Part shown: positions 1 through 64,000 of the stretch, one piece after another
How positions within the stretch are numbered: position 1 is the stretch's first letter
Layout: each line of letters starts with the position of its first letter
Assembly: GCA_019637585.1 (NCBI GenBank)
Contig: JAHBVL010000003.1
Coordinates: 277,827-341,826 of the forward strand
Origin: Thermomicrobiales bacterium
GTDB taxonomy: Bacteria > Chloroflexota > Chloroflexia > Thermomicrobiales > UBA6265
Direction of reading: 5' to 3'
Length of the DNA: 64,000 bases
The notes under the pieces: generated by a model
Databases searched by the model: none
Seen by the model: the letters and a program-made list of their open reading frames with translations, nothing else
What the model was told of the DNA's origin: nothing
Program-made: the position numbers and the translations under genes

Positions 1-255
1 CACTGCCCAGGGAAAGATGAAAACTGCCTCGATATCAAAAACAACGAAGAGCATCGCCACCATATAGAAGCGGGGCGTAAAGCGCGCCTGCACCGGCGAA
101 ACGTCGGGAACACCACTCTCGTAGGGATCGGATTTCGTCTTGGAGGGCTTGGACGGTCCGACGATGAGGTTGAGGATAAGCAGCGTCATCGCCATGGCAA
201 TCGCTGCGGTCGTCATCAGGCCAACGATGAGCCAGTTCTCGCCGGATATTTCCAC
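1..255 (-). CDS. nuoA: NADH-quinone oxidoreductase subunit A, 3' part off the left edge
   Basis: The reverse strand from a GTG at 255 encodes 85 residues with one N-terminal membrane segment (LIVGLMTTAAIAMAMTLLIL). The NuoA hallmarks follow: DPYESGVP, then RFYMVAMLFVVFDIEAVF and IFPWAV at the edge. NuoA is a membrane subunit of respiratory complex I, and the acidic DIEA segment lies in a membrane helix near the quinone site. A GGAGGAG ribosome site lies about 8 nt upstream of the GTG. The gene is cut by the window edge, and the other nuo genes presumably lie to the left. The identification is firm because the conserved segment is read directly. Confidence 0.93.
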   Translation of the reverse strand, partial: MEISGENWLIVGLMTTAAIAMAMTLLILNLIVGPSKPSKTKSDPYESGVPDVSPVQARFTPRFYMVAMLFVVFDIEAVFIFPWAV

Positions 256-406
256 GTTCCGTGAACTCCTCCACCGGTGTTCGCGCATCGATCGCGAGGT
301 CTGCGCAACCCAGAACGGCATAGCCGTTGCGAGGTCGCACCGAACGGCTGAATCCTATCATACGCCGCAAGTTCGACCGTGGCGCCTCGGCGGGGATCGC
401 GCTCCA

Positions 407-1864
407 TTATCCGATGCGAACGTCGCCCACAGGGAAGCGATATCGGCGGGGTTGCGAGCGCATCTGCAGGGCGTATCCGAGGGTCAGTGGTCCGAGCCGC
501 CCGACAAACATCAACACGCACATCAGCACCTTGCCGAAATCGCTGAGACTCTGGGTAATCCCCGTGGAGAGCCCCACCGTGGCCAGACCACTCATCGTCT
601 CGAACAGCATGTCGTGGAATTCAGCATCGGTTTCGCTCAGGCTGAACTCGGTGAATGCCAGCAGAATCGTGCCCGCGAAGTGGAAGAGAATGAATGCCGC
701 GATGATGCTCATCGACCGCATCAGCAGTCCCGGCGAAATCCGCCGCTCGAACACGGCCGACTCGCTGTCGCCCCGAAATGTCGAGATCACCGCGACAAAG
801 ACAACGGCCACTGTGGCGATCTTGACGCCGCCAGCGGTCGACCCACTCGCCCCGCCGACCATCATCGTGGCCAGCCAGACGAACTCGGTGATCGAATTGG
901 CCGATGACCAGTCGACGGTGGCAAACCCAGACGTCCGGCCCGCCAGCGCCTGAAACGCAGCGCCAAGCACCCGGTCCTCGCCCGGCTGGCCACCGAGCAT
1001 GCCGTTCCACTCCAGCACCAGCATGGCCACAAAGCCGATGAGGAAGATGACGAGATTGCCGCTGAGCACGAGTTTGGCATCGAGGCTTAGCGTCGGCCGC
1101 CGCAAACGCAGTCGCATACTCCGGATGATTTCCAGCGCTTCCCGTACGACCAGAAACGACAGCGCACCCGCCAGAACGAGGAAAGCCATTGTGATGTTGA
1201 TGGCGTAGGACGACCGGTAGCCGACCAGCGACGCGAAATTCCCCTGCAGATCGAAGCCCGCATTGCAGAACGCGGACACGGAATAGAAGAGTCCATGCCA
1301 GATCGCCTGATCCCAGGCCATTTGCCGGGAAAACGCGATCGAAAGCACCAGCCATCCGGCTCCTTCGACGACAAAGGTGAACAGCGCGATACGCCGGGAG
1401 AGCGCCGTCGCTTCACTGAGTGAAATCGACGGCGAACCATCCTGCAGGAAGAGCGACTGCCCGATGGTTGTGCGCCCGCCTCGCCCGAGCTGAAAGAGAA
1501 TACCGGCGCCCACCATGAAACCCAGGCCGCCAATCTGGATGAGCGCCAGCAGAATGACCTGTCCACCGGTATTCCAGTGGTTCTGCGTGTCTACCGTGAC
1601 CAGCCCGGTCACCGCCACCGCCGAGACAGAGGTGAACACCGCGTCGACGACCGGGGTACGGTCGCCACTCTTGGTCGTCAACGGCGTGGCCAGCAACGCC
1701 GCGCCGGCGATCATGATGAGAAAGAGGATCAGAATGAAGCGCTTGGCCCTGTCGCGCGCGCCGGCCGGTTTCGGCGGCGCTTCCGCCTCCGGCAGCTCGA
1801 TGTACTGCGATTCCCGAACGCGGCGGCGCAGCACCACGTCGTACTTGCGCGGTGGCTCGCTCAC
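407..1864 (-). CDS. Trk/Ktr-type potassium transporter membrane subunit
   Basis: A 485-residue integral membrane protein of the TrkH/KtrB family, which moves K+ (sometimes Na+) into the cell. The four pore loops with their filter glycines are visible: VTGLVTV near 85, CNAGFD near 205, RTSGFATVD near 310 and TVGLSTG near 440. The first 40 residues are a charged cytoplasmic tail rich in Arg and Pro. The GTG start overlaps the stop of the upstream RCK gene as GTGA, so the two are translationally coupled. The length is closer to KtrB than to the longer E. coli TrkH. The pore motifs make the family certain; the Ktr-versus-Trk choice is inferred. Confidence 0.93.
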   Translation of the reverse strand: MSEPPRKYDVVLRRRVRESQYIELPEAEAPPKPAGARDRAKRFILILFLIMIAGAALLATPLTTKSGDRTPVVDAVFTSVSAVAVTGLVTVDTQNHWNTGGQVILLALIQIGGLGFMVGAGILFQLGRGGRTTIGQSLFLQDGSPSISLSEATALSRRIALFTFVVEGAGWLVLSIAFSRQMAWDQAIWHGLFYSVSAFCNAGFDLQGNFASLVGYRSSYAINITMAFLVLAGALSFLVVREALEIIRSMRLRLRRPTLSLDAKLVLSGNLVIFLIGFVAMLVLEWNGMLGGQPGEDRVLGAAFQALAGRTSGFATVDWSSANSITEFVWLATMMVGGASGSTAGGVKIATVAVVFVAVISTFRGDSESAVFERRISPGLLMRSMSIIAAFILFHFAGTILLAFTEFSLSETDAEFHDMLFETMSGLATVGLSTGITQSLSDFGKVLMCVLMFVGRLGPLTLGYALQMRSQPRRYRFPVGDVRIG

Positions 1865-2556
1865 CCTGCGCGCTCGTCTGGCGGCTCCATCATCCGCTCG
1901 ACTTCCACATCGGGACCAGCCACGATCAGATCATCCCCGGATTCGATTCGCTCGTTGAACGACGGCGTGCTGATCATGAAGCGGCCCCGCACGATCAGCA
2001 GGAGGCTGACGCTCGCCCCACACGAGGTCAGCATCTCGGACACCGTCTGACCGACCATCCAGTCGGGCGCCGGCACCTTCGCCACGCCGCTCGTCGAGGA
2101 AATGGAGATGTAGTCTTCGATACTGGGAACGGCTAGTGAATGCGCGAGCTCTTCACCGGCATTGCGCTCTGGATAGACGACGCGGTGCACTCCGATCGAC
2201 CGCAACACCGCCCCATGCAGTTCGTTTTTCGCTTTGGACACGACGTAGGGAACGCCCAGTTGCTTCAGCAGCATTGCCGAGAGGATGCTCGCTTCCAGAC
2301 TCTCCCCCTGCGCCACGATGGCGACGTCCGAGTTGTGCACCTGAAGACTCCGCAGGAGATCCTCATCCGTGCCGTCGCCCTGAACCGCCAGCGCGGTGAA
2401 TCTCGCCGCGTCGGCGACCAGCTTCTCGTCGAGATCAATGGCCAGGACTTCGTAGCCCAGGTCGTGACAGGTGCGGGCAGCCGCACGGCCAAACCGCCCC
2501 AATCCAATCACGGCGACTTTCGATCCAACTCCGATTCCTTTGGCCACTTTGTCCAT
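1861..2556 (-). CDS. RCK-domain regulatory subunit of the potassium transporter (TrkA/KtrA type)
   Basis: A 231-residue cytosolic protein that gates the membrane subunit encoded directly downstream. The N-terminal RCK_N Rossmann fold has the nucleotide-binding motif GLGRFG at about 17-22, the acidic end of strand 2 (AIDLDEK) and GDGTDE near 60. The C-terminal RCK_C half starts near 140. The reading frame is open further upstream, but the start at 2556 (MDKVAKGIGVGSKVAVIG) places the Rossmann motif where the family has it, and the extra 42 residues look non-coding. A single RCK module fits KtrA, whereas TrkA has two. Confidence 0.92.
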   Translation of the reverse strand: MDKVAKGIGVGSKVAVIGLGRFGRAAARTCHDLGYEVLAIDLDEKLVADAARFTALAVQGDGTDEDLLRSLQVHNSDVAIVAQGESLEASILSAMLLKQLGVPYVVSKAKNELHGAVLRSIGVHRVVYPERNAGEELAHSLAVPSIEDYISISSTSGVAKVPAPDWMVGQTVSEMLTSCGASVSLLLIVRGRFMISTPSFNERIESGDDLIVAGPDVEVERMMEPPDERAG

Positions 2557-2698
2557 CCTCTGATGCGTGGCGATGGGACACAGCAAGGAACAATGCTCCC
2601 GAGTTCCACCGATTGTCAATCGAGCCCGTTGCCGGGCACACCTGCTTCGTGCGACGATAGCCCCGATGTCCCCCACTCCCACAGGAACTGCTGAACTG

Positions 2699-3358
2699 AT
2701 GACGCGTCGAGGCCATTCACAGCAGATCGAACAGCTGATCCGGACGTTGAGCGATCAGGGAATCACCGATGAGCGCGTGCTGGAGGCGATTCGGACAGTG
2801 CCCCGCCATGCGTTTGTCCCGGAAGATCTCCGCGACCAGGCGTGGGACAACAACGCTCTGCCACTTGCCCAGGGGCAGACGATCTCGCAACCCTTCATCG
2901 TGGCGCTGATGTCGCAAGCGCTGGCGCTGACCGGTCAGGAGCGGGTGCTCGAGATAGGGACAGGTTCCGGCTATCAAGCGGCAGTCCTCTCGAAACTCGC
3001 TCGCGACGTTGTCACGATCGAGCGGATTCCGGAGCTATCGCGTACTGCACGCGAGCTTCTCGATCGGCTCGGATTCGAAAACGTCACCATTTTCGAGGGA
3101 GATGGCAGCACCGGGATCGGAGAGGCCGGCGACTGGGACGCCATCATGGTCACCGCCGGGGCACCCGAGATCCCTCAGGCGCTCCTCGGTCAGCTGCGCG
3201 AAAACGGCGGCCGCATGGTCGTCCCCGTCGGTCCCCCAGGCGACCAGCGCCTCATCCTGCTCGAACGGCATGGTCGCCGCCACACCCAGACTGATCTCGG
3301 CCCGGTCGCCTTCGTCCCTCTGGTCGGTTCGGCAGGCTGGCCCGACGCTGGCGATTGA
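2699..3358 (+). CDS. pcm: Protein-L-isoaspartate O-methyltransferase
   Basis: A SAM-dependent enzyme that methylates L-isoaspartyl residues to start repair of aged proteins in the cytosol. The product of 219 residues matches the usual length of about 210. Visible family motifs are VPRHAFVPEDL, the AWDNNALPLAQGQTISQP block, the SAM-binding VLEIGTGSGYQAA, and VPVG near the end. An upstream in-frame ATG at 2666 and an open frame back to 2567 exist, but the 2699 start (MTRRGHSQQIEQLI) aligns with the family N-terminus. It is divergent from the potassium genes, separated by about 140 bp. Confidence 0.93.
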   Translation: MTRRGHSQQIEQLIRTLSDQGITDERVLEAIRTVPRHAFVPEDLRDQAWDNNALPLAQGQTISQPFIVALMSQALALTGQERVLEIGTGSGYQAAVLSKLARDVVTIERIPELSRTARELLDRLGFENVTIFEGDGSTGIGEAGDWDAIMVTAGAPEIPQALLGQLRENGGRMVVPVGPPGDQRLILLERHGRRHTQTDLGPVAFVPLVGSAGWPDAGD

Positions 3359-3479
3359 CGTTCCTCAGTCCGCGATCCAGTTACGGCGTACATGTGCTAT
3401 CCGGTAGGAGCCATCGCCGGAGCCTCAACGACAACAGGCGCAACCCCGAATGACTCAGAGGTGTCCTCTGCTTCTCCCC

Positions 3480-3645
3480 GTAGTCGCAGACCCCCGTGTC
3501 TGCTTTCTCAGGGAACACAACGTATCCATTGGCAGCGACTTCTCTCCACTTGCCGTTGGGGGGTTGCGGTCGTTGGGCAGCGAGGATGGTGGCCAGCATT
3601 CAGAGCGTATCCCATACGGGTGCAGACACGGGGGTCTGCAGCTAC
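3480..3645. repeat. GTAG-headed inverted-repeat element (REP-like family A)
   Basis: This 166-bp element fills most of the gap between the convergent pcm and fabI genes. It opens with GTAG and a hairpin, GCAGACCCCCGTGTCTGC (3486-3503), and closes with the reverse complement of that hairpin (3622-3639) followed by CTAC (3642-3645). A GTAG tetranucleotide beside a small imperfect palindrome is the known recognition signature of REP sequences handled by REP-associated tyrosine transposases. No open frame is convincing here. The rest of 3359-3683 holds nothing else recognisable. Confidence 0.7.
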
Positions 3646-3683
3646 ATGGCGACAAGATCACCGTCTGGCTGCCAGCGCCGACT

Positions 3684-4496
3684 CTAGTCCTCCAACCCCA
3701 ACGGCATCATCCCAACAGCGTGGAATCCGTTGTCGACGAAGATCGTCTCGCCGCTGATGGCGCTGGAGAGGTCGCTGGCCAGGAAGAGCGCGGTGTCCGC
3801 GACATTCTTCGCGCCGAAGGGAGCGCCAATCGGCGCGACCTGCTGGAAGTACTTGACCATGTCGGTCAATCCGGGAATGCCGCGCGCCGCCGCTGTCTTG
3901 ATCGGACCGGCCGAGATCGCGTTGACCCGGATGCCATCCTTGCCCAGATCGAACGCCAGATAGCGGACCGATGCCTCCAGCGCGGCTTTGGCCACACCCA
4001 TGACGTTGTACTGAGGAAATGCCCGGTCGGCGCCCAGATAGGTCAACGTGATGATCGATCCACCCTCGGTCATCAGCGGCACGATCCGCTGTGAGGTGGC
4101 AATCAGTGAATAGACGCTGATGTCCATTGCGGTGCCGAATCCGTCGCGGGTCGTTTCGCGGAAGGGGTTCTTCAACTCCGCCGGCGGCGCGAATCCCACA
4201 CTGTGCACATAGCCATGAATGACCCCGAAATCCGCTTTCAACCCAGCGGCCAGCGCATCGAGATCGTCGTCCGACGCCACATTGCCCTTGTAGAGCTTGC
4301 TGCCGGGCGCATTGGCGATCAACGCTTCACAGTCGCGCACCATGCGGTCATCGAGATAGCTCAGCGCCAGCGTCGCGCCGGCATTGACCAGGGCTTCACC
4401 AATGGCATAGGCGATACTCCATTTGTTGGCCACGCCCATGACGAGGAATGTCTTGCCGGCGAGGAGCCCGCTGGTCGGGGATGCTGTGTCGGTCAT
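3684..4496 (-). CDS. fabI: Enoyl-[acyl-carrier-protein] reductase (NADH), FabI type
   Basis: A 270-residue short-chain-dehydrogenase-like enzyme that reduces enoyl-ACP in the last step of each fatty-acid elongation round. It shows the FabI variant of the NAD-binding loop (GVANKWSIAYAIGEAL near 20), HSVGFAP near 100, the active-site block with a tyrosine, PQYNVMGVAKAALE (Tyr-x6-Lys spacing), and NAISAGPIKT near 200. The start at 4496 is preceded by AAAGGATC; an in-frame extension to 4541 has no better site. It is divergent from the dipeptidase gene. Confidence 0.94.
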   Translation of the reverse strand: MTDTASPTSGLLAGKTFLVMGVANKWSIAYAIGEALVNAGATLALSYLDDRMVRDCEALIANAPGSKLYKGNVASDDDLDALAAGLKADFGVIHGYVHSVGFAPPAELKNPFRETTRDGFGTAMDISVYSLIATSQRIVPLMTEGGSIITLTYLGADRAFPQYNVMGVAKAALEASVRYLAFDLGKDGIRVNAISAGPIKTAAARGIPGLTDMVKYFQQVAPIGAPFGAKNVADTALFLASDLSSAISGETIFVDNGFHAVGMMPLGLED

Positions 4497-4645
4497 TGTT
4501 TGCGATCCTTTCCATGCGGCCCCGCACCGTCGCCTGGCCACGAAAGTCTCCGGCGTGGGCCGGAGCGTTGGTATTTAGTGCATGATAGCGACAGTCGCCA
4601 CCGGTGGCGACCGTTCGGCGACTCAGCGGCGCGATTGGGGACGAC

Positions 4646-5707
4646 ATGGCAACGATTCCGGTGTTCGACGGTCACAACGACACAGTCCTGTCGCTGCGGG
4701 AAACCGGCCGGTCCTTTTTCGACCGCTCCACCCAGGGTCACGTCGATCTCCCACGAGCCAATGATGGTGGGCTGATCGGTGGTTTTTTCGCAGTCTGGGT
4801 CCCCAATCCGGACGAAGCCGAGATCGATCCAGACAGCGACGATCTGACCACGAGCAGCTACGGCAGCGTCGAGTCGATGCCTCCTATTCTGCCGCTCGCC
4901 ACCGCCGAGCACTTCGCCCTCGATGCGCTGGCGACGCTGGCCGGCGTCGCCCGGGCGAGTGACGGCAAGGTCGCCATCGTCCGAACGGCGGACGACATCC
5001 GCCGCAACATGAAGAACGGCATCTTCTCGATGGAGCTGCACATCGAGGGCGCTGAACCGATCGACCCCTCTCTGAACACACTGGAAACCTTCTATCTGGC
5101 GGGGGTTCGGTCGATCGGCATGGTCTGGTCCCGCCCGAATGCTTTTGCCAACGGGGTCCCCTTCCAGTTCCCCGGAAGCCCTGACACCGGTCCCGGGCTC
5201 ACCGACGCCGGCAAAGCGCTGGTTGCCGCCTGCGATGAGCTTGGCATCGTCGTCGACATGTCCCACCTGAACGAAGCGGGCTTCTGGGACATCGCCGGTA
5301 TTTCGAAAAATCCGCTCGTCTGCACCCATTCGGGTGTGCACGCATTGAGCCCCTCGACCCGCAACCTCACCGACAAGCAACTCGATGCGATCAAGGACTC
5401 GGAGGGGATCGTCGGGGTGAACTTCCACGTCGGCTTCATCAATCGCGAAGGCAGCCGCGATCCTGACAAGACATCGGTCAGTCATCTCGCCGACCATGTC
5501 GACTACATGTGCGAACGGCTGGGAACCGACAAAGTCGCCCTCGGCTCCGATTTCGACGGCGCCACCATGCCGGGCGATCTGAAGGATGCCGCCGGTCTGC
5601 CCCTCCTCATCGAGGAGCTGGTCCGGCGAGGTTACGACGATGCGACCCTGCGGGCGATCGGCGTGGAAAACTGGCTCCGGATCTTCGACCGCACCTGGAA
5701 GAATTAA
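4646..5707 (+). CDS. Membrane dipeptidase (renal dipeptidase) family M19 protein
   Basis: A 353-residue zinc dipeptidase with a TIM-barrel fold. The first metal ligands are seen in FDGHNDT (His and Asp near residues 9-11), the bridging Glu in ELHIEGAEP near 135, and further His residues in DMSHLNE and CTHSGVH. LGSDFDG near 310 is also family-typical. The family hydrolyses dipeptides, often including D-amino acids or cysteinyl-glycine; the substrate here is unknown. No signal peptide is present, so a cytosolic location is likely. The start at 4646 follows GGGGA; a GTG at 4604 is in frame but lies upstream of the conserved N-terminus. Confidence 0.9.
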   Translation: MATIPVFDGHNDTVLSLRETGRSFFDRSTQGHVDLPRANDGGLIGGFFAVWVPNPDEAEIDPDSDDLTTSSYGSVESMPPILPLATAEHFALDALATLAGVARASDGKVAIVRTADDIRRNMKNGIFSMELHIEGAEPIDPSLNTLETFYLAGVRSIGMVWSRPNAFANGVPFQFPGSPDTGPGLTDAGKALVAACDELGIVVDMSHLNEAGFWDIAGISKNPLVCTHSGVHALSPSTRNLTDKQLDAIKDSEGIVGVNFHVGFINREGSRDPDKTSVSHLADHVDYMCERLGTDKVALGSDFDGATMPGDLKDAAGLPLLIEELVRRGYDDATLRAIGVENWLRIFDRTWKN

Positions 5708-5777
5708 GGCATGTGCTACGCTGGGCGGTCGCAACGGCCTCTTCGCGTGTCCGTTCGTTTCACTGCGCCCTGAGCTC

Positions 5778-6287
5778 ATGCCCGACGCACTTCAAACCGA
5801 CAACCACATTCTCTGGGCACTGATCGCCACATCGGTGGTGATGGTGATCACCCTGGAAGCGGTGCAATCCGCCGTCGAAGGAGCCTGGCCCCATCAGCGC
5901 CGGCCGAGCACGATGCTTCCTTCTGAGCGGACCGCGCACTCGCTGTGGGGAATCGTCGCGCTGGCATTGATTGCGGGCGGACTGTTGCTGATCGCCAATC
6001 TGGCCATCCTGCTCTGGAAAGACCTCGATCCCCTCGATATTCAGCGAGCAGGTGGTGTTCTTCTGGCTGTTGCCTGGGCGCTCTTCATGCTGGTCAGCAT
6101 CGATCGGTTTGGCATACGCCGCCACATGACCGCCATAGGTCTCGCCGGGCCGGTCGCGGCGATCGCCATTCTCACCGCGGCTATCGTGCTTCTTGCCCTG
6201 GCGCTCATAGACATCTGGCCGCCTACCGATGATTTCCGCGACGCGCTGCCAGTCATTCTGATCACGGCTCTCCGACGAGGCGGTTGA
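5778..6287 (+). CDS. Unknown four-helix membrane protein
   Basis: A 169-residue protein that I do not recognise. It has four clear hydrophobic segments at about residues 10-30, 55-80, 90-112 and 118-145, with a positively charged loop (HQRRPST) after the first. The frame is open further upstream, but that part overlaps the end of the dipeptidase gene in another frame, so the ATG at 5778 is preferred. It ends one base before the start of the MFS transporter and is probably co-transcribed with it. Its composition is ordinary for a small helper membrane protein; no function is assigned. Confidence 0.65.
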   Translation: MPDALQTDNHILWALIATSVVMVITLEAVQSAVEGAWPHQRRPSTMLPSERTAHSLWGIVALALIAGGLLLIANLAILLWKDLDPLDIQRAGGVLLAVAWALFMLVSIDRFGIRRHMTAIGLAGPVAAIAILTAAIVLLALALIDIWPPTDDFRDALPVILITALRRGG

Positions 6288-6288
6288 G

Positions 6289-7794
6289 ATGGTGGAAACG
6301 ACGCCGCCAGGCGAGCGCCCCAAACGCCGTCGGACCACCACGACCACCACCCAGCCGCCCGAACCAGCCCTGCCGCCCGAAGCACCGCGGACGATTCCGT
6401 CGCCGGACGGTCCGATCCTCCTGGCTCGCACATTGCCGAAAGAGCCAGAACCGGAAATCGCACCAGCAGCGCCGGCAATCGAACTCCCCGCTTCGCCTCC
6501 GTCGCTCTTTCAGAATCCGGCGTTTCAGGCCTTCTGGATTTCGAGACTCCTGATTCAGATCGCCCAGGGGGCGATGATGTATGCCCTGCTGGTGCTCGTC
6601 GTCGATACCGCGGGTTCGTCGTTTTACAACTCGATCTTCGTCATCTGCGCGGTGCTGCCGGCCATCTTCTTTGGATTGCCGGCCGGCGTCGCCGTCGACG
6701 CCGTTCCCAGACGCCCGCTGCTGGTGGCGCTGAATGTGGTGCGGTTTCTCTTCGTCATCTCGCTGGCGTTCCAGTTGCCGTCGATCGCCGGCATCTTCGC
6801 TACGGCGTTCGGCATCTGGACGATTCATCAGTTCTACGCGCCGGCCGAAGGCTCGACCCTTCCCGCGCTCGTCCCCACCAACCGGCTCACCGAAGCCCAG
6901 GCGCTTTCCAATCTGGCGCTGATCATCGCTCAGGCGGTCGGACTTGTGATCCTGGCGCCGCTGCTGCTGAAAACAGCCGGTCCGCAATATCTCTTCGCCA
7001 TCTGCGCCGCGCTCTTTCTCACCGCCGCATTTCTGGTGCTGCAGCTGCCACGCATCACCGATGCCTCGACCACGAGTCAGGCCCGCATGGCCGACGCCGG
7101 AATCGAGCAGGCATTGCTCTCTGGATTGCGAACCCTTATGGGAGACCAGATTCTCTTTCGCGTGACGCTGGTCGACATCATCGTTGGCATCGGGTTGAGT
7201 GCGCTGGTGGTCATCGCCCCGATCTATCTGACCAATATCCTCGACAGCTCATCGGAAAACACGGTTTTCGTCTTCGCGCCGGCGGCGATCGGGGTCATCG
7301 CCGGTCTCCGGCTGGCGCCATTCCTGAGCCGGCACATCGAGCTCCGGATGCTGGCCACACTGGGGCTCCTGATCTTTGCCGCATGCGTCGCGGCGTTCGG
7401 CTTTATGTCCGATATCTACCGGTTTCTGGTCGATACCCTACAGCTGCCGCTCGATGCGCTGGCCGACGCCGTCCGCATCGCACCACTGGCATTGATGGTC
7501 ATGCTCTTCTCCGTCCCCGCCGGGTTTTCGTCGTCAGTGGTTGGTGTTGCGGCTCGCACCACCACCCTGCTCCGCACCCCCACCGGATCTCAGGGCAAAG
7601 TGATCGCCACGCAGTCGCTCATGCAGAACATCGGAGCCCTGCTGCCGACCCTCGTGGCCGGCATCCTCGCCGACGTCATCGGCGTCGAGCGGGTGGCTAT
7701 CGTCATCGCCGTCCTGATGATCGCCGGCGCGTCAGCGACATTTCTGACGGGGCGGTTTACGCCGATGGCAAGGGGAATTGTTGATGGTGCATAG
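6289..7794 (+). CDS. Major facilitator superfamily transporter
   Basis: A 501-residue transporter with about 12 hydrophobic segments after a proline-rich cytoplasmic N-terminus of about 70 residues (repeated TTTT, PP and PE). The layout FQAFWISRLLIQIAQGAMMYAL followed by FFGLPAGVAVDAVPRRPLL (the MFS motif-A region) resembles the EntS/MFS_3 group of exporters. The substrate cannot be told. The gene follows the small membrane-protein gene without a gap. The last codons and the TAG stop lie inside a heptad repeat array, so the final VDGA residues are repeat-encoded. Confidence 0.88.
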   Translation: MVETTPPGERPKRRRTTTTTTQPPEPALPPEAPRTIPSPDGPILLARTLPKEPEPEIAPAAPAIELPASPPSLFQNPAFQAFWISRLLIQIAQGAMMYALLVLVVDTAGSSFYNSIFVICAVLPAIFFGLPAGVAVDAVPRRPLLVALNVVRFLFVISLAFQLPSIAGIFATAFGIWTIHQFYAPAEGSTLPALVPTNRLTEAQALSNLALIIAQAVGLVILAPLLLKTAGPQYLFAICAALFLTAAFLVLQLPRITDASTTSQARMADAGIEQALLSGLRTLMGDQILFRVTLVDIIVGIGLSALVVIAPIYLTNILDSSSENTVFVFAPAAIGVIAGLRLAPFLSRHIELRMLATLGLLIFAACVAAFGFMSDIYRFLVDTLQLPLDALADAVRIAPLALMVMLFSVPAGFSSSVVGVAARTTTLLRTPTGSQGKVIATQSLMQNIGALLPTLVAGILADVIGVERVAIVIAVLMIAGASATFLTGRFTPMARGIVDGA

Positions 7795-7854
7795 TGCATA
7801 GTTGATAGTTGATAGTGAATAGTTGATGGTGCATAGTGCATGGTTGATGGTGCA
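7778..7854 (+). repeat. Heptad tandem array, TAGTTGA/TGGTGCA type (left arm)
   Basis: Eleven consecutive 7-nt units in perfect phase (TTGTTGA, TGGTGCA, TAGTGCA, TAGTTGA, TAGTTGA, TAGTGAA, TAGTTGA, TGGTGCA, TAGTGCA, TGGTTGA, TGGTGCA). The array encodes the last residues and the TAG stop of the MFS gene at 7792-7794. A 7-nt unit carrying TAG offers a stop in all three frames within 21 nt. A second array of the complementary units lies 37 bp further on in inverted orientation. Confidence 0.9.
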
Positions 7855-7891
7855 TTGTGGGGTTGCGACGGCCACTACCGACGTTCAATGA

Positions 7892-7968
7892 TTCACTATC
7901 AACTACCAACCATGAACTATTCACTATCGACCATCAACTATGCACTATCAACTATTCACTATGCACCC
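7892..7968 (-). repeat. Heptad tandem array, inverted partner (right arm)
   Basis: Eleven 7-nt units in phase on the plus strand (TTCACTA, TCAACTA, CCAACCA, TGAACTA, TTCACTA, TCGACCA, TCAACTA, TGCACTA, TCAACTA, TTCACTA, TGCACCC). They are reverse complements of the units in the left arm. The array supplies the TAG stop of tyrS (7952-7954) and its last residues. Both convergent genes therefore end inside mirrored arrays, which could pair into a long imperfect stem in either transcript. Confidence 0.9.
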
Positions 7969-9250
7969 TCTTATACCTCTTCTTCCCCACCCGGAAGAGC
8001 TGCGGCGCATTCGAAGGGATGAACGCGGCATCGACCTCTTCGATCCGTTCTCCATTGATCGACAGTCCGCCTTGCGAAGCGAGGCGGCGCGCCTCTCCTC
8101 GTGACGCGACGAGCCCAGCCTCGATGAACGCTTCGGCGATGGTGATGCCATTCGCCAGCAGGTCGCCCGGAATGACCGCCGATGGGACGTTCGGGTCGGC
8201 GAGCATCGCCTCGAGCGAGTCGCTGCCAAAAAGCGCCTGAGCGGACGCATCCGCCTCCTGGGCCGCCTGTGCGCCATGCGCCAGCGCCGTCACCTCGCGG
8301 GCGAGCACTCGCTTCGCGTCTCGCAATGCGTCGCCACTCACCGAGGTCAGCCGCGCGATCTCCTCATTGGACACAAAGGTGAAGAGCTTTAGCAGCCGCT
8401 CGACATCCGCATCATCGACGTTGATCCAGTACTGGTAGTAGTCGAACGCCGAGGTCATGCTCCCTTCGAGCCATACCGAGTTGCCCGCCGACTTGCCCAG
8501 CTTCTCGCCGCTCGCCGCGGTGATCAGCGGACTGACCAGCGCGAACGCCTGCACTCCTTCGACCCGCCGGATCAGATCGACGCCGGCCACGATGTTGCCC
8601 CACTGGTCCGAACCACCCATCTGCAGGCGGCATCCTGTGGTGCGGTAGAGATGGAGGAAGTCGTAGGCCTGGACGATCCGGTAGTTGAACTCCACAAAGT
8701 TCAAACCAGCGCCGGTATCGACGCGGACCTTATAGGTTTCGGCGGCCAGCATCTCGTTGACCGAGAAGTGGCGCCCGATGTCCCGCAGGAATTCGATGTA
8801 GTTGAGCTCCAGCAGCCAGTCAGCGTTGTTCATCAGCAGAGCCGGCGGGTTGCTTCCGAACCGGTTGCCCTTGAAATCGAGAAAACGGTCGAACTGCGGC
8901 AAGATCGACCGCAGGTTTTGCCGAATCTGCTCTTCGCTGAGGACATCCCGCACCGATGTGCGGCCACTCGGATCGCCCACCAGCGCGGTTCCGCCCCCTC
9001 CCAGGGCCACCGGTTGATGCCCGAATCGCTGCAACACCGCCAGCAGCATGATGCCGAGCTGGTTGCCGATGTGCAGGGAGCGCGCGGTGGGGTCGAACCC
9101 GATGTACGCCGTCACGATCCCATCGTCGAATGCTTTTCTCAGATTGGGTTCGTCCGAGATGTCCTGAACGTAGCCACGGCTCTTCAGGTAGTCGACAACG
9201 TGAACCCCGGATTCCCTTGCCTCGATCGCGGAATCGGCACCTGTATTCAT
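7952..9250 (-). CDS. tyrS: Tyrosyl-tRNA synthetase
   Basis: A 432-residue class I aminoacyl-tRNA synthetase that charges tRNA-Tyr. The HIGH-type motif is SLHIGNQ near residue 60 and the KMSKS-type motif is EKLGKSAGN near 245. GGSDQWGNIVAG and a C-terminal S4 RNA-binding domain (LASQGGLSINGERIEE) are also present. Length and order match the bacterial enzyme. It starts directly after the stop of the LCP gene upstream (stop at 9251-9253), so the two form an operon. The C-terminal VHSE and the stop codon are written by the adjoining heptad array. Confidence 0.95.
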   Translation of the reverse strand: MNTGADSAIEARESGVHVVDYLKSRGYVQDISDEPNLRKAFDDGIVTAYIGFDPTARSLHIGNQLGIMLLAVLQRFGHQPVALGGGGTALVGDPSGRTSVRDVLSEEQIRQNLRSILPQFDRFLDFKGNRFGSNPPALLMNNADWLLELNYIEFLRDIGRHFSVNEMLAAETYKVRVDTGAGLNFVEFNYRIVQAYDFLHLYRTTGCRLQMGGSDQWGNIVAGVDLIRRVEGVQAFALVSPLITAASGEKLGKSAGNSVWLEGSMTSAFDYYQYWINVDDADVERLLKLFTFVSNEEIARLTSVSGDALRDAKRVLAREVTALAHGAQAAQEADASAQALFGSDSLEAMLADPNVPSAVIPGDLLANGITIAEAFIEAGLVASRGEARRLASQGGLSINGERIEEVDAAFIPSNAPQLFRVGKKRYKRVHSE

Positions 9251-10177
9251 CTACGCCGTTGCTCCTGCCAGGAAGTTCTGCACAACCGATGGAATTTGCG
9301 ACCAGTCGCCCGAATAGACCCACATGCCCTGAGCCGTGTAATCGGAGTAGACATAGGGCAGCAGATCGATGAACTCGACGCTTGCAGCGGTGAAGTTCGG
9401 CGCTGCCAGCGCCAGCGTCAGCCGTCTGGCCGCGCCGATGTCGTTGCGGATCGAACGCCGGTATTGGTCCACCAGATCGGGCAGCTGCGAAACGTACTCA
9501 TCGCTGGTGGCTTTGTTCAGCAGCGAAACCAGCACCAGCTGCTGGCGCATGATCCTGCCGCCATCTCCGTCCTGATGCCGCGTTCGAACGAACTTCAAGG
9601 CATCGGCGCCATCGAGGTGAATCGATCCGGCCGGATAGAAGATCTCTTCGATGCCATGATCGATGGTCGGGAACTCAGCGTCGTACAGATCGTACGGATT
9701 GTCCACCTCGACGCCGCCGAGCTGATCGACGACAGCGGCAAACGAATCGAACGTGGCCAGCGCGACGGCATCGATGGTGATGCCGAAGTTGGCCAGCACC
9801 GTCTGCTTCATCGTTGTGGCGCCATCGCTGAATTTCCCGGTGCCCGCTTTGATGCCGAAATCGAACGCTCTGGTGATCTTGTCGTAGCCGAAACCGGGGA
9901 TCTCCAGATAGAGATCCCTGGGAACGCTGACAACCCGCAAGCGGCCGGTCGGCACATGCATTCTGGCGATCATGAAGACGTCGGAATTTTCTGGATTGCC
10001 CGGCAGCTGATACTCCACCGGCCGGCTGTCCAATCCGCCAGCGATGACCGTGAAGGTCTCCAGATCGACAGGTTCGACGTCATTCTGCGCCAGTGTGGAC
10101 GCAATCCTGTTCATCGCCCCCAGGGCCGGAAAAACGACCAACCCGGCCGTTCGCAACATTCGCCGTCGGGAAATCAT
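9251..10177 (-). CDS. LytR-CpsA-Psr (LCP) family cell-envelope protein
   Basis: A 308-residue protein with an N-terminal twin-arginine-like or anchor segment (SRRRMLRTAGLVVFPALG) and then an LCP catalytic domain. Family features are a conserved DVFMIARM strand, SVPRDLYLEIPGFGYDKIT with the Arg-Asp pair near 95, and LKFVRTRHQDGDGGRIMRQQ near 205. LCP enzymes transfer undecaprenyl-linked glycopolymers to cell-wall acceptors outside the membrane; the acceptor here is unknown. It is followed without spacing by tyrS on the same strand. Confidence 0.87.
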   Translation of the reverse strand: MISRRRMLRTAGLVVFPALGAMNRIASTLAQNDVEPVDLETFTVIAGGLDSRPVEYQLPGNPENSDVFMIARMHVPTGRLRVVSVPRDLYLEIPGFGYDKITRAFDFGIKAGTGKFSDGATTMKQTVLANFGITIDAVALATFDSFAAVVDQLGGVEVDNPYDLYDAEFPTIDHGIEEIFYPAGSIHLDGADALKFVRTRHQDGDGGRIMRQQLVLVSLLNKATSDEYVSQLPDLVDQYRRSIRNDIGAARRLTLALAAPNFTAASVEFIDLLPYVYSDYTAQGMWVYSGDWSQIPSVVQNFLAGATA

Positions 10178-10303
10178 TCGTGAAGACCTTTGAACGCGTG
10201 AGCCGTGGTCACCGCCGAATCGCTCCGGCAGCTATGCAAGGTAGCATTCCCGCTGATGACCGGCAACTTTCAATGCCGCCCGGCAAACATTTGGAGTGTC
10301 TTT

Positions 10304-10840
10304 GTGCCAAAGCAGAACGAGCAGGAAACGGTCGAGCATCTTCGGTCTCTGATCCGGGACATCCCTGATTTTCCCACTCCCGGCATCCTCTTTCGCGACA
10401 TCACCCCGCTGCTGGCAGACGCCGACGCCTTTGCCGATGCGGTCAGCCTGATGGCCGCGCCCTACGCCGAGATCGACCACGTCGTCTGCATCGAGAGCCG
10501 GGGGTTCATTTTCGGCGCGCCGATCGCCTACCGGCTTGGTGCGGGAATCGTTCCCGTTCGCAAAGCCGGCAAGCTCCCCTTTGAAACGTTCGTCGCCGAC
10601 TATGCGCTGGAATATGGACAGAACACCGTCGAAGTCCACCAGGATGCGATCAAACCAGGCGAACGCGTGATCATCGTCGACGATCTGCTCGCCACCGGCG
10701 GGACTATCGAAGCGGCGATCCGCCTGGTCGAACATTTCGGCGCGACTCTGGCGGGAATCGAAGTGCTGATCGAGCTCGAGGCGCTGGGCGGACGGGCGCG
10801 ACTGGTCGATCACCCGGTGCGCAGCCAGATCGTCTACTGA
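10304..10840 (+). CDS. apt: Adenine phosphoribosyltransferase
   Basis: A 178-residue purine-salvage enzyme that converts adenine and PRPP to AMP. It carries FPTPGILFRDITPLL at the N-terminus, CIESRGFIFGAPIAYRLG, RKAGKLP, and the PRPP-binding motif VIIVDDLLATGGT near 125. The GTG at 10304, preceded by TTGGAGT at 8 nt, gives the usual length; the frame is open back to 10205. Its 3' end overlaps the convergent aminotransferase gene by seven bases. Confidence 0.93.
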   Translation: MPKQNEQETVEHLRSLIRDIPDFPTPGILFRDITPLLADADAFADAVSLMAAPYAEIDHVVCIESRGFIFGAPIAYRLGAGIVPVRKAGKLPFETFVADYALEYGQNTVEVHQDAIKPGERVIIVDDLLATGGTIEAAIRLVEHFGATLAGIEVLIELEALGGRARLVDHPVRSQIVY

Positions 10841-12057
10841 TCGCCCAATCGCCGCAGATAGGCGTCGGTCGCAGCGCCAAGCCGCCGCGCACCCTCGGCG
10901 ATCTTTTCTTCCGGAAGCGACGAGTAACTGAGACGCATCCCCTGTGCGGGACCGTCGTATCCGGGATAGAACCAGGAACCCGGCAGAAAGGCAGCGCCAT
11001 ATGGCGCCGCCGCGCTCAGCAGCTCGTCGGCGGACGCGCCCGCTGGCAGATCGCACCAGACGAAGAAACCGCCGTCGGGGCCGCGCACCGCGACCGAGTC
11101 CGGCATGGCTTCCGAGAGCGCCCGGAAGAGGATGTCCCTCCGGTTCCGATAGAAATCGCGGATCGCCACGACGTGATCGTCGAGAAATCCGGTCGCTGTG
11201 TGATAGACGATCCGCGTTTCGATGCGGTTGGAGTGGATATCCGCACCTTCTTTGGCCATCAGGAGCAGCGGCATCAGATCGGCCGGAGCAATCATCCACC
11301 CGACGCGCAATGCCGGCGCCAGCGTTTTCGAGAACGATCCCAGATAGATCACCCGGTCGGACAGCGAGCGCAACGCCATCGCCGGCGTATCCGGGGTGAA
11401 GTAGATCTCGCCGTACGGATCGTCCTCGATCACCATCACGTCATGGCGTTCGGCCAGCTCCAGCAACCGCGTTCGCCGCTCAAGGGATATCGAGTATCCC
11501 GTCGGGTTCTGGAAGGTCGGGATGGTGTAGATGAACTTGGGCGCGCGGTCGGCGGTTCGCAAAATCTCTTCCAGCGCATCGGTGCACAACCCGTGCTCGT
11601 CGACCGGACAGGTGATGTAGGACGCCTCGTACGCATCGAACACCTGCATCGCGCCGATATAGGTCGGTCCTTCGACGATGATCGCGTCGCCTGGATCGAG
11701 AAAGAGCCGGGCCAGCAGATCGATTCCCTGCTGACTCCCGTTGGTGACAAAAAGGTCGCTCGGTCCAACAGCGACCCCACGCCGCGTCATGCGCTCGGCG
11801 ATGAGCTCGCGGAGTGGACCCCACCCCTCCAGCTCGCCATAGCCGAGCTGTCCGCCGACTTCCACCCACGCCCGCTCCGCCGCCCACTGCAGGCGATCGA
11901 GCGGTTGAATCTCCGAGGCGGGGGCGCCATTCCCGAAGTAGATCGGATCGGGGTGCTGGCCGGTCAGATCCTCAGCGGCCGCCCAGGGATTGTGCTCGAA
12001 TGCACGCGCCCGCCGGGCCAGCCGGTAGTCTCCGGTCGATGTCAAAATCCTGGGCAC
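10834..12057 (-). CDS. PLP-dependent aminotransferase, fold type I (LysN/2-aminoadipate transaminase-like)
   Basis: A 407-residue aminotransferase of the class I/II group. It shows YGELEGWGPLRELIAERM, VTNGSQQGIDLLARLFLDPGD, IPTFQNPTGYSIS, EDDPYGEIYF, and the Schiff-base lysine in YLGSFSKTLAPALRVGW near 240. This layout, which lacks the GntR DNA-binding domain of MocR proteins, resembles LysN of Thermus and related 2-aminoadipate or branched-chain/aromatic aminotransferases. If it acts on 2-aminoadipate it would complement the LysW pathway genes 20 kb away; that link is only inference. The enzyme class is certain. Confidence 0.85.
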   Translation of the reverse strand: MPRILTSTGDYRLARRARAFEHNPWAAAEDLTGQHPDPIYFGNGAPASEIQPLDRLQWAAERAWVEVGGQLGYGELEGWGPLRELIAERMTRRGVAVGPSDLFVTNGSQQGIDLLARLFLDPGDAIIVEGPTYIGAMQVFDAYEASYITCPVDEHGLCTDALEEILRTADRAPKFIYTIPTFQNPTGYSISLERRTRLLELAERHDVMVIEDDPYGEIYFTPDTPAMALRSLSDRVIYLGSFSKTLAPALRVGWMIAPADLMPLLLMAKEGADIHSNRIETRIVYHTATGFLDDHVVAIRDFYRNRRDILFRALSEAMPDSVAVRGPDGGFFVWCDLPAGASADELLSAAAPYGAAFLPGSWFYPGYDGPAQGMRLSYSSLPEEKIAEGARRLGAATDAYLRRLGDQ

Positions 12058-12071
12058 ATCGCTGCTTTCTG

Positions 12072-12812
12072 CTACTGATCGACCAGCTCGATTTCGAGCC
12101 GTTTGTTGATTCGCCCTTTGGACCGGGTGCCAATCACCCGCAGCCCGCCGATCTCACGGGTGTTAGCCACATGCGTGCCGCCATCCGCCTGCAAATCGAG
12201 CCCCACGATCTCCACCGTGCGCACATCGACGATTCCTTCAGGCAGGAGATTGATCTTGGTCCGGATCAGGTCGGGTATCTGAAATGCTTCATCGCGTGGC
12301 AGGATGCGGACCCGGATCTCCCGTCCCGCAGCGATTTCGGCGTTGGCTGCTGCTTCGATGGCGCTGACCCGGTCTGGTGAGAGGTCCTCCAGCTCGAAAT
12401 CCATGCGGGCTTTGTCGATCTCCATATTGCCGCCCGTCACCAGCGCCCCGAAATCCCGGAAGACAACGCCACACAACACATGCAGTGCGGAATGGGTGCG
12501 CATCAGCCGGTAGCGATGGTCCCAATCGATCCGAACCTGCACCTTGTCGCCCACACGCGGCAGCGGGTGCTGGGGTCCGATCACATGAGCGACACCATCC
12601 GCGGTCTTGACCGCCGATACGACCAGCAGCTCCTCACCGGTTCCCGCGATCGTCAGCGTTCCGGTGTCGGACGGTTGCCCTCCACCGCGCGGATAGACAA
12701 CGGTCCGACACAGCACGACACCGCGAGCATCAGCATCGACGGCAAGAACAACCGCCGCACACTCACGGGCATAGGCATCGGTTTGAAAGATCAACTCGGT
12801 CGAATCAGACAT
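12072..12812 (-). CDS. Alanyl-tRNA editing protein (AlaX type)
   Basis: A 246-residue free-standing relative of the AlaRS editing domain, expected to hydrolyse Ser- or Gly-mischarged tRNA-Ala. It has the PRGGGQPSDTG segment of the N-terminal barrel, the zinc-ligand pair in RTHSALHVL near 105, and a third ligand in ADGGTHVANT near 205, followed by SKGRINKRLEI. This is the AlaX-M/L size class. The frame is open to 12896, but the start at 12812 (MSDSTELIF) matches the domain boundary. Confidence 0.87.
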   Translation of the reverse strand: MSDSTELIFQTDAYARECAAVVLAVDADARGVVLCRTVVYPRGGGQPSDTGTLTIAGTGEELLVVSAVKTADGVAHVIGPQHPLPRVGDKVQVRIDWDHRYRLMRTHSALHVLCGVVFRDFGALVTGGNMEIDKARMDFELEDLSPDRVSAIEAAANAEIAAGREIRVRILPRDEAFQIPDLIRTKINLLPEGIVDVRTVEIVGLDLQADGGTHVANTREIGGLRVIGTRSKGRINKRLEIELVDQ

Positions 12813-12938
12813 CGTCGAGCACCGCTCTCGCCCTGAATTGCATGCGCCAGGTGGCGTAGACCCGCCGATAGTAGAAGTGCCTTCCGCCGCCGTCAAACTG
12901 TCCTCTTCCTGTGAGTTTCCTGCGTGTCACAAACGGAC

Positions 12939-12967
12939 TTGTCAGACAGTCAATTCAAGGGTACTAT
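12939..12967 (+). promoter_or_regulatory. Predicted sigma-70-type promoter
   Basis: TTGTCA (12939-12944), a 17-nt spacer and TACTAT (12962-12967) lie in an unusually AT-rich patch. The nearest downstream candidates on this strand are the doubtful small frame at 13039 and the gene at 13503. A second -10-like TATACT is seen at 13438-13443, closer to 13503. This is predicted from sequence only. Confidence 0.5.
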
Positions 12968-13038
12968 TGGTCACAGGTCATATTTATTCCTGACAGATTT
13001 ATCATCGAACGTTCGCCTGATCCGCAGCAGGTGCTCCC

Positions 13039-13341
13039 GTGGAATCGTTCGAATCTGGCGCAACCGCACCGTTTGACATCGAGTCGACCGGCCTCCCGGC
13101 CGAATCGCGCTCCCTCGGTCTCGTTTCCTGCTACGAAGCGCGCCTCGCCTCGACGATGCTGGTCCGGGCGATGGACCGGGAACTCGCCCGGCGTCCATTG
13201 ACCACCAAATGCGGCCGTCTGGCCCGCGCGGAAAACGCATCGCTCTTCAGTCCGGCATCACCCACAGTGACAGCCAGATCCCCTCAAGCCAGCTTCGTCC
13301 AGGTCGTCGCCCGCTCCGCGCTTCAAGCCGAACCCGCGTAG
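13039..13341 (+). CDS. Doubtful small ORF, 100 residues
   Basis: A GTG-started frame preceded by AGGTG at a good distance and about 70 nt downstream of a decent promoter. Its third codon positions are mostly G or C, as in real genes here. The predicted protein has no signal peptide, no membrane segment and no motif I recognise, and its second half is low in conserved-looking features (Ser, Ala and Pro rich). It may equally be a chance frame in a GC-rich spacer. The rest of 12813-13502 holds the promoter candidates and nothing else that I can identify. Confidence 0.3.
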   Translation: MESFESGATAPFDIESTGLPAESRSLGLVSCYEARLASTMLVRAMDRELARRPLTTKCGRLARAENASLFSPASPTVTARSPQASFVQVVARSALQAEPA

Positions 13342-13502
13342 CGACAGCGATTCAACCGCACATCACACAGCCGGAGAGCACCCGTCGATGCAGAACCCGG
13401 CCCTGTGCCGGGCGATTCGGTTCGCCGGGTGCGCTGGTATACTTTGCCGGTAAATGAAGCGCGAAACCGTCCGGTTTCGCTGGCCAGAAACAGGATGCAG
13501 GC

Positions 13503-13796
13503 GTGGCAGAGGCAACGGTAAACAAATCACGGTTGTTCGTGGGTGATGTCGTGCGGGTAACCATGCCCCGTGGCCACAACAAACGCGGCGTCTGGGGCAT
13601 CAGTGTCCTCTACACCACGTCCCAGGAAGCCAAGTTCGACGGCGCTATTGGCACCGTCACCGAAGTTCAGCCCGTTGGTCCGTACACCATCCCCCAGTAT
13701 CTGGTCGATTTCCGTACCCACGACAACTCCCGCGCCGGCATTCCCTGGCAAGCGCAATGGTTCCGGGAGGAATTTCTCACGAAGCAAGACGGATAG
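13503..13796 (+). CDS. Small unknown protein with SH3-barrel-like sequence
   Basis: A 97-residue protein from a GTG at 13503. The sequence FVGDVVRVTMPRGHNKRGVWGISVLYT, then GTVTEVQPVGPYTIPQYLVDF and a Trp-rich end (IPWQAQWFREEFL), looks like a small beta-barrel of the SH3 type. That fold occurs in nitrile-hydratase-beta-like and KOW-like small proteins. I do not recognise the family. It is followed by a strong hairpin at 13837-13866, which supports it as a complete transcription unit. Its stop codon again falls in a short heptad-like run (AGACGGA TAGACGG). Confidence 0.6.
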   Translation: MAEATVNKSRLFVGDVVRVTMPRGHNKRGVWGISVLYTTSQEAKFDGAIGTVTEVQPVGPYTIPQYLVDFRTHDNSRAGIPWQAQWFREEFLTKQDG

Positions 13797-13836
13797 ACGG
13801 GGACGGGGAGCCACTCTTTTCCATCGCTCAGTTGAA

Positions 13837-13866
13837 AACGGGCGGGCTCTCACGAGCCCGCCCGTT
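13837..13866. terminator. Strong bidirectional intrinsic terminator
   Basis: A perfect 13-bp stem, AACGGGCGGGCTC paired with GAGCCCGCCCGTT, with a TCAC loop. It lies between the convergent 13503 gene and metY. On the minus strand it is followed directly by TTTTC; on the plus strand a T-rich stretch (CATTTCTTTCC) follows after a few bases. Confidence 0.8.
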
Positions 13867-13881
13867 GTGCAGCATTTCTTT

Positions 13882-13926
13882 CCGTCTGCCCGTCTCCCCG
13901 TCTCCCCGTCTCCCCGTCTCCCCGTC

Positions 13927-13928
<2 letters not shown>
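13882..13928. repeat. Octad tandem array, CCGTCTCC type
   Basis: About six 8-nt units (CCGTCTGC, then CCGTCTCC repeated, ending CCGTCTCA) run right into the metY stop codon at 13927-13929, which the last unit forms. The reverse complement (GGAGACGG) is the same family as the AGACGG-type octads at 55111-55150. Confidence 0.85.
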
Positions 13929-15279
<1,351 letters not shown>

Positions 15280-16491
15280 CTACCCGTGACCCGCGAATGC
15301 GGTCTCGGGCGCGGGTCTGAATCGCTCGAGAAAGGGCGAAACCGCTTCCCGCATCAGATCCCAATCCTTGAGAAACGCGTCATGCCCATTTGGTGAATCG
15401 AGCTCCGCGTACTCCGCCTCCTTTCCCGCAGCCAACAGATCGCGATGCAGTTCTCGAACGTCAGCAGCCGGATACAGCCAGTCGCTGCGAATCCCCACGA
15501 CAAGCACCGGCGCCTGAATCTCCGCCAGCCATTTCTGCTTGCCGCCATCCCGGTAGAGATCGTAGAGATCCATTGCCCGGGTCAGGTAGAGATGACTGTT
15601 GGCGTCGAATCGGCGGACGAGCGCCGCCCCGTGGTAATGGACATAGCCTTCGACATCAAAGGTACCGCCAAACGACGGATAGAGGCTGGGTCTGGTGGCT
15701 GGCTTGCGGCCGAACCGCTCTCCCATGCTCTCCGGACTGTGAAACTGGGTCATGGCCACCATCCGGGCGATCGCCAGCCCCTCGGCCGGAAAGACGCCTT
15801 CGCTGGCATACTCGCCACCTCGCCAGTCCGGATCGGCCATCACGGCCCGGCGGCCCGCTTCGTTCAGTGCGATCAGCATTGGTCCAAGCGTGGGTGTGGC
15901 CGCCACCGCGACGGTGGCGGTCACCATATCGGCGTGGCGCGTGGCCCATTCCAGTGCCTGGCATCCCCCGATCGACCCGCCCATGGCGATCAAACGCTCG
16001 ATGCCCAGGTGCTCGGCCAGCCGGCGGTGCACCGTCACGATGTCGCCGATCGTGATCAGGGGAAACCGCATCGCGTAGGGACGTCCCGTCAGCGGGTCGA
16101 TCGACGCGGGACCGGTCGTACCCTGGCACCCTCCCAGAATGTTGGCGCAAACCACAAAATGCCGATCGGTATCGACCGGCAGGCCGGGACCGATGATCGG
16201 CGACCACCACCCCCCTTCGCCGGTGGCCAGACTGTCGCCTGTCAGCGCATGCAGAATGAACACGGCATTGTCTCGCGCCGCGTTGAGTTTCCCCCAGGTT
16301 CGATAGGCGACCGTCACCGAGGGAAGCTGCCCGCCCAGCTCCAGTGAGATCGGTCCTGACGCGAACCATTTCAGAACGCCGGGCGCGCCCGGAGATCCGT
16401 CGCCGCCGACGAGCGTCAGGTGCGGCGTACTCGCGCTACCCGAAGGTGGGGCAATCGGAATATAGATAGAGCCGTCAAATCGCTGCTTCAC
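15280..16491 (-). CDS. metX: Homoserine O-acetyltransferase
   Basis: An alpha/beta-hydrolase-fold enzyme that acetylates homoserine as the committed step to methionine. It shows VAYRTWGKLNAARDNAVFILHALTG, the nucleophile elbow GGSIGGCQALEW, the YPSFGGTFDVEGYVHYHG block, and the catalytic Asp and His in RSDWLYP and NGHDAFL. No ATG suits the N-terminus. The first in-frame start codon, TTG at 16536, lies inside the terminator T-run of the riboswitch, so the GTG at 16491 (403 residues) is preferred without a strong ribosome site. metY follows in the same direction. Confidence 0.9.
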   Translation of the reverse strand: MKQRFDGSIYIPIAPPSGSASTPHLTLVGGDGSPGAPGVLKWFASGPISLELGGQLPSVTVAYRTWGKLNAARDNAVFILHALTGDSLATGEGGWWSPIIGPGLPVDTDRHFVVCANILGGCQGTTGPASIDPLTGRPYAMRFPLITIGDIVTVHRRLAEHLGIERLIAMGGSIGGCQALEWATRHADMVTATVAVAATPTLGPMLIALNEAGRRAVMADPDWRGGEYASEGVFPAEGLAIARMVAMTQFHSPESMGERFGRKPATRPSLYPSFGGTFDVEGYVHYHGAALVRRFDANSHLYLTRAMDLYDLYRDGGKQKWLAEIQAPVLVVGIRSDWLYPAADVRELHRDLLAAGKEAEYAELDSPNGHDAFLKDWDLMREAVSPFLERFRPAPETAFAGHG

Positions 16492-16530
16492 AACAACTCG
16501 TTCTCGACGCAGATTCAGTTTCAGGGGGGC

Positions 16531-16559
16531 AAACAAAAACCCCTCATCGAAAAAGGGGC
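16531..16559 (-). terminator. Riboswitch expression-platform terminator
   Basis: Reading the minus strand, CCCC and GGGG arms (16540-16559) enclose a T-rich loop and are followed by TTTTTGTTT (16531-16539). It sits between the SAM-I aptamer and metX, so SAM binding is expected to favour this terminator and cut metX-metY transcription. Confidence 0.8.
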
Positions 16560-16578
16560 TGGCGGCGTCAAAGCCATT

Positions 16579-16680
16579 CCCTTATCTCGCAGATCTCTCT
16601 GCCGGAATTGGCACCTTGCGCATCGTGCGCAGGCTGCCGGGCTTCACAGGGCCGTGTCCCTCCACCTCTCCTGATAAGGC
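16579..16680 (-). ncRNA. SAM-I (S-box) riboswitch
   Basis: The minus strand shows the S-box core in order. CTTATC opens P1, then come AGAGGTGGAGGGAC, GAAGCCCGGCAGCC, AAGGTGCCAATTCC, GCAGAGAGATCTGC as P4, and GAGATAAG closing P1. These are the conserved kink-turn, SAM-contact and pseudoknot segments of the family. A terminator and metX follow. SAM should repress the metX-metY operon. Confidence 0.95.
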
Positions 16681-16704
16681 AGTTCTCTTCAGTTGTTGAT
16701 GCGG

Positions 16705-16734
16705 AATATAGGGAAGAGGCGCGGGCAATGTCAA
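16705..16734 (-). promoter_or_regulatory. Promoter of the SAM-riboswitch metX-metY operon
   Basis: On the minus strand, consensus TTGACA (16729-16734), an 18-nt spacer and TATATT (16705-16710). This places the transcription start near 16698, about 18 nt before the riboswitch P1. Confidence 0.85.
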
Positions 16735-16738
16735 GAGG

Positions 16739-16768
16739 GCGCGGGGCAAAGGGCAAGGGGCAAGGGTA
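16739..16768. repeat. Short heptad array, GGCAAGG type
   Basis: About four 7-nt units (GGCGCGG, GGCAAAG, GGCAAGG, GGCAAGG) lie between the promoter of metX and the 3' end of the ABC-F gene. They have the same unit type as the arrays at 37145 and 38121. Confidence 0.7.
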
Positions 16769-16803
16769 CGCCGCGCCACCCCTGCTGCGCGTAGCGTCGC
16801 CAT

Positions 16804-18471
16804 TTATGGCGCGCTTCCGCCAGGCGCGGTTAGCCGGGGTGGCGAAACCGGCACGACGCCGCCATCCTGGATCGGCCATTCGGTGGTCAGGTTGAGGCCA
16901 TGAAGAAACGCGCGATCGTGCGACACGACGACCATCGGTCCCTGATACGCCGCCAGCGCCCCCTGCAACCGTTCGATTCCCGAGACGTCGAGGTGATTGG
17001 TCGGCTCGTCGAGCAACAACGCGTCGGCTCCCCCTCCCACCAGTTTCGCCAATTCCAACCGGAGCCGCTCGCCGTAGCTCAGGTTGACCACCTCTTTCAT
17101 GACATCCTGACCGGTAAAGAGGAACTGATCGAGCAACGCCCTGATGGCTGACTCTTCTCCGACCATCACCGTGCGCATTGCTTCCAGCACCGTCTGGCCG
17201 GCGGGCACTTCGGAACGCGTATGTTCCTGTTTCAGGTATCCCAGCTTCACGCCCGATCCAAGAACGACTTCGCCACTGCCTTGCCGCTCGCCGGCCAGAA
17301 TGCTCAGCAGCGTCGTCTTGCCGCTGCCGTTCGGTCCCGACAGCCAGGCTCTATCTCCGCCGTGCAGTTCAACATCCACGTCCTCGAGCACACGATTGCC
17401 GCTCAACTCGACGCTGAGACCGCGACCAGCCAGGATCAACCGGCGGTCGGACGAACCTGATCTCGCCATCCCGGCCAGATAGAGCGCGTTGTCATATGCC
17501 GGACGCTCGAGGCGCTGGTCGCCATCGAGATCGCGTTGCAGGCGCCGCTCCTGCACGATCGCCCGCCTGGCTGTTCCCTTGGCGATTTTCCGGATGGCGA
17601 AGTTGATCGTGCTGTTTTCCGTCCGCCGCGCCCGGTCCTTCAGCACGCGGATTTCGCGTTCGACTCGCTCGATCTTTTCCTGCTGATCGCGCCACGCCGC
17701 CATCTCCGCTTCCCGCTCCCGGCGGCGCGCCTCCTGAAAATCGCTGTAGCCACCCTGATAGATGGACAATTGATGGGTTCGCTCATCGAGAAACAGGATG
17801 CGACTGACCGTACGATCGAGGAATGCCCGATCGTGCGACACGATGATCGCCGCTTGGGGAGCACTCAGGATCCACTCCTCGAGCCAGGTCAGGGCAGGCA
17901 AATCGAGGTGATTCGTCGGTTCATCGAGGAGGAGAAGGTCGCTGCCGGAGAGCAATCGCGCCCCCAGAGCGACCCGGGTCTTTTCTCCACCGCTGAGCCC
18001 GGCGACCGGGCGATCCAGATCGAGCGCCTCGACACCCAACCCGGCGCAAATGCGGTCGATCGACGTTTGCACGCCATATCCACCCAGCGCTTCAAATCGT
18101 TCGAGCGCATCGCCATAGGCATCGAGTGCTTCCACGTCGCCAGGATCACACGACATCCGCGCGATCGCGTCGTCGAGATCTCGACCCGCCTCTTGCCATG
18201 CCTCCTGACCGGAAGTCAGGAGGTCGACAACCCGCGTAGACGCTGCTTCCTCGACTTGCTGGACCAGATATCCCACTTCGACGCCCGGTTCGAGGCGTAC
18301 CGATCCTTCGTCGGGCGTCTCCAGCCCGGCGATGATGCGCAGCAGCGTCGACTTGCCGGAACCGTTGGCTCCGACGAGACCGACCTTCTCTCCGGTCTTA
18401 ATGGAAAAGGTGATCTCCTCCAGCACCGGCCCATCCGGATACCGTTTCGAAATCTTATTGACATACAACAT
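16804..18471 (-). CDS. ABC-F family ATPase
   Basis: A 555-residue cytosolic protein with two ABC domains and no membrane segment. Domain 1 has Walker A GANGSGKST near 40 and signature LSGGEKTRVALG; domain 2 has GPNGSGKTT near 355 and signature LSYGERLRLELAK. Each has a LLLDEPTNHLD Walker B. The linker between them is long, charged and helical (about 230-310), as in ribosome-bound ABC-F factors. Members act on stalled ribosomes or protect them from antibiotics; which role applies here cannot be told. The start at 18471 (MLYVNKISKRY) is preferred over 18498. Confidence 0.88.
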   Translation of the reverse strand: MLYVNKISKRYPDGPVLEEITFSIKTGEKVGLVGANGSGKSTLLRIIAGLETPDEGSVRLEPGVEVGYLVQQVEEAASTRVVDLLTSGQEAWQEAGRDLDDAIARMSCDPGDVEALDAYGDALERFEALGGYGVQTSIDRICAGLGVEALDLDRPVAGLSGGEKTRVALGARLLSGSDLLLLDEPTNHLDLPALTWLEEWILSAPQAAIIVSHDRAFLDRTVSRILFLDERTHQLSIYQGGYSDFQEARRREREAEMAAWRDQQEKIERVEREIRVLKDRARRTENSTINFAIRKIAKGTARRAIVQERRLQRDLDGDQRLERPAYDNALYLAGMARSGSSDRRLILAGRGLSVELSGNRVLEDVDVELHGGDRAWLSGPNGSGKTTLLSILAGERQGSGEVVLGSGVKLGYLKQEHTRSEVPAGQTVLEAMRTVMVGEESAIRALLDQFLFTGQDVMKEVVNLSYGERLRLELAKLVGGGADALLLDEPTNHLDVSGIERLQGALAAYQGPMVVVSHDRAFLHGLNLTTEWPIQDGGVVPVSPPRLTAPGGSAP

Positions 18472-18816
18472 CAGGAAACCCCGTGTCTTTGCGCCCATCG
18501 CGGCACGACACGGAAACGGCAGATTACATGTGATGAGATTTGAGGGAAATCCGAATCAGGGAACTGCCATGTCGCATCGAAACCGCAGACCGGCGCCGCG
18601 AGCCTGGCTCGCTAGCGAAAACATCTGCATCTGGTTTCTTATCGACGCACCGGCGGACCTCCTGATAGACCGGCCACGAGCCTATCAAGCGCCGATGCTT
18701 CTGTCAACTCAATTCGAGCTTCAGGCGGCGAAAACGAACCAACAACGTAGTCCCCGGCCCTGTGCTGTGCCGGCGGTCGCAATCGCAACGATGCGGCCTT
18801 CCGGTCCCGTTCCGGA
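18472..18816. other. Spacer without a recognisable gene
   Basis: About 345 bp lie between the start of the ABC-F gene and the end of the HerA-like gene, both on the minus strand. No plausible frame, repeat or strong hairpin was seen. It presumably holds the ABC-F promoter. Confidence 0.5.
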
Positions 18817-20328
18817 CTACCGCTTCAGTGACCCCAAAATCCCCCGCGACAACGCCCGCCCAATCTCGCGACCGAAGGTCGAGGCGGCGTCGCCGAGGAA
18901 CTCGTCGAGCGGATCCTTCTTCTTGCTGCTCTTGCTGGTCGAGCGTTTGGCGGCTTCCCGTTCCAGCTTCTCCCGCTCTTTTTCCAGCTGCGCGCGTTCC
19001 TTCTCGAACTCCTGACGCTGGCGTTCGGCCTCGGCCTCCACATCCGCCTGAGCGATCCGTCCCTGCAGGATCTCGTAGGCGCTTTCCCGCTCGATCCGCA
19101 CGTCATACTTGCCGGCCACCGGCGACGCGGCCATCACCGCCCCCCGCTCCTCAGCCGAAATCGGACCGATTCGGCTGCGCGGCGGGATGATGAATGCCCG
19201 CTCCACCACGCTCGGCGCTCCCGATTCATCGAGGAATGACACCAACGCTTCGCCAACGCCCAGCAGGGTCACCACCTCCTGCGTGTCGAACGCCTCGTTC
19301 GGGCGAAATGTCTCGGCCACGGCCCGGATCGACTTCTGGTCGCGGGGCGTATAGGCGCGCAACGCGTGCTGCACGCGATTGCCAAGTTGCCCCAGCACAA
19401 CGTCCGGAATGTCGATTGGCATCTGCGTGATGAAATAGACGCCGATTCCCTTCGAACGAATCAATCGCACCACCTGCTGGATGCGGTCACCCAGCGCTTT
19501 GGGCATGTTGTCGAAGAGGAGATGCGCTTCGTCGAAGAAAAACGCCAGGATCGGCTTGTCCGGATCGCCGACCTCGGGCAGATTCTCGAACAGCTCGGAG
19601 AGCATCCAGAGCAGAAATGTTCCATATGCCAGCGGCTCGTGAAAAAGGCGTTCCGCAGCCAGGATGTTGATGTAGCCCCGGCCATCCGGGGCTATCCGAA
19701 TGAAGTCGTTCAGGTCGAGCGCCGGTTCGCCAAAGAGTGAACTCGCGCCCGACTGTTCCAGCGTGAGCACCCCTCGCTGAATCGCACCGATCGACTGCGT
19801 GGAGACCGCACCATAATCGACGGTGATCGATTTGCGATTTTCTCCAACCTCATTGAGCAACGCCCGCAAATCCTGCAGGTCGACAAGCGGCAGTTTCTGG
19901 TCGTCCGCGTAGGCGAACGCAACCTGCAGCACGCCGGTTTGCGTGTCGTTCAGACTGAGCAGGCGGGCTAGCAGGAGCGGTCCCATTTCAGAAATCGTCG
20001 CCCGGACCGGGTGTCCCAGCTCACCGTAGACATCCCAGAACATCACTGGCGCCGCGACCGGTTCCAGCGGCGGCAGACCGAGCATCTCCAGCCGATCATC
20101 GACCCTGCTGTTTCCCCCACCCGACGCCGCGAGGCCCGCCACATCACCCTTGATATCCGCCACGAAAACCGGCACGCCGTTCTCGCTGAATTTCTCGATG
20201 ATCGACTGGATGGTCACCGTTTTGCCGGTACCGGTCGCGCCAGTGACAACGCCGTGCCGATTGGCCATCTCGGGCAGGAGGCAAAGATCGAGATCGCCGG
20301 ATCTGGCGATGAGAAGCGGTTCGGCCAT
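18817..20328 (-). CDS. HerA-like C-terminal ATPase, DUF853 (YjgR) family
   Basis: A 503-residue P-loop ATPase. Walker A is TGATGTGKTVT near 30, Walker B is ILAFFFDEAHLLFDNMPK near 265, and the arginine-finger region includes IGVYFITQMPIDIPDVVLGQLGNRVQHALRAYTPRDQK. The C-terminal 70 residues are a charged coiled coil (EAEAERQRQEFEKERAQLEKERE) followed by a lysine-rich patch. The family resembles the HerA/FtsK motors but its role is not established. The start at 20328 (MAEPLLIARSG) is chosen because the upstream extension looks non-coding. Confidence 0.85.
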   Translation of the reverse strand: MAEPLLIARSGDLDLCLLPEMANRHGVVTGATGTGKTVTIQSIIEKFSENGVPVFVADIKGDVAGLAASGGGNSRVDDRLEMLGLPPLEPVAAPVMFWDVYGELGHPVRATISEMGPLLLARLLSLNDTQTGVLQVAFAYADDQKLPLVDLQDLRALLNEVGENRKSITVDYGAVSTQSIGAIQRGVLTLEQSGASSLFGEPALDLNDFIRIAPDGRGYINILAAERLFHEPLAYGTFLLWMLSELFENLPEVGDPDKPILAFFFDEAHLLFDNMPKALGDRIQQVVRLIRSKGIGVYFITQMPIDIPDVVLGQLGNRVQHALRAYTPRDQKSIRAVAETFRPNEAFDTQEVVTLLGVGEALVSFLDESGAPSVVERAFIIPPRSRIGPISAEERGAVMAASPVAGKYDVRIERESAYEILQGRIAQADVEAEAERQRQEFEKERAQLEKEREKLEREAAKRSTSKSSKKKDPLDEFLGDAASTFGREIGRALSRGILGSLKR

Positions 20329-20486
20329 GCGGTGCGATACCCCTGTTGATGTCGATAGGTCGAATTCGTCACCAGAGACTATAGCCGAGCGGCAACGAAT
20401 CCCACGTTCTGCGCTGGTCTCACCCAATGTCCTGAGGCTCACGATGGCATCATTGGGCAGGCCACAGACCAGTATGGAGACGCATC

Positions 20487-20768
20487 ATGGCTGTCACGCT
20501 GACTCCTCAGATAGAAGAAATCATCCGCAAAAAGCTCGAAGCCGGGCAGGACAGCAACGCCAGCGAGCTTGTCGGCGAGGCTGTGCGCCAACTGGACGCC
20601 CGCGAGCGGCAGATCGAACAACTCCGCGCGGCGCTCCAGGTCGGAATTGACCAACTCGATCGCGGCGAGGGAATCCTGTGGACTTCCACCACGATGGCCG
20701 AAATCATGCGGGAGGCGGAAGAGGAAGACCGAATAGGTCTGCCAATCAAAGACGATGTCAAACCGTAG
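20487..20768 (+). CDS. ParD-like antitoxin, module 1
   Basis: A 93-residue protein of the ParD antitoxin type. The N-terminal ribbon-helix-helix is MAVTLTPQIEEIIRKKLEAG followed by ASELVGEAVRQLDARE, and an acidic C-terminal tail would wrap the toxin. GGAGACG precedes the ATG. The last 14 bases overlap the start of the toxin gene. The module is duplicated directly downstream; the two antitoxins share most residues of the first 60. An inverted repeat CCCAATG/CATTGGG (20423-20457) lies upstream and may be an operator. Confidence 0.82.
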   Translation: MAVTLTPQIEEIIRKKLEAGQDSNASELVGEAVRQLDARERQIEQLRAALQVGIDQLDRGEGILWTSTTMAEIMREAEEEDRIGLPIKDDVKP

Positions 20769-21420
20769 GCTTCGAGTTTCTCCTGAAGCCCGGCAAGACA
20801 TCCGACACGCTTTGCGCTACACGCGCGACGTGTGGGGCAAAGACCAATACATCGAGTACGCCAGGCGTTTGAAAGAAGCCATCGAACTGCTTCGCCAGTT
20901 CCCTGGGCTTGGCCGGACCTCGAATCCCCATCTTTCCGACATACGCATGCTTCCGGTGGGCGAGCATCTTGTCTTCTACCGATACGACGGCGACACAATC
21001 GAAATTGCGCGTGTGCTGCACAACAGGATGGATACCAGGAGCCGCATCACAAGTGAGTCTGAATACGGTCATCATGCCCCCCGGCATCGTCCCCGGTGTC
21101 ATACTTCAGGAAGTCACAAATCAACACGGAGACGCATCATGGCTGTAACACTGACTCCTCAGATAGAAGAAATCATCCGCAAGAAGATCGAAGCCGGGCA
21201 GTACAGCGACGCCAGCGAGCTTGTCGGCGAGGCCGTACGCCAGCTGGACGCCCGGGATCAGAAGCTGGAGCGGCTCCGGGCTGCGCTCCAGAGCGGCATC
21301 GACCAGGCCGATCGCGGCGAGTTGATTCCGTGGACCCCAGACCTCATGGACCGACTAGAGCGCGAGGCGGAAGAAATGGTCCGATTGGGAACACCCATCA
21401 AACCCGATGTCCAGCCGTAA
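20755..21420 (+). CDS. ParE-like toxin, module 1, continuing in frame into the ParD of module 2
   Basis: The first 100 or so residues are a RelE/ParE-superfamily toxin (RVSPEARQDIRHALRYTRDVWG, GRTSNPHLSDIRMLPVGEHLVFYRYDGDTIEIARVLHNRMD). The equivalent toxin of module 2 stops a few residues after HNRMDAGSHI. Here the stop is absent and the frame continues through a 27-residue His- and Arg-rich linker into the complete second ParD, giving 221 residues. ParE toxins poison gyrase. The frame may yield a toxin-antitoxin fusion, a toxin with a tail, or both products through restart at 21139. Confidence 0.75.
   Translation: MSNRRLRVSPEARQDIRHALRYTRDVWGKDQYIEYARRLKEAIELLRQFPGLGRTSNPHLSDIRMLPVGEHLVFYRYDGDTIEIARVLHNRMDTRSRITSESEYGHHAPRHRPRCHTSGSHKSTRRRIMAVTLTPQIEEIIRKKIEAGQYSDASELVGEAVRQLDARDQKLERLRAALQSGIDQADRGELIPWTPDLMDRLEREAEEMVRLGTPIKPDVQP
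21139..21420 (+). CDS. ParD-like antitoxin, module 2 (internal start in the toxin frame)
   Basis: A 93-residue ParD paralogue starting at an ATG preceded by ACGGAGACGCATC, the same ribosome site as module 1. It begins MAVTLTPQIEEIIRKKIEAGQYSDASELVGEAVRQLD, almost identical to module 1, and diverges in the toxin-binding tail (ELIPWTPDLMDRLEREAEEM). It overlaps the next toxin gene by 14 bases. It is in frame with the upstream toxin, so it can exist both free and as the C-terminal half of a fusion. Confidence 0.75.
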   Translation: MAVTLTPQIEEIIRKKIEAGQYSDASELVGEAVRQLDARDQKLERLRAALQSGIDQADRGELIPWTPDLMDRLEREAEEMVRLGTPIKPDVQP

Positions 21421-21715
21421 CGTCGACCTCTCAGAAGATGCAGAGAGCGACATCAGACACGTTCTCGCATACACGCAGAAGGTCTGGGGACCGGAACAGC
21501 GGAGGCGCTATCGCCGTCAAATCGACGGTGCTCTCGAGCGGCTTGCGCAATTTCCCGAGTCGGGAGAATCGGTCGATGGCTTCGGCATCGACTTGAGAAG
21601 AACGCCTGTCGGACAGCATTCCATCTACTATCGGGATTCCGGCGAAACAATCGAGGTCCTTCGAGTCCTGCACAACAGGATGGATGCCGGTTCCCATATC
21701 ACCATCGACCCCTGA
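21407..21715 (+). CDS. ParE-like toxin, module 2
   Basis: A 102-residue RelE/ParE-superfamily toxin. It shares the layout LSEDAESDIRHVLAYTQKVWGPEQRRRY, ALERLAQFPESGE, and RRTPVGQHSIYYRDSGETIEVLRVLHNRMDAG with module 1 and ends normally eight residues after HNRMD. The start overlaps the end of the module 2 antitoxin. The divergence of the two toxins (roughly half identical by eye) suggests an old duplication with possibly separate pairing. Confidence 0.8.
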   Translation: MSSRNVDLSEDAESDIRHVLAYTQKVWGPEQRRRYRRQIDGALERLAQFPESGESVDGFGIDLRRTPVGQHSIYYRDSGETIEVLRVLHNRMDAGSHITIDP

Positions 21716-21861
21716 CCGGGGTCACTGCCTCGCACCACGTTGTCACGCGGTTGATACCCTGTCCAACACACCGTTGGCACTTTGCAACGACCTGAACCCG
21801 ACCATGTGATCAGGCGCCCGGACGATCGGGTTCGCGACGACGCTCATCGGGGAGGTCGGCC

Positions 21862-23430
21862 ATGGTCACCAATTCGCTCCACTCCTCCCGGACAGCCGGG
21901 AGCGCTGGCATCCTGCAGCGCATCGACACAGGCGGGCTCCTCAAAATCCTCGGGGCCATTGCCGTTCCGGCGGTAACCGGACTCGCAATGGCGTTTGCCA
22001 TGCCTCGCGGCCCGGTGACCGCCAACGACGCCCTGCTCCTTATGGTTTCGGCGTTTCTCGCCGGTATCGTTGCGGGATATCTGATGCGATCGCGATGGGC
22101 ATTCATCGTTGGGCCAGCCGCACACATCGTTGCCTTCGAGTTGGGACGGATCGACGCGGCGGGCCCCACCGTCGACAGCATTCACCTCGGTTCGACCTTC
22201 GGCATCCTCGCCTTCCTTTCCAGCCGGGGCGTGTTCATTGTGCTGGCGCTGCTGCCCTTGGTCATCGGCGCAGCCTATGGACTGGTCGCCGCCAGATTCC
22301 GATTCGGGGGAGGCTCAGAAACGATCAGCGGCAGGCGCCACTGGGCGGGGCGACTGGCGCTCGGCGTTCCCACGCTCCTCCTGGTTGCTCTGGCCGCCTG
22401 GATCGCCATGCCCGCTTCGACTCCAGCCCTCTCCAGTCCAACTGGCGAACCGGTCGACGGCGGTATTGCCGAACTGACGTCGGTGAACATCGGCGGCGTC
22501 GATCAGTGGTTGGAGATCAGGGGAGCGAATGAGGATCTTCCCGTGCTCCTCTACCTGAGCGGCGGTCCCGGTCAAAGCGATCTGGCGCTCTCCCGCGCGC
22601 TGCTTACCGACCTGACCACCGACTTCATCGTCGTCGGCTGGGACCAGCGCGGCACCGGCAAGTCGTACGCCGCATTCGACCCCGACATGATCACGCCCGA
22701 AGTCGCCATTGCCGACACCATCGATGTCACCAACTACCTGCGCGAGCGATTCGACGAAGAGAAGATCTATCTCATGGGCGAGTCGTGGGGATCACTCCTC
22801 GGCGTGATGGTTGTCGACGAGCGCCCCGACCTCTTCTACGCCTACATCGGCAGCGGTCAAATGGTCGATCCGAAAGCGACCGACCAGCGCATCTACGCCG
22901 ATCTGCTCGCCGAAGCCAGGCGCCGGGGCGATGATGGTCTGGTCGAGCAGCTGGAAGGGTTCGGACCGCCGCCATACGACGATCTCTGGGCATACGGCGT
23001 GATCATGCAGCACTATCCGTTGATCGAAGGGGACTACGACCCGCCACAAGCCTATCTCGACCGAGGGGAGGAATCGGGGGTCGGATTCTGGGGCATCATG
23101 GGCAGCGAATACACCCCCATCGACAAAGTCAACGTCCTGCGCGGGTTGATCGATGTCTTCGCCGTCATGTATCCGCAGCTGCAGGAGATCGACTTCCGGG
23201 TCGATATCCCCACGCTCGATGTGCCGGTCTATCTCTTCGACGGTGAGCACGAGCTGGCCGGACGGCGCGATCTCGCCCACGAATGGTTCGATCTTCTGCA
23301 AGCGCCGGACAAAGCGATGTTCACCTTCCCCGACGCCGGGCACGCCGTCGCCTTCGAACATGCCGACGACCTGCATCGGGTGCTGGTCGAAGAGATTCTG
23401 CCAGCGACCTATCCGGATCAGACAAGCTGA
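21862..23430 (+). CDS. Membrane-anchored alpha/beta hydrolase, proline iminopeptidase-like (S33)
   Basis: A 522-residue protein in two parts. Residues 1-190 hold about five hydrophobic segments. From about 200 to the end is an alpha/beta hydrolase with an LSGGPGQSD oxyanion motif, GWDQRGTGKS, the nucleophile elbow MGESWGSLLG, and a late Asp and His (FDGEHE, DAGHAVAF). The GGPG and DQRG pair is typical of S33 aminopeptidases and related esterases. The catalytic part probably faces the outside. The substrate is unknown, and the fused membrane domain is uncommon for the family. Confidence 0.8.
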   Translation: MVTNSLHSSRTAGSAGILQRIDTGGLLKILGAIAVPAVTGLAMAFAMPRGPVTANDALLLMVSAFLAGIVAGYLMRSRWAFIVGPAAHIVAFELGRIDAAGPTVDSIHLGSTFGILAFLSSRGVFIVLALLPLVIGAAYGLVAARFRFGGGSETISGRRHWAGRLALGVPTLLLVALAAWIAMPASTPALSSPTGEPVDGGIAELTSVNIGGVDQWLEIRGANEDLPVLLYLSGGPGQSDLALSRALLTDLTTDFIVVGWDQRGTGKSYAAFDPDMITPEVAIADTIDVTNYLRERFDEEKIYLMGESWGSLLGVMVVDERPDLFYAYIGSGQMVDPKATDQRIYADLLAEARRRGDDGLVEQLEGFGPPPYDDLWAYGVIMQHYPLIEGDYDPPQAYLDRGEESGVGFWGIMGSEYTPIDKVNVLRGLIDVFAVMYPQLQEIDFRVDIPTLDVPVYLFDGEHELAGRRDLAHEWFDLLQAPDKAMFTFPDAGHAVAFEHADDLHRVLVEEILPATYPDQTS

Positions 23431-23439
23431 CCGGCCAGG

Positions 23440-25341
23440 TTAGCCATCTCGACGGAGCCAGACCTCCATCCGGCCTGGCTCCCGGTTCGCCCAGAGGAAA
23501 TAGGGAATCAACGTGATATCGGCGGGCGCCACGCCCGCCGATTCGTCGTCATCGGCGAGAACATAGAGCTGGTCATTCCAATGGCCGGCAAGCGGCGAGA
23601 TCGACGCGGTTGCGCGTAAGACGGTCGTCCTGCCCAGCTGACCATCGACCTGCTCCGTCTTGAAGGCACTCGCCGGTCCGACGATCACGTCCCGAGGATC
23701 GATGTCCGGGTTGTCCGCCTGCTCCAGGCAGTAGAGCAGCGGTCCTCGCATTGCCGCCACCCGGCCAGCGTTCTCGAAGAGGTAGGGATGTGCCCTCACC
23801 TGCCTTGGCGGCATCGGCAGATCGATTTCGACCACGTCGCCAGCCTTCCATATTCTCCGAATATCGACATAGCAACCGGGCGCCCAACGATCAGACTGTG
23901 TCGTGCCATTGACGCGAACCGGTACCGGCTCGGCGACCCACCCCGGTACACGTAGATAGACCGAAAAGAGGCCTTCGCCATTGACTTCCACGCGGACCTT
24001 GCCATCCCAGGGATAGTCGGTTTCGACATTCAGGCGGACAACGCGACCACCAGAGAGCGCCAGGTCGATCTCACTCCGCGCATAGAGATGGAGCCAGACG
24101 CCTTCGTCCGACGTCGTCGCCAGGTAGCCACCGATCGATGCCAGCGTGCGGGCCAGATTGGGTGGACAGCACGCACAGTCGAACCATGGCTCGCGGCGAT
24201 GCGTTCCATCGTCGGCCAGGGGGTTCTGATAGAAGTAAAGATCGCCGCTCAGTGAGATGCCCGGCAGCATCGCGTTGTAGAGCGTCGTTTCGATCAGGTC
24301 GGCGTATTTCGCTTCGCCGGTCATCAACAGCATCCGCCAGTTCCACATGATGCTGCCGATCGCGGCGCAGCTCTCGGTGTATGCCCGCAGGTTGCCGAGC
24401 TCGAAATCACGGCCAAACGCCTCACCGTCCCAACGAGAACCGATGCCGCTGGAAACATAGATGCGCCGGGTGACCATGTTCTCCCAAAGACGGTTGAGCG
24501 CCGCCAGAATCGACTCGTCCCCGGATTCTGCGTAGATATCCGCAGCGCCAGCGGTCAGGTAGACCTGCCGCACCGCATGACCAACCACAGCCGTCGCCTC
24601 GCGAAAAGGAACGTGGTCCTGGTGGTACTCGTCACCACCGACCAACCCGTGGCCACGAGCGTCGAGGAAGTACAGTGCCTGGTCGATGTACCGGCGGTTG
24701 CCGGTCGCCCTCCCTAGCTCGACCAGCGCCATCTCCACTTCCTCATGCCCGTCCGTGCCGGGGGTCTTTCCCTCCTCGGCCGGGCCGAAGGTGTCGCAGA
24801 TCAGATCCGCAAACCTACAGCAGATGTCCAGCAACGTCAGTTTGCCGGTCGCACGGAAGTGGGCGACGCCAGCCTGGAAGAGATGACCCGCGCAGTAGAG
24901 TTCGTGGGTGACAGTCAAGTTCGTCCAGCGCTTGTCGAGCTGCCCGACGGTGTAGAAGTTGTCCAGGTAGCCATCCGGCAACTGTGCGTCGCCGACGATC
25001 TGGATAACGTTGTCGACCAGTGCGTCGAGCTCAGGATCATGGTCGACGGCGAGCGTCCAGGAAGCCGCCTCCAACCACTTATACACATCGGTATCGTTGA
25101 AATAACGTCCATAGAACGGGCCGTCGAGTTTGCCGGCGGCACGGCGGAAATTGTCGAGACGCTGACTCGATTCGAGGAGGGCGTGTTGCTCCGGCACGGT
25201 GTGCTCCGTCGTCATTCGCCGCCTGGGTTCCCAAACTGAATCCGAGAGGCGCACGTCGCCAACAGCAAGTGGACGCAACATGGCAAAAGGACTCTCGGAC
25301 GTGTCGACGACCACAGCCCTGGTCCGCACCTTTGCTGTCAT
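23440..25341 (-). CDS. Beta-L-arabinofuranosidase, GH127 (DUF1680)
   Basis: A 633-residue retaining glycoside hydrolase. GH127 uses a zinc-bound cysteine nucleophile, and the cysteine cluster is seen in WFDCACCPPNLARTLASIGGYL near 390. The acidic partner region is DGHEEVEMALVELGRATGNRRYI, and LPDGYLDNFYT lies near 130. No signal peptide is visible, so it probably acts on oligosaccharides already imported. It is the first gene after the LacI-controlled sugar transporter on the same strand and likely the catabolic enzyme of that operon. Confidence 0.87.
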   Translation of the reverse strand: MTAKVRTRAVVVDTSESPFAMLRPLAVGDVRLSDSVWEPRRRMTTEHTVPEQHALLESSQRLDNFRRAAGKLDGPFYGRYFNDTDVYKWLEAASWTLAVDHDPELDALVDNVIQIVGDAQLPDGYLDNFYTVGQLDKRWTNLTVTHELYCAGHLFQAGVAHFRATGKLTLLDICCRFADLICDTFGPAEEGKTPGTDGHEEVEMALVELGRATGNRRYIDQALYFLDARGHGLVGGDEYHQDHVPFREATAVVGHAVRQVYLTAGAADIYAESGDESILAALNRLWENMVTRRIYVSSGIGSRWDGEAFGRDFELGNLRAYTESCAAIGSIMWNWRMLLMTGEAKYADLIETTLYNAMLPGISLSGDLYFYQNPLADDGTHRREPWFDCACCPPNLARTLASIGGYLATTSDEGVWLHLYARSEIDLALSGGRVVRLNVETDYPWDGKVRVEVNGEGLFSVYLRVPGWVAEPVPVRVNGTTQSDRWAPGCYVDIRRIWKAGDVVEIDLPMPPRQVRAHPYLFENAGRVAAMRGPLLYCLEQADNPDIDPRDVIVGPASAFKTEQVDGQLGRTTVLRATASISPLAGHWNDQLYVLADDDESAGVAPADITLIPYFLWANREPGRMEVWLRRDG

Positions 25342-25394
25342 GGAAACCTCCTCGGCCTGAGACGGCGGCTCAGGTCAACTGACGAAGCGAGCGA

Positions 25395-26279
25395 TCAACC
25401 CTTGACGCCGGTAAGAACGACCCCGTGCACAAAATAACGCTGGGCGGCGATAAAGACGGCGATGGTCGGCAGGATCATCATCGTCGAAGCCGCCATCAGG
25501 TATGCGTATTGAGACGAGAAGTTCCCCTGGAAGAGAGAGAGCCCAAGGGAAACGGTGTACTTCTCGGGAGAAGTGATGTAGATCAACGGTGCCAGGAAGT
25601 CGTTCCATGTATCGAGGAAGACGAACACCGCCACGACGGCCAGCGCCGGCTTCGAAAGCGGCAGCACGATCTGCCAGAAAATGCGGAACTCCGATGCGCC
25701 GTCCAGTTTTGCGGCGTCCGAGAGGTCGCGCGGGATCGAGCGAAAGAACTGGCGCAGCAGGAAAATGAAGAAAACGCTCCCGCCAAACCAGTTGGGAACG
25801 ATCAGCGGCAGCCACGTGTCGATCCACTCCAGTTCCCGGAAAACAATGAAACGCGGAATCATCAATACGGTGAACGGAAGCATGAGCGTGCTGAGCAGGA
25901 TCATGAAGATCAGGTCCCGTCCCGGAAAGCGCAATCTGGCGAATCCATATGCAGCCATTGACGCCGTCAGCAGGACGCCGGCGATGTTCAGGCCGGCGAT
26001 GATCAGCGTATTCGCTGCATAGCGTCCGAATGGATAGACGGTCGTCGATTCACGAAAGTTGGACCAGACGAAGGGATTCGGAATCCATTGCGGCGGATAC
26101 TCGAAGATCTGGGACTGCTCTTTGAGCGCCGTACTCACGAGCCATGCCAGAGGCGCCAGCAAGACGATGGTCATGAGCACCAGTACGAGCAAGGTCAGCA
26201 AGCGTTCAGCTCGGGCCACCAGGTGCGTACTTCCCTTGCCGGTGGTTTGAAGCGCCGAGTCCTGGACCGAAACGGCCAT
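25395..26279 (-). CDS. Carbohydrate ABC transporter permease, MalG type
   Basis: A 294-residue inner-membrane permease with six hydrophobic segments. The EAA-type cytoplasmic loop with its conserved glycine is DLSDAAKLDGASEFRIFWQIVLPLSKPAL near 190-215, where it meets the ATPase. The start at 26279 directly follows the stop of the MalF-type partner. The frame is open to 26525, but that part lies inside the partner gene in another frame. It belongs to the CUT1 family of sugar importers. Confidence 0.92.
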   Translation of the reverse strand: MAVSVQDSALQTTGKGSTHLVARAERLLTLLVLVLMTIVLLAPLAWLVSTALKEQSQIFEYPPQWIPNPFVWSNFRESTTVYPFGRYAANTLIIAGLNIAGVLLTASMAAYGFARLRFPGRDLIFMILLSTLMLPFTVLMIPRFIVFRELEWIDTWLPLIVPNWFGGSVFFIFLLRQFFRSIPRDLSDAAKLDGASEFRIFWQIVLPLSKPALAVVAVFVFLDTWNDFLAPLIYITSPEKYTVSLGLSLFQGNFSSQYAYLMAASTMMILPTIAVFIAAQRYFVHGVVLTGVKG

Positions 26280-26281
26280 GT

Positions 26282-27235
26282 TCAGCGGCCCTCCTCTTCG
26301 TAGTAGACCATTCGTCCCAGGGTTCGAAAGATCAGCAGGGAAATGAGGAGAATGAAGGCAAAGAGAACCCACGACAGCGCAGAGGCATACCCCATCTTGA
26401 AGTCGCGAAATCCTCGGATGTACACGAAGTAACTGAAGAATCGAGTGGAGTGCTGCGGTCCTCCTCCCGTAATGATGAACGCCTGGGTGAAAATCTGGAG
26501 CGCGCCAATGACGCCCAGCACGCAATTGAAAAAGATGACTGGCGACATCATCGGGATTGTCACGACGAAGAGCCGGCGAAGCGCGCTCGCGCCGTCCAGC
26601 GCCGCCGCTTCATGGAGGTGTTCCGGAACGCCTTGCAGCGCGGCGAGGTAGATCACCATCGTGCCGCCAAAGAGCCAGAGCGACATGACGATCATCGCCG
26701 ACATGGCGAATCGGGGTTCCTGAAACCAGAAAATCTTGCCGATCCCGATCTTGCCGAGCAGGTAATTCAGCAATCCGAACTCGGAATTGAAAATGAACTG
26801 CCACAGAAACGAAGCCGCGGCGACCGGAACGACGACCGGGAGATAAAAGGCGGCGCGGAAAAAGGAGATTCCCGGCGTCTTCGTGTTGAGCAACAGCGCC
26901 GCGCTGAACGCCAAAATCTGAAAGAGCGGCACGAGAATCGCGGCATAGGTCAGGGTGGCGCGCACAGAGGCCCAGAACACCCTGTCGTTCCACATCTCGC
27001 GGAAATTGCCGAGCCCGATCCACTTGGGAGGCTGAATGAGATTCCAGGAATGAAAACTGAGCCAGAGCGAATAGAGCATAGGACCGGCGGTCCAGAGGAT
27101 GAATCCCAGGACCGCCGGCAGAATGAAGATGTAGCCGGCGATGGCTTCTTTTTGTCGCAACGTCAATCGGGAGCCCTGAGCTGACACCACCGGTGCATTC
27201 ACGACTGATTGGGCTTTGACTTCAGCACTGGCCAC
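26282..27235 (-). CDS. Carbohydrate ABC transporter permease, MalF type
   Basis: A 317-residue partner permease with six membrane segments (AGYIFILPAVLGFILW, ATLTYAAILVPLFQILAFSAAL, and others). The EAA loop is VPEHLHEAAALDGASALRRLFVVTIPMMSPV near 215. Together with the MalG-type subunit it forms the import channel. No ATPase gene is found in this operon; a candidate shared ATPase lies at 55258-56367. Confidence 0.92.
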   Translation of the reverse strand: MASAEVKAQSVVNAPVVSAQGSRLTLRQKEAIAGYIFILPAVLGFILWTAGPMLYSLWLSFHSWNLIQPPKWIGLGNFREMWNDRVFWASVRATLTYAAILVPLFQILAFSAALLLNTKTPGISFFRAAFYLPVVVPVAAASFLWQFIFNSEFGLLNYLLGKIGIGKIFWFQEPRFAMSAMIVMSLWLFGGTMVIYLAALQGVPEHLHEAAALDGASALRRLFVVTIPMMSPVIFFNCVLGVIGALQIFTQAFIITGGGPQHSTRFFSYFVYIRGFRDFKMGYASALSWVLFAFILLISLLIFRTLGRMVYYEEEGR

Positions 27236-27258
27236 CGACCGCTACTCCAGAACGCGTC

Positions 27259-28653
27259 CTAGATGTCCGCCATCAGCGCCTGTTGTTCCTGCAGGTGTGC
27301 GCTGAGTTCATCCAGCACCCCGGAATCGACAAGTGCTTCCTGAGCCGTCTGCGCGCCGATCCAGACGGGATCGAGAGCGGAAACGATCATTTCGTTCGCC
27401 TCGGCATACCCCGCCGGATAGAAGAGATTGTGACCGTAGTTCGCCACATAGTCGGTGACCAGTTGGTCATAGCCTTCCGGATGGACACCTTCGGTCATCC
27501 ACGAAGCAATGCCTTCAGGCGTCAGCAACGATGTGTGACTCGGCAACCACAGCCCGGCCTGAATCAATCCAAGCTGGTACTCGTCCGACGACAGGTACGC
27601 CAGCAGCCTCCAGGCCTCGTCCGGATGCTCGGTCGTCGAGCTGATGCAATGGCTGTGTGCCAGCAGCACCGTAGCCGGCTCCTGGAAAACGGGAAGCACA
27701 CCACATCCATAGTTGAAATCGAGCTTCGCGATGTCCTGCAGGGACCACGAGCCCTGAACGATGATGGCGACATTGCCGGTCGCGAGCGCTTGCCAATCGG
27801 TTCCCATTTGCGAGAGGACAGCCGGAACGGGCGCGATCTGATCGACATTGGTCAAATCGGCGATCGCCTGGATGGCCTCGATCGACTCGGGCGAGCCGTG
27901 GCCCGCGGTATAGTCGGTGCCCCAGGTGTAGCCCCCATTGGAGTAGATGGCTCCGGCCAGGGCGATATCGAAGGTCGGCCAGCTCACGCCCCACTGTCTG
28001 ACGTTGTCGACGTCGAAGCCATTGTCTCCGGGATGACGACCATCGGCATCAAAAGTCAGTTGGCGGCCGTACTCCTTGAATTCCTCGAATGTCCATGCCT
28101 CGGCCGGATTCGACGAGGGCGGGTCGATACCTGCCTCGGCGAGCAGGTCGGCGTTGTAGTAGATGTGGGGGGCGACCCAGCAGGATCCGATGCCGAACCA
28201 TTTGTCATTGACCGTTGCCCGCTCGAATTCCTGCGGTTGCAGGAAGTAATCGGGGGCGCCAATAACAGGGTCGGCCTGGAGATATTCGGTTACGTCCATC
28301 GCCGCGCCGAGAGCGACAAAGTCGCGAAACGGTGTCGACCAGAAGAGATCCGGCGCGGTGCCGCCCGCGATTGCCGTTTTCAGGGCGACTTGCTGATCTT
28401 CCGCGACGGGGATGTGAATCCAGTCAACGGTGATGTCGGGATTCTGTTCCTGAAACGCAGCGAGTCCATTGTCGACATTCTGCTTCTCGAGCTCGCTCCC
28501 CCAGCCCATCATGCTGATTTCTGTGGAGTCCTGCGCGCTCGCATCGCCCAATTGAATGCCGACTCCTGCCGCGCCGGCTCCAAGTGCGGCGGCTCCTCCC
28601 AGGAATGAGCGTCTCGAATGACGATTCGGGAAACGTGAAGCATGATTGTTCAT
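27259..28653 (-). CDS. Sugar ABC transporter substrate-binding protein
   Basis: A 464-residue extracytoplasmic binding protein of family 1. The N-terminus is a twin-arginine signal (SRRSFLGGAAALGAGAAGVG) ending near an Ala-Gln site. The mature part has EISMMGWGSELEKQNVDNGLAAFQEQNPDITVDW and GTAPDLFWS, typical for the CUT1 class. It is the first gene of the operon behind the LacI-type operator. By context the ligand is probably an arabinose-containing oligosaccharide. Confidence 0.9.
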   Translation of the reverse strand: MNNHASRFPNRHSRRSFLGGAAALGAGAAGVGIQLGDASAQDSTEISMMGWGSELEKQNVDNGLAAFQEQNPDITVDWIHIPVAEDQQVALKTAIAGGTAPDLFWSTPFRDFVALGAAMDVTEYLQADPVIGAPDYFLQPQEFERATVNDKWFGIGSCWVAPHIYYNADLLAEAGIDPPSSNPAEAWTFEEFKEYGRQLTFDADGRHPGDNGFDVDNVRQWGVSWPTFDIALAGAIYSNGGYTWGTDYTAGHGSPESIEAIQAIADLTNVDQIAPVPAVLSQMGTDWQALATGNVAIIVQGSWSLQDIAKLDFNYGCGVLPVFQEPATVLLAHSHCISSTTEHPDEAWRLLAYLSSDEYQLGLIQAGLWLPSHTSLLTPEGIASWMTEGVHPEGYDQLVTDYVANYGHNLFYPAGYAEANEMIVSALDPVWIGAQTAQEALVDSGVLDELSAHLQEQQALMADI

Positions 28654-28824
28654 GATTGTGAGCTCCTTCTGTTCTGACCGGGACGATCGTTGTCCACGCT
28701 CGAAAGGCTGATGCGAGGTTGCTCCGCGGCCCTCCTTTCTGTTTCAGATCGTGAAGCCGGCACTTTCATGCTCCGACACTTCCTGCGAGCCTATACGCGA
28801 CGTGAATCAGCTCTTGATTTGATA

Positions 28825-28871
28825 TCTAATCGATTAGACTCAGGCTAAACCGTACAGCAGTGCTTTGTCAA
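28825..28871 (-). promoter_or_regulatory. Promoter and LacI-type operator of the arabinoside operon
   Basis: On the minus strand, consensus TTGACA (28866-28871), an 18-nt spacer and TAGCCT (28842-28847). Immediately downstream, over the expected transcription start, lies the perfect 14-bp palindrome TCTAATCGATTAGA (28825-28838), with the central CG typical of LacI-family operators. The divergent regulator gene begins 100 bp away, so the same site may also control it. Confidence 0.82.
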
Positions 28872-28937
28872 CGCGTTCGGTCAGGCGTGTTGGAGTCCAA
28901 ACGGGAACACGCCGCACTTATGTCCTCGGGGAATGAG

Positions 28938-29981
28938 ATGGGAGATCGCTCGAAACCGAACAAGCGGGTAACGCTGCAAGATGTCGCACAGCGGGCCGGC
29001 GTCTCGACGGCGGCGGTCTCGTACGTCATCAACGGCGGGCCACGGCCAACCTCGCCTGAGCTGCGGGCGCGCGTGCTGAGTGCGATTGCCGAGCTGGACT
29101 ATCACCCGAACAGCGCTGCACGAGGTCTGCGGGGCCGGCGCACCAACACCATTGCCTTTGTCACCTACGACTTCCTGCCGAATGAGAGCTTTTCTTCTCA
29201 CTACCTGGGGCGTATGCTGACTGCTCTTACCCGCGAGTTGCAGCAGCACGGAAACTATCTGCTGATGTTCCCGCTGGCGACCGGTGACGACCCGACGCCT
29301 CTGCGCAAGATGTTGAAAAGCGAACGGGTCGATGGCATCGTCGCCCGCTTCGTCCAGGACCCACCCCATACGGACGCACTGCTCGAGGTTGTGCAGGAGT
29401 CCGGCACGCCGTGCGTCTGCGTCGAACGCCCTGGGGACGCGCGGTTCGGTTTTCCGGGCATCACCTACGACGACGACGAAGGGGGCGCACTGGCAACGAA
29501 CCATCTGCTCGGTCTGGGTCACCGCCGCATTGCCCATCTCGCCGGAGATATGCGCTACGCGACCGCTCGCCGCCGTATGTCGAGTTACCAACGCACGATT
29601 GTAGCGTCCGGGATTCCATTCGATGCCGACATCTCCGCGGTGGCGAATTGGGACATCCGGCAAGCGCGCGGTGAAACGCACCGCATGCTTTCTTTGCCGG
29701 ACCCACCAACGGCGATCTTCGCGGCAAGCGACGACATGGCCTTTGGCGCCCTGCACGCCGCTCACGATCGCGGCCTGCGCGTCCCCGAAGACCTGGCGGT
29801 GGTCGGATTCGACGACATCCCCCTGGCACACCAGCTGACGCCCCTCCTGACGACCATCAGAGCGCCGCTGGATGAAATGGGCGTGCGGGCCGCCCGGCTT
29901 CTCACAGGTCATACCAAGGCGGACCCTGAAGCACTGGTGGAGACGCGCCCGGTGCAGCTCATCCGTCGCGACAGTGCTTGA
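28938..29981 (+). CDS. LacI-family transcriptional regulator
   Basis: A 347-residue repressor-type protein. The N-terminal helix-turn-helix is VTLQDVAQRAGVSTAAVSYVING with the hinge helix region LDYHPNSAARGLRGRRT. A periplasmic-binding-protein-like effector domain follows (NTIAFVTYDF to the end, with AVVGFDDIPLAHQLTPLLTTI near 305). It is divergent from the sugar importer and presumably represses it until its sugar binds. Other in-frame ATG codons at 28860 and 28920 exist; 28938 (MGDRSKPNKR) has GGGGA upstream. Confidence 0.9.
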   Translation: MGDRSKPNKRVTLQDVAQRAGVSTAAVSYVINGGPRPTSPELRARVLSAIAELDYHPNSAARGLRGRRTNTIAFVTYDFLPNESFSSHYLGRMLTALTRELQQHGNYLLMFPLATGDDPTPLRKMLKSERVDGIVARFVQDPPHTDALLEVVQESGTPCVCVERPGDARFGFPGITYDDDEGGALATNHLLGLGHRRIAHLAGDMRYATARRRMSSYQRTIVASGIPFDADISAVANWDIRQARGETHRMLSLPDPPTAIFAASDDMAFGALHAAHDRGLRVPEDLAVVGFDDIPLAHQLTPLLTTIRAPLDEMGVRAARLLTGHTKADPEALVETRPVQLIRRDSA

Positions 29982-29987
29982 AGGACT

Positions 29988-30017
29988 TGCACGTTCGTCC
30001 CGTTTCAGGGTATACAA
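29988..30017 (+). promoter_or_regulatory. Possible promoter of the argF operon
   Basis: TTGCAC (29988-29993), an 18-nt spacer and TATACA (30012-30017). The -35 matches poorly and the -10 well. It sits right after the LacI gene and upstream of the Arg-rich leader frame and T-box. A small hairpin (CTGCAATC/GATTGCAG, 30024-30044) follows. Confidence 0.4.
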
Positions 30018-30103
30018 ACACTCTGCAATCTCCTGGATTGCAGGCGATTGGTTGCTGCCAAGTAAGGCGCTGCGGCGTCTGAGGGCGGATTCGAGGTGAC
30101 GCG

Positions 30104-30166
30104 ATGAACACAATGCAGTTCGTGGAGCGCCTCTCCCGCTCTCCGCTCAGGCGACCAGCGCGTTAA
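30104..30166 (+). CDS. Possible arginine-rich leader peptide
   Basis: A 20-residue frame, MNTMQFVERLSRSPLRRPAR, preceded by GAGGTG. It contains five arginines read by four different codons (CGC twice, AGG, CGA, CGT). Its stop codon lies in a perfect 7-bp hairpin, GCGCGTT-AAGC-AACGCGC (30158-30175). It lies upstream of an arginine T-box and argF, which suits a leader-peptide sensor. However, Arg is common in chance frames here and no T-run follows the hairpin. Confidence 0.35.
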   Translation: MNTMQFVERLSRSPLRRPAR

Positions 30167-30249
30167 GCAACGCGCCGACGGTCGCGTCCAACGAGAATTT
30201 CACGAACAGTCGACGTTTTCGTTTGTGGCGCCTCAATCGGTGCATTTGC

Positions 30250-30500
30250 CCGCATTGACGGGGACCAGTACGCGTCACGCGTGCCAAAGCGACTCGGGGA
30301 TGGTGAGAGCCCGGGAATGGCATGACAGCGCCGAACGCGCCCTCGAGCGGCGAACCGAAGAAAGACGGCCGGCATCGCTGACCGATCAAGTAGGTTCTGG
30401 TGGGTGGCTCCCACGCAACATTCAGCCGAGAGATGCGCTTCACCTCCTGGAGCGCAAGAAGGGTGGTACCGCGAGGGCCGACGCTCCTCGCCCCTTTGGC
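30250..30500 (+). ncRNA. T-box leader, arginine specifier (CGC), apparently translational
   Basis: Stem I shows AGTA (30267-30270), the terminal-loop segment GGGGATGGTGAGAGCCCGG (30297-30315) and GAACGC (30333-30338), so the specifier reads CGC, arginine. The antiterminator is complete. AAGGG pairs with CCCTT, the bulge is TGGTACC, and GCGAGG pairs with CCTCGC (30459-30496). TGGT fits a tRNA ending ACCA. No terminator T-run follows. Instead CCCCTTTGGC (30491-30500) can pair with GCCAAGGGG (30548-30556), which is the argF ribosome site. Uncharged tRNA-Arg should therefore free translation. Confidence 0.9.
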
Positions 30501-30563
30501 CGGCGATATCGCATCGCAGGCGCCGCGCGTCTCGTCAGTGTCGCGAGCCAAGGGGAACGCACC

Positions 30564-31649
30564 ATGCCGGAACCTGTTTTTCTCAACCAGCCTGCTCCTG
30601 AGCCTGTGGCTCAGAGTTCCCGCGTTCTCCCCGATCTACGCGCTGTCGATCGATCCGAAGAGCTGCAAAGCAAATCACTGGGCGGTTCCACCGCTCCGGC
30701 GCTCCGGACCTTCACCATCAGCACCCGCCTGCGGGGCCGCAGTCTGGTGGAGGATGTCGATATCGCGCCGGACGAGATTCTCGATCTGCTGGACACCGCC
30801 GGACGGCTGAAACGGATGCATCACCGGGGCGAACCACATACCTATCTGCCCGGCAAAACGCTCGGGATGATCTTTCAGCATCCCAGCACCCGAACCCGGG
30901 TCTCCTTTGAGGCTGGTATGGCCCAGCTGGGCGGCACCGCCGTCTATCTCGGCGTCAACGACCTGCAGCTCAAACGAGGCGAAACCGTCGCCGACACCGC
31001 CCAGGTGCTGGGCCGGTATGTCGACGCCATCGTGGCCCGAGTGGTGCGGCACGAGCACATCGTCGAGCTCGCCCAGTTCGCCGGCGTGCCAGTGATCAAT
31101 GGTCTCTCCGATCGCAATCATCCGACCCAGGCGTTGGCCGATCTTCAAACGCTCCAAGAGCGGTTCGGTTCGCTGAAGGGACTCAATCTCGTCTATTTCG
31201 GCGACGGCAACAATGTCGCCGTTTCTCTTCTCCTGGCTGGCGCCGCAACCGGGGTCAATGTCACCGTCGCCTGCCCGGTCGGCTATCAACCACCCGCCGA
31301 CATCGTCACCCAGGCCAACTGGCTGGCGGCAGCAAGCGGCGCCACCGTGACCGTCACCGACGATGCCGAAGCCGCTGCCGAACAGGCGGATGCCATCTAC
31401 ACCGATGTCCACGTCAGCATGGGCCAGGACGACAGCGCTGCGCGCGCCGTCGCGCTCGCTCCCTATAAGGTGACGCGCCGGCTGATGAGCCTGGCCAAAC
31501 CCGAAGCCATCTTCATGCACTGCCTCCCCATGCACCGGGATGAGGAAGTGGAGGCAGCGGTGGTCGATGGTCCGCAATCGGTCGTCTTCGACCAGGCGGA
31601 AAACAGGTTGCACGCCCACAAGGCGTTGCTCCTGCAGATGTTGTGCTAA
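30564..31649 (+). CDS. argF: Ornithine carbamoyltransferase
   Basis: A 361-residue enzyme that makes citrulline from ornithine and carbamoyl phosphate. It shows the carbamoyl-phosphate motif HPSTRTRVSFEAG near 110, LGRYVDAIVAR, the DRNHPTQALADLQT block, and the ornithine-site HCLPMHRDEEV near 315. The N-terminus carries about 50 extra residues ahead of the usual start. The ATG at 30564 has AAGGGGA at 8 nt, and that site is the target of the T-box switch. It leads the LysW operon, which links that operon to arginine. Confidence 0.92.
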   Translation: MPEPVFLNQPAPEPVAQSSRVLPDLRAVDRSEELQSKSLGGSTAPALRTFTISTRLRGRSLVEDVDIAPDEILDLLDTAGRLKRMHHRGEPHTYLPGKTLGMIFQHPSTRTRVSFEAGMAQLGGTAVYLGVNDLQLKRGETVADTAQVLGRYVDAIVARVVRHEHIVELAQFAGVPVINGLSDRNHPTQALADLQTLQERFGSLKGLNLVYFGDGNNVAVSLLLAGAATGVNVTVACPVGYQPPADIVTQANWLAAASGATVTVTDDAEAAAEQADAIYTDVHVSMGQDDSAARAVALAPYKVTRRLMSLAKPEAIFMHCLPMHRDEEVEAAVVDGPQSVVFDQAENRLHAHKALLLQMLC

Positions 31650-31730
31650 ATCGAGCAATCGATTGGAAATGACGGCCGGAGAGAGTGGCTCGCCGGTCGA
31701 GGCAAACGAATGTGGAAAGGTATCAGAACC

Positions 31731-31904
31731 ATGAGTGCAGCAGCAGTTGAATGTCCGGAGTGTGGAGCAGAGCTGGAGACCGGCGGCGTTGAAACCGGCG
31801 AGATCATCGTCTGCGCCGAGTGCGGCGTCGAGCTCGAAGTGCTCAGCACCGATCCGGTCACTGTCGGACCAGCCCCCGAAGAGGGCGAAGACTGGGGCGA
31901 ATAG
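31731..31904 (+). CDS. lysW: LysW amino-group carrier protein
   Basis: A 57-residue carrier. Two zinc-binding CPECG and CAECG pairs form the core, and the C-terminus ends EDWGE, the signature whose final glutamate accepts the amino acid. In the LysW pathway glutamate or 2-aminoadipate is joined to this glutamate and then phosphorylated, reduced and transaminated while attached. The ATG at 31731 is preferred (GGAAAGG upstream); an in-frame ATG at 31710 would add seven residues. Its place right after argF favours an ornithine/arginine role. Confidence 0.95.
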   Translation: MSAAAVECPECGAELETGGVETGEIIVCAECGVELEVLSTDPVTVGPAPEEGEDWGE

Positions 31905-31937
31905 CAACTGGCATCCGGGTCACAACGGGAAACGGGA

Positions 31938-32786
31938 ATGGGAAAAGCCGGCATTCTGTGCGACAGGGTTCGAATCGAAGAAAAGGAAATTCTGGAAGCG
32001 CTCGAGCGCTTCGGAATTCCTTCGGCGACCCTGTCGCCCTCCGCGGTCCCCTTGGAGATCGCCCAATCAGTGGCCGCGACCACAAGCTTCAATGGCTTCG
32101 ATCTCCTCGTCGACCGTTGCCGCGACCGGACATCCGCCGGTCATCTGATGGCGGTCGCCAGCGATCTGGGGATGCCCGTGATCGGTGGCGGCACCGCCTC
32201 CTCCGGCAACAGACTGGATATCGCCCGGGCACTGAACCGGGCCGGGGTACCCCGTCCGGTGACCCTTCTCGCCTCCTCTGAGGAAGCAGGGATGGCGGCG
32301 TTGCAGTCGGTTGGCTATCCGGCCACCCTCTTTTCCCTGTCACCCAGCAAAGCGCCGCAGCCGGTGTTCGATGAGGACATCGCCGAAGCGCTTCTGGAAC
32401 ACCGGCACACCTTGCTGGCTCCGGCGGCGCGGACGATGCTCGTCCAGTCCGGATCACCAGCAAGCACGGAAATCGCCACCGTCGTCGTGATCGGCGGCAA
32501 CGCCGTCGCCACGGCAGCGGCCGGCAGGGAGAACCTGCGGGACGCGGCTGTCCAGCGACTGGCCGAACAGGCTGCCGCTGCGCTGGATGCCTCCCTGATC
32601 GGTGTACAGATCACCGAAATCGGCGGCGCGTTCGTGGTCTGGGATATCGACCCGGTTCCCGACTTCCGGGGCATGGTCGCCACAGGGGAGAGCAGCGTCG
32701 GCGAAGCGATCGCTCAGCTGGCGGCACAACAGCATCGAGATGACGTACGAGAGGAGGTCGCCAGTGGGATCGCCCTCTCTGTCTAG
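31938..32786 (+). CDS. Degenerate LysX-family ATP-grasp protein
   Basis: A 282-residue protein that is colinear with the LysX-type ligases encoded nearby ([48 protein letters not shown], a [17 protein letters not shown] end). Key parts are missing. The KPVxGSWGR nucleotide loop is replaced by [10 protein letters not shown], the KPGRDIR motif by ASTEIATVV, and the middle lid region is about 15 residues shorter. It is therefore probably not an active ligase. It sits between lysW and lysK, overlapping lysK by 23 bases, and its codon use looks normal, which argues against a dead gene. Confidence 0.75.
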
Positions 32787-33834
32787 CGACACAACCGCCA
32801 CCGACCAGCAGTCGATCGATCTGCTGCATGGCCTGGTCGGCATCCAGAGTTTGAGTGGCCAGGAGACTCAGGCAGTCGAGTGGCTGACCGCCCAGATGAC
32901 CGCGCTCGGTCTCGACGCGCATATCGATGACGCTGGCAATGCGGTCGGTGTGAAGGGCTCCGGACCGACCTCCATTGTGTTGCTCGGCCACATCGATACC
33001 GTGCCGGGCGATATCCCCGTACGGATCGACGACGGCGTGCTGCACGGCCGGGGCGCGGTCGACGCCAAAGGACCGCTGGCCACCTTTGTCGCCGCAGCGG
33101 CAGCGGCCAGTGGCATCAACGCCACGATCACCGTGGTCGGCGCCGTGGGCGAGGAATCGATTGGTTCGCTTGGCGCCAATCATGTGAAACACTGGCCCGC
33201 TCCCGATCTCTGCATCATCGGCGAACCAAGCGGCTGGGATCAGGTCTGTCTCGGCTATCGGGGCACGATCTCATTCGAGTATCTCCTGCGCCAGGACTCC
33301 CGGCACACCGCTGGACCGGGCGAATCGGTCGCGGAACAGGCAGTCGGATTCTGGAACGGTCTGACTGGCCGGCTGGCGGAGATCGACGGCGACCTGACCG
33401 GTTTCAACGCCATCGGCCCCGGTCTGCGCAGCTTCAACACCGCGGGAGACGGACTGCACGACGAAGCCCATCTCTCGGTGGGACTCCGCCTGCCCCCAGC
33501 CGTCCACTCGGAGGTCATCCTGCCGATCATCGACGAACTGGCCGGGAACGCCACCATCACCCTGCTCGGTGTGCAGGAGGGGTATCAGACCAACAAGCGC
33601 TCCCGCTTGACCCCTCCCTTCCTGCGAGCCATTCGGGCCCAGGGCGGCACACCCCGCTTTACCCGAAAACTCGGCACCTCTGACATGACTGTCGTCGGTC
33701 CCGTCTGGCAATGTCCGATCGTGGCCTACGGTCCGGGCGACTCGTCGCTCGACCACACGCCGGAAGAGCGGATCGTGCTCGACGACTACCTGAAAGCGGT
33801 TCGCATTCTCACCGATGTGTTGAACGACCTATGA
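32764..33834 (+). CDS. lysK: LysW-lysine/ornithine hydrolase (LysK), M20 family
   Basis: A 356-residue zinc peptidase that releases ornithine or lysine from the carrier. It has [11 protein letters not shown] (HxD), the bridging Asp in [16 protein letters not shown], the catalytic pair in [14 protein letters not shown], and [11 protein letters not shown]. The GTG at 32764 is preceded by GAGGAGG at 6 nt. The start lies inside the end of the preceding gene and the stop overlaps the next start as ATGA, so the genes are coupled. Confidence 0.9.
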
Positions 33835-34763
33835 CTTCGATGAATGGCCACCTTTCCAGAGGACCCCGGGACGGCACATTGCGTCTGGCTGTGCTCGTCT
33901 CCTACCTGCGCATCGAAGAGAAGCTGATTCTCGCCGCCGCCCGGGAACGGGGTGTCGACGTGCGCACGCTCATGGACCGGAAACTGGTGCTCGACATCAC
34001 CGCCGGAGCCTCACACCAACCCGATCTGGACGTCGATGTCGTGCTGGACCGGGGTGTGGCTCATTCGCGAGCCGCCTATACCCTGCGCGCGCTCGAAACC
34101 TGGGGTATCCCCACAATCAATCGCTCGTCGGCAACCGCAATCTGCGACGACAAAGCCTATTGCAGTCTGTCCCTGGCGGCGGCGGGTATTCCCACCCCGC
34201 GAACGCTCCTCGCCTTTTCTGTCGAATCGGGTCTGGAAGCGTGTGAAGCGATCGGTTATCCGGCCGTCCTCAAACCGGTGACTGGTTCCTGGGGCCGGTT
34301 GCTGACCAAAGTCAATGGCCCCGAACAAGCCCGGGTCATCCTCGAGCAGAAGCTCGAAGTTGGGTCGTTTCATCACGGCATCTTCTACGTGCAGGAGTTC
34401 CTGGAGAAACCGGGCCGGGATATCCGCTGTTTCGTCGTCGGCGACCGGGTGCTGGCTGCGTCCTACCGGGCGTCCGACCACTGGATCACCAACACCGCCC
34501 GCGGAGCGACCTCCCATGCCTGCCCGGTGACCCCCCAGATCGAAGAGCTCTCCTTGCGATCGTGCGCCTCTGTCGGCGCACGGATCGCCGGCGTTGACCT
34601 GATCGAGACCTTCGACGGCTACTCCGTCGTCGAAGTCAACACGGGCGGCGAATTCCATGGGCTCCTCTCGACGACCGAGGTGAACATCGCCGCAGAGATC
34701 GTCGAAGAAGCGGCGCGTTTGGGTCGTTCGGCCATGGCCGAACGGATGCATGCGGGGGACTGA
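33831..34763 (+). CDS. LysX/ArgX-family ATP-grasp ligase, paralogue 1
   Basis: A 310-residue ATP-grasp enzyme expected to attach an amino acid to the C-terminal glutamate of LysW. The catalytic features are intact: [11 protein letters not shown] near 150, [21 protein letters not shown] near 190, WITNTARG, and metal ligands in [17 protein letters not shown]. The substrate-side motif is [15 protein letters not shown], unlike the TMEFRN of the second paralogue. In an operon with argF and an arginine T-box, glutamate is the likeliest substrate (an ArgX role), but this is inference. Confidence 0.82.
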
Positions 34764-34772
34764 CGACAATCG

Positions 34773-34802
34773 TTGACAGAACCTCCGATCGATTCGTAAT
34801 CT
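34773..34802 (+). promoter_or_regulatory. Promoter of the second T-box operon
   Basis: Consensus TTGACA (34773-34778), an 18-nt spacer and TAATCT (34797-34802) lie just after the stop of ATP-grasp paralogue 1. This gives the lysX-lysY half its own transcript, starting near 34809. Confidence 0.85.
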
Positions 34803-34814
34803 GATACCGAAAGG

Positions 34815-35080
34815 CTTTGACGGGGACAGCGCCCGCGGGAATGGAGCCTCAGCGAGCGGAACACACTGGTGCGAGTTCCGCGGCAATCCACCCGACAGGT
34901 GAAGACCCCCGAGCCGCCGGAAGAACGGTCGCCTTCTGCGACTCACTAGAACCGGCCGGGCACTCCCGTTAGCGAGACCGGGGCGAGTATTTCGCCCCAC
35001 GAGGCCGGATGGCGCAAGCGTCCGGCGCACAAAGGTGGCACCACGGAGCGAGGCCCTCCGTCCTTTGGACGTTGGGCTTC
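34815..35080 (+). ncRNA. T-box leader, specifier GAC or AGA, probably transcriptional
   Basis: Stem I has CGGGG/CCCCG closing pairs, an AGCGAGCGGAAC...GTTCCGC distal arm (34851-34880) and the specifier region GAAGAC (34901-34906). The antiterminator is complete. AAAGG pairs with CCTTT, the bulge is TGGCACC, and ACGGAG pairs with CTCCGT (35031-35066). TGGC fits a tRNA ending GCCA. The competing hairpin GCCC-CGTCC/GGACG-GGGC (35053-35078) is followed by TTCTTGCGTTTTA, a weak terminator. Read after GAA, the codon is GAC (Asp); one base earlier it is AGA (Arg). A discriminator G suits either. Confidence 0.85.
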
Positions 35081-35136
35081 TTGCGTTTTAGAGGGCAGCG
35101 GCCAAAGACCGCTGATCGCCGCCGGAGACATACATC

Positions 35137-36030
35137 GTGCAAAGCAACCTGACTGTCGGCATTCTGATGTCCCGCGTTCGCGTGGAAGAAAAACTTCTGC
35201 TCGCCGAACTCGAGTCGCGCGGCGTCACCATCGCCCGCTTCGACGACCGCGATCTCTTTCTTGACATCGAGAAGCCGTCGATCGGCTGTGATGTCCTGCT
35301 GGAGCGAGCGATCAACCACCTCCGGGCACTCTATGTGCTGAAGGTGCTCAACGACTGGGGCGTGCCCACCGTCAACACCTATGACGTGGCCAACACCTGC
35401 GGCGACAAGCTCCTGACCACCACCGCGCTGGTTCGAAACGGCGTTCCCAGTCCTCGCACCATTCTGGCCTTCACCCCGGAGTCAGCATTGGAAGCAATCG
35501 ACGAGCTTGGCTATCCGGTAGTGATGAAACCGGCCGTCGGGTCGTGGGGACGTCTCCTCGCCCGGATCAATGACCGGGACGCCGCCGAAGCGATCCTCGA
35601 GCACAAGGTGACGCTCGGCTCTTTTCATCACGGCGCTTTCTACATTCAGGAATATGTGAAAAAGCCGGGACGCGATATCCGGTCCTTTGTCGTCGGCGAC
35701 GAAACCATCTGCGCGATCTACCGGACCTCCCCTCACTGGATCACCAACACCGCCAGAGGCGGGGCGGCCTCGAACTGCCCGGTCACACCCGAGATCGCCG
35801 AGATCTCCCTCGCCGCGGCCCGCGCTGTCGGCGGCGGTGTGGTTGCGGTCGACCTCCTGGAAAGCGAACGGGGATTGCTGGTCAACGAAGTCAACTACAC
35901 CATGGAGTTCCGCAACAGCATCGACACCACCGGCGTCAACATTCCAGCCAGGATCGTCGATTATGTTATCTCTGTCGGCAAGAACGGTCTGCCCGCGAGT
36001 TCCGACACGCTGGCCGCAGTGACACCATGA
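35137..36030 (+). CDS. lysX: LysX-family ATP-grasp ligase, paralogue 2
   Basis: A 297-residue ATP-grasp enzyme very close in layout to Thermus LysX, which joins 2-aminoadipate to LysW. It has [14 protein letters not shown] near 130, [56 protein letters not shown] and the substrate-loop [14 protein letters not shown]. The GTG start follows GGAGA. It leads the second T-box operon ahead of lysY, lysZ and lysJ. The motif suggests a lysine role, but in organisms with one LysX the same enzyme can serve both pathways. Confidence 0.88.
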
Positions 36031-36035
36031 TTCGC

Positions 36036-36070
36036 CAACAACTATGAACCATGCACTATCCACTATGCAC
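36036..36070. repeat. Heptad array, TATGCAC type
   Basis: Five 7-nt units in phase (CAACAAC, TATGAAC, CATGCAC, TATCCAC, TATGCAC) fill the gap between lysX and lysY, ending 10 nt before the lysY ribosome site. They are the same family as the arrays at 7892 and 38230. Confidence 0.85.
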
Positions 36071-36095
36071 TTCACAAAGTAAGGAGGTCCAACCC

Positions 36096-37145
36096 ATGAG
36101 ACTCAAAGTATCGATCGTCGGCGGATCGGGATATGGCGGCGGCGAGCTGGTCCGGCTCCTGCTCAGCCATCCGGGCGCCGAGCTGAAGCAGGCCACGTCG
36201 GAACGGAGCGCCGGCAAGTTCGTCCACACGGTGCACCCGAACCTGCGCAAGCGAACCCAGCTAAAATTCGTGGCCAGCGCCGACCTGGAGCCGTGTGACG
36301 TGCTCTTCATCGCGTTGCCGCATGGCGTTTCCATGACCCGGATGAGCGAATTCCAGCAGATCGCACCGATCATCATCGATCTCAGCGCCGACTATCGTCT
36401 CAACGATCCGGCCGGTTACCCGACCTGGTACAACCACGAGCACAACAACGCCGATCTCCTGTCGAAGTTCGTCTACGGCATCCCCGAGCTCCATCGCGAG
36501 GAGATTCGCAACGCCGATCTGATCTCCAGCGCCGGCTGCATGGCCACAACATCGATTCTGGGGCTCTATCCCCTCTTCCAGGCGGGCGTGGTCGACCTCT
36601 CGATCCCCGTCGTCATCGAAGCCAAAACCGGATCGTCCGGTTCGGGCGGCGCGCCGGGTCTGGCGTCCCATCACCCCGAGCGGCAGGGCGTGATGCGATC
36701 CTTCAAACCGACGGGACACCGCCACTCGGCCGAGATCATCCAGGAACTGACGGTCGACGGCAACGCTCCCACCATCGCCTTCTCCGCGACCTCGGTGGAA
36801 GCTGTCCGGGGCATCCTGGCCACCTCCCACGTCTATCTGAAAGAAGAACTCTCGGACAAAGAGGTCTGGTCGTTCTACCGGGCAGCGTTCAAGGAAGAGC
36901 CCTTCCTGCGCGTGGTCAAGGAATCGAGCGGTATCCACCGCTATCCCGAACCAAAGATCCTCTCCGGTTCGAACTACTGCGACGTCGGCTTCGAGCGCGA
37001 TCCCCACAGCAAACGAGTCGTCGTCATGTCAGCCCTCGACAACCTGATGAAGGGAGCCGCCGGTCAGGCCGTCCAGTCGTTCAATCTCCGCTGCGGATTC
37101 GAAGAAACCTGCGCCATCGACTTCCCGGGATTGCATCCGATTTAG
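36096..37145 (+). CDS. lysY: LysW-gamma-glutamyl/aminoadipyl phosphate reductase
   Basis: A 349-residue NADPH-dependent reductase of the ArgC/LysY family. It has the nucleotide loop VSIVGGSGYGGGELVRLLLSHP, the active-site cysteine in SSAGCMATTSILGLYPL near 150, GSSGSGGAPGLASHHPERQG, and a PTGHRHSAEI histidine near 215. The wide GxxG insert and SGSGGAP are typical of the carrier-linked branch. The ATG at 36096 has a perfect AAGGAGGT. It reduces the phosphorylated carrier intermediate made by LysZ. Confidence 0.92.
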   Translation: MRLKVSIVGGSGYGGGELVRLLLSHPGAELKQATSERSAGKFVHTVHPNLRKRTQLKFVASADLEPCDVLFIALPHGVSMTRMSEFQQIAPIIIDLSADYRLNDPAGYPTWYNHEHNNADLLSKFVYGIPELHREEIRNADLISSAGCMATTSILGLYPLFQAGVVDLSIPVVIEAKTGSSGSGGAPGLASHHPERQGVMRSFKPTGHRHSAEIIQELTVDGNAPTIAFSATSVEAVRGILATSHVYLKEELSDKEVWSFYRAAFKEEPFLRVVKESSGIHRYPEPKILSGSNYCDVGFERDPHSKRVVVMSALDNLMKGAAGQAVQSFNLRCGFEETCAIDFPGLHPI

Positions 37146-37277
37146 GCAAAGGGCAATGGGCATTGGGCAAAGGCCGAAAGGGGACACGCCCCCCTCTCCC
37201 GCGGTCGGGAGAGGGGCCGGGGGTGAGGGAAAAATCTGCCGACTGCCGACTGCCGACTGCTGACTGCTGACTGCTGA
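37145..37277. repeat. Composite repeat: GGCAAAG heptads, a C/G hairpin, CTGCCGA heptads
   Basis: Directly after the lysY TAG come five units of the GGCAAAG type (37145-37179). Next is an 11-bp hairpin, CCCCTCTCCCG paired with CGGGAGAGGGG (37191-37216), of a kind seen between genes in many bacteria. Then come six units CTGCCGA/CTGCTGA (37236-37277). All heptads keep exact 7-nt phase. The hairpin could act as a stability or partial termination element inside the operon. Confidence 0.85.
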
Positions 37278-37295
37278 CTACCAAGGATATCGACC

Positions 37296-38114
37296 ATGCA
37301 ACACGGCTTCGTCATCACACAGGGAACAGCTGAAGAATTCGTCGAGCTTGCCGAGCTGATCGAGGCGTCGGGGTGGGACGGCGCGTTCGGGTGGGAGGTG
37401 GTTTATGGACTCGATCCCTGGGTCATCCAGGGCGCCATGGCGGTCAAAACGTCGCACGTCAAGCTGGGACCGCTCCTCACCCCACCATCGCGCCGCCGCC
37501 CCTGGAAACTGGCATCCGAGGTGGCCACGGTCGATCTGCTGTCCAATGGCCGAGCCGTCCTGATGATTGGCCTCGGCGATCCGGGAACGGGCCTCGCCGA
37601 TGTCGGCGAAGAAATCGATCGCCGCACCAGAGCCGAGCTCGTGGACGAATCGATCGACCTGATGCGGCATTTCTGGTCCGGCGAGCCATTCACGTATGAA
37701 GGCAAGCATTATCAGGTCGATTGGTCGTCGAAAAAGGACTGGGATGTCACGCCGGTCCAGCAACCACCACCGATCTGGACCGTCGCCCTCTGGCCGCATG
37801 AAAAGTCGATGAGCCGCGCGTTCCGCGTCGAGGGCGTTCTCCCCTACGTTCCCGGCGAAACGCCGATGCACAACGCCATCACCGCCGAGCACGTCGCCGC
37901 GATTCGCGCCGCCGCCACCGAGCGGAAGGGGCCAGATACGCCATTCGACATCGTCATGGAAGGCGTCACCCCCATCGGCGACACCGCTGCACTGGACAAG
38001 GTCCGCACGTTCCGTGATGCCGGCGCCACCTGGTGGATCGAATCGATGTGGGGCGCCCCGGGCGGAGTAGAAGCGTTGAAAGAGCGGATCAAAGCCGGAC
38101 CGCCGGAGGTGTAG
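37296..38114 (+). CDS. LLM-class flavin-dependent oxidoreductase
   Basis: A 272-residue luciferase-like monooxygenase or F420/FMN-dependent reductase. It shows the family opening (TAEEFVELAELIEASGWDGAFGWEV), LGPLLTPPSRRRPWKLASEVATVDLLSNGRAVLMIGLGD, and FTYEGKHYQVD. It lies between lysY and lysZ and on the same strand, yet no step of the LysW pathway is known to need such an enzyme. Both its flanks are filled with heptad repeats, so it may be a later insertion or a separate function. The family is certain; the role is unknown. Confidence 0.85.
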   Translation: MQHGFVITQGTAEEFVELAELIEASGWDGAFGWEVVYGLDPWVIQGAMAVKTSHVKLGPLLTPPSRRRPWKLASEVATVDLLSNGRAVLMIGLGDPGTGLADVGEEIDRRTRAELVDESIDLMRHFWSGEPFTYEGKHYQVDWSSKKDWDVTPVQQPPPIWTVALWPHEKSMSRAFRVEGVLPYVPGETPMHNAITAEHVAAIRAAATERKGPDTPFDIVMEGVTPIGDTAALDKVRTFRDAGATWWIESMWGAPGGVEALKERIKAGPPEV

Positions 38115-38120
38115 GCGGAG

Positions 38121-38264
38121 GGCGAAAGGCAAAGGGGCAAAGGGCAAAAGGGAAATAGGAGATAGGAAATAGGAAATAGTCCGGCGTCGCCTCAGACTCC
38201 GGACCTCGGACTACGGACCACGGACTTCTATGCACCATGCACTATCAACTATCAACCATTCACT
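38121..38264. repeat. Long composite heptad array of three unit types
   Basis: Seven bases after the TAG of the LLM gene begin units GGCGAAA, GGCAAAG, GGGCAAA, then TAGGAGA and TAGGAAA (to 38183). After 11 bp come ACTCCGG, ACCTCGG, ACTACGG, ACCACGG (from 38195), which pass without a phase change into TGCACCA, TGCACTA, TCAACTA, TCAACCA, TTCACTA (to 38264). Three sequence families thus share one 7-nt register. The lysZ ribosome site AAAGGA follows at once. Confidence 0.9.
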
Positions 38265-38275
38265 AAAGGACCCCC

Positions 38276-39097
38276 ATGTACATTCTGAAACTCGGCGGTG
38301 GCGCCGGAATCACCCAGGAAGCATTTAGCAATTTCGCGGCGGATTTGGCGACGCTGGAGGGCCAGTTTGTGGTCGTGCATGGAGCGAACGCTGAGTTCAG
38401 CCGTCTGAGTGAAGCGCTTGGCCAGCCGCCTCGCATGATCACGAACGAAAAGGGCCGCGTTTCCCGGTACACCGACCGCGAAACGATGGAAACGATGCTG
38501 ATGGCCTATTGCGGCAAGGTGAACAAACTCCTGGTCGCCACGATGCAGCATGCCGGCGTCAACGCCGTCGGCTTGAGCGGTATCGACGGTCACCTGGCCA
38601 CCGGCAAGCGGAAACCGGTCATTCGCGGTACGGAAGAGGGCAAGACCAAGGTGCTGCGCGACGATCACGCCGGTTCGCTCAAGGCGATCGACACCGCCCT
38701 GGTCACCCTCCTCACCGGCGCCGGCTACCTGCCGGTGTTGACTCCCCCGGCTCTCGACCTGGACGAAGGCACGCCGATCAATGTCGACGGGGATCGTCTC
38801 TCGCTCGAGCTGGCGCTGGCGCTGGGCGCCGAAGGGCTGATCTTTTTCGCCGACACACCAGGACTCTTGCGCGACCGGGATGATGAATCGTCGTTGATCG
38901 AAGAGATCGACGCATCCGACCCCGACAAGGCGATGGAAGCCGCGCAGGGCCGCATGAAAGTCAAAGTCGAAACAGCGGTGAAGGCGGTCGAGCAGGGCAT
39001 CGGGCGCGTGATCTTTGCCGACGGGCGTACCAGCCGTCCGGTCAGCGATGCGCTGGCCGGACGAGGCACGGTTGTCCGAAACGTCCACCATTCGTAA
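38276..39097 (+). CDS. lysZ: LysW-gamma-glutamate/aminoadipate kinase
   Basis: A 273-residue kinase of the acetylglutamate-kinase family that phosphorylates the carrier-bound amino acid. It has YILKLGGGAGI at the N-terminus, FVVVHGANAEFSRLSEALGQPPR, the NVDGDRLSLELALALGAEGLIFFADTPGLL nucleotide-binding block and GRMKVKVETAVKAVEQGIGRVIFADG near the end. The order lysX-lysY-lysZ-lysJ follows that of known LysW clusters apart from the inserted LLM gene. Confidence 0.92.
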   Translation: MYILKLGGGAGITQEAFSNFAADLATLEGQFVVVHGANAEFSRLSEALGQPPRMITNEKGRVSRYTDRETMETMLMAYCGKVNKLLVATMQHAGVNAVGLSGIDGHLATGKRKPVIRGTEEGKTKVLRDDHAGSLKAIDTALVTLLTGAGYLPVLTPPALDLDEGTPINVDGDRLSLELALALGAEGLIFFADTPGLLRDRDDESSLIEEIDASDPDKAMEAAQGRMKVKVETAVKAVEQGIGRVIFADGRTSRPVSDALAGRGTVVRNVHHS

Positions 39098-39118
39098 ACA
39101 GGAAGGAAACTCGATTCC

Positions 39119-40303
39119 ATGACCGCCCCATTTCCCACACTTCAGCTCGATCTGATTGCCGAGATCGAACGAGACCGGCAGCTCCCCCTCTACGCCAAGC
39201 GGGATATCGCGCTCGTGCGCGGCGAAGGAGCCTATCTCTTCGACTCGGCAGGAAACCGCTATCTCGATGCCATGAGCAACTACGGCGTCGCCGCGCTCGG
39301 TCACGCCGATCCCGAGTACACCGGTGCCCTTCTCGACCAGCTGCAACATCTCACCACCTGCCATCAGAGCTTCTACAACGACGCCAGAGCCGCCGCACTT
39401 GCCGCCATCGGCCAGATCGCACCGGCAGGTCTGAACCGCACTTTTTTCTCCAACTCCGGGGCGGAAGCGATCGAAGCGGCCATCAAGTTCGCCCGGGTAA
39501 CCACCGGCCGCAATCACTTCGTCGCAGCCCGGCGTGGCTATCACGGCCGCACCCTGGGAGCGCTGGCAATCACCGCCGATCCGAAATATCGCGGTCCGTT
39601 CGAGCCATTCGGCGCCGAGGTGACTCACGTTCCCTACAACGACGCCGAAGCCATCGAAGCCGCGATCACCGAGCAGACTGCCGCGGTGATTCTCGAGCCG
39701 ATTCAGGGTGAAGCGGGCGTCTATCCGGGCGAGGAGGCGTTCCTGCGAGCCGCCCGCACCGCGGCGACGACCTATGGCGCCCTCTTCATCGCCGACGAGA
39801 TCCAGACCGGATTTCGGACTGGCGCGCCCTTCGCCATCTCCGCCTCCGATGTGACTCCCGATATCCTCTGTTCGGCCAAGGCCATCGCTAATGGCTTTCC
39901 GATTGGCGTCACCCTGGTCACCGATGCGGTGTCGGAAGCGGTTCCCGCAGGAACGCACGGCACCACCTTCGGGGCCAATCCGCTGGCCTGCCGGGCGGTG
40001 GTGGCCACACTCGACGCCTTCGAAAAACGAAATCTCTACGCTAACTCCACCGCGATTGGCACGAAACTGATCGAATCAATCGAAGCGCTTGGCAGTCCCA
40101 AGATCCGCGCCGTGCGCGGCCGGGGACTGATGATCGGCGTGGAGTTGAAAGAACGCGTCACCCCAACCCTCAAAGCCATGCAGGAACGGGGCGTCCTCGC
40201 GCTGCCCGCCAGCCCGGTCGTCTTCCGCCTCCTGCCCCCGCTCATCTGGGGGGATGAGCAGGTCGACGAATTCGTGACTGCGCTGGAGGGCGCCCTCGCC
40301 TGA
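39119..40303 (+). CDS. lysJ: LysW-gamma-lysine/ornithine aminotransferase
   Basis: A 394-residue class III PLP aminotransferase that converts the carrier-bound semialdehyde to the amine. It shows YLDAMSNYGVAALGHADPEY, FFSNSGAEAIEAAIKFAR, RRGYHGRTLGALAIT, EPIQGEAGVYP, LFIADEIQTGFRTGAPF and the PLP lysine in ILCSAKAIANGFPIG near 260. THGTTFGANPLACR is also typical. It is the last gene of the second T-box operon. ArgD-type enzymes look alike; the context decides the call. Confidence 0.9.
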   Translation: MTAPFPTLQLDLIAEIERDRQLPLYAKRDIALVRGEGAYLFDSAGNRYLDAMSNYGVAALGHADPEYTGALLDQLQHLTTCHQSFYNDARAAALAAIGQIAPAGLNRTFFSNSGAEAIEAAIKFARVTTGRNHFVAARRGYHGRTLGALAITADPKYRGPFEPFGAEVTHVPYNDAEAIEAAITEQTAAVILEPIQGEAGVYPGEEAFLRAARTAATTYGALFIADEIQTGFRTGAPFAISASDVTPDILCSAKAIANGFPIGVTLVTDAVSEAVPAGTHGTTFGANPLACRAVVATLDAFEKRNLYANSTAIGTKLIESIEALGSPKIRAVRGRGLMIGVELKERVTPTLKAMQERGVLALPASPVVFRLLPPLIWGDEQVDEFVTALEGALA

Positions 40304-40336
40304 GCCTGACATTTCATGACATGCGCGTCATCACCT

Positions 40337-40794
40337 GTAGGGGCGCACGGCGTGCACCCAACGCGTCCCAGACGATGGTCGGCGGCGGGAAACGCCGTCT
40401 CCCACAGAATGGGCACACACCGCGTGCCCCTACAGTGTTGTGCGCGTCATCACCCATAGGGGCGCACGGCGTGCGCCCAACGCATCCCAGGCGATGGTCG
40501 GCGGGCGGGAAAACGCCGTCTCCCAAAAAATGGGCACACACCGTGTGCCCCTACGATGTCATGTGCGCCATCACCTGTAGGGGCGCACGGCGTGCGCCCA
40601 ACGCATCCCAGACGATAGTCGGCGGACGGGAAACACCATCTCCCACAGAATGCGCGCACACCGCGTGCCCCTACAGTGTTGTGCGCGTCATCACCCGTAG
40701 GGGCGCACGGCGTGCGCCCAACGCGTCCCAGACGATGGTCGGCTGGCGGGAAACGCCGTCTCCCACAGAATGGGCACACACCGTGTGTCCCTAC
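40337..40794. repeat. Four tandem REP-like units (family B)
   Basis: Four copies of a unit of about 98 bp at 40337-40433, 40456-40554, 40577-40674 and 40697-40794, separated by 22-bp spacers carrying GCGCGTCATCACC or a close variant (period about 120). Each starts GTAG (ATAG in copy 2), followed by the hairpin GGGCGCAC-GGC-GTGCGCCC, and ends with a similar inverted hairpin and CTAC. No gene is seen in this 548-bp gap apart from the repeats. The spacers are near-identical, so it is not a CRISPR array. Confidence 0.88.
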
Positions 40795-40852
40795 GATGTC
40801 GTGCGCGTCACACGGGGGACGCGTTACAGTTTCATCTGCCGAAGGGGTGTCT

Positions 40853-42370
40853 ATGACTCGTCGACCGGCTTCGCGATCCCGTTATCTGGCGTTGCTCTTC
40901 GCATCGCTTCTCCTGTTGCTGCCAGCCTTCGCCAGCACGGCAGCAGCCCAAGAGAGCGCATGTGGGAACTGGGCGGTGGCGACAGCGCCCCTCCAGCCGG
41001 GCCAGCCACTGCCGGAGGACCAGGTCGATCTGACCACCCCTGATGGGACATTCCTCAATTCGCTGCCGTCGATTCAACCCCAAAGCGTCATTCCCACACG
41101 GCATGAGAATCGAGCGCTGATCCGGTCGCTCGATGGCGCCTACGCCCTGCTCGACACCACCACCGGAACAGCCATGGAGCTCGATTTCGGGGAGAACCCA
41201 AGTCAGATCTATCACAACCCCTTTTACACCCAGTTGTCCGCCGGTACGCAGTTCGCGCTGTTCGGCGACCCGATCGGTCAGGCGGCATTCCTGGTCGACC
41301 TGGAGACGGGGACCATCACTCCACTCAGCGATGTTGTCCCATCCACACTCCCTATGCTCCTGGGTATGGTGTCGTCAGACGATCACCATGCGATCGTTCA
41401 GATGGGAAATGACATCTCGCTCATCCCGCTCGACCCGGAAACGGGAACCGCCGGACCAGCCGAACAGCTCGATGCTCGGTTCGCGACCTTCACCAGCGAC
41501 GGCCAGGCGATTGTGTTGATCGCGAATTGGGACGACGCAGGCGCCGAAATCCTGATCCGGGATTTGGCGAGTGGTGACGAAACCACGATCGCTCCCAAGG
41601 ACAAGTGGTTCGGGGTGAGAGCCTTCAGCGACGGCGTGATCCTCGCTGCCCGCGACACTGAGCTCGTTCGGCTGACTCCCGCCGGTGATCCCCCGCAAAC
41701 GGTCTTCGATCTCGGTGGCGTGCCATTCGCCATGCGCTACGATCCCGGTTCCGGCAACCTGCTCGTTCGCCATGAAGGAGACGATGTCCAGAGTTGGTGG
41801 ATTGTGGCAGTGGACGGTTCAGCCGAGCCGGTCGAGTTTCCCCTTCTCGACGATCAGCAAACCGTCAATCAAGGTCTCGAGGGTCGCTGGGCATTCTTCC
41901 CAGCGGGAGTTGCGCCGGGACCGGGTACACCGGGCAATCCCTATCTGTCGCTCGATCTGGCCACCGGAACCCTGACCACGCTTCACACCCAAGACAGCAA
42001 CGATATCTACTTCTTCGATCAGTTGCCGTCTGAGGATGGTCGCTACCGGCTGATTCAGGCCGTCTCCACGCCGCAAAGCCGGCTCTGGCTCCTGGATAGT
42101 GAGACCGGTTCCGCCACACTGGTCGGGCAGTCGACCGGCAACGCCGTCGGCACGCTTACGCCGGATGGGTGCTACCTCGCTGTCGGCACGTTCGATGCAC
42201 TTGGCGAGGGACGTCAGGGTGAGGTATTCATCCTCGATATCGCCACCGGCGCCACACTCGCCACGATCGAGGACGCCTTGTTGCTCGGCTGGGCGCCCAT
42301 CGAGACGTCCGCCCAACCGGACGGACGGGGACCGCGTGGCTTCTCTCCTGTGGGAAACAGCCCGGCCTAA
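40853..42370 (+). CDS. Secreted beta-propeller-like protein of unknown role
   Basis: A 505-residue protein with a classical signal peptide (RYLALLFASLLLLLPAFASTAAAQ). The rest is made of repeated beta-strand blocks of the form LLDTTTGTAMELDFGENP, LVDLETGTITPLSDV and LLDSETGSATLVGQSTG, as in TolB/WD40-type propellers. No catalytic motif stands out. The ATG at 40853 follows AAGGGGT; the open frame further upstream is within REP repeats. The last four bases overlap the convergent proS gene. Confidence 0.7.
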   Translation: MTRRPASRSRYLALLFASLLLLLPAFASTAAAQESACGNWAVATAPLQPGQPLPEDQVDLTTPDGTFLNSLPSIQPQSVIPTRHENRALIRSLDGAYALLDTTTGTAMELDFGENPSQIYHNPFYTQLSAGTQFALFGDPIGQAAFLVDLETGTITPLSDVVPSTLPMLLGMVSSDDHHAIVQMGNDISLIPLDPETGTAGPAEQLDARFATFTSDGQAIVLIANWDDAGAEILIRDLASGDETTIAPKDKWFGVRAFSDGVILAARDTELVRLTPAGDPPQTVFDLGGVPFAMRYDPGSGNLLVRHEGDDVQSWWIVAVDGSAEPVEFPLLDDQQTVNQGLEGRWAFFPAGVAPGPGTPGNPYLSLDLATGTLTTLHTQDSNDIYFFDQLPSEDGRYRLIQAVSTPQSRLWLLDSETGSATLVGQSTGNAVGTLTPDGCYLAVGTFDALGEGRQGEVFILDIATGATLATIEDALLLGWAPIETSAQPDGRGPRGFSPVGNSPA

Positions 42371-44103
42371 AGCCCGGCCGCTACCAGCTCTTCGGCGGCA
42401 ATCACATCCAGCTCAGCGAGGATAGCCTCAACGGCTCCGTCCATCGACACGAACTCCGGTTCGCTCGCGCTGCGCCGCTTGATTTCCAATTGCCCCTTGG
42501 CCAGGTTCCGGGAGCTCACCGCGATCCGCAATGGGTTGCCGATCAGGTCGGCGTCATTGAACTTGACCCCCGGGCGCTCGTCTCGATCGTCGTACAGCAC
42601 CTCGACACCGGCAGCCTTCAACGCCTCATAGAGCGCGTCGGCCTGCGCGATCGTTTCGGTGTCGTCTGCTGACCCAATCGCCACCAGCGACACGTGGTAG
42701 GGAGCAATCGCGATCGGCCACAGAATGCCCTTGTCGTCGTAGCGCTGCTCGATCACGGTCGCCAATAGCCGACCGCTGCCAATGCCATACGACCCCATGA
42801 CCACCGGGTGTTCCTGCCCCTCAGCATCGAGATAGGTCGCTCCCAGGGCTTCCGAATATCGCGTGCCCAGCTTAAAGATATTGCCGGCCTCGATCGCCCG
42901 CTCGGCGCGCATCGATTCGCGGCAATCGGGACAGGGGTAACCAGCTTGCGCGGAGGCGATGTCCGTCACCACGTCTGCCTGGTAATCGCGACCGAGATTG
43001 ACATTCAGCAGGTGATAGCCCGGTTTGTTGGCGCCCGCCACCAGGTTCCGCGCATCGCGAACACTCTCGTCCACCACAATGAATGCGCCTTTGACACCCA
43101 CCGGCGATCCGTATCCGGCTTCCGCGCCGACAGCCTTGATCTGCTCGACTGTCGCCGGCACCAGCCCACCTTCACCAGTGGCTGTGCGCAACTTCGTTTC
43201 GTTGATTTCCAGATCACCACGGATCACCGCGAAGATGAAGCGCCCCGATTCGCCCATGTAGAAAACCGCTTTCGCCGTTTTCGAGGTCGGGATCTTCAGG
43301 TAGTCGGCCAGCAACTGAATGGTGGTCGTATTCGGCGTTTCCACCTCTTCCATGGGCAATGGCGCGTCATCGCTGGCGGCATCGCGGCCAAATCTCGCCA
43401 CTTCCTGATTCGATGCGTAGCCACAGGAGTCGCAGATCAGAATGGTGTCTTCACCATTCGGCGAAAAGGCCATGAATTCTTCCGATTTCGATCCGCCCAT
43501 CATCCCTACATCGGCAGTGACGACGATGAATCGCAGTCCCGTCCGCCGGAAAATGCGGTCGTAGGCGATCCAGTGCTTGCTATACGACTCCTCCAGCCCG
43601 GCCTCGTCCAGGTCGAGGGAATAGGAGTCTTTCATGGTGAATTCGCGGACCCGGATCAGCCCACCGCGAGAGCGAGGCTCATCGCGAAACTTGGTCTGGA
43701 GGTGATAGACGATCTGCGGCAGCTGCCGGTAGGAGTTGATCTCCGTTGATGCCAACTGGGCCACCACCTCTTCATGCGTCAGCGCCAGCACCATGTCCCG
43801 GTCGGATCGATCCTTCCACCGGGCCAGCTCTGGTCCGACGACCTGGTAACGACCCGACTGCCGCCAGAGATCGGCCGGGTGCACGACAGGCATCATCATT
43901 TCCTGCCCGCCGATGGCATCCATTTCCTCGCGAATGATGTCCTCGATCTTGTTGACCACCCGCCAGCCCAGCGGCAGCAGACTGAACAGTCCGGCGCCCA
44001 ACGGCCGGATCAGACCCGCGCGGAGACTGAGCTGGTGACTGATGATCTCGACATCGGCCGGCGCCGCTCGCAGCGTGCGACCGAACATATGGGACATACG
44101 CAT
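42367..44103 (-). CDS. proS: Prolyl-tRNA synthetase, bacterial type
   Basis: A 578-residue class II synthetase that charges tRNA-Pro. Motif 1 lies near 50-75 (GLFSLLPLGWRVVNKIEDIIREEMDAIGGQEMMMP), motif 2 is QTKFRDEPRSRGGLIRVREFTMKDSYSLD near 150, and motif 3 is GSYGIGSGRLLATVIEQ. The editing (INS) domain between motifs 2 and 3 contains KTAKAVFYM. It is the full-length ProRS with a C-terminal anticodon domain. The start at 44103 (MRMSHMFG) is preferred over the open frame to 44253. Confidence 0.95.
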   Translation of the reverse strand: MRMSHMFGRTLRAAPADVEIISHQLSLRAGLIRPLGAGLFSLLPLGWRVVNKIEDIIREEMDAIGGQEMMMPVVHPADLWRQSGRYQVVGPELARWKDRSDRDMVLALTHEEVVAQLASTEINSYRQLPQIVYHLQTKFRDEPRSRGGLIRVREFTMKDSYSLDLDEAGLEESYSKHWIAYDRIFRRTGLRFIVVTADVGMMGGSKSEEFMAFSPNGEDTILICDSCGYASNQEVARFGRDAASDDAPLPMEEVETPNTTTIQLLADYLKIPTSKTAKAVFYMGESGRFIFAVIRGDLEINETKLRTATGEGGLVPATVEQIKAVGAEAGYGSPVGVKGAFIVVDESVRDARNLVAGANKPGYHLLNVNLGRDYQADVVTDIASAQAGYPCPDCRESMRAERAIEAGNIFKLGTRYSEALGATYLDAEGQEHPVVMGSYGIGSGRLLATVIEQRYDDKGILWPIAIAPYHVSLVAIGSADDTETIAQADALYEALKAAGVEVLYDDRDERPGVKFNDADLIGNPLRIAVSSRNLAKGQLEIKRRSASEPEFVSMDGAVEAILAELDVIAAEELVAAGL

Positions 44104-44307
44104 AGGAAAGACGACCTCTCGCCAGACACAATCCGCCCACCAGGAGCGGTCCGAACGGCCAATTCTACGCTTGCCAAGCCATCCCCGTCTCAATTCGACG
44201 CTGCACTCCGGCAGACCATAGGCGATGTCCTGCACAATACCGGAGGAATTCATGGGGGTGCAGTGCGATGCCGCCCCTGCTCGAACGCTGGAAAGGTCTG
44301 GAAATCG

Positions 44308-45315
44308 ATGTCTCGCGAGCGTCCACTACGGCTCGGATTCTTCTCGTATCTGCAGGGGGATCAGCCGGCGCCTCAGCTGTATGAGCAAACGATCGAGCAC
44401 TTCGTGGCCGCCGACGCTGCCGGATTCCACACCGCCTGGGTAGCTCAGCATCATTTCGGTCATCATGGCGGCCTTCCGGCGCCGATGGTCTTTTTCAGTG
44501 CGCTGGCGGAGCGCACCCGCGCGATTGGGCTGGGTACCGCGATCGTCGCGCTCCCGCACGAGAATATCTATCGCGTGGCAGAAGATGCGGCCATCATCGA
44601 AACCCTGCATCCTGGCCGGCTGCAGCTCGGCGTCGGCACCGGATTCTCCAGCGACGCCGTGCTCGCCATGTTCGGCACCAGCCCGAACCGTCGCGAGGTC
44701 TATGACACGGGAATCGACACCCTGATCAGGGCATTCGAAGGTCAACCGCTCAACGCCAGCGGCGATTGTCTCTATCCGCCGGCTCCGGCATTGCGCCATC
44801 GCATCTGGGAATCACCTGGCAGCGAGGAACGCGTCGCGGAGGCGGCGCGACGCGGCAGCGGACTTCTCCTCTCCCGCGTCGCCATTGGCGGCGCACCCCA
44901 CTCCACGCATCCCATCCAGCGGAAACTCGTCGACCGCTACTATGCGGAGCTTCCCGCTGGCGTCGAACCCCGGATCGGCATGTCGCGCACCGTCTATCCG
45001 GCCACGAATCCGGCGCGCGCCGAACGAGACCTGCGAGATGGGCTGGCCGCGTCCGAAGAAGAGCTCGCCAAACAGGGTCGAGCCGTAGGGTTGTCGATCG
45101 ACGAGCTGCTCTCGCACTACAACATCCACTACGGCTCGGTCGACGAGGTCACGACCTCGCTCGCTCAGGAACCCCTCATCGATGAGATCACCGATCTCAT
45201 CTGCCAGGTGCAACCCGGATTGCCGGCTCACGAGCAAATCCTGGAAACGATCGGACTGATCGCCTCAGACGTCGCGCCGGCAATCGGCTGGCGAAATCCC
45301 ACAACCAACCCGTAG
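44308..45315 (+). CDS. LLM-class flavin-dependent oxidoreductase
   Basis: A 335-residue bacterial luciferase-family protein (LGFFSYLQGDQPAPQLYEQTIEHFVAADAAGFHTAWVAQHHFG, GLGTAIVALPHENIYRVAEDAAIIETLHPGRLQLGVGTGFSSDA). FMN-dependent monooxygenases of this type (about 330 residues) act on varied small substrates. It is divergent from proS and stands alone. Its stop codon TAG is the TAG of the GTAG head of the REP-like element that follows. Confidence 0.87.
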   Translation: MSRERPLRLGFFSYLQGDQPAPQLYEQTIEHFVAADAAGFHTAWVAQHHFGHHGGLPAPMVFFSALAERTRAIGLGTAIVALPHENIYRVAEDAAIIETLHPGRLQLGVGTGFSSDAVLAMFGTSPNRREVYDTGIDTLIRAFEGQPLNASGDCLYPPAPALRHRIWESPGSEERVAEAARRGSGLLLSRVAIGGAPHSTHPIQRKLVDRYYAELPAGVEPRIGMSRTVYPATNPARAERDLRDGLAASEEELAKQGRAVGLSIDELLSHYNIHYGSVDEVTTSLAQEPLIDEITDLICQVQPGLPAHEQILETIGLIASDVAPAIGWRNPTTNP

Positions 45316-45410
45316 TGGAAACGCATGCGTTTCCTTTTGTGGGAGACGACGGTCGTCCGAACGCCAACCACCGCTGCACATGAGGTCAGCAACGCATGCG
45401 TTGCATCTAC
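45312..45410. repeat. GTAG-headed inverted-repeat element (REP-like family C)
   Basis: GTAG (45312-45315), then the palindrome GGAAACGCATGCGTTTCC (45317-45334), a 54-bp centre, the palindrome GCAACGCATGCGTTGC (45389-45404) and CTAC (45407-45410). The layout is the same as the REP-like elements at 3480, 40337 and 52740 but the hairpin sequence is different. The first four bases contain the stop of the LLM gene. Confidence 0.75.
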
Positions 45411-45451
45411 ATCTGGCGTCGTCGGTCCAGCGGAGCCCTGATCCCCGCCCC

Positions 45452-45589
45452 TAGAGCGGTTGCGAAAACTTGTGCTCGACCACCGCGCTCCCCGGACCAA
45501 TTGATCCGTCATTCTGAGCGCAAGCGAAGAATCTCCCGCCGCAGCGGTGCCCTCAACCACGCGGTGCATAACTTTGCGCAACCGCTCTA
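45452..45589. mobile_element. MITE-like element with TA-flanked terminal inverted repeats
   Basis: Perfect 13-bp inverted ends, TAGAGCGGTTGCG (45452-45464) and its complement (45577-45589), extend imperfectly to about 24 bp and enclose 138 bp without a gene. TA at both outer ends suggests the TA duplication of IS630/Tc1-type transposition. The interior carries GTCATTCTGAGCG...GCGAAGAATCTC, a motif common between genes in many bacteria. The right end forms the TAG stop of the cytochrome c gene. Confidence 0.75.
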
Positions 45590-46063
45590 ACTCTCGTCTT
45601 CGCTCAGCGACCGGATAAACGCGACCAGATTCGCGACATCCGCGTCGGTCAGGATCGCGCCATACGGCGGCATGGCCCCGGCGGGGAATCCCTTGACGAC
45701 CTTCGCGTTGGGATCGAGGATCGACTCCACCAGATAGTCCTCATCGACCACGACGACACTGCCATCTTCGAGTTCGACTTCGTGACCGTAGATGCCCAAC
45801 CAGGTCGGACCGACCATCTGGCGCCCGTCGGTCGAGTGGCACGCCAGACACTGGGCGGCAAGCGCTTTCCCCGCCTCGACATCCCCCATCAGGGCCACCG
45901 GTGAGGCAGCCGGAGACGCTGCGGGCGACGCGGCCGGAGATCCTTCCGGTGATCCCTCCGGTGACGCATCACCCTGAAGCGCGGAACCTCCCAGCGGACC
46001 GGCGATCAACGCCGCCACGACCAGCCCCACAACGACCATGAGAATTGATGCCCGTCGCACCAT
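45587..46063 (-). CDS. Single-heme cytochrome c of the nos operon
   Basis: A 158-residue exported cytochrome. An N-terminal membrane or signal segment (SILMVVVGLVVAALIAGPLGG) is followed by a flexible linker of SPEG and SPAA repeats. Next comes the heme-binding CLACHS near 90, and the distal methionine is probably that in GAMPPYGA. It ends the nos operon and is a likely electron donor to nitrous oxide reductase outside the membrane. The start at 46063 has GGAGGG upstream. Its stop codon is shared with the end of a MITE-like element. Confidence 0.87.
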   Translation of the reverse strand: MVRRASILMVVVGLVVAALIAGPLGGSALQGDASPEGSPEGSPAASPAASPAASPVALMGDVEAGKALAAQCLACHSTDGRQMVGPTWLGIYGHEVELEDGSVVVVDEDYLVESILDPNAKVVKGFPAGAMPPYGAILTDADVANLVAFIRSLSEDES

Positions 46064-46095
46064 AATCCATCCCTCCCGATTCACTGCGCGTTCAC

Positions 46096-46566
46096 TCACG
46101 ACATCATCGCGTCAAATGTCCAGCTCGATAGCAATTCCTCCCAGCGAAAGACCGACCCACCCTGCTCGGCGGCAAATGTCGTTGCTTCCTGCTCGCTGTC
46201 GAAGGGGAAAACGCCCGATCCCATCGGCGTCGGGGTTTCCATCGTCACCGCGTACCAGGCTTTCGTGGCGTCGATCCACTCCAATGATGGATAGCCGTGC
46301 ACCCACGCCCGGCGCCCGCCCAACCCCTCCGCCTGGACGGTCGCGACCATCTCACCGGCATCGTCGAAGAGCAGTGCGTTCCCTTTGTCATCGACGATGC
46401 CGCTGGCGAACCGCTCTTCCGAGATGATCATTCCGCAGCGGTCGCAGTTATCTCGTCCCAGCTTGATCTCCGGTGGATCGTCGGCCGACGCGGCATCGTC
46501 GCCGCAACCGGCCAGCACAAACGGCAGCGCTGCTCCCGTTGCCAGCAATGCCCGACGCGTAATCAT
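46096..46566 (-). CDS. nosL: Nitrous oxide reductase accessory lipoprotein NosL
   Basis: A 156-residue copper-binding lipoprotein. The lipobox is LAGC near 20, and CDRCGMIISEERFASGI carries the Cys-x2-Cys-Gly-Met copper site of NosL. It supplies copper for NosZ maturation outside the membrane. It overlaps the preceding nosY gene by four bases. Confidence 0.92.
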   Translation of the reverse strand: MITRRALLATGAALPFVLAGCGDDAASADDPPEIKLGRDNCDRCGMIISEERFASGIVDDKGNALLFDDAGEMVATVQAEGLGGRRAWVHGYPSLEWIDATKAWYAVTMETPTPMGSGVFPFDSEQEATTFAAEQGGSVFRWEELLSSWTFDAMMS

Positions 46567-47393
46567 TGGAAATCCGTTCGCTTGAAGAGCCAGTATCCAA
46601 TTGGCAGCGGAACGATGATCCAGAGCGCCAGGAGACCCAGCATCAGGTAGGAGAAGCTGCTGCCGAACCGGTCGACCGCGTAGATCCCGGCGGGACCGAG
46701 CACATCGAGCGACGTGTGCAGCAGATCGACGCTGACCAGCTTGAAGACATCGAGCGGGTTCAGCATGGTCAGGGTCAGCAACGATTCCGAACTGACTCCA
46801 AGCACGATCGAGCTGCCCATGATGCCCAGATCGCCCACGATGACGAAGAGGAGCCAGCAGGTGAGCGCGATACCGAGCGCCGCCGCCGTCTGTCGCGAAA
46901 AGCTCGAGATCGCAATGCCCACGCTGAGCATGGCCAACCCGAGCAAAAGCGTCAGCAACACCAGCACCAGGAAATCCCCGGCTCCTCCCGCTCCGCCGCG
47001 GATCGCCATCACGACTCCCGCCCCTCCAAAACCGACGAGGAGGAGGAGAATGAATGACGCCGCCGCGCCAAGGAACTTGCCGGCGAAGACCTCCAGCGCC
47101 GTGATGGGTTGGGCCAGCAGATAGTCGAGCGATCGGTCCTGCCGGTCACCGACGATCACCTGCGCGCCGGTTGTCAGACCAATCAGCGGCACCATCAGGA
47201 GAAGGAGGTTGAGCAGACCGGCCGATGTCCGGCCAAATCCCGCTTGCCCGGTCAGGTCGGACGCACTCAGCGCCACGGCGGCGAATCCCGTGATCAGCGC
47301 CGTGAAAATCAGCGTGTACAGAACGAACCACCGGTGACGCACCGCCGTGCGCGTTTCCTTGACCGCGATCGCCGCGACTACTGCTCGGTCCAT
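46563..47393 (-). CDS. nosY: ABC permease NosY
   Basis: A 276-residue permease with six hydrophobic segments (LYTLIFTALITGFAAVALSA, LLNLLLLMVPLIGLTTGAQVI, and others). Its first cytoplasmic helix and the DRQDRSLDYLLAQPITALEVFAGKFLG block are typical of NosY. With NosF it forms the transporter that supports copper and sulfur delivery to NosZ. The ATG at 47393 lies inside the end of nosF and has GGGAGCGG upstream; an ATG at 47408 is also in frame. Confidence 0.9.
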   Translation of the reverse strand: MDRAVVAAIAVKETRTAVRHRWFVLYTLIFTALITGFAAVALSASDLTGQAGFGRTSAGLLNLLLLMVPLIGLTTGAQVIVGDRQDRSLDYLLAQPITALEVFAGKFLGAAASFILLLLVGFGGAGVVMAIRGGAGGAGDFLVLVLLTLLLGLAMLSVGIAISSFSRQTAAALGIALTCWLLFVIVGDLGIMGSSIVLGVSSESLLTLTMLNPLDVFKLVSVDLLHTSLDVLGPAGIYAVDRFGSSFSYLMLGLLALWIIVPLPIGYWLFKRTDFQ

Positions 47394-48256
47394 GCGTACC
47401 GCTCCCATTCAAAATCCTCGATATCGACGCCATCCCGGGCCAGCGAGCTCAGAACATCCGCCTTCTGGTCCAGCCGGATAGCCACCGTGACGACTCGTCC
47501 CTCGCCCCGTCCCTGAAGCCCTAGCCGGGTCAGGGTGTCGATAGCCACATCCCGGTGACCGTTCCGCAGGAAAACCACCAGTCTCGACTCATTGCCCAGC
47601 GACGTGCGGAACCCCTGGGGCGTTTGTTCCTGTTCGAGAACACCCCCGTCCAGCAGCAGAATGCGGTCGGCCAGCGCCAGCACATCTTCCGGACGGTGGG
47701 AGGAGAAGAGGAGGGTCATTCCCTGACTGCGAAGCTCGTGCAGCAGCTGCAGAAGTTCCGCCCGGCCCTTGGCATCGAGATTGGCGGTCGGCTCGTCGAG
47801 GAGGAGGATCGATGGCGTGCCGATCAGCGCCAGGGCCAGCGCCAGCCGCTGTTTCATGCCGCCGGAGAGCGCCTGCATCTCCTTGTTCACCTGCGCTTCG
47901 ATGCCAAGCTGGGTCAACCGGTGCAGAGACTCCTCGGGATCGGCCCGTTTCAGCTTGGCGATGTAGGTGACCATTTCCCCAACCGTCAACGGCTGAACCG
48001 GCAGGTCCTGGGGGACATACCCGATCGCCGCCCGGGCCTGCTGTCCGGCCGAAACGGGGTCGAACCCATTGATGGTGATCGAACCCTCGAACTTGGCCAG
48101 TCCCAGCAGGCAGCGCATGATCGTCGTCTTGCCGGCGCCGTTCGGTCCCCAGAGCGCGGCCGCTTCGCCCGCGCCGAGCTGAAAGGAGACCTTGTCCAGC
48201 GCCGGAAACTCGCCGTAGTACTTGGATACGCTGTTGACGGAGATGACAGGTTTCAC
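47378..48256 (-). CDS. nosF: ABC ATPase NosF
   Basis: A 292-residue ATPase. Walker A is GPNGAGKTTIMRCLLG near 40, the signature is LSGGMKQRLALALAL near 140, and Walker B is LLLDEPTANLD. The C-terminal 80 residues form an extra domain as in other NosF/CcmA-like proteins. Its start overlaps the nosD stop and its end overlaps nosY, so translation is tightly coupled. Confidence 0.92.
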   Translation of the reverse strand: MKPVISVNSVSKYYGEFPALDKVSFQLGAGEAAALWGPNGAGKTTIMRCLLGLAKFEGSITINGFDPVSAGQQARAAIGYVPQDLPVQPLTVGEMVTYIAKLKRADPEESLHRLTQLGIEAQVNKEMQALSGGMKQRLALALALIGTPSILLLDEPTANLDAKGRAELLQLLHELRSQGMTLLFSSHRPEDVLALADRILLLDGGVLEQEQTPQGFRTSLGNESRLVVFLRNGHRDVAIDTLTRLGLQGRGEGRVVTVAIRLDQKADVLSSLARDGVDIEDFEWERYAWTEQ

Positions 48257-49719
48257 GATACGCCCCCTGAATGAACGACCGCCGTCGCCGGCGCAATCGG
48301 GAATCGCGCCCGGCGCCGCAAATGCGCGCTCCCCGCAATCGCCGCCAACACACCCACGGCTCCAGCCAGACCGATCGCCACGCGGTTCGTCTGCGGTTCT
48401 TCGGCGACGGCCGGAAGCAGCGGCGACGCGGCGGGCTTCATCAGCGGCGACGGATCCTCGAACTTCACCTGCGGCCGGAAGGATGGGAACGCTTCGGCCG
48501 AGAAGTCGATGGCCATCGACGCCGGGCTGTACGAGAAGAGCCGCAGTTCCGGGTAGTCGCCAACCAGCGACTCGAAGAGCTGCTGGGAGGTGTAGGGCAG
48601 GTCGCCAACGCCATCCCGGTCGGCGTCGTACCCGGCATAGTCGCTCCAGTAGTTGCCGCGCCCGTCGACCGCCCAGGTGATCTCTTTCAGTTCACCACGC
48701 CCCATCAGGCTGACATGTTCGTTGTTGTCGATAAATGCATTGCCCGTGAATGTGTTGTGACGCACCGCGGGCTGAATGGCGATCCCCACATCGTTGAAGG
48801 CGAAGACGTTGTCGATGAAATAGTTCTCGATGCCCGGCTCCCGCGGCGATGTGTCGACCTGGGCGCCCGTCTGGTTGTTGACGAAACGGTTCCCTTCGAC
48901 CACAGCGTTGTCGACGTCCTTCAGACCCAGACCGCCGCCCGTTGCGCCGGCGTTGTTCGACATCGAATTGCCGCGAATCGTGACATCGCGGCTGTACATC
49001 ACGTAGAGACCGATGGTGTTCTCGTTGAGGGAGTTCCCTTCGATGAGCGCTCCGTCGCTGAACATCAGGTGCATGCCGTAGCGATTGCGGTTGAACTCGT
49101 TGTTGGTCACGACCGCGTTGTTCGAGTACCAGAGGATCATGTCCCGGCCATCGGACGCCTGATTCCCGTCCACCACGACATCGTTCGAGTACCAGATCCG
49201 GATGCCGTCTCCCCGCAGCGCCACATCGACCGGCCTGGCGACAACGACGTTGTTCTGCACGACCGAGCCGTTCGCTTCGCGCAGGTAGATGCCGAACAGG
49301 ACGTCTTCCAGGATGTTGTTCGAGATCGTGGCTCGTTCGGCGTCGACGAGAACCGCTGAGTCCTCTTTGTCGTGACTCGAACCGGTGCCGCGCAAGGTGA
49401 ATCCATCGAGCGTCACATCAGGTGCGGTGATGGCAACCAGGGTGCCCTCACCCTGCCCGTCGATGACCGCGCCATCCGTTCCTCGCAGCACAACGGCCTT
49501 GTCCAGAACGAGCCCGCCGGGATAGGTGCCGCCCCGGACCTCGATGACGCTCCCCTCCTCTGCCGCCGTCACTGCTTCGGCGATCGAGGTGATCTCGCAG
49601 GTCTCGCAGACGAGAATGCCGGCATCCGATCCCGGATCAGACACCTGGGCAGACACCGTCTGCAAGCTCGACAGCACAACGACCAACAGGAGCGCGGAGA
49701 AAGCGAAGCGGAGAGCCAT
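48253..49719 (-). CDS. nosD: Periplasmic copper-processing protein NosD
   Basis: A 488-residue exported protein with a signal peptide (FAFSALLLVVVLSSLQTVSAQ), then a long right-handed beta-helix of Asn-rich repeats (VVQNNVVVA, VTNNEFNRNRYGMHL, IEGNSLNENTIGLYVMYS, FTGNAFIDNNEHV), and a C-terminal membrane segment (GLAGAVGVLAAIAGS). The helix plus NYWSDYAGYDADRDGVGDLPY are NosD hallmarks. It works with NosF and NosY in building the copper centres of NosZ. Confidence 0.92.
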   Translation of the reverse strand: MALRFAFSALLLVVVLSSLQTVSAQVSDPGSDAGILVCETCEITSIAEAVTAAEEGSVIEVRGGTYPGGLVLDKAVVLRGTDGAVIDGQGEGTLVAITAPDVTLDGFTLRGTGSSHDKEDSAVLVDAERATISNNILEDVLFGIYLREANGSVVQNNVVVARPVDVALRGDGIRIWYSNDVVVDGNQASDGRDMILWYSNNAVVTNNEFNRNRYGMHLMFSDGALIEGNSLNENTIGLYVMYSRDVTIRGNSMSNNAGATGGGLGLKDVDNAVVEGNRFVNNQTGAQVDTSPREPGIENYFIDNVFAFNDVGIAIQPAVRHNTFTGNAFIDNNEHVSLMGRGELKEITWAVDGRGNYWSDYAGYDADRDGVGDLPYTSQQLFESLVGDYPELRLFSYSPASMAIDFSAEAFPSFRPQVKFEDPSPLMKPAASPLLPAVAEEPQTNRVAIGLAGAVGVLAAIAGSAHLRRRARFPIAPATAVVHSGGVS

Positions 49720-49725
49720 TGCCGA

Positions 49726-50397
49726 TCAGCTTTCGTTCGGACCCTGGCGTTTCCGCCAGTCGAGCACGATGGCCACGATAACCAGGAGAGTGGCCAGAAC
49801 AGCCATCCAGAACCCCACTTCGAACTGCGCCTCGGTCTTGAACTGACCAATCACACCGGTGCCGAGCAGGCGCGGCGTGAATTCACTGATCGAGCTGCTC
49901 AGCGCGGCTGTCGGGTCGAGACTATGTCCGGCGTAGTAGAGCCACCCGAAGAGGTCCAGCACAAAAATCACGGGATAGATCACAACCGGGAGACGCAGAA
50001 TCGTTCGCCACCACCCAGCCGCGAAGATCGACGCCACCGCCAGAATGGCGATCAACGGAATGGCATAGAGCGAAATCGCCCGCTCGATTGTGGCGGCGTC
50101 GGTGAGGGGAATCATGCCGATGTAGTGATTCAGGCCATCGACTTCCCGCACCGAACGCATGTCTTCCAGTCTGTTGACGTAGACATCGACGGAGAGACCC
50201 TTGGGATACTGGGGAGCTCGCAGAATGATGTTCCAGTAGGGCAGAAAGATCGAACCGATGAGCAGCGCCGCTGAGCCGGCGAGGAACGGAAGCTGAAGCC
50301 AGCTCGCTTTCGCTCTGGCCAGCGCTCTCGTCCACCGTCCCGATTCCTGCCTTGTGAATGCTGTTGTCGTACCGGCAACATGTGTGCTCGCGGCCAC
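49726..50397 (-). CDS. Membrane protein between nosZ and nosD
   Basis: A 223-residue protein with four or five hydrophobic segments (PFLAGSAALLIGSIFLPYW near 40, YAIPLIAILAVASIFAA near 115, VVIYPVIFVLDLFGWLYY near 140, FWMAVLATLLVIVAIVL near 200). A periplasmic loop between the first two contains LPYWNIILRAPQYPKGL. Genes of this size and place occur in nos clusters that lack nosR. The function is not established. The GTG at 50397 has AAAGGAGG at 5 nt. Confidence 0.75.
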   Translation of the reverse strand: MAASTHVAGTTTAFTRQESGRWTRALARAKASWLQLPFLAGSAALLIGSIFLPYWNIILRAPQYPKGLSVDVYVNRLEDMRSVREVDGLNHYIGMIPLTDAATIERAISLYAIPLIAILAVASIFAAGWWRTILRLPVVIYPVIFVLDLFGWLYYAGHSLDPTAALSSSISEFTPRLLGTGVIGQFKTEAQFEVGFWMAVLATLLVIVAIVLDWRKRQGPNES

Positions 50398-50491
50398 TGC
50401 TGCCTCCTTTCCTGCTCTGGCGGTCGATCGCCTGGATTCGGACCCCGAGATTGGGCGGCGGCCCGGTCAGACGAGCCGCCGCCCATGTGCG

Positions 50492-52504
50492 CTATGGGGT
50501 AACCAGGAGGTAGCCCATCATTTCGAGGTGCAGCGCAGAGCAGAACTCGGTGCAGTAGTAGGGATAGGTGCCCGCAGTATCCGCAACCCACGAAACTGTT
50601 GTCGTCTCACCCGGTTCGATGCTCAGGTTGATGTCCTGTCCTGGCATCGTGAATCCATGTGTCGCGTCGTGCGCCAGTTCGACGTTCGTGAGATGCAGCG
50701 TGACCTTGTCGCCCTTCTGCAGCTCGATGTAGTCGGGCCGGATCGTGCTGCGAATCGTGGTCATGTAGATCGTCACGTTCTCGCCATCGCGCTCGATCCG
50801 CTCCTGGCCGATCTGGGTGGCGAACTCGGACGGCGCCTGGTTGATGGTGTCCCAACCAACCTCCGGGTAGACCTCCCAGATGTTCTCCAGGCGCTCGGAC
50901 TTGATCATCTGCACATAGTGCGGCTCGCCGATGCCGATCGGCATGTCGTACAGAAGCTGCATCTGATCGCCGGTGATGTCGACCAGCTGGAAGTTCTGCG
51001 GCAGGAGCGGGCCTACCGGATGGAACCGGTCGAGCGCCCACTTGTTCATCCCGATCAGGTACTGCCCGGCCGGAGAAACGGTATCTCCCTCGGCGACGCA
51101 GATGTGGCCGGTGTTGAACTGCATGGGGATCATGTCGATGAGCTTCCAGCCATCGTCGACGCCCTCTCCCCCGACCTTCCAGCGGGCGATGCCGCTGTCC
51201 AGGAAGAGACTCGTGTAGGCAAGGCCCTGGTCGTCGAATTGGGTATGAAGCGGCCCAAGACCCAGCTCGACCTGCGCTTCCATGCAGGCCTCGAAGTCGA
51301 GCACCGGCACGCCGTACGCATCCGGCTCGTATTTGCCGTCCGCGATTGCCTGCTGGATCTTCTCGAAGCTGTAGATCGTTACGTGCGGATCGAGCTTGCC
51401 GGAAACCACGATGTATTTGCCGTCTGGTGTCACATCGGCGCCGTGTGGACTCTTCGGCTCGGGGACGAACCAGAGCAGACCTTCCTCGACCGCGACTCCC
51501 ATCGGAATCATCGGCATGCCGTTGACCTCTTCGGCCCGGCCAGCCGCCACGACCTCGGCCGCTTTCTCCCAGTTGATGACCGTCAGATAGTCCATGTCAC
51601 GCTGGGAAGCGCCAACTTCGACCGGAGGAGCGTCGCCGCCACCTGAACCGTAGGAGAGCTCGGTGTTGAAGGTGTTGGAGAACATCCAACCCATGCTGGG
51701 ACCTTTGCCGGCATCGGCGAGGTCATTCCAGTAGGGGGGCAACTCCACCGAGAACGACTGATCCTGGGCGATCCGGCCGGCATCCCGGTCGAATTTCCAG
51801 AAGGTCATCGCCCCGCGGTACTCATCGGCATAGTTCTCGATCGGCGCGTACTGCCAGGCGTGCGGCGCGGCATACTGGGAGCCGTCGATGATGTACTCGG
51901 TGTTTGGCGTCACGAATGTGCCGCCGTGATTGCTGATGATGTGCGGATTCTTGACGATCTGCTTGGTTTCGAAGTCCCGCAGGTCGATCACGCCGATTCG
52001 GGCATTCGCTTTGTCATTGATGAAGAGGAACTGTCCGTCGTACTGTCCCTCGGTTTCGCTCAGTCCCGGATGGTGGGTGTCGCCGCAGGTGAGCACCTTG
52101 CCATCGACTTCTCCTCCGGCCAGGACATCCCAGGTGTCGTTGGAAAAGCCAAAACCCTGCCAGGGTTCGGGCGCGAAGACCGCGATCACCTTCAGGAGGC
52201 GCATCGACGGAACGCCGATCACCAGCACCTGACCGGACTGGCCGCCGGAGCTGAAGATCAGAAAGTCATCGTGAACGCCGCTGGGCACGTATGTCTTGAG
52301 CGCTGCGGTGATGTCATCCGGCGTCAAACCGCGTGCCTCGGCGATCTCCTCCACACTCGATTGCAGAGCACTCGCCTTGACCTCGCCGCCCCCATTCATC
52401 CGGGTGCCAACCCCGACCGCGAGACCAGTCGCGCCAGCGCCCGCCGCACCTTTCATCATGGTGCGTCGAGATACGCGCTCTTTGGACTTGACTACTGTGC
52501 CCAT
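50492..52504 (-). CDS. nosZ: Nitrous oxide reductase
   Basis: A 670-residue multicopper enzyme that reduces N2O to N2 outside the membrane. The CuZ-site histidines are seen in CGDTHHPGLSETEGQYDG near 140 and SNHGG near 190, with others in KSPHGAD and GPLHTQFDD. The C-terminal cupredoxin domain has the CuA ligands in THGFTM and YYCTEFCSALHLEMMGY. A twin-arginine signal (SRRTMMKGAAGAGATGLAVG) is at the N-terminus. The downstream order orf-nosD-F-Y-L-cyt c, with no nosR or nosX, is that of clade II clusters. GGAGGT precedes the ATG. Confidence 0.95.
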   Translation of the reverse strand: MGTVVKSKERVSRRTMMKGAAGAGATGLAVGVGTRMNGGGEVKASALQSSVEEIAEARGLTPDDITAALKTYVPSGVHDDFLIFSSGGQSGQVLVIGVPSMRLLKVIAVFAPEPWQGFGFSNDTWDVLAGGEVDGKVLTCGDTHHPGLSETEGQYDGQFLFINDKANARIGVIDLRDFETKQIVKNPHIISNHGGTFVTPNTEYIIDGSQYAAPHAWQYAPIENYADEYRGAMTFWKFDRDAGRIAQDQSFSVELPPYWNDLADAGKGPSMGWMFSNTFNTELSYGSGGGDAPPVEVGASQRDMDYLTVINWEKAAEVVAAGRAEEVNGMPMIPMGVAVEEGLLWFVPEPKSPHGADVTPDGKYIVVSGKLDPHVTIYSFEKIQQAIADGKYEPDAYGVPVLDFEACMEAQVELGLGPLHTQFDDQGLAYTSLFLDSGIARWKVGGEGVDDGWKLIDMIPMQFNTGHICVAEGDTVSPAGQYLIGMNKWALDRFHPVGPLLPQNFQLVDITGDQMQLLYDMPIGIGEPHYVQMIKSERLENIWEVYPEVGWDTINQAPSEFATQIGQERIERDGENVTIYMTTIRSTIRPDYIELQKGDKVTLHLTNVELAHDATHGFTMPGQDINLSIEPGETTTVSWVADTAGTYPYYCTEFCSALHLEMMGYLLVTP

Positions 52505-52697
52505 GCTCTACCTCCAGTGGCTGGACCGGATACGCACTGGCTCACCGATTTCGGTCGGACGTTCCTTTGCGCCTCTATCCGTATGCGCCATTGCTGGCGC
52601 CAGCCCCCTGAGCGCGCAAACCGCTGAACCTCACAGGAAGGGTAAAGTCCGTCGCGTTGCGTCCCCATACGGACCACAAGCCGTTGATTACAAAAAC

Positions 52698-52711
52698 GTG
52701 ACAAATTTCAC
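52698..52711 (-). promoter_or_regulatory. CRP/FNR-type site upstream of nosZ
   Basis: The palindrome GTGA-N6-TCAC (52698-52711) lies about 190 bp before nosZ. It overlaps a possible minus-strand promoter, TTGTGA, 17 nt, TAATCA. CRP/FNR-family regulators respond to oxygen or nitric oxide in many denitrifiers. The regulator is not in the window. Confidence 0.6.
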
Positions 52712-52739
52712 AATCGCGGTTCGTGGAGGGGATTCGGGT

Positions 52740-52903
52740 GTAGCGGCAACACAGGCGTTGCCAAACCTCAACCACCGCGGCCCGACGAGCGAGGCAGGCC
52801 TCGCCGCGACACACGGACCAGCATCGTCATTGCCGTAGCGGCAAGGCCTGCCTTGCCCATCGCAACCCCAGCGACCGACGGGCGAGGCGGGCCCCGCCGC
52901 TAC
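52740..52903. repeat. REP-like units (family D) on the 3' side of the transposase gene
   Basis: Two units, 52740-52810 and 52835-52903. Each begins GTAGCGGCAA with the hairpin GGCAAGG-CCTG-CCTTGCC (degenerate in unit 1) and ends with GGCGAGGC...GCCTCGCC and CTAC or a variant. They lie just past the stop of the REP transposase gene, in the same orientation as the four units on its other side. Confidence 0.88.
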
Positions 52904-52924
52904 AGGGCTATGGGGTTGCCTTGC

Positions 52925-53473
52925 CTATGGCTTTCGATATGGATTCTCGGGATCGTCGGCCCATTTCGCGGGATTGCCGGCTATGTATGTCCGAATCTCC
53001 GACAATGCGCGTTCATTGCGAATGATGTGCTCGTAGTAGTTCTGCTGCCAAACTGGCGCTCCAGGAGTACCGCGCGATCTATTGATGTTTCGGGTCGACG
53101 CAGATTTGAATGACCCGACAATGGCGCCCAGTGAGCCGGACCTGGGATTTCTCCGGTGCATCTGAGGAGCATCATCAACCTGGACACCAAGACGCGCGAT
53201 GCCGTCTTCATCAGTGAGGATCGACACAATTCCATGGAGATGGTTTGGCATGATGATGCATTCATCTACGCTCACACCTCCATGATGCTGCGGAATATCG
53301 TGCCAGGCCGACTCCACAATCTCTCCAAATGGCGACAGGATCATTTCGGCGGCACGGACTGAACCGAAAAGCGGCTCTCGTCGCACGGTGCAAATGGTCA
53401 CGAAGTAGTTGCCAGGCAGACGGTAGTCGAATTCGGGCAATCGAATCGACTTGCGAGCGCGCAAGTTGGACAT
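52925..53473 (-). CDS. REP-associated tyrosine transposase (TnpA-REP, RAYT)
   Basis: A 182-residue single-strand endonuclease of the IS200/IS605-like Y1 family. It has the opening LPEFDYRLPGNYFVTICTVRREPLFG, the HUH pair in IMPNHLHGIV (His78, His80), GAIVGSFKSASTRNIN, and the catalytic tyrosine in VWQQNYYEHIIRNERAL near 147. RAYTs are single-copy, lack inverted ends, and cut at GTAG-tagged REP hairpins. Six such units flank the gene. The ATG at 53473 is chosen; the frame runs on upstream only through repeat sequence. Confidence 0.92.
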   Translation of the reverse strand: MSNLRARKSIRLPEFDYRLPGNYFVTICTVRREPLFGSVRAAEMILSPFGEIVESAWHDIPQHHGGVSVDECIIMPNHLHGIVSILTDEDGIARLGVQVDDAPQMHRRNPRSGSLGAIVGSFKSASTRNINRSRGTPGAPVWQQNYYEHIIRNERALSEIRTYIAGNPAKWADDPENPYRKP

Positions 53474-53513
53474 TGCAGCAAGTCCAGCATCAAGAGAGTG
53501 TCGGCCGCCCAGT

Positions 53514-53843
53514 GTAACGGCAATGCCGGCGTTGACCAAACCACACCGCCGGCGACTGACGTGCGAGGCAGGCCTCGCCGCTACACAGAACCCCGTATCG
53601 TCACAGATGTAGCGGCAACGCAGGCGTTGCCACCGCCACCCCGGCAACCGACGGGCGAGGCAGGCCTCGCCGCCACATGGAACCCCGTATCGCCACGGGT
53701 GTAGCGGCAAGGCCTGCCTTGCCAATCGCAACCCCAGCGACCGACGAGCGAGGCCCCTGGTATCGTGACAGGTGTAGCGGCAAGGCCTGCCTTGCCAAAC
53801 CTCAACCACCGCGACCGACGGGCGAGGCAGGCCTCGTCGCTAC
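53514..53843. repeat. REP-like units (family D) on the 5' side of the transposase gene
   Basis: Four units at 53514-53584, 53609-53676, 53701-53757 (cut short) and 53773-53843, each with the GTAGCGGCAA head (GTAA in the first) and a GCCTCGCC-type closing hairpin. The first lies 41 bp before the transposase start and may contain its promoter. Conserved centres include CCACCGCGACCGACGGGCGA. The third has lost its closing arm. Confidence 0.88.
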
Positions 53844-53862
53844 ACGCGACAAATGCGTTGTA

Positions 53863-54996
53863 TCAGACCGCCGATAACGCCTGATCGAGGTCCCGCCAGA
53901 GATCATCGATGTCCTCCAGACCCACGGACAACCGCAACAGCTCGCCCGGCGCGGATTCTCCTGCCCAGCGGGCCCGCCGCTCGAGGAGCGACTCGACGCC
54001 CCCCAGGCTGGTTGCCGGAACCCAAAGCTCGCAGCGCTCGACCACAGCCTGCGCCCGCTCCGCGCCCCCTGCGACCAGGATCGAGAGCATGCCCCCGAAT
54101 CCGTCCCTCATTTGCGTTTTGGCGACCTCATGACCAGGGTGACCAGGCAGGCCGGGATAGAAGACCTGCGACACCGACGGATGCCCGCTCAACCGTTCGG
54201 CCAGCTCCAGCGCCGCCGCCGCCTGATGGCGCACGCGCAGCGGCAATGTCTGCAACCCTCGCCGCGCCAGCCAGATGGAGAATCCGTCACCCTGCGTTCC
54301 CGATTCGTTGCGCCGGGCTCGCAGTCGTGCTGCCGCACCCGGGTCGGCGGTGATGACGGCGCCCAGCAGGAGATCCGAATGCCCCCCGATGTACTTGGTC
54401 AGGCTATGCATCGATCCGGTCGCGCCGAAAGCGATCGGATGCTGGAGAATCGGCGTGGCAAAGGTGTTGTCCACATACCATGGCACGCCAGCTCGGGCGG
54501 CCAGCTTGCCGATCTCCGCCAGATTGGCCACCGCGAGCAACGGGTTCGTTGGCGTTTCCGCCCACAACAACGAAGCGCCATCGAGCGCCTGTTCCACCGC
54601 GCCGAGATCAGTCTGGTCGACTAGCCGAACCTCAACGCCAAGTTTGGGAAGTTCCTTTGCGGCTCGTACCCGAATGCCGTAGTAGGCGTCCCAGGGCATG
54701 ACCAGCGCTGTGCCAGGAGCTGCTTCGGCGAGAACGGCATTCGCTGCGGCGATACCCGCGTTGAAGACGACGCAGTCATCCCCTCCTTCGATCGCCGCCA
54801 GTACCGGCTCGAGTTGCTCGTTCGCCGGATTTCCGCCCCTCCCGTAGCTGTATTCGCCGGGGGCCGGCACACTGGGGTGAACGAAGGTCGAGGAAAGGTG
54901 AATCGGCGGAGTGACCTCCTGCCCAAAGGCGTGGCGCCCAGTGCCTCGCACTGCAATCGTTGTCTCCGCCAGCATCGTCCGCCCGTCCTCACCCAT
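53863..54996 (-). CDS. Cystathionine gamma-synthase/lyase-type PLP enzyme
   Basis: A 377-residue enzyme of the Cys/Met-metabolism PLP family. It shows TPPIHLSSTFVHP, YSYGRGGNPANEQLEPVLAAIEGG, VDNTFATPILQHPIAFGATGSMHSLTKYIGGHSDLLLG (PLP lysine near 200), and a TSLGGVESLLERRA end. The family includes cystathionine gamma-synthase, beta-lyase, gamma-lyase and methionine gamma-lyase; the sequence alone does not choose. It stands apart from metX-metY and has no SAM riboswitch. Confidence 0.85.
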   Translation of the reverse strand: MGEDGRTMLAETTIAVRGTGRHAFGQEVTPPIHLSSTFVHPSVPAPGEYSYGRGGNPANEQLEPVLAAIEGGDDCVVFNAGIAAANAVLAEAAPGTALVMPWDAYYGIRVRAAKELPKLGVEVRLVDQTDLGAVEQALDGASLLWAETPTNPLLAVANLAEIGKLAARAGVPWYVDNTFATPILQHPIAFGATGSMHSLTKYIGGHSDLLLGAVITADPGAAARLRARRNESGTQGDGFSIWLARRGLQTLPLRVRHQAAAALELAERLSGHPSVSQVFYPGLPGHPGHEVAKTQMRDGFGGMLSILVAGGAERAQAVVERCELWVPATSLGGVESLLERRARWAGESAPGELLRLSVGLEDIDDLWRDLDQALSAV

Positions 54997-55110
54997 CTCT
55001 CAACCTTCCCTGCGACACATCCGATATCGCTCCAATAGTAGCTGGTGGCAGCGTCAACCCGGATGACGTGGGGTGGCGCCAGCGAGCGCACAACAACCAC
55101 GCCCATGGCC

Positions 55111-55150
55111 AGACGGCTAGTCGGCAAGACGGCGAGACGGTAAGAAGAAA
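55111..55150. repeat. Octad array, AGACGG type
   Basis: Units AGACGGCT, AGTCGGCA, AGACGGCG, AGACGGTA and AGAAGAAA keep an 8-nt phase and lead directly into the hairpin at 55151. They are the same family as the octads at 13882, in the opposite orientation. A further octad-like run (CCGCCTCT, CTGCCTCT, CGCCTTTC) at 55231-55259 ends in the stop codon of the next gene. Confidence 0.75.
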
Positions 55151-55180
55151 ACGAGCCTGGGCATTCGTGCCCAGGCTCGT
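55151..55180 (-). terminator. Intrinsic terminator of the ABC ATPase gene
   Basis: A perfect 13-bp stem, ACGAGCCTGGGCA paired with TGCCCAGGCTCGT, with a 4-nt loop. On the minus strand it is followed by TTTCTTCTTACC, so it would end transcription of the ATPase gene. Confidence 0.8.
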
Positions 55181-55257
55181 TCATTTCAAATCACTGTCGC
55201 GGCGGTCCGAATGATGCGCCCGGATTCTTTCCGCCTCTCTGCCTCTCGCCTTTCCGC

Positions 55258-56367
55258 CTAATAAACTCCGTATTCCGTCTCCGGATCGAAGAAGTGCAGC
55301 TTCTCCGGCGCCGCCGTGACATCCAGCGTCAGGCCGCGCTGCAAACGCGCATCCGGCGCCATGCGGGCGGTGATGGTGTTGCCGTCCTGCAGGGTCAGGT
55401 AGACGAAGATCTCATTGCCAAGGAGCTCGACGACGTCGACCGTCACCGGCAGCTTCGAATCAGCGGCCGCGATGCCGTTGGCCTGATTCCAGTCGATGAT
55501 GTGCTCCGGGCGGACGCCAAGAATGACCTTGTTGCCGATGAACCGCTCCAGCGACGCCGCTTTGAAGTCGGGCACTTCGAGATTCACGCCAGGAGCAACG
55601 GCGTAGAGCTTGCCATTTCTTCGCTCGATGGTCACATCGAGGAAGTTCATCGACGGCGAACCGATGAAACCGGCCACAAACTTGTTGGCAGGCACGTCGT
55701 ACAACCGCTGCGGCGTATCGAGCTGCTGGAGCACGCCGAGGCTCATGACGGCAATGCGGTCGCCCATGGTCATGGCTTCGACCTGGTCGTGGGTCACGTA
55801 GATCGTGGTCGTGCTGACCCGCTCGTGCAGTTTGATCAGCTCGGCTCGCGTCTGGACGCGCAACTTGGCGTCGAGGTTGGAGAGAGGCTCATCCATCAGG
55901 AAGACATCGGCGTTGCGGACGATCGCCCGCCCCAGAGCGACGCGCTGCCGCTGTCCGCCGGAAAGCGCTTTCGGTTTGCGGTCGAGCAATGGCTCGATAT
56001 CGAGCGTCCGGGCGGCTTCCCGCACGCGGCGGTCCCGCTCCTGCTTGTTGACCTTCCGCAGCTTGAGTGGATAGGCCAGATTGTCGTAAACGGTCATGTG
56101 GGGATAGAGCGCGTAGCTCTGGAAAACCATCGCCACATCCCGGTCTTTGGGAGGGAGATCGTTGACAACGCGGTCGCCGATGATGATGCGGCCCTCGCTG
56201 ATCTCTTCGAGACCGGCGACCATGCGCATCGCGGTCGATTTTCCGCAACCGGACGGACCAACCAGCACCAGGAACTCCTGATCCAGGACCTCCATGTTCA
56301 GCTGGTACACGGCGATGACACCGCCGGCATATCGCTTGGTCACATTGTCGAAAATCACTCGCGCCAT
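55258..56367 (-). CDS. Carbohydrate ABC transporter ATPase (UgpC/MsmK family)
   Basis: A 369-residue ATPase. Walker A is GPSGCGKSTAMRM near 40, followed by a Q-loop (VFQSYALYPHMTV), signature LSGGQRQRVALGRA and Walker B FLMDEPLSNLDAKLR. The C-terminal 130 residues are the MalK-type regulatory (TOBE) domain (LGVRPEHIIDW). It is monocistronic with its own terminator and no permease beside it. It could be the shared ATPase for the GH127-linked importer and other CUT1 systems. The ATG at 56367 has GGGAGG upstream. Confidence 0.92.
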   Translation of the reverse strand: MARVIFDNVTKRYAGGVIAVYQLNMEVLDQEFLVLVGPSGCGKSTAMRMVAGLEEISEGRIIIGDRVVNDLPPKDRDVAMVFQSYALYPHMTVYDNLAYPLKLRKVNKQERDRRVREAARTLDIEPLLDRKPKALSGGQRQRVALGRAIVRNADVFLMDEPLSNLDAKLRVQTRAELIKLHERVSTTTIYVTHDQVEAMTMGDRIAVMSLGVLQQLDTPQRLYDVPANKFVAGFIGSPSMNFLDVTIERRNGKLYAVAPGVNLEVPDFKAASLERFIGNKVILGVRPEHIIDWNQANGIAAADSKLPVTVDVVELLGNEIFVYLTLQDGNTITARMAPDARLQRGLTLDVTAAPEKLHFFDPETEYGVY

Positions 56368-56573
56368 GGAATGCCGCCTCCCTGGAATACAGGACGGGAG
56401 AACCATTCCCGCCCGGAAACGCCCTATGCCAAATCCGGTAGCAACTGGCTACCTGGACCGCGCGTCGCGGCGTCTTACAACGTGCATGCGGAGTGTTGGT
56501 CAAATCCAGATGGATGTCAAGCCAGCACGGCAGGAAGATCCCGTGGCAGGAGACCTTCAGGGAAGCGGGATCG

Positions 56574-57293
56574 CTAACCCATCGACCGCAGCGCGAAGAG
56601 CGACCATCCCGACGGGTCGAGGCGCATCCTCGCCGACCGGGTCGGGCGAACCTGTGGCTGCATGCGATGGAGCTGCCGGCGAGCCCGGTTGGTCAGACTG
56701 TCTTCGATTTCGCGCCGGATCTCGGGATCGGCAAAGAGCTTCGACAACTCGGTCATCGCCACGGGCCGGTAGAGCGCTTCGGCGATCGGCCGGTAGGGAA
56801 ACCGCTCCGTGACCCCGGCATCGGCCCCCTGGAACTCGTAGAGCCAATCGCCCACCGATACCAGAGCCGCACCCCAGGCATACGCCGCCGGATCACTGAC
56901 CTGCTGGAGCCGCCGAAAGGTCTCCGTGCCGGCTGCGACGCAGTCGGCGGCAACGCCCCGCAGTTGCTCCACGAGCAACAGCGACCGCGCCGGCAGATCG
57001 GCGTCACGCCCGTCGTACTGATCGAGAACATGCAGATAGGCCTGGATCGCCATCGCCCACAACTGGGGGTGTGAGTAGCCACCGGCAGTCAGCGCAAAGA
57101 GGGACTCGATCTTTTCGTCCCACTGTCTCGAAGAACGGAGAATCGCTTTCGCCCAACCAACCGCGATCTCTGGCCGGGGAGCGCCGCGCCCTTCAGAAGC
57201 GAATGAGAACGACTGGATCGCAGCGTCCCATTCCTCCTGCTGGAGCAGCGTCATACCGCGGTGGAAGTAATAGCTCTCCGTCAACGATGACAT
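56574..57293 (-). CDS. Unknown protein with a TPR-like N-terminus
   Basis: A 239-residue protein that I do not recognise. The first part (YYFHRGMTLLQQEEWDAAIQSFSFASEGRG, then a helix pair) looks like a tetratricopeptide repeat. The rest is predicted helical with no membrane segment, ending in a basic tail (RARRQLHRMQPQVRPTRSARMRL). The ATG at 57293 is preceded by GAGGGGCGGGC. It could be a scaffold protein, but nothing shows its partner. Confidence 0.6.
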   Translation of the reverse strand: MSSLTESYYFHRGMTLLQQEEWDAAIQSFSFASEGRGAPRPEIAVGWAKAILRSSRQWDEKIESLFALTAGGYSHPQLWAMAIQAYLHVLDQYDGRDADLPARSLLLVEQLRGVAADCVAAGTETFRRLQQVSDPAAYAWGAALVSVGDWLYEFQGADAGVTERFPYRPIAEALYRPVAMTELSKLFADPEIRREIEDSLTNRARRQLHRMQPQVRPTRSARMRLDPSGWSLFALRSMG

Positions 57294-57659
57294 GCCCGCC
57301 CCTCTCATTTCCCGAGGCGTTGTTCACAACCAGCCCCGGGATTCGTCGAATCGCCTGTCATCAGGGTGACGGCAACTCCGCCGCGTGTCTGTGTCCTGCG
57401 ACACACTGACCACGGCACTCACCGACAAAGAGAGGCGCTCGACGTTACTCCATGCCACGCTATTCTGAGGCACCGCATCGCAAGCGACAAGACGATTCCA
57501 TTCCGGATTTTCCGGAAAAATTGATCCAACCTCGGGATATTCAGGCTTTCTGGGCGAAGAATCTGGTTGCAACGTCCTCATTCTCACGCCAATCGTCGTC
57601 TCAACGACGTTTGTGACCCTCCCGCAGAGCGCCGGAGATGCGGGGTGTGGCCGGAGCGC
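57294..57659. other. Spacer between the TPR-like gene and the LuxR-type gene
   Basis: About 366 bp with only weak short frames. An 87-codon minus-strand frame (57324-57587) has no ribosome site or motif. No repeat of the families seen elsewhere is present. Confidence 0.4.
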
Positions 57660-60110
57660 TCACCGCGATCTGCCAACAAGACCTCGCTCGACTGCGGCAG
57701 GCACGATTTCCTCCCAGGTCTGCACGCCGAGCCGCTCGGAAATGCGCTCCAGAATCTCGTACGTAGCACTCACAGATCGTCCACGTCGTTTGGCGATACC
57801 GGCCGGATCCAGTCCTCTGGCCAAATCCTGGACGATCAACATCTGCCGATTCGTCAGGCGCACCGGCGATTCCTCGCTCTCCGGCGCCGCTCCGAACGCC
57901 TCGATCGTCACCTCAACGACTTCCTCGGGTTCGGACTCCCCGATGGCGAAATGCCGGTCGTAGTTCGATGCACCCATGCGGCTTCGCAGCTGCTCGGAGA
58001 TTTCGGTGTGCGTCAGAAAGTCGGCCGGCAACAACGATCCCCCCACCCGCTGCATCAACGTCGCGGCGGCTCCGAACATCGTTGCCGCTTCGACGAGCTC
58101 CCCCCGTTGCACGCGAATGCACGCCAAACCGGAAAGTGCGCCACCCGCACTCCAGGCATCGCCCTGCGACCAGGTCATCTGCAGCGCGCCGACCATCATC
58201 GCGATCGCTTCGGGGAGGAGCGATTCATCATCCGCCGCCATCTCACGCAAGGTCTCACCGGCGAAGTATCTGGTGATCGCCGAACCCCAGGCGTAGTTCG
58301 CCTCAGCGGCGATCGCCCCTGCCTCCTCGAACAGATCGAGCGCCTGCTGCATGTCGCCCAGCAGACGAGCCACGATTCCATAGATCGCCCGCACACCCAC
58401 CATTCCGTGCGCAACATTCCACTCGGTGAAGGCTGCTTCGGCAAGGTCGACGTGATGCAGGATGCGCAGATAGTCGGGTTCCGGCTGACGGTAGAGGACC
58501 AACGCGCGCACGAGATTGGCCAGCCCAGCGCTATAAGTGAGCCCGGAGCGTTCCATTGCGGCCAGCACGACATCGACCACCTCGTCCGCCCGGGTGTCGT
58601 CATTCTGAATCCAACAGAGAAAGGCCAGAGCAGGAAGCTCGGCCGCCTGCAACCAGGCATGCTCGGGCGGCAAGCCCACCCCGAACTCCAGCCAGCGTCT
58701 CCCTTCGGTCACCAACCCCCGCGTCTGCCAGACGATCCAGACCGGTCCCGCTATGCGCACGATCAGCGGCCAGCCCGCTTCCCCCTGCTCCTCGCACCAA
58801 TGGAGCGCGGCCCTCACACTCGGCATGGCCGCCATCACCCGCTCGACCCCCCAACGCGGCTCCTCGACGCTCCACATGTAGTTGCTCGATACCTCGGCAA
58901 AGGCCATTGTCGTCAACGCGTGGGCCTGGCGGGCTCCCTGGAGCTCCCCCAATCTTTCGAGTTCGGCAATCCCGAAGGCGCGAATGGTCTCCAGCACCCC
59001 GAAGCAGAGCACCCCTTCGATGTCCTCGGCGGGGAGCACGAGGTGATGATCGACCAGCGCTGCAATCGTCCGCGCGCAGTCGATCTCCAGAGCGGGCAGC
59101 GCGTTCCACAGATCGGGTACGAACTGATCGTACGGAAGGGGCCGGTCATCCCAGACATCCTGCCCCGACCATCCCCAGATAGCGTCATAGCCAGCCGACC
59201 AAGTCACCGGTTCACCCGGCTGGGAACCGCGCGCGATGCCTTCGGCGAGATCCCGACTGAACCCGCCGGGGAAGAGGGCGAGCCGCCGAAAAAGGTCCCG
59301 ATCCGCCTCGTCGAGGAGCTCGTAGCTCCAACGGATCGCGTCATCCAGCGATCGATGCCGCTCCTCCCGCCCAGCTCTTCGATCCTCGAGAGCGGCGACA
59401 TGACGATCCAGCATCTCGCGCGGCGACAGCACATCGGACCAGCTCGCGACGAGCTCGATCGCCAGCGGGAGACCGTCGTACATCGCACAGAGAGTGGCAA
59501 TGCGTTCGGCGTCTCCATCGTGCAACACGAAGCGTGGATTGCTGCCCATTGCCCGGTCGAGAAAGAGCCGCACCGCCTCCAGGTCCAGCGGATCCGACTC
59601 GCTCTGCTGTCTGCTTGTCTGGAGTGGACTCAGTTCGATGACCGTCTCTTCGGCCAGCCCGACCGCCAGTCGAGAGGTCGCGATGATCTGCGTACCAGGA
59701 GCCTGGTCGAGAACCCACCGAACGGTGGCTCGGGCCATGCCGATCAGATGCTCCAGGTTATCGAGCAGGACCAGATGAGGACGGTCGCGCAGCGCGTCGA
59801 CGATGCGGGCGCGGAGATGCTCCTCGTGATCGACGATCTCCAGCGCCTGCGCGATGGCGCGGACGATCTCTTCCTCGCGCTGGGTTGCGGCCAGCGACGC
59901 GATCGCTACCGGCAGGCCCGACCACTCCTCGGCGTCGCGCAAAACCTCCAGAGCGAGCCGCGTTTTGCCGACCCCGCCCGGACCAAGGAGGGTGACAAGC
60001 GGGCGCCGTCCCGCAGACACCAGCCGCCGCAGCCAGATAATCTCCTCGCTCCGTCCAACAAACGAGTCGGTCGGAAACGTTGGCAAAGCGCCCTCGTTGG
60101 ACGACGTCAT
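57660..60110 (-). CDS. Large ATP-dependent LuxR-family regulator (NB-ARC/AAA plus C-terminal HTH)
   Basis: An 816-residue signal-integrating regulator of the STAND type. The nucleotide-binding part has FVGRSEEIIWLRRLV, Walker A LLGPGGVGKTRLALEV near 45, and Walker B PHLVLLDNLEHLIG near 115. A long helical repeat region follows, and a C-terminal LuxR HTH (LTNRQMLIVQDLARGLDPAGIAKRRGRSVSATYEILERISERLGV) ends the protein. The trigger and targets are unknown. The ATG at 60110 (MTSSNEGALP) is preferred over one at 60125. The plus strand of this gene is also open for 869 codons by codon-bias mirroring. Confidence 0.87.
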   Translation of the reverse strand: MTSSNEGALPTFPTDSFVGRSEEIIWLRRLVSAGRRPLVTLLGPGGVGKTRLALEVLRDAEEWSGLPVAIASLAATQREEEIVRAIAQALEIVDHEEHLRARIVDALRDRPHLVLLDNLEHLIGMARATVRWVLDQAPGTQIIATSRLAVGLAEETVIELSPLQTSRQQSESDPLDLEAVRLFLDRAMGSNPRFVLHDGDAERIATLCAMYDGLPLAIELVASWSDVLSPREMLDRHVAALEDRRAGREERHRSLDDAIRWSYELLDEADRDLFRRLALFPGGFSRDLAEGIARGSQPGEPVTWSAGYDAIWGWSGQDVWDDRPLPYDQFVPDLWNALPALEIDCARTIAALVDHHLVLPAEDIEGVLCFGVLETIRAFGIAELERLGELQGARQAHALTTMAFAEVSSNYMWSVEEPRWGVERVMAAMPSVRAALHWCEEQGEAGWPLIVRIAGPVWIVWQTRGLVTEGRRWLEFGVGLPPEHAWLQAAELPALAFLCWIQNDDTRADEVVDVVLAAMERSGLTYSAGLANLVRALVLYRQPEPDYLRILHHVDLAEAAFTEWNVAHGMVGVRAIYGIVARLLGDMQQALDLFEEAGAIAAEANYAWGSAITRYFAGETLREMAADDESLLPEAIAMMVGALQMTWSQGDAWSAGGALSGLACIRVQRGELVEAATMFGAAATLMQRVGGSLLPADFLTHTEISEQLRSRMGASNYDRHFAIGESEPEEVVEVTIEAFGAAPESEESPVRLTNRQMLIVQDLARGLDPAGIAKRRGRSVSATYEILERISERLGVQTWEEIVPAAVERGLVGRSR

Positions 60111-60415
60111 GTTGTGCCTGGTCATCCTGCTCCTGACCGGGAGGCCGTCATCTGTCGACCGCTACGCAATCGATGACGAACATCTCTCCGCTGCACGACC
60201 TGCTGTGGTGGAGCCACATCATTCGGTTCTTCATGGAAATCCCCTCAGTGACGTATCTTCCCTGCAACACACACCATTGGCAAGTGGTATCACTTGCATC
60301 ACTGACCCCTTCCTCCACATCGTGGGCCCCGCCCGCGCCTCTCTCGTCGCCTGAGAACCGACTATGATTGGTAGAGATTTCGACTGGCGTGCGGACCGAA
60401 GGAGCCACGCTGAAA

Positions 60416-61432
60416 ATGGCAGTTCAGACCGGCGCAAAGCGCATTGTTTCGTTTGGAGAGGCGATGATTCGTCTCACTCCGCCACGTCACGAACGCATCG
60501 AACGGAGCACATTCCTCGATCTGAGTCCCGGCGGCGCCGAACTGAACACTGCCGTGACCGTCGCCGCATTGGGTCATGTGGCGGAATGGGTCTCGGTTCT
60601 CCCGGACAACCCGCTTGGACACTATCTCGGCCGGCAGGCTCGCGCCCATGCCGCCGGTACGTCCCACGTTCAGTGGGTCACTGAAGATCAGGGCCGGATG
60701 GGTCTCTACTTTCTGGAGGAGGGAACCGACCCTCGCCCTTCAGCCGTCGTCTACGACCGGAAGCAATCGGCGTTCGCCAATCTCACACCCGGCCAGATCG
60801 ACTGGGCATCCATTTTTCGCGACACCGACGCGTTTCATATCTGCGGCATCACCCCCGCAGTCAGCCCGGCGGCCAAAGAGGAATCGATGCTGGCCATTCA
60901 GGCAGCCAAGGCAGCCGGCGCAACCGTGTTTTTTGATCTGAACTACCGGAGCAAACTCTGGACCGAACGAGAAGCCCGGGCCGCGTTCCACGAAATCGCT
61001 CCCCACGTCGACGTTCTCTTCGCCTCGAAATCGGATCTCGGCACCTTTTTCGACCTGGAGGGCGACCGCCCAACCGTCATGGAAACCGCCCGCACCAAGC
61101 TCGGGGTGGCGGTCTGCGTGACCACACGGAAGAAATCGCGGGCCAGCCGCTCCATCGCGCTCAGCGCTCAGGCGATGGGTCCCCCCGGCGAGGTCGTGGA
61201 GGCAGACTGGAAATCGGTGGAGATCGTCGACCGCCTTGGCGGCGGCGACGCCTTCGCCGGCGGTTTCATCACCGGCTACCTGGAGGACCCGGAGGATCTG
61301 CAGAAAGCGCTGACCCTCGGCGTCGCGGCGTCGGCACTCAAACACACGATGCCCGGAGACTTCCTCTGCGCCAGCCGGGCTGAGATCATCGCCGCTGCCG
61401 GTGAGACTGCCGGGGGCGTGCTGCAACGCTGA
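60416..61432 (+). CDS. PfkB-family carbohydrate kinase
   Basis: A 338-residue ribokinase-fold kinase, similar to 2-keto-3-deoxygluconate kinases. It shows IVSFGEAMIRLTPP, LSPGGAELNTAVTVAALG near 40, VFFDLNYRSKLW near 175, and the catalytic DRLGGGDAFAGGFITGYL near 285 with the base Asp. The ATG at 60416 is preferred; the upstream frame to 60368 is weak. It overlaps the acetyltransferase gene by a base (TGATG). The sugar is not determined. Confidence 0.87.
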   Translation: MAVQTGAKRIVSFGEAMIRLTPPRHERIERSTFLDLSPGGAELNTAVTVAALGHVAEWVSVLPDNPLGHYLGRQARAHAAGTSHVQWVTEDQGRMGLYFLEEGTDPRPSAVVYDRKQSAFANLTPGQIDWASIFRDTDAFHICGITPAVSPAAKEESMLAIQAAKAAGATVFFDLNYRSKLWTEREARAAFHEIAPHVDVLFASKSDLGTFFDLEGDRPTVMETARTKLGVAVCVTTRKKSRASRSIALSAQAMGPPGEVVEADWKSVEIVDRLGGGDAFAGGFITGYLEDPEDLQKALTLGVAASALKHTMPGDFLCASRAEIIAAAGETAGGVLQR

Positions 61433-61869
61433 TGCCCGCGGTCGAGCTGCGGCCGATCACCGTAGCGAACTGGGAGGAAGCGGCTCGCCTGGAGGTTGAC
61501 CCCTCCCAGGCCGACTTCATCGAATCGAATCTCTGGTCGATCGCCGAATTGCAGTTCTATCCCAGCCTCAGCGGCTACGCCATCTACGCTCGCCGGACGA
61601 TGGTCGGTTTCCTGGTGTGGGGACTCAGCCCGGACGACAACCGCCCCTGGCTCTACCGGTTCATGATCGACCGCACGCACCAGAAACAGGGATATGGTCG
61701 CGCCGCGCTTCTCGTCTTGATCGCCGATCTGCGCAAGCAAGGCGTCCCCGAGCTCAATGTCGGATATCACCGCGACAACACCGTCGCGGCCCATCTCTAC
61801 GAGTCAGTCGGATTCGTTCCCCAGGGTCTGGCGCCATGGGGCGAGCTGATGGCCCGCCTCGATCTTTGA
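61432..61869 (+). CDS. GNAT-family N-acetyltransferase
   Basis: A 145-residue acetyltransferase. The acetyl-CoA loop is RTHQKQGYGRAALLVLIADLRKQGVPELNVGYHRDNTVAAHLYESVGFVPQG (QGYGRA near 85), typical of the family. It starts on the stop of the kinase gene, so the two are translationally coupled. Its substrate is unknown; spermidine-like acetyltransferases share this pattern. Confidence 0.85.
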   Translation: MPAVELRPITVANWEEAARLEVDPSQADFIESNLWSIAELQFYPSLSGYAIYARRTMVGFLVWGLSPDDNRPWLYRFMIDRTHQKQGYGRAALLVLIADLRKQGVPELNVGYHRDNTVAAHLYESVGFVPQGLAPWGELMARLDL

Positions 61870-61895
61870 CTTGCGCCGAATTCCCCCGTGGTCGC

Positions 61896-62318
61896 CTAGA
61901 TATCGTCGGGCTCTACGCGAGAGATACCTTCGATACTGCGAATCCCCTGGTCGAACGAAAGAAACTGCGTCAACCCGTAGCGCTTTGCGTAAACGACATG
62001 ATAACTGTCCGGAAACGACAGGCGCTGCGTGTTTGCCCAAAGCGGAAAGACGTCGTGGAAAATCGCCTTCCCTGGCAAGACCACATGCGGCTGGTCGATG
62101 AACGGCAAGACAAGGCCCGATGTCACGACTCGTGGCACAGCGTACGTTTTGGACATCGTGAAAACGGTTTCGAAGATGACAGACTCACTGATTCGCACAG
62201 TCACAGCACCCGACTCAATACGGGCGATCAAACGAGACGCGGACGGAGAGTGCTCCTCATGATCTGACAGAAAATGGCGAAGCAAGATGTTGGCGTCCAG
62301 AAACGCGGTGGGGATCAC
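61896..62318 (-). CDS. PIN-domain toxin, VapC-like
   Basis: A 140-residue ribonuclease toxin. The acidic residues of the PIN fold are in FLDANILLRHFL (Asp8), ISESVIFETVFTMSK, and LSFPDSYHVVYAKRYGLTQFLSFDQGI. Its ATG overlaps the stop of the AbrB-like antitoxin by four bases, the usual vapBC order. Confidence 0.85.
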   Translation of the reverse strand: MIPTAFLDANILLRHFLSDHEEHSPSASRLIARIESGAVTVRISESVIFETVFTMSKTYAVPRVVTSGLVLPFIDQPHVVLPGKAIFHDVFPLWANTQRLSFPDSYHVVYAKRYGLTQFLSFDQGIRSIEGISRVEPDDI

Positions 62319-62599
62319 CGATTCTCATCTGCCTGGCGCAAGATCGCCTCCTGTTCGTCCGCTACGGCTTGCATATAGAGCTCTCGCTCCTGCCGGGGCG
62401 TGAGCGGCGGGTCCAGGCGATACGCCGCAAGGATGCCTGCCGTGCGCTCCGCCCATGATTGATGCTTACGCACGACAACCGAATCCTCGTTCTGCTCGAC
62501 ATCCAACCGGTCGCCTGGCTCGAAGCCAAGCGCCTGCCGAAACTCGATTGGAATCGTCACCTGTCCCTTGCTGGTAATTTTGGTGGTCTTTGTTGTCAT
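62315..62599 (-). CDS. AbrB/MazE-fold antitoxin, VapB-like
   Basis: A 94-residue antitoxin. The DNA-binding swapped-hairpin motif is KITSKGQVTIPIEFRQALGFEPGDRLDVEQNEDSVVVRKH, and an acidic helical tail follows. It would neutralise the PIN toxin downstream and repress its own promoter. The start at 62599 is chosen over 62647 because the domain begins there. Confidence 0.87.
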   Translation of the reverse strand: MTTKTTKITSKGQVTIPIEFRQALGFEPGDRLDVEQNEDSVVVRKHQSWAERTAGILAAYRLDPPLTPRQERELYMQAVADEQEAILRQADENR

Positions 62600-62631
62600 C
62601 TGGATGCCCCTTGGGTCGTGAGGAGGAAGCT

Positions 62632-62694
62632 GCGGTAATACTATCACGCTTCCGATCGATCAAGTAAGATCTCGATCGATCTGGGTATTACCGC
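62632..62694 (-). promoter_or_regulatory. Promoter and inverted-repeat operator of vapBC
   Basis: A perfect 10-bp inverted repeat, GCGGTAATAC (62632-62641) and GTATTACCGC (62685-62694), encloses 43 bp that contain two CGATCGATC copies. On the minus strand TTGATC, 17 nt and TATTAC form a promoter overlapping the near arm. The far arm reaches into the stop codon of thrB. This suits an autoregulatory AbrB-type operator. Confidence 0.7.
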
Positions 62695-63590
62695 TCGTCC
62701 TCGACCAACTCCGCGCCTCTGGCGGCAATGGCGATCACTTCCACTCGGCCGGGAACCTGATGGTCGGCGGCGACCGCATGCAGCGCCTCTTTCACCGCCT
62801 CGATGCTCTCCGGCTCGACGAGCGCCAGAATCGTCGGACCGGCGCCGCTCAGACATGCACCGATGGCGCCGGCCGAACGGGCGGCGTCGGTCATTGGCGT
62901 GAGGTGAGGAAAGAGTCTGGCCCGGTAGGGTTCATGCAGGCGATCGTGCATCCCGGCCGCAATGGCCTCTCTGTCGCCGGTCAACAAGCCGATCGCCAGA
63001 CCGGATGCAGCTCCCACGTTGTGAGCGGCGTCAGGCATCGGCACGGTGGCCGGCAGCGCCGCCCGAGCAGCCCAGGTCGCACTGGTCGCCTCCGGAATGA
63101 AAACGACTGGCTGCAGCGTCAGCGAGCTGCTGCCCAGCAGTTGGACCGCCCTATGGAGACCCGGCACGGCGAGGATCGCGCCGCCGTAGACAGCCGCGCC
63201 GACATTGTCGCCATGTCCCTCCATCCGCCACGCTTCGAGAAAGATCTGGTCGATCGACAAGCCAAGTCCAGTCAACTCGTTCGCGGCCATCAATCCGCAG
63301 ACCAGGGCAGCCGCCGAAGATCCCATCCCTCGCGCCACCGGCACGTCCGCCCGCAGTTCCAGACCGAACGATGGCAGCTCCCGCTCGTAGAGCGTGGCCA
63401 GCTCCCGCATAGCGAACAAGGTGTAGTTGTCCTTGTCCTGGAGTTGCGCGGCATCGGAACCGGCGATCACCGTCCCTTCCCGCTCGGTGTCGACCGTCAC
63501 CTCGTTCCACAGGTCGATCGCCAGGCCAAGCGCATCAAACCCGGGGCCAAGATTGGCGGACGATGCGGGCGCGCTAACCCTGAAGCGCAT
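62688..63590 (-). CDS. thrB: Homoserine kinase
   Basis: A 300-residue GHMP-family kinase that phosphorylates homoserine. It has the opening VSAPASSANLGPGFDALGLAIDLWNEV, the nucleotide loop PVARGMGSSAAALVCGLMAANEL near 90, and ACLSGAGPTILALVE near 260. It overlaps the upstream threonine synthase gene by 17 bases. With metX and metY it marks the two branches of homoserine use in this window. Confidence 0.94.
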   Translation of the reverse strand: MRFRVSAPASSANLGPGFDALGLAIDLWNEVTVDTEREGTVIAGSDAAQLQDKDNYTLFAMRELATLYERELPSFGLELRADVPVARGMGSSAAALVCGLMAANELTGLGLSIDQIFLEAWRMEGHGDNVGAAVYGGAILAVPGLHRAVQLLGSSSLTLQPVVFIPEATSATWAARAALPATVPMPDAAHNVGAASGLAIGLLTGDREAIAAGMHDRLHEPYRARLFPHLTPMTDAARSAGAIGACLSGAGPTILALVEPESIEAVKEALHAVAADHQVPGRVEVIAIAARGAELVEDER

Positions 63591-64000
63591 TGCTCAACGT
63601 CCGCTTCAGCGCGTCCATGTCGGCGGGAATCGAAACCGGCCGGTTCACCAACGGCGAGCGTTCGCCGGGAGCATCCTCGAGATGGAAACGCACGACCGCT
63701 TCGGTGTCTTTCAGGAGGTGGCCAGTCAGAACGCCAACCACATGCGCGTCCGGACCGATCTGTCTCAGCGCCACCTGCTTGCGAATACCAGCGAGGGTGG
63801 CCGCTGATGCAGGCTCGCAGCCGATCCCACATCGATCGATCATCGCTTTCGCTTCCATGATCTCGGCATCGGTCACCCGCGCCACCATCCCGGAGGAAAA
63901 CTGGATCGCCCGCCGGGCTCGCTCGACGCTGGCGGGGTTGCCGATCTTGATCGCGGTAGCCACCGTTTCTGCGGTCACCGGTTCATACCGGTCGAAGCCC
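63574..64000 (-). CDS. thrC: Threonine synthase, C-terminal part, cut by the right edge
   Basis: A partial frame of 142 residues read from the window edge on the minus strand. GFDRYEPVTAETVATAIKIGNPASVERARRAI, EIMEAKAMIDRCGIGCEPASAATLAGIRKQ and HVVGVLTGHLLKD are conserved in the last third of threonine synthase. The enzyme converts O-phosphohomoserine to threonine. The start and the PLP lysine lie outside the window. It is followed by thrB in the same operon. Confidence 0.9.
   Translation of the reverse strand, partial: GFDRYEPVTAETVATAIKIGNPASVERARRAIQFSSGMVARVTDAEIMEAKAMIDRCGIGCEPASAATLAGIRKQVALRQIGPDAHVVGVLTGHLLKDTEAVVRFHLEDAPGERSPLVNRPVSIPADMDALKRTLSNALQG

Follow-up and report, generated by a model that had tools for sequence, protein, structure and literature searches.

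Intergenic heptad repeats have been on record in bacteria for decades, and we know of no function for them. Rehm et al. 2015 (PMC4692102) described GGGAATC-type heptads (GGGAATC / GGGGA(C/T)T) in Xanthomonas and Nostoc that follow the same gene-edge and orientation rule as the arrays analysed here; the overlap with stop codons, the scarcity between divergent genes and the occurrence of facing pairs (mainly in Xanthomonas) were also reported. That study connected the heptads with G-quadruplexes and did not find a function. TAACTGA heptads occur in Beggiatoaceae, Cyanobacteria and Bacteroidetes, with a proposed translational role (MacGregor 2015, PMC4679880). The orientation and gene-edge rule itself is already known from Rehm et al. 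2015; the TRGTNNA version of the repeat, its spread over phyla and the exchange of heptad families are added here.

Mirrored arrays between the MFS and tyrS genes

The features in the window, i.e., the whole 64,000-nucleotide stretch of DNA that was analysed, are as follows.

6289..7794, plus strand: MFS transporter gene (Pfam MFS_1); the left array supplies its final codons and the TAG stop
7778..7861, plus strand: left arm, about 11–12 TRGTNNA heptads, 10 of them strict at 7785–7854
7792..7794, plus strand: TAG with which the MFS gene ends, part of a repeat unit
7855..7891, no strand: non-repeat centre between the arms, 37 bp
7892..7966, minus strand: right arm, about 10–11 heptads in reverse-complement orientation, 8 strict at 7892–7961
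7952..7954, minus strand: TAG stop of tyrS, inside a repeat unit; the last residues, HSE, are array-coded
7952..9250, minus strand: tyrS, tyrosyl-tRNA synthetase gene (Pfam tRNA-synt_1b/TyrS)
36045..36065, minus strand: second TRGTNNA array, with 3 units; a plus-strand gene starts 30 bp further on (hexamer-model gene calls)
38231..38265, minus strand: third TRGTNNA array, with 5 units; a plus-strand gene starts 10 bp further on, and other heptads adjoin

The MFS and tyrS genes are convergent and separated by a spacer of 157 bp, in which the first-pass annotation had noticed two mirrored arrays facing each other across 37 bp; this layout was confirmed (gap at 7855–7891). The count it gave, eleven units against eleven, holds when imperfect units are included, but not for strict TRGTKVA units, of which the left arm contains 10 (7785–7854; 7778 to ~7861 with imperfect units) and the right arm 8 in 10 register slots (7892–7961, extending to ~7966). 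Both genes do terminate inside the arrays, with the TAG provided by a repeat unit in each case. The expected pairing of the two arms as a long imperfect stem was reproduced by the RNA fold of 7770–7975 (−94.8 kcal/mol), which is strong on both strands of the site (z −10.5 and −9.7). A canonical intrinsic terminator, consisting of a G+C-rich stem followed by a T tract, was sought in 7700–8050 and none was found, and an Rfam scan of the site returned no match at the gathering score, just sub-threshold hairpin look-alikes.

The convergent MFS-tyrS pair is likewise present in the closest relative found (TyrS 70% identical), where the spacer is a repeat-free 42 bp and the stops are ordinary TGA and TAG codons. 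In most relatives, the TyrS homology stops at residue 429, directly before the array-coded HSE, indicating that these residues and the stop of tyrS were written by the array.

The window contains several other repeats. The spacer at 37141–37290 is bounded by mirrored heptads, GGGCAAT-type at the left edge and CTGCCGA/CTGCTGA at the right, and a composite spacer at 38114–38265 combines GGGCAAA, GGAAATA, GGACTACG and TRGTNNA heptads and ends 10 bp before a gene. A 120-bp unit forms four tandem copies, 86% alike, at 40322–40810, and a tandem 92-bp unit is present in 2.7 copies at 53506–53754. Octamer arrays (CCGTCTCC; GGCAAGAC), with a period of 8 and not 7, occur at 13873–13936 and 55104–55147.

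Placement and orientation within and beyond the host genome

In the host genome (3.94 Mb, 33 contigs), the two-unit heptad pattern matched 112 + 112 times (one figure per strand), compared with 4 + 3 for the reversed pattern, indicating that the arrays are not due to chance. Genes were called on the stretches around the array sites with a codon-hexamer model built for this analysis, so that gene edges at starts are approximate, and these stretches were used together with unselected ones for the host-genome analysis. Arrays were found in 50 spacers, and a single one inside a called gene. Both arms are present in 18 of these spacers, always in the order plus then minus ('+−'; '−+' = 0), and 32 carry one arm (the plus arm alone in 17, the minus arm alone in 15).

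Checked for random placement relative to stop codons, the arrays proved to be placed far from randomly. The TAGT strand is directed away from the nearest gene in 61 of the 68 arms (5000 shuffles gave a mean of 34 and at most 48), and 48 of the 68 lie between −20 and +35 bp from the edge of their own gene (null 22, maximum 36). The away:toward ratio is 40:4 at 3′ ends and 21:3 at 5′ starts; that the arrays adjoin start codons too is an addition to the original, stop-centred description. Where an array overlaps a stop codon, the stop is TAG in 17 of 18 cases, against 41% among all called genes. In addition, convergent spacers are enriched among the array spacers (15/50, p = 0.027) and divergent spacers are depleted (7/50, p = 0.03), and the both-arm sites are convergent in 8/18 cases vs 18% (p = 0.009). 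The centres between the arms differ from site to site with no common core, and some of the other sites have an apparent ordinary terminator beside the array.

The sole strong period in the unselected spacers of the host genome is 7. Period-7 arrays other than TRGTNNA also place their G-richer strand away from the gene (31 away, 5 toward in the host genome; 50 away, 13 toward in other genomes). The common TRGTNNA unit types have two adjacent G at most. A three-unit match was absent from all 60 relatives of the same family or order; among 399 further genomes sampled from the phylum, 4 had one.

We scanned one genome per species for the mirrored pattern, and the matches listed include loci in Mucilaginibacter, Saprospiraceae, Prevotellaceae, Pyrinomonadaceae, Planctomycetaceae, Cyanobacteria, Tissierella, Anaerolineae, Mesorhizobium and others; among these matches, the design occurs in Bacteroidota, Planctomycetota, Acidobacteriota, Cyanobacteria, Firmicutes and other phyla. 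Over 19 genomes, 177 matches are arranged inward and 1 outward; the ratio is more telling than the raw count, because an inward site was the criterion for choosing all of these genomes except the host, and because a site with overlapping matches was counted once per match. The distance of the arrays to stops peaks at −3 (median 11 bp), and the median distance to starts is 36 bp in the surveyed genomes. In one genome of Mucilaginibacter lappiensis, mirrored AGTATCA heptads occur at 14 sites, and some of these have related centres; this species was considered as a counter-example for orientation and ruled out, as its AGTATCA heptads obey the AGT rule.

Turnover of heptad families in Mucilaginibacter

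We followed one orthologous spacer of Mucilaginibacter, flanked by a HisE-domain gene on one side and a WD40 gene on the other, across 25 species in which it is long enough to fold. The best period was 7 in all 25, and a stable fold was retained (median z −5.0; z ≤ −3 in 21/25). Seven heptad families were distinguished (TRGTTCA, TRGTCCA, GTTTTAC, GAGTTNN, GCAGTTN, AAAGTNN and AGATTGN), with the labels assigned by eye in 24 of the 25 spacers, and at least 12 changes of family are required on the tree. Stop-free heptads such as GCAGTTT occupy the equivalent position. In one pair of genomes, whose flanks are 95.8% and 92.3% identical, the HisE-WD40 spacers are 35% alike and belong to different heptad families.

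A comparison of 160 kb between the two genomes of this pair (mean flank identity 94.6%) revealed a heptad stretch in 22 of 75 spacers. Several of these heptad spacers had been exchanged outright and others were conserved; one showed partial loss of an arm and another an altered copy number. Divergent spacers account for 1 of the 22 heptad spacers, compared with 16 of the 53 others (p = 0.016). Replacement of heptad spacers was not significantly more frequent than that of the others (5/22 vs 4/53, p = 0.11). Copy-and-paste of the module within its genome was rejected, as the swapped-in spacer has no second full copy there. Intergenic palindromes of the GTCATTGCGAG type, which are not heptads, have also replaced one another at the same spacer between the two genomes (L281–L286 and L287–L294). 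In one Mucilaginibacter stretch (L264, 9067–16700), four heptad spacers in a row have GTCATTA hairpins that resemble each other closely and share their centre; they may have been copied along with duplicated genes.

Origin, possible uses and relation to known systems

The layout of the arrays, their orientation and edge rules, the restriction to a lineage, the array-free orthologous spacer in a relative and the turnover of heptad families at an orthologous spacer of another genus are established. The reading we favour, with a probability of roughly 0.48, is that of an intergenic heptad-repeat stem-loop in which slippage grows the arrays, hairpin template switching mirrors the arms and gene edges halt the growth. 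Tandem 7-nt arrays would expand in a spacer by slippage in 7-nt steps. The simplest maker of the mirroring would be template switching at a DNA-level hairpin (quasipalindrome), by which one arm is copied into the other. Selection on the coding sequence or, at starts, on the ribosome-binding region may stop the growth at gene edges, and an array that runs past a stop codon would put its own TAG in place of that stop. The writing of C-termini would then be a by-product, as it appears to be since the orientation rule holds at starts and for other heptads. Hairpins are known to be both created and repaired by template switching (PMC8794818), and a citation in PMC4679880 credits others with the proposal of 7-nt slippage.

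The pairing analyses bear on the template-switching step. In the host genome, a mirrored unit order between the arms was not found (z −0.1) and the 18 pairs of arms paired no better with their own than with swapped partners (p = 0.24), so that template copying is not visible there as a class. Both signals are present in other phyla: the arms have a mirrored order of units (z 5.8), and own arms out-pair swapped ones (p = 0.0004). A G·U asymmetry pointing to RNA-level selection gave no signal, with 9 G·U and 9 A·C mismatches in codirectional spacers; this lack of an RNA-strand bias is consistent with a DNA-level process. We infer that slippage plus template switching is the engine and that the arms of the host genome now drift separately. 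Besides the missing mirroring and pairing signals in the host genome, three points weigh against this reading: template switching alone leaves the orientation of the AGT-bearing, G-richer strand at both starts and stops unaccounted for, the convergent enrichment and divergent depletion hint at transcript-related selection, and the exchange of whole spacers between families in close relatives is more abrupt than slippage predicts. Stops, quadruplexes and G·U pairing do not explain why the AGT-bearing strand nearly always reads away from the gene.

The main rival to slippage and template switching is a role of the stem in bidirectional transcript ends, in which an RNA stem-loop made of the paired arms would, from both sides, end transcription or shield the mRNA 3′ ends. 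The strong fold on both strands of the site, the enrichment of convergent and depletion of divergent spacers in the host genome, the rarity of heptads between divergent genes in the Mucilaginibacter pair and the retention of the HisE-WD40 hairpin despite the family changes give such a role indirect support. Nevertheless, we regard it as rather unlikely, since the MFS-tyrS spacer lacks a T-tract terminator, other sites show an apparent ordinary terminator next to the array, 32 of the 50 array spacers of the host genome are single-armed, arrays adjoin start codons too, and neither a pairing signal in the 18 host-genome pairs nor a G·U bias was detected. As a secondary use, a two-way transcript 3′-end structure is possible. 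A tentative further idea, which we hold to be rather less likely than not, is that many bacteria in several phyla have a 7-nt-phased intergenic hairpin whose layout and orientation are kept as its sequence is exchanged wholesale between unrelated families, with an undescribed generator and a shape-dependent role at gene boundaries.

REP/MITE-like behaviour, with each array pair being an intergenic cassette that is mobile or exchangeable and moves as a whole, is improbable. A full swap of heptad families between the stop and start codons with flanks 92–96% identical, as well as the confinement of the dispersal to one lineage, would be expected of cassettes, but the centres vary by site with no common core, the swapped-in Mucilaginibacter spacer lacks a second full copy in its genome, and the flank divergence is of the ordinary species level that permits alleles to be exchanged by homologous recombination instead. 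If the arrays were bound by a protein marking or insulating gene edges, as a supercoiling barrier or transcription roadblock, this would account for the fixed orientation at starts and stops, single arms included. Many heptads obey the same rule, which fits binding sites of this kind, yet a sequence-specific protein would not accept the free change of heptad seen at an orthologous site, making this a very unlikely explanation. Least probable of all, and only barely credible to us, is selection of the arrays as all-frame translation stops. The readthrough barrier raised by the first-pass annotation stood insofar as stop codons are overlapped nonrandomly, with 17 of 18 being TAG, and TAG units in a 7-nt register do stop every frame. 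As an organising idea, it is largely refuted, because the orientation is identical at start codons (21:3), stop-free heptads such as GCAGTTT take the equivalent place and the non-TAGT arrays follow the same rule.

Several known repeats resemble the arrays in part. Like the TAACTGA repeats (PMC4679880), they are intergenic, hold stops in all frames, occasionally overlap gene ends and are patchy across phyla; however, the TAACTGA repeats are mostly direct and just upstream of starts, with one inverted case in the main genome, whereas the unit here is TRGTNNA, mostly at 3′ edges and often in inverted pairs. In the P6b heptad stem of the Nostoc trnL intron (PMC4476775), mirror-image arms also form a stem and two unrelated heptad classes substitute in the same place, but that stem sits in a group I intron and the window arrays lie between protein genes. 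The (GATAGRA)n repeats of Chloroflexus aurantiacus are likewise dispersed heptad arrays in a bacterium, presented as satellites, with no placement or orientation rule, in the part of that report consulted (PMC6749651). REP and REPIN palindromes share the dispersed intergenic inverted repeats, but are described, in the portion of the source drawn on, as defined 20–40 bp palindromes with GTAG or CGTC tags (PMC3733652), in contrast to the coreless tandem heptads of changing sequence seen here. The literature searched contained no description of the spread across phyla of a heptad unable to form quadruplexes, nor of heptad families replacing one another at an orthologous spacer. Since the Mucilaginibacter heptad changes while the 7-nt hairpin stays, selection on spacer shape and a mutational engine writing oriented 7-mers can be directly tested against each other.

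The closest likeness is to the Xanthomonas and Nostoc heptads. In common with these, the TRGTNNA arrays lie in spacers rather than genes (50 spacers, one array in a gene), point away from the closest gene, whether at its start or its stop (61/68), and form facing inverted pairs (18 '+−' and no '−+'; 177:1 over 19 genomes). The Xanthomonas/Nostoc heptads are known from those two genera, whereas the TRGTNNA-type design spans many phyla and, with GG at most, lacks quadruplex-capable G tracts. TRGTNNA has no GGG tract yet obeys the same strand rule, and therefore the quadruplex, the sole published structural explanation, is not general for a strand rule and mirrored layout now seen in non-quadruplex heptads of many phyla.

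Follow-up and report, generated by a model that had tools for sequence, protein, structure and literature searches.

LysX and ArgX ligases (TIGR02144; PDB 3vpd, 3vpb and 5k2m) are linked to the protein described here by common descent, a LysX_preATP_grasp domain, a lysW neighbour and, as judged from a predicted model, the ATP-grasp fold (Z 24.6-25.5). According to a study on haloarchaeal ArgX, the ligase reads the EDWGE tail of the carrier LysW through its GSWGR motif, and the choice between glutamate and aminoadipate is set by a five-residue signature (PMC10433800). RimK, the ribosomal protein S6 glutamate ligase, also has the ATP-grasp fold in common with our protein (Z ~22). Published descriptions of LysW pathways include one or two active ligases. 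In prozyme-type pseudoenzymes, such as the AdoMetDC prozyme of trypanosomes, complex formation and activation have been shown.

Here we analysed a 64,000-nucleotide stretch of a Thermomicrobiales genome (GCA_019637585.1, contig JAHBVL010000003.1), hereafter the window, in which a degenerate LysX-like protein, named PS in this work, is encoded between lysW and lysK. PS is a conserved pseudo-ligase with a fixed place in the operon and, as far as we searched, it had previously gone unremarked. The PS protein was not found in a literature search on LysW ligases and inactive ATP-grasp proteins, which covered few subscription papers and did not bring up the paper on the ArgX structure. The lysW of PMC5584792 is an unrelated transporter.

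Results and Discussion

A LysX-like gene without the ligase motifs lies between lysW and lysK

The features of the locus are as follows.

31710..31904, + strand: lysW, carrier protein with an EDWGE end (TIGR01206, 69.1 bits, cut-off 53.2)
31938..32786, + strand: PS, 282 aa, single open frame
31947..32006, + strand: PS residues 4-23, first strand and helix, RxRxEE(K/R) (alignment entropy)
32322..32369, + strand: PS residues 129-144, former KPxxGSWGR segment, now variable (alignment)
32370..32417, + strand: PS residues 145-160, DxDxAEAxxEHRxxLG helix, best-conserved stretch of the PS family (alignment, model)
32753..32766, + strand: GGAGG, likely ribosome-binding site of lysK, and lysK GTG start, within the PS 3′ end (sequence reading)
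32764..33834, + strand: lysK, [LysW]-lysine/ornithine hydrolase (NF003367, 411.8 bits, cut-off 363)
33831..34763, + strand: X1, intact LysX/ArgX-type ligase, EFHGL signature (Gly after EFH, ArgX-like)
35137..36030, + strand: X2, intact LysX-type ligase, TMEFRNS signature
36051..37145, + strand: presumably a lysY/argC-like reductase, named from sequence and operon position (ORF; gene order conserved)
38276..39097, + strand: a gene that we take to be a lysZ/argB-like kinase (ORF; gene order conserved)
39119..40303, + strand: presumed lysJ/argD-like aminotransferase (ORF; gene order conserved)

An earlier note, made from the letters alone, had described a LysX relative between lysW and lysK, and its coordinates, frame, Pfam and TIGR02144 matches bear this out. 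Pfam recognised LysX_preATP_grasp alone in PS (39.3 bits, cut-off 27) and did not find the RimK ATP-grasp domain that both paralogues have. Compared with LysX/ArgX, PS scored 73 bits against TIGR02144, below the cut-off of 275.6, versus 304 and 346 for the paralogues, and compared with RimK it reached 51.6 bits against TIGR00768 (cut-off 143.4) and carried no catalytic motifs. Alignment of the three proteins confirmed that KPxxGSWGR and KPGRDIR are gone from PS and kept in both paralogues, as the note had stated; NTARGG and the EVN metal ligands are likewise absent from PS and retained by X1 and X2. None of five residues that we assume, from the ATP-grasp family, to act in metal/ATP binding (K91, K131, D180, E251 and N253, X2 numbering) is present in the window PS (0/5), and GSWGR is missing from it and from 41/41 aligned copies. 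The note had called KPxxGSWGR the nucleotide loop; the loss stands, and the label is imprecise for the entire stretch because GSWGR recognises the EDWGE tail of LysW, according to PMC10433800.

The PS gene starts 33 bp downstream of lysW, for which an alternative ATG start is possible at 31731, and its 3′ end overlaps lysK by 23 bp (GTG at 32764); the ribosome-binding site and start of lysK also lie inside the PS 3′ end in relatives from the window's family (f1). This overlap, a GC3 of 0.75 like that of the neighbouring genes and a codon-adaptation score versus the operon of 0.61 for the PS frame (0.49 and 0.45 for the other two) agree with the overlapping genes and the maintained frame and codon use that the note had reported. 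A search of the window's genome (3.94 Mb, 33 contigs) with a PS query at E 0.001 gave no match beyond PS, X1 and X2. We considered a C-terminal G-V-V-L-S-A tail of the f1 copies as a protein motif and rejected it, because the DNA there is the lysK ribosome-binding site, start and first codons read in another frame; at window positions 32753-32786, lysK signals in another frame mimic a conserved PS protein tail.

PS is more acidic than its paralogues, with a net charge of -9 to -11 (f1, f3 and f5) versus -4.6 for X1 and -6.6 for X2. It is also lysine-poor: the mean count is 2.0-2.6 (f1, f3+f5) versus 6.9-9.6 in X2 and X1, that is, about 2-3 per 270-330 residues versus 7-10 in intact ligases (38 PS copies, f1/f3/f5).

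PS orthologues occupy the same position across the order

Alignment-based queries were run against 61 genomes of the order Thermomicrobiales and 158 of the class. In the window's family, a single PS query matched 24 of 32 genomes; 21 of these 24, window included, hold a PS-type gene, and the 20 orthologues beside the window's are ~32-43% identical in the alignment, with open frames. Across the order, score, position and reading together placed PS in 42 of 61 genomes (21 in f1, two in f2, two in f3, one in f4 and 16 in f5), and frames were open in the copies read. Among the 19 PS-less genomes, 12 had no LysX-type match at E 1e-25, including G037, in which part of X1 sits where a contig ends (L217); the remaining seven have an unassembled slot or yielded X2 alone (L166, L173, L174, L215, L216, L220 and L221). 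All 40 assembled lysW-lysK intervals in the order (39 plus the window, with four duplicate loci entered once) hold a gene without KPxxGSWGR. Two further PS copies are interrupted by contig ends (L050 and L051), and in G006 PS is split over two contigs, one part beside lysW (L222) and the other beside lysK (L050).

No PS was confirmed outside the order, either in the class search (158 genomes) or in a 400-genome draw from the phylum. At E 1e-70, 13 of the 24 matches in this draw lay outside the order, and the eight of them that were examined (L213, L214 and L223-L228) all carry either GSWG followed by R or, in some cases, a near-identical loop that matched KPxxGSWGR. A scan that used f1 patterns found KPxxGSWGR in 60/60 non-order loci, among the matches listed (80 of 183). 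A second intact copy of LysX lies apart from lysW in two genomes from beyond the class (L223:5551-6435 and L224:9202-10080); in it, NTARTG replaces NTARGG and the signature is MEFRGF.

PDB 5i47, deposited as 'RimK domain protein ATP-grasp' from Sphaerobacter thermophilus, contains a stretch that matches by eye the slot gene of L155, located between lysW and lysK, indicating that a degenerate PS orthologue has already been expressed and solved. It is of the f5 type, whereas the window PS is of the f1 type (~30% identical). Our literature search found no paper naming 5I47 or describing its function. Since a RimK-type ATP-grasp label sits on at least one solved structure, the catalytic annotation of the PS family needs checking. 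A pseudogene or assembly artefact was rejected because the gene recurs in 42 genomes, several of them in few contigs, and one orthologue has been crystallised. A phage or mobile origin was also rejected; PS had no phage match, and its matches to plasmids were three in number and weak, one lacking an annotation and the others annotated as ligases (RimK family and LysX).

PS is under purifying selection and its conservation pattern is inverted

Nei-Gojobori estimates for overlapping pairs of relatives gave a PS dN/dS of 0.10-0.45 with a median of 0.16 (16 pairs, 16/16 below 0.46), compared with 0.02-0.19 and a median of 0.07 for X1 (14 pairs). Purifying selection acts on PS at about half the strength seen for X1; with PS changing about twice as quickly as the neighbouring genes, the constraint is moderate. 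Conservation within the protein is inverted. The most conserved 15-column windows of PS are 145-159 and 4-18, and mean entropy is lower than in intact ligases at residues 145-160 (0.83 versus 1.21 bits) and 1-26 (1.23 versus 1.41; 38 copies of f1/f3/f5 in both cases), so that segments 4-23 and 145-160 are tighter than in working ligases. The former active-site segments drift, with 2.18 versus 0.92 at 161-200 and 2.17 versus 0.80 at 129-144, GSWGR conservation in the intact set coming in part from row selection because X1 and X2 rows without KPxxGSWGR were excluded. A relaxed gene would hardly be expected to gain conservation in any part, and neither the broken frames nor the dN/dS near 1 of a decaying pseudogene is seen.

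The model of PS, built from 41 sequences, was confident (pLDDT 91.8, pTM 0.90) and predicts that PS keeps a complete ATP-grasp fold. Structure comparison, also performed by Foldseek, matched it to LysX 3vpd (Z 25.5, rmsd 2.8 over 262 residues), ArgX-LysW 3vpb (Z 25.1) and 5i47 (Z 24.7), three scores that lie within 1 and are tied. At the former substrate signature, F243 and R244 are kept in 95% and 100% of PS copies, and in the cleft, Lys131 and Arg182 are each kept in 89% of f3/f5 copies. Neither of the outcomes that the earlier note had named as refuting was seen: orthologues at the same operon position exist in 42 of 61 genomes, and dN/dS is low rather than relaxed. PS is very probably a maintained, non-catalytic protein.

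The slot probably once held a ligase

A tree of 120 proteins was built with the 41 usable PS copies and 18 other-Chloroflexota rows picked from 60 loci. Neither the tree nor the intact set includes duplicates (L006, L017, L021 and L172), proteins shorter than 220 or longer than 500 aa, or those X1/X2 rows, cut or frameshifted, that lack KPxxGSWGR. The 41 PS copies fell on one side of one branch (support 99/95), with f1 as one group (100/99) and f1 + f3 + f5 as another (100/99); PS branches are long in the ligase trees. Six loci of f14, a different family within the class, carry an intact TMEFRNS-type ligase in the slot, followed by lysK and X1; lysW is visible in five of the six, and X1 is split by a frameshift in L206. 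The X1 proteins of f14 and of the order form a single clade (100/99). An intact LysX in the same slot of a sister family indicates that the slot once held a ligase, which degenerated in place; an ancestral order lysW-lysX-lysK-argX, followed by decay of the lysX copy where it stood, would account for this most simply. X2 lies after X1 in f1 and G038, beside lysJ in f2/f4 and outside the operon in f5.

The degree of loss differs among families. In 94 intact ligases, 47 columns are conserved to at least 95%; of these columns, 74% are kept in f2+f4 (3 rows), 43% in f3+f5 (18) and 33% in f1 (20). In the f2+f4 copies, two GSWGR residues (S and W) and three HWITNTARG residues (H, N and A) are already missing, and K91, K131, K176, D180 and E251 are retained. 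In f1, f3 and f5, K91 (Arg in most copies), K176, D180, E251 and N253 are lost in all copies, and in f1 the ITNTARGG segment is mostly deleted and pocket residues are mostly variable. Loss of carrier recognition therefore seems to have preceded that of the ATP site, an order suggested by few f2/f4 rows, because these lost GSWGR residues, which read the carrier tail according to PMC10433800, yet keep the five residues above. The f2 and f4 copies might still bind ATP. The series from f2/f4 through f3/f5 to f1, with one structure solved, constitutes a graded natural record from ligase to non-enzyme.

Rate covariation favours X1 as a candidate partner of PS

Covariation of evolutionary rates was calculated for the 9 to 12 genomes with all genes named, from pairwise distances that are non-independent. 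When LysY distances were removed in f1 (n=11), r was 0.74 for PS-X1, 0.55 for PS-LysK, 0.41 for PS-LysW and 0.18 for PS-X2; with LysY and LysZ removed (n=9), the values were 0.68, 0.48, 0.34 and -0.04, respectively. Under a mean-of-others control in f1 (n=9), PS-X1 ranked second of 21 pairs (0.55) after LysY-LysZ, and PS-X2 was last (-0.15); without LysZ (n=11), PS-X1 was first of 15 (0.66). Partial covariation was weaker in f5 (PS-X1 r 0.34-0.56), with PS-LysZ equally strong, and under the mean-of-others control (n=10) PS-X1 was fourth of 21 (0.39), just under PS-LysZ (0.41). A run without the window gave 0.73 for PS-X1 and 0.29 for PS-LysK in f1, and all three pairs were high in f5. In this small sample, covariation leans towards X1, and not X2, as the partner of PS.

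The earlier note had suggested a non-catalytic partner of LysW or of the active ligase. A maintained, non-catalytic protein agrees with our data, and the choice of partner leans, from covariation, to the ArgX-type ligase and, from the absence of GSWGR and the acidity of PS, away from the LysW tail. If PS bound LysW as a chaperone or scaffold and passed the loaded carrier to LysK or other enzymes, its place, which in every assembled operon is immediately between lysW and lysK, the lysK start within the 3′ end of f1 PS and the positive covariation with both proteins in some f1 tests (0.41 and 0.55) would fit. We nevertheless consider this unlikely: GSWGR, the reader of the LysW tail in PMC10433800, is missing from all 41 PS copies, which counts against a LysW-tail adaptor, the charge of PS is unfavourable for docking an acidic carrier, and PS-LysW covariation is weak in other tests. 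Constant proximity and, in f1, gene overlap could also point to the hydrolase LysK, with PS as its partner or as a subunit that sets its specificity. The r of 0.55 in one f1 test falls to 0.27 under the mean-of-others control, however, and the overlap also provides the lysK ribosome-binding site, so that contact between the two proteins is not implied and such a role looks improbable.

Because the lysK ribosome-binding site and start lie within its 3′ end, PS might even be a mere leader, translated to fix where lysK starts and with no role as a protein; 282 codons under purifying selection, with protein conservation far from the 3′ end, where a short leader would suffice, make this very improbable. 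A sensor that holds a nucleotide or amino acid in the old cleft and controls flux would be in line with the complete predicted fold, the kept F243/R244 and the Lys131/Arg182 found in most f3/f5 copies, but ITNTARGG is largely deleted in f1 and most pocket residues are variable there, and we rate it as rather unlikely, somewhat below the LysW scaffold. Order-wide retention in exactly one place probably reflects a helper role and not a broken gene. The reading that we prefer, and to which we give an even chance, is that the pseudoenzyme PS serves the ArgX-type ligase X1 as a non-catalytic subunit or as its regulator; that it is a partner of X1 is proposed, from rate covariation, a shade more tentatively.

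Proposed role and pathway context

ArgJ was not found in 61/61 genomes of the order, in a search whose control matched in 10 of 14. Canonical homocitrate synthase was above the cut-off in 1/61 genomes of the order, and dapB was present in 23/61, the window's genome included. The absence of ArgJ and an ArgF-like gene adjoining lysW fit a LysW-based synthesis of arginine, in which X1 (EFHG/EFKG signature) would be the glutamate ligase.

In the reading that we prefer, an ancient LysX between lysW and lysK turned into PS in place, shedding carrier recognition, substrate recognition and metal binding, and the protein still folds and is kept by selection. With X1 as the partner, PS would bind it via the conserved helix at 145-160 and the conserved segment near the N terminus (4-23), and would tune the loading of LysW with glutamate by X1 for arginine synthesis. 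X1 is intact, and presumably functional, without PS in f14, so PS is no general requirement of X1. More speculatively, the order may possess a hetero-oligomeric ligase composed of an active ArgX-type subunit and an obligate inactive ATP-grasp subunit, evolved in two steps in which carrier recognition was lost with the ATP site kept (f2 and f4) and the ATP site was then lost (f1, f3 and f5). This would add a layer of prozyme-like control where the LysW pathway is entered. As with the AdoMetDC prozyme, an inactive paralogue lies beside an active enzyme as its proposed tuner; complex formation and activation, shown for the prozyme, are putative for PS. A third, inactive ligase relative found order-wide suggests an unrecognised subunit or control point in LysW pathways.

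The window has a single ornithine-carbamoyltransferase-like gene upstream of lysW (30225-31649), and many f1 relatives have a tandem pair there (for example, L033:4073-5683 and 5684-6715); in four such loci that were inspected, STRTR and HCLP motifs occur in both genes of the pair. Among the loci scanned, a gene between LysY and LysZ that we take to be F420/luciferase-like is present only in the window (37296-38114) and in L036:12482-13396.
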